Assembly: GCA_002790315.1 (NCBI GenBank)
Contig: PFUW01000035.1
Location: forward strand, 3,045 to 9,183
Length of the DNA stretch: 6,139 nt
Source of the DNA: Huberarchaeum crystalense [NCBI: Candidatus Huberarchaeum crystalense]
Lineage (GTDB): Archaea > Huberarchaeota > Huberarchaeia > Huberarchaeales
Direction: 5' to 3'
The first letter of the stretch is position 1. Every line of letters starts with the position of its first letter. Below, piece by piece: positions 1-6,139 of the stretch. The notes beneath the pieces were generated by a model, which saw only the letters and a list, made by a program, of their open reading frames with translations, was not told the DNA's origin and ran no database searches. The position numbers and the translations under genes were made by a program.

Positions 1-1664
1 ACCACGGAAAAACAAGCTTGCTTGACAAAATTCGATCTTCAACAGTAACAAGCAGAGAGGGCGGAGGAATAACACAGTATATTGGCGCGACAAACATTCC
101 AATATCTCAAATTTTGCAGCAAACAACAGACATACAAGAAAAATTTAAAATAGCAGATTTTAAAATTCCTGGTTTGCTTTTTATTGACACCCCTGGTCAC
201 GAAGCATTTATTAGTTTGCGTTGTAAAGGTTCAAGTGTTGCAGATCTCGCAATCTTAGTGGTTGATATTAACAAGGGCTTTGAGCAGCAAACAATTGAGT
301 CAATTGAATTTTTAAAAAAATTCAAGGTTCCATTTATAGTTGCTGCTAATAAAGTGGATTTTTTGTATAGATGGCAATCATCAAAAGGCCTTTCAATTAC
401 TGATTCTCTTAAAAATCAAAGCCAAGAAACACTTGAAGAAATAGATACCAAAACATATTCATTAGTTGGCGCACTTTCTGAACATAAATTTGAAAGCGAA
501 AGGTTTGACCGCGTGACAAATTTCAAGCAACAGATTGCAATTATACCTTGCTCTGCAAAAACAGGAGACGGTGTTGCTGAAATCCTTCTTTTTTTGCTTG
601 GAATAGGTTCAAACTATTTAAAAACAAAACTTGAAATAGACTATAACAAAAGCAAAGGAATTATAATGGAAATAAAAAAAGAAGAAAATGAATGGGTATG
701 CAATGCAATTTTATATAATGGTATCATAAAAAAAGGAGATATAATCTTAACTTTTGGCAATAAAGGAATAATTGAAACAAAAGTGCGCGCACTCTTTATT
801 CCACGCGAAGCCTCTGAAATTCGCGAAGAAAGTTTGTTTAAGCCAGTTGAAAAAGTAATAGCTAGTTGTGCAATAAAATTATTTGCACAAGACGTCAAAG
901 AAATGATAGCAGGCAGCCCACTTGTAGTCGCAAATGAAAACCTTGAAGAAAAAAAGCGCGACCTGCAGCAAACTTTTAAACAAGAAAAAATATGTGGTTG
1001 TGAAAAAGGGATAGTTGTAAAAGTTGATACTTTTGGAGCAGCAGAAGCAATGGATATTCTTTTAAAAAAAGAGAACATACCTTTTCAATATATACTTGTC
1101 GGTGAAGTAAATAAAGAAGATGTTTCTTGTGTCAGTGACTCAAAAGAAGATGAATTTGCCGCAATACTCGCATTTAATGTTCCTGTAAATATTAATAGCA
1201 ATGTAAAAATTTTCAAAAGCAATGTTATTTTTCATTTAATTGATGAATATAAAAAATGGGTTAAAGATGTTTGTGAAGAGAAAAAGAGAAAAATATTAAA
1301 CTCTTTGCCGCAATTAGTGAAAATAAAAGTGTTGCCTAACAGCATATTTAGAAAAAAAGAACCTGCGATTATTGGTGTTGAAGTGCTTGCAGGTGTTTTA
1401 AAGCGAGGAATTAGTTTAGGAAAGGGCGGCAAACGAATCGGAGAAATAAAAGGAATGCAAGCAAACAAAGTTGATATTGATGAAGCAAAAACAGGTGAAA
1501 AAGTAGCAATGTCAATAAATGCGCGCGCAGACAAGGACTTTTCAGAAGGAGACAATCTCACCACAACACTGACAAAAGAGCAAACAATAACTTACTTAAA
1601 TCATAAGGACTGGTTGCGCGAAGATGAAAAAGATATTTTAATGGAAATTCTTAATAATAAATAG
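1..1664 (+). CDS. infB: Translation initiation factor aIF5B (IF-2-like GTPase), 5'-truncated by the window edge
   Basis: This is the GTPase that promotes ribosomal subunit joining with initiator tRNA in place. The reading frame enters at base 3 and gives 553 residues; the start codon lies outside the window. Counting from the first full codon, I see the end of the P-loop (HGKTSLLDKIR, 1-11), switch I (GGITQYIGAT, 21-30), G3 DTPGHEAF (62-69), G4 NKVD (116-119) and G5 SAKTGDG (184-190). Beta-barrel domain II follows (about 210-305). Domain III is marked by GIVVKVDTFGAAEAMDIL (336-353), and the C-terminal domain by EPAIIGVEVLAGVLKRG (453-469). The C-terminal helix ends in HKDWLREDEKDILMEI. The family is usually about 590-600 residues, so only some 15-25 are missing. 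No intein interrupts the visible GTPase motifs. It ends in TAG and converges on the EF-2 gene. The first possible start in the window, TTG at 18, is internal and not the real start. Confidence 0.97.
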   Translation, partial: HGKTSLLDKIRSSTVTSREGGGITQYIGATNIPISQILQQTTDIQEKFKIADFKIPGLLFIDTPGHEAFISLRCKGSSVADLAILVVDINKGFEQQTIESIEFLKKFKVPFIVAANKVDFLYRWQSSKGLSITDSLKNQSQETLEEIDTKTYSLVGALSEHKFESERFDRVTNFKQQIAIIPCSAKTGDGVAEILLFLLGIGSNYLKTKLEIDYNKSKGIIMEIKKEENEWVCNAILYNGIIKKGDIILTFGNKGIIETKVRALFIPREASEIREESLFKPVEKVIASCAIKLFAQDVKEMIAGSPLVVANENLEEKKRDLQQTFKQEKICGCEKGIVVKVDTFGAAEAMDILLKKENIPFQYILVGEVNKEDVSCVSDSKEDEFAAILAFNVPVNINSNVKIFKSNVIFHLIDEYKKWVKDVCEEKKRKILNSLPQLVKIKVLPNSIFRKKEPAIIGVEVLAGVLKRGISLGKGGKRIGEIKGMQANKVDIDEAKTGEKVAMSINARADKDFSEGDNLTTTLTKEQTITYLNHKDWLREDEKDILMEILNNK

Positions 1665-1697
1665 ATTTTGATGATAAAAATTCTTAATATTAAATAG
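1645..1697 (+). repeat. 20-base direct repeat spanning the aIF5B stop codon
   Basis: Bases 1645-1664, the last codons and stop of aIF5B, recur at 1678-1697 with a single mismatch (19 of 20). The offset is 33 bases. The second copy lies in the convergent intergenic gap, so the end of the gene looks locally duplicated. The sequence is A/T-rich, which weakens the case. Confidence 0.55.
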
Positions 1698-1712
1698 GTT
1701 CTGAAAGTGCGG

Positions 1713-1758
1713 TTTGATAAATTAGAGAATATAAATATAAATGAGATTTGATAAATTA
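1713..1758. repeat. 12-base direct repeat in the convergent intergenic gap
   Basis: TTTGATAAATTA occurs exactly at 1713-1724 and again at 1747-1758, an offset of 34 bases, almost the same as the 33-base offset of the neighbouring repeat. The 107-base gap between the two convergent stop codons (1665-1771) holds no gene. It has only short T runs and no clear hairpin terminator on either strand. Confidence 0.5.
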
Positions 1759-1771
1759 AAAGACTCAAAGA

Positions 1772-3943
1772 TTATGCGTGAATTGGCGGCAATCCTTTTT
1801 TTACTCTAACTTTTGCAATAACTTTTTGCGACAAATCTTGCCTTAATTTGCTGTAATATGTGTCGCGCAAATTGAAAAATCCATGTCCGCTTGTTGTTGA
1901 TTTTAATACAGCTTCAAAACCAAATGACTCGCTAATAGGCAAATCAGCATAAATAATCGCTTGCTCCCCAACAACATCTATATTTTCAATTGTTCCGCGC
2001 AAACCATTAAGCAACTTAGTTATATCTCCAACATATGTTTCTCTTGTGTCAATTCTGATCTTCATAATTGGCTCGTAAATGCAAGGTTTTGCATCCATAA
2101 TCGCTCCACCTATTCCTTCTTTAACAGCAGGATAAACTTGTGCTGGTCCACGATGTATCGCATCTTCGTGAAGTTTTACATCAACTATTTGAACCTCAAC
2201 CCCCATCATTTTATCTCCTAATTGAGGTCCATTATTTACAGTCATTACAAAACCTTGTTTTATTAACTCAATAATTTCTTCCATTTGCACAATTCCACGC
2301 GTTAAATCAAAAAGTATACATTCATTATGAATGTAGCGCGCTCTTTTTGAGGTGTCTGAATCATAACCAAGAGTGTGCAGTTTTTCAAAAATAAAGACAT
2401 CTTTTTTTCTTATGTTGCCAGGGGGAATATCTTTTTTGACAAGTGTTTGATAAACAGCGTCAGGCAAAGGTCTTACTGAAAAGAACAAATCATTATGCTT
2501 GTTTGGTGTTCTTGCTTGAAAGGGTTGTCTGCTACTGCTTTCAACTGACTCGCGATATACAACCAATGGCTCGCTTGTTTTAACTTCTATTCCTCTTTCT
2601 TTTATTCGGGTTTGCAAAATATCTAAATGAAGCTCTCCAAGACCATAAACCAAATGCTGACCTGTTTCGCGATTTAATTCTACTTTATAAGTCGGGTCGT
2701 CTCGCACTTCTTGTGCAATTGCCTCAATTAAATTAGGTAATTCTTGCGGATTTTTTGCTTCAAATGCTTTAACAACAACTGGCTCAAAAAGATATGTGAT
2801 GTTTTCAAATTCCTCTATTGGCTCTAAAGAAATTGTTTCACCAACTAAAATATCCTTAAGTCCTGATAAAGAGAATACACTACCTGCGCGCACTTCATCA
2901 ACACTGACGCGTTTATCAATAAACTGCACTGCTATTTGTTGAATTTTTGCCTTTTGCTTTTGTTTGTTAAGATATACTTCCATGCCTTCTTTAAGTGTTC
3001 CTGAGAAAACGCGTCCATATGCAAAATTTCCATATTTTGTTGAAGAAACCGAAGTAATAGCTGCCATTAAAGGACCCGAAGAATCAGCAGTAAGCATTGC
3101 TTGACCCCAGGTAGAAGCTAAATCCCCTCTTTTCCAAATCAAAGGGATTCTTATTTTTTGCGCATCTTTTGGAAAAGGCAAATTTTCAACAACAGAATCA
3201 AAAACAACAACAGCCAAAGGCATTTTTTTGCTTAACTCCTCTTGTTTGCCTTGCTGCACTAAATCAATAATTTGCTTAAAACTAATTCCTGTTTTTTTCA
3301 TCCATTTCATTGATATTCCCCACTTTTGCTTTGCTGAACCAAACATAACTGTGTTATTTTGTAAACTTACGCGCCAATCAACATTGCTTGGTTGATATGC
3401 TGCTATAAAATTGTTAACACCATTTATGATTCCAATAAATCTTTCTTGCATTTGCTCAGATGTAATTTTAAGTTCATTGATTAGGCGATCCACTTTATTA
3501 ATATATAAAATTGGCTTAACACCAACAGAAAGAGCGGTTTTTAAGACAGTTTCGGTTTGGGGCATAATTCCATCAACAGCATCAACTAATACTATTGCAC
3601 CATCAATTGCGCGCATAGATCTTGTCACTGCACCACCAAAGTCAACATGACCGGGGGTGTCAATCAAATTAACAAGATAATCTTTACCCTCACTATTTAA
3701 AACCATTGTAATCGCAGAAGCCAAAATCGTAATCCCTCGTTGCTGCTCAACATCCCAAGCAGACATTGCACATTGTTCGCCTGCATATTTGTCAGAAATC
3801 ACTTTTCCTGCTGATAATAATGAGTCGCTGAATGTTGTTTTTCCGTGGTCAATGTGCGCTATTGTAGCAATGTTGCGAACGGTTGTGATGTCTTTAGATA
3901 AGTTCGCTACTGCATATTTAACAACTTCTTCAAGATTTGCCAT
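1772..3943 (-). CDS. fusA: Elongation factor 2 (aEF-2), GTP-dependent ribosomal translocase
   Basis: It catalyses translocation of tRNA and mRNA on the ribosome with GTP hydrolysis. The 723 residues match the usual archaeal length of about 725-735. GTPase motifs in order: AHIDHGKT (29-36), QQRGITI (67-73), DTPGHVDFGG (95-104), NKVD (149-152) and GSAK (202-205). Domain II runs from about 290 to 375. Domain III carries GLGELHLDIL (434-443). Domain IV contains LHEDAIHRGPAQ (591-602), whose second histidine, H597, is the position modified to diphthamide in archaea and eukaryotes. The C-terminal end (STTSGHG at 682-688, finishing KVRVKKGLPPIHA) is less conserved than the usual ATxGRA and ERKGLKP endings, and is short. 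The ATG at 3943 gives the family's normal N-terminal helix before VRNIATIAH. No Shine-Dalgarno site is visible; an A/T motif abuts the ATG. The stop is TAA. Confidence 0.98.
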   Translation of the reverse strand: MANLEEVVKYAVANLSKDITTVRNIATIAHIDHGKTTFSDSLLSAGKVISDKYAGEQCAMSAWDVEQQRGITILASAITMVLNSEGKDYLVNLIDTPGHVDFGGAVTRSMRAIDGAIVLVDAVDGIMPQTETVLKTALSVGVKPILYINKVDRLINELKITSEQMQERFIGIINGVNNFIAAYQPSNVDWRVSLQNNTVMFGSAKQKWGISMKWMKKTGISFKQIIDLVQQGKQEELSKKMPLAVVVFDSVVENLPFPKDAQKIRIPLIWKRGDLASTWGQAMLTADSSGPLMAAITSVSSTKYGNFAYGRVFSGTLKEGMEVYLNKQKQKAKIQQIAVQFIDKRVSVDEVRAGSVFSLSGLKDILVGETISLEPIEEFENITYLFEPVVVKAFEAKNPQELPNLIEAIAQEVRDDPTYKVELNRETGQHLVYGLGELHLDILQTRIKERGIEVKTSEPLVVYRESVESSSRQPFQARTPNKHNDLFFSVRPLPDAVYQTLVKKDIPPGNIRKKDVFIFEKLHTLGYDSDTSKRARYIHNECILFDLTRGIVQMEEIIELIKQGFVMTVNNGPQLGDKMMGVEVQIVDVKLHEDAIHRGPAQVYPAVKEGIGGAIMDAKPCIYEPIMKIRIDTRETYVGDITKLLNGLRGTIENIDVVGEQAIIYADLPISESFGFEAVLKSTTSGHGFFNLRDTYYSKLRQDLSQKVIAKVRVKKGLPPIHA

Positions 3944-3957
3944 AACTTTATTTATAA
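3944..3957 (-). promoter_or_regulatory. A/T leader motif directly before the EF-2 start codon
   Basis: Read on the minus strand, the bases before the ATG are TTATAAATAAAGTT. The same string, with one change, precedes radA, and a close variant precedes the rhomboid gene. It resembles an archaeal TATA box. However, it ends only about 7 bases before the ATG, and a TATA box would place the transcript start inside the coding region. Its role is therefore open. Confidence 0.4.
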
Positions 3958-3993
3958 TTTTTGGTAATAATCAGTATGTTTTTGGTTAGAGTA

Positions 3994-4094
3994 TTAGAGT
4001 GTTGGGTTTGCTTCTTTCATCAAGCCCAATAAATTCTTGCACAAAGTTGTTTTTCCAACACCACACACACACCATCAATTATTATATAGACCAT
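3994..4094 (-). pseudogene. Remnant of a P-loop kinase gene (thymidylate/deoxynucleoside kinase-like N-terminus), frameshifted and truncated
   Basis: On the minus strand an ATG at 4094, overlapping the last 13 bases of the rhomboid gene, opens MVYIIIDGVC. That frame then runs into a (GT)5 tract. Removing one GT unit continues it as GVGKTTLCKNLLGLMKEAN and PTL, then TAA at 3996-3994. The repaired peptide is a hydrophobic beta strand followed by a perfect Walker A motif, G-VCGV-GKT, with the DG before the loop that is typical of dTMP kinase-like enzymes. Only about 32 residues remain of a fold that needs about 200, so no active enzyme can be made. Unrepaired, the ATG frame drifts into unrelated residues and stops at TGA about 22 codons in. 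I infer a gene once third in a radA-rhomboid-kinase cluster, then lost by slippage plus deletion. The exact kinase family is uncertain. Confidence 0.55.
4063..4072. repeat. (AC)5/(GT)5 dinucleotide run at the frameshift site
   Basis: Five AC units on the plus strand (GT on the minus) lie exactly where the kinase-like frame is lost. One unit fewer restores the P-loop frame, which is the signature of replication slippage. Confidence 0.8.
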
Positions 4095-4729
4095 TCAATT
4101 TTGATTTCGCGCTTTGTCGCTTCATTCTCGTTCGCTTTTTTGATAAAATATCCGCAAATAAGACCTGCGAGAAAACCGCCGATGTGCGCGCTATTGGCAA
4201 TTGGAAGAAAGAATGATAAAAAATAAATTAAAATCAAATTAAAGAGCATCGCAACCCACAAAGGCATTGGAAAAGGAAATGGAAATACAACAACAGGAAC
4301 ATTTGGTCGCAAAATCATCAAAGCTCCAGATATTCCAAAAATCGCGCCAGAAGCACCCAGCGCAAAAATAATTTCATTGCTCATTGCAGTCTCAAGCAAA
4401 AAAGCAAGCCCTCCAACAAACCCTGTAATAAAAAAAACACTTAAAAACTTGCGCGTGCCTATAATGCTCTCAAGAAAAGTTCCCATGAACAACAGCGCCA
4501 ACATATTAAACATAATATGAGCAAAATTTGCATGAGAAAATATTGAAGTAAGGAGTGTATAAATTGCATTAGGATTACTCTGAATGTATTGCCAACTTCC
4601 AAGAGCAAAATGTTGATTTAAATAAAGCCCAAATAAAGAAAAAAACAATGAACTAACAAAAACAATAACACACACCACAGTCAAAAATATCGTTCCAATT
4701 GGAAAATGTGTGCGTCTGAAAAAAAGCAT
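4082..4729 (-). CDS. Rhomboid-family intramembrane serine protease
   Basis: A 215-residue polytopic membrane protein with the six-helix rhomboid core. Membrane segments are roughly 12-34, 70-89, 96-114, 120-140, 152-176 and 181-197. The catalytic serine is S127 in GASGAIFG (125-132), on helix 4. The catalytic histidine is H182 in SAHIGGFLAG, on helix 6. HANFAHIMFNM contains H71 and N75, matching the oxyanion-site His and Asn (H150/N154 in E. coli GlpG). The family cleaves transmembrane helices within the lipid bilayer; the substrate here is unknown. The usual L1 WR motif before the first histidine is replaced by IY. The basic, charged C-terminal tail (about 198-213) is probably cytoplasmic. 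The gene starts 32 bases after the radA stop on the same strand, so cotranscription is plausible. The ATG at 4729 gives a sensible N-terminus without a cleavable signal peptide. Confidence 0.93.
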   Translation of the reverse strand: MLFFRRTHFPIGTIFLTVVCVIVFVSSLFFSLFGLYLNQHFALGSWQYIQSNPNAIYTLLTSIFSHANFAHIMFNMLALLFMGTFLESIIGTRKFLSVFFITGFVGGLAFLLETAMSNEIIFALGASGAIFGISGALMILRPNVPVVVFPFPFPMPLWVAMLFNLILIYFLSFFLPIANSAHIGGFLAGLICGYFIKKANENEATKREIKIEWSI

Positions 4730-4743
4730 AAACTTTTTATAAA
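4730..4743 (-). promoter_or_regulatory. A/T leader motif before the rhomboid start codon
   Basis: On the minus strand TTTATAAAAAGTTT directly precedes the ATG, a variant of the motif before EF-2 and radA. There is no Shine-Dalgarno sequence. Its presence inside a probable operon, only 32 bases after radA, argues for a leader or translation signal, or else for a separate promoter. Confidence 0.35.
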
Positions 4744-4757
4744 CTTAGTAAAGTTTA
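4740..4757. repeat. Small inverted repeat between radA and the rhomboid gene
   Basis: TAAACTT and AAGTTTA form a perfect 7-base stem around the loop AGTA. The stem is nearly all A/T and no T tract follows it on the minus strand, so it is a weak hairpin and not a convincing terminator. Confidence 0.4.
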
Positions 4758-4761
4758 AGAA

Positions 4762-5862
4762 TTACTTTTTATTTTTTTCGTCAAAATCATGCACACCTGT
4801 TTCATCAACCATAAAAACAACTTCTGCATCTGGAAGGTGTGGAGCATCAATTAGTTTTGCAACGCGCTTTCCTTCTCTTCCTTTTCGCAAGTAAACCCTG
4901 TATTTTGAAGCATGACCTAAAATATGCCCTCCGATTGGTGTTGTCGGATCTCCGAACATCATTCCTGGATTTGCCATCACCTGATTTGTTCCAATAATTA
5001 CAAGCCCATATTGTTCTGCATATATTATTAGTTCGTGAAGATATTTGTTTAGTGTTTGCTGTCTATCTGCAAGTGTTCCTCTTCCTGTATATTCGCTTCT
5101 AAAATGCGTTGTTAAAGAGTCAATTACAACTAATTTTATTGGTTCGTGCTGCACATCAATCATCTCTCTAATTTTGCTATTAAATGCTAGTTGAAAATCA
5201 ATATTATATGCGCGCGCAACAAAGATATTTTCTAAGACCTTATTAGGATCAAGTCCCAAAGCAACAGCCATCTGCTTTATACGTTCTGGTCTAAAACTTC
5301 CTTCTGCGTCAACATATATACATTTTCCATTTAAGCCACCCCTATCTAACAGAAGCTGAACAGTAACAGCACATTCTTCGGCAATTTGTGTTTTTCCGCT
5401 CCCAAAATCACCAAAAAACTCAGTAAGAACACCTTGCTCAATTCCACCCCCCATCATTTGGTCAAGGGCTTTGCTGTTAGTTGTTAAAAATCCGCGTGTC
5501 GCATGATCTTTCATAAATTCATTTGCTGTTTTTATTCCCATATCAAGATGCTCTTTTGCTGCATCAATTATTCTTCCAGCTGTTAATTCGCTGATTCCAT
5601 CAAGTGCTTCAAGACTAGAAACAGAAGCCATAGCAATTGACATAGGTGTATGAAATCCATGCTCTTTTAATGTGTCTGCCATTTTGCTCCCAACACCCGG
5701 CAAATCTCTAAGTGAAAATTCCTCTTTTTTAGAGTTTTGATTTACTTCTTCTTTTATTTGCTCTGCTGCTGTTTCTGTTTTCCCTTTTTTTTCTTGCGAC
5801 TCTATTCCTATCTCTTGAATAACATCATCAACTTTACTATTTTTTTGTTTTTTTGTTGCCAT
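4762..5862 (-). CDS. radA: DNA repair and recombination protein RadA (archaeal Rad51/RecA homologue)
   Basis: RadA forms ATP-dependent filaments on single-stranded DNA and drives strand exchange in homologous recombination. The 366-residue protein has a Lys/Glu-rich tail (1-48). A helix-hairpin-helix DNA-binding domain follows (LRDLPGVGSK, 51-60; second half to about 103), then the RecA ATPase core. Walker A is GDFGSGKT (151-158) and Walker B is LVVIDS (244-249). The polymerisation/ATP-cap region is GRGTLADRQQ (260-269). Loop L2 follows TNQV (292-295), with FGDPTTPIGGHILGH (303-317). It ends RVYLRKGREGKR and LIDAPHLPDAE. The ATG at 5862 is chosen over an in-frame TTG at 5889 because MATKK fits the family and the shared A/T motif sits right before it. 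The linker reads GIKTA where many relatives have a phenylalanine (FxxA/FKSG). It is the first gene of the minus-strand cluster. Confidence 0.97.
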   Translation of the reverse strand: MATKKQKNSKVDDVIQEIGIESQEKKGKTETAAEQIKEEVNQNSKKEEFSLRDLPGVGSKMADTLKEHGFHTPMSIAMASVSSLEALDGISELTAGRIIDAAKEHLDMGIKTANEFMKDHATRGFLTTNSKALDQMMGGGIEQGVLTEFFGDFGSGKTQIAEECAVTVQLLLDRGGLNGKCIYVDAEGSFRPERIKQMAVALGLDPNKVLENIFVARAYNIDFQLAFNSKIREMIDVQHEPIKLVVIDSLTTHFRSEYTGRGTLADRQQTLNKYLHELIIYAEQYGLVIIGTNQVMANPGMMFGDPTTPIGGHILGHASKYRVYLRKGREGKRVAKLIDAPHLPDAEVVFMVDETGVHDFDEKNKK

Positions 5863-5876
5863 AATTTTATTTATAA
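5863..5876 (-). promoter_or_regulatory. A/T leader motif before the radA start codon
   Basis: On the minus strand TTATAAATAAAATT abuts the ATG, identical to the EF-2 leader except for one base. This supports ATG 5862 as the true start of radA rather than the upstream TTG, which would place the motif within the coding region. Confidence 0.4.
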
Positions 5877-5903
5877 AATTACAAATCAAAGGTGAATTTT
5901 TAC

Positions 5904-5910
5904 AAAAAAA
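5904..5910 (-). terminator. T7 tract upstream of radA, possible archaeal intrinsic terminator
   Basis: Seven consecutive T residues on the minus strand lie between the repeat-borne short frames and radA. Archaeal RNA polymerase can terminate at such runs without a hairpin. It could close a transcript entering from the right, but a single run is weak evidence. Confidence 0.25.
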
Positions 5911-5932
5911 CAGTTATAAACACAAATTTCTT

Positions 5933-6058
5933 TCATATATACTTTATATACTCTAAAAGTTTTTTAATATTATCTTTATTATCTTTATATTTATCAATTT
6001 TTCACTCAACATAATCTCTTACCACATTACTTGTGTTCATAATGTACTTTTCATTTTG
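5933..6058 (-). pseudogene. Degenerate copy 1 of a short coding element, interrupted by TGA
   Basis: The minus-strand frame reads QNEKYIMNTSNVVRDYVE, then TGA at 6004-6002, then KIDKYKDNKDNIKKLLEYI and KYI to a second TGA at 5935-5933. The paralogous copy to the right has TGG (Trp) at the position of the first TGA. The frame is closed by TAG immediately upstream (6061-6059). I do not recognise the family. The segment after the TGA is a lysine-rich, helix-like stretch, which A/T-rich DNA can also produce by chance. It may be a broken duplicate of a gene end or of a small gene. Confidence 0.3.
5943..5950 (-). promoter_or_regulatory. Candidate TATA box for radA
   Basis: The minus strand reads TATATAAA here, close to the archaeal TATA consensus. 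A start site about 25 bases downstream would fall near 5920 and leave a leader of nearly 60 bases before ATG 5862, with the T7 tract inside it. In such A/T-rich sequence, chance matches are common. Confidence 0.28.
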
Positions 6059-6060
6059 CT
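5999..6060. repeat. 62-base direct repeat, copy 1
   Basis: It matches 6078-6139 at 56 of 62 positions with no gaps; mismatches are at 6002, 6016, 6019, 6023, 6029 and 6042. Similarity stops abruptly to the left of 5999. The repeat period is 79 bases and the unique spacer is 17 bases. Confidence 0.9.
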
Positions 6061-6068
6061 ATTAAGCT

Positions 6069-6139
6069 CTATGACTCTTTCCACTCAACATAATTTCCTA
6101 CAACATTGCTTGTGTTCATACTGTACTTTTCATTTTGCT
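6069..6139 (-). CDS. Short reading frame at the right edge, possibly the 3' end of a gene entering from outside
   Basis: On the minus strand the frame reads QNEKYSMNTSNVVGNYVEWK, then ES and TAG at 6071-6069. There is no stop between the window edge and this TAG in that frame. It is therefore either the C-terminus of a longer protein that begins beyond base 6139, or a tiny gene starting at the ATG at 6119. It lies in the right-hand copy of the 62-base repeat. I do not recognise the family. If it is a gene end, the left copy is a partial tandem duplication of it. Confidence 0.3.
   Translation of the reverse strand, partial: QNEKYSMNTSNVVGNYVEWKES
6078..6139. repeat. 62-base direct repeat, copy 2 (may continue past the window)
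   Basis: This copy runs to the last base of the window, so its right boundary, and any further copies, cannot be seen. Read on the minus strand, it keeps the TGG codon that is TGA in copy 1. Confidence 0.9.

What the first reader, a model, noticed from the sequence alone, without database searches (positions are those of the whole stretch)
3994..4094. Fossil P-loop kinase between the rhomboid and EF-2 genes, broken by one extra GT unit
Seen: on the minus strand ATG 4094 opens MVYIIIDGVC, and removing one unit from the (GT)5 run at 4063-4072 joins it to GVGKTTLCKNLLGLMKEAN. A hydrophobic strand running straight into a complete Walker A motif, with a start codon overlapping the upstream gene as in an operon, is unlikely by chance. 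Known: dTMP kinase and deoxynucleoside kinases start with a strand, D/E-G and a P-loop at this spacing. Inferred: a nucleotide kinase gene once sat here and was lost by slippage and then deletion, or the missing part moved elsewhere.
Basis: partly seen in the sequence, partly recalled or inferred. Interest (0 to 1): 0.6.

Follow-up and report, generated by a model that had tools for sequence, protein, structure and literature searches.

The report
Probable remnant of a lost gene
Between two intact genes of a tiny symbiotic archaeon lie about 100 bases that look like the broken first thirty codons of an ATP-binding enzyme, perhaps ordinary debris of a gene lost during genome shrinkage, although chance is a serious rival and the enzyme cannot be named.

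Summary
The window is from Ca. Huberarchaeum crystalense, a ~0.5 Mb DPANN archaeon. The joined 32-mer matches only generic P-loop models, all below cut-off.

It beats most chance tests: 0 of 3000 shuffles of the interval reach its score, and 1 of 500 shuffles of the reference genome's non-coding DNA does. A first profile gave 1 of 1000, and a hand-made matrix ranked it near the bottom of real P-loops.

A fossil N-terminus of a P-loop NTPase is the likeliest reading (0.5); chance follows (0.4). "Kinase" is not established. The reference assembly has a different, also broken, allele at this site (+2 bases). Even in frame the reading stops after 32 codons, so nothing here works as a kinase. No kinase was seen beside EF-2 or rhomboid in 29 + 29 distant loci, but no EF-2 locus shares the gene pair. 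The reference genome has no thymidylate kinase match; 97 of 101 genomes searched have one over cut-off. Low interest.

The parts
3994..4094 (-). putative fossil reading frame, ATG 4094 to the TAA at 3996-3994 that is in frame once the frame is shifted at the GT run: strand, Walker A and first helix of a P-loop NTPase
   Evidence: sequence; family scans below cut-off; shuffle tests
4063..4072 (-). (GT)5 run that breaks the frame; the window and the reference assembly differ by 2 bases here
4082..4729 (-). upstream gene: rhomboid family protein, 215 aa, intact
1772..3943 (-). downstream gene: translation elongation factor EF-2, 723 aa, intact
3944..3993 (-). rest of the spacer up to EF-2: no recognisable kinase continuation; A-rich signal directly before the EF-2 start

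Best explanation
The interval keeps the first ~30 codons of a P-loop NTPase gene (family not determinable; a small nucleotide or nucleoside kinase is plausible) that once lay between the rhomboid and EF-2 genes. Most of the gene was deleted and what is left drifts; the dinucleotide run in the old P-loop codons changes length. It does nothing now: in neither allele is a complete Walker A open in one frame, and no catalytic domain follows. Shown: the sequence, the two out-of-frame alleles, the excess over shuffles with one profile, the lack of a thymidylate kinase match in the reference genome. Inferred: that an intact gene once stood here, and the order of deletion and slippage.
For: With a profile that excludes it, the repair has 15.0 bits, and 0 of 3000 shuffles of the interval reach that. 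Among non-coding intervals of the reference genome this one is the top hit (14.9 bits, next unrelated interval 9.9; 13.6 against 9.5), and 1 of 500 whole-genome non-coding shuffles reaches 15.0. The only difference between the two assemblies within the interval is at the GT run. In a search of 101 genomes the reference is one of two without a PF02223 match, and it has 2 AAA_18 matches against 3-13 in the other 60 genomes. That fits loss of nucleotide kinases; PMC6792436 (passages read) predicts no de novo nucleotide synthesis.
Against: Family matches are below curated cut-offs. The first profile was weaker (1 of 1000 shuffles); in the genome scan with it the reference allele was not listed at 8 bits or more, while four readings inside genes that I take for chance scored 12.3-14.6. 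With the second profile two such readings scored 12.2 and 10.6. A hand-made matrix put the repair near the bottom of real P-loops. Start context is poor. The 138-base gap is ordinary: 45% of 227 same-strand gaps are 130 or longer. No kinase is seen at this place in relatives. A reader who looks for any famous motif in many windows will sometimes meet a P-loop.
Confidence: 0.5

Rival explanations
1. Chance. An AT-rich spacer with a GT run that gives a P-loop-like peptide once one indel is allowed.
For: Scores below family cut-offs; first profile only 1 of 1000; hand-made matrix poor; chance readings inside genes score as high with the first profile; poor start context; ordinary spacer length; the strong reading in the reference allele lacks the strand.
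Against: 0 of 3000 shuffles of the interval and 1 of 500 whole-genome non-coding shuffles with the second profile.
Confidence: 0.4
2. The stretch is a functional non-coding leader of the EF-2 gene (promoter or RNA element) and the peptide likeness is incidental.
For: It lies directly upstream of EF-2 and ends in the A-rich pre-start signal common in this genome.
Against: No Rfam family in the window at gathering score; folding is ordinary for its composition (z -0.61; 48 of 200 shuffles fold as well).
Confidence: 0.06
3. An assembly or sequencing error in the GT run breaks a real short gene.
For: The two assemblies disagree exactly there, and repeat runs are error-prone.
Against: Both assemblies are out of frame, and even in frame the product ends after 32 residues, far short of a kinase domain (PF02223 has 185 positions).
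Confidence: 0.03

Closest known systems
Gene remnants in reduced genomes of symbionts (general kind; from knowledge, no call)
   Same: short broken N-terminal piece between intact genes, in a ~0.5 Mb genome predicted to lack nucleotide synthesis
   Different: too short to name the gene; no intact copy found here
Thymidylate kinase (PF02223, TIGR00041)
   Same: strand, acidic residue-G and P-loop spacing; best NCBIfam match (19.7 bits); the reference genome has no match to the family
   Different: far below the cut-offs (83.25 and 27 bits); nothing beyond the first helix; the D/E-G-x-D/E-G-A/S pattern by which I picked thymidylate kinases reads D-G-V-C-G-V here
AAA_18 domain (PF13238)
   Same: best Pfam match, 22.7 bits over 18 profile positions
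   Different: below the 29.4-bit cut-off; 18 of 128 positions

Membership tests
Thymidylate kinase (PF02223/TIGR00041) | whole-protein score over the curated cut-off | tested here: not met
   13.8 of 27 bits and 19.7 of 83.25 bits, on the repaired 32-mer
Thymidylate kinase (PF02223/TIGR00041) | catalytic domain beyond the P-loop (nucleotide-binding and lid motifs, recalled) | tested here: not met
   in-frame stop after 32 codons; scans of the reading carried past that stop up to EF-2 add nothing to kinase models; no detached remainder in the reference genome (best E 0.5)
Deoxynucleoside kinase (PF01712) | whole-protein score over the curated cut-off | tested here: not met
   14.7 of 27 bits; the reference genome has two sub-cut-off matches, 14.2 and 13.9 bits
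P-loop NTPase (any) | [AG]x4GK[ST] after a hydrophobic strand | tested here: inconclusive
   met only after one GT unit is left out; not met in the raw frames of the window, nor in the reference allele, whose raw frame has C in place of the first residue (sequence)
Gene remnant at a conserved position | intact homologue at the same place in a relative | tested here: inconclusive
   no kinase-like neighbour in 29 EF-2 and 29 rhomboid loci, but a rhomboid in 0 of the 29 EF-2 loci and a single genome held for the phylum

The most novel reading that the evidence does not exclude
The fragment is what is left of the thymidylate kinase gene of the Huberarchaeota lineage, lost recently enough that its P-loop is still legible, so that the switch to a host supply of thymidine nucleotides could be dated within the genus.
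Probability: 0.07. Interest if true: 0.4.

Novelty: new member of a known kind. Interest (0 to 1): 0.15.

Why it matters
If it is a true remnant, it marks a recent step of genome reduction in a DPANN symbiont and hints at which host supply made a nucleotide-binding enzyme dispensable. As it stands it is a small, ordinary example of possible gene decay that cannot be tied to one enzyme.

Tried and rejected
Longer relic. After the TAA the same frame is open for 13 more codons to a stop just before EF-2, and its D-Y-Y recalled uridine kinases to me (from memory). Scans of the 46-mer with X at the stop hardly change the kinase scores (AAA_18 22.7 to 23.2, dTMP kinase 19.7 to 19.4) and raise ABC_tran from 16.8 to 20.2 bits; the best PDB match becomes an ABC-F protein at E 0.027. 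Dropped.

PDB search of the 32-mer: the top four hits (E about 1e-7) are designed pentatricopeptide repeats; the alignments printed for the first three show a sum of 3-bit repeats, an artefact. The next is an adenylate kinase at E 0.015.

Origin by copying from another P-loop gene. A short-word search of the reference genome (output cut at 3000 characters) shows 11 identical bases at the EF-2 P-loop and 16 identical bases (E 0.014) inside the P-loop of an AAA ATPase gene about 2.7 kb away on the same contig (gene). The likeness does not reach beyond the motif codons, so I take it for shared codon use, but I did not test it further.

Detached remainder of the kinase: the 32-mer finds only its own locus in the reference genome at E up to 10, and a thymidylate kinase profile from 20 sequences nothing significant. 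RNA element: none. Thymidylate synthase: PF02511 has no match, PF00303 one sub-cut-off match of 13.8 bits. The reference is a draft of 74 contigs, so an absence may be a gap.

Scoring history. A hand-made matrix was unfavourable and I dropped it because it had no substitution prior. The first profile HMM and the second (made after the first) are both reported. The second profile's 49 pieces were picked by motif from loci fetched for PF13238 and PF02223.

Papers: one search listed 20 of 32 papers, one search listed 5; of these I read only passages of PMC6792436. A paper recalled by DOI is not held. DPANN + pseudogene + thymidylate kinase gave 0 papers. One search listed two papers on start signals; neither was opened.

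Full report
What the window is. EF-2 of the window matches a contig of Ca. Huberarchaeum crystalense at 100% over residues 1-723 (PFSX01000046.1). The window and that contig differ at four places in 6.1 kb: 2 bases more in the contig at the GT run (window 4063), a substitution at 2693, 34 bases more in the contig near 1759, and a substitution at 78. The organism has a genome of about 0.5 Mb, varies in abundance together with Altiarchaeum, and is predicted unable to make nucleotides de novo (PMC6792436, passages read). No whole genome is held for the window, so the reference genome G001 (74 contigs, 499,820 bases, 28% G+C) stands in for it.

The observation. In the raw sequence the frame from ATG 4094 stops after 24 codons; that 24-mer and the 36-mer of the reference allele match no Pfam family even at E 10 (the window's other raw frame of 30 aa was not scanned). 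With one GT left out, the 32-residue reading has a strand, a complete Walker A and a helix start. Pfam gives 29 families at E up to 10, the best AAA_18 at 22.7 bits (cut-off 29.4), most of the others P-loop families; NCBIfam gives 47, the best dTMP kinase at 19.7 bits (cut-off 83.25) (25 of each shown). So the reading is P-loop-like, and no family shown is reached.

Is it more than chance? I compared the interval with dinucleotide shuffles, allowing in each case every single skip of one or two bases. A second profile (49 pieces: AAA_18 kinases and thymidylate kinases of other genomes) gave 15.0 bits for the repair, and no other variant scored higher; 0 of 3000 shuffles reached it (maximum 10.8). 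An earlier hand-made matrix was unfavourable: 10.4 bits, above 1 of 37 real pieces. In G001, with the second profile, this interval is the best non-coding one (13.6 bits; 14.9, where the next unrelated interval has 9.9). But that hit is a different reading: the reference allele opens the second half of the P-loop and the helix in one frame, without the strand and the first glycine. Of 500 shuffles of all 326 non-coding intervals, 1 reached 15.0. With the first profile the genome scan did not list the interval at 8 bits or more, and four readings inside genes that I take for chance scored 12.3-14.6.

The two alleles. The reference contig has two more bases at the GT run and is also out of frame for the full reading. 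So the site varies between close assemblies, and neither opens a complete Walker A in one frame. This fits neutral decay, or an unreliable assembly at a repeat. It does not fit a gene under selection.

Context. ATG 4094 lies 13 bases before the end of the rhomboid gene. Its upstream context scores -2.17, against a leave-one-out mean of 3.6 for 231 starts; 31% of 5475 internal ATGs do as well, and 15% of true starts score lower. In the same list 22 starts overlap their upstream neighbour, so overlap as such is common. The spacer of 138 bases is ordinary (45% of 227 same-strand gaps are 130 or longer; gene calls are my own ORFs of 80 aa or more).

Relatives. Of 197 genomes searched (G001 included), all have an EF-2 match; the 29 best loci besides G001's were fetched with up to 1.5 kb on each side, fewer where a contig ends (L010 has about 140 bases upstream). 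A rhomboid was found by tblastn in 0 of the 29. Among ORFs of 80 aa or more with [AG]x4GK[ST], the neighbours are EF-1-alpha-like GTPases, a helicase-like, an ATPase-like and two SMC-like frames, all on the downstream side, and two short frames that look spurious, one of them upstream (labels are my reading of motifs). In 29 rhomboid loci (of 130 genomes with a match) 7 hold such a motif: two EF-1-alpha-like, one ABC-like, one ORC/AAA-like, one in the rhomboid frame itself and two short frames; none looks like a nucleotide kinase.

Gene content. G001 has no PF02223 match; of the 101 genomes in that search 99 have a match at E up to 0.01 and 97 one over the cut-off. It has two AAA_18 matches, the fewest of 61 genomes (3-13 in the rest), two sub-cut-off dNK matches, no ThyX match and one sub-cut-off ThyA match. 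A lineage that has shed nucleotide kinases is a likely place for the remains of one. That is circumstantial, and the genome is a draft.

Verdict. A possible, slightly better than even, nameless fossil of a P-loop NTPase N-terminus, non-functional, of a kind expected in a shrinking symbiont genome; chance remains a serious rival.

Noticed in passing
upstream of starts genome-wide in G001; in the window before EF-2 (3943), rhomboid (4729) and radA (5862): A strong A-rich block at -9 to -5 (A 0.76-0.82 at -9, -8, -7 and -5; 0.61 at -6) and T at -1 in 75% of 230 genes, with TATAAA most often starting at -12 (25 of 104 occurrences in 382 upstream pieces). Of 22 starts that overlap their upstream neighbour, 9 show GGAG instead (counted in the list). 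This looks like an unusual start signal for an archaeon and deserves a look of its own.
   Followed up: partly
window 1705-1758: Two partial copies of a unit with 34-base spacing in the spacer between the convergent plus-strand gene (ends 1664) and EF-2; the reference contig is 34 bases longer here, as if by one more unit.
   Followed up: no
window 5999-6060 and 6078-6139: Two 62-base direct repeats, 90% identical, with starts 79 bases apart, at the end of the window, upstream of radA.
   Followed up: no
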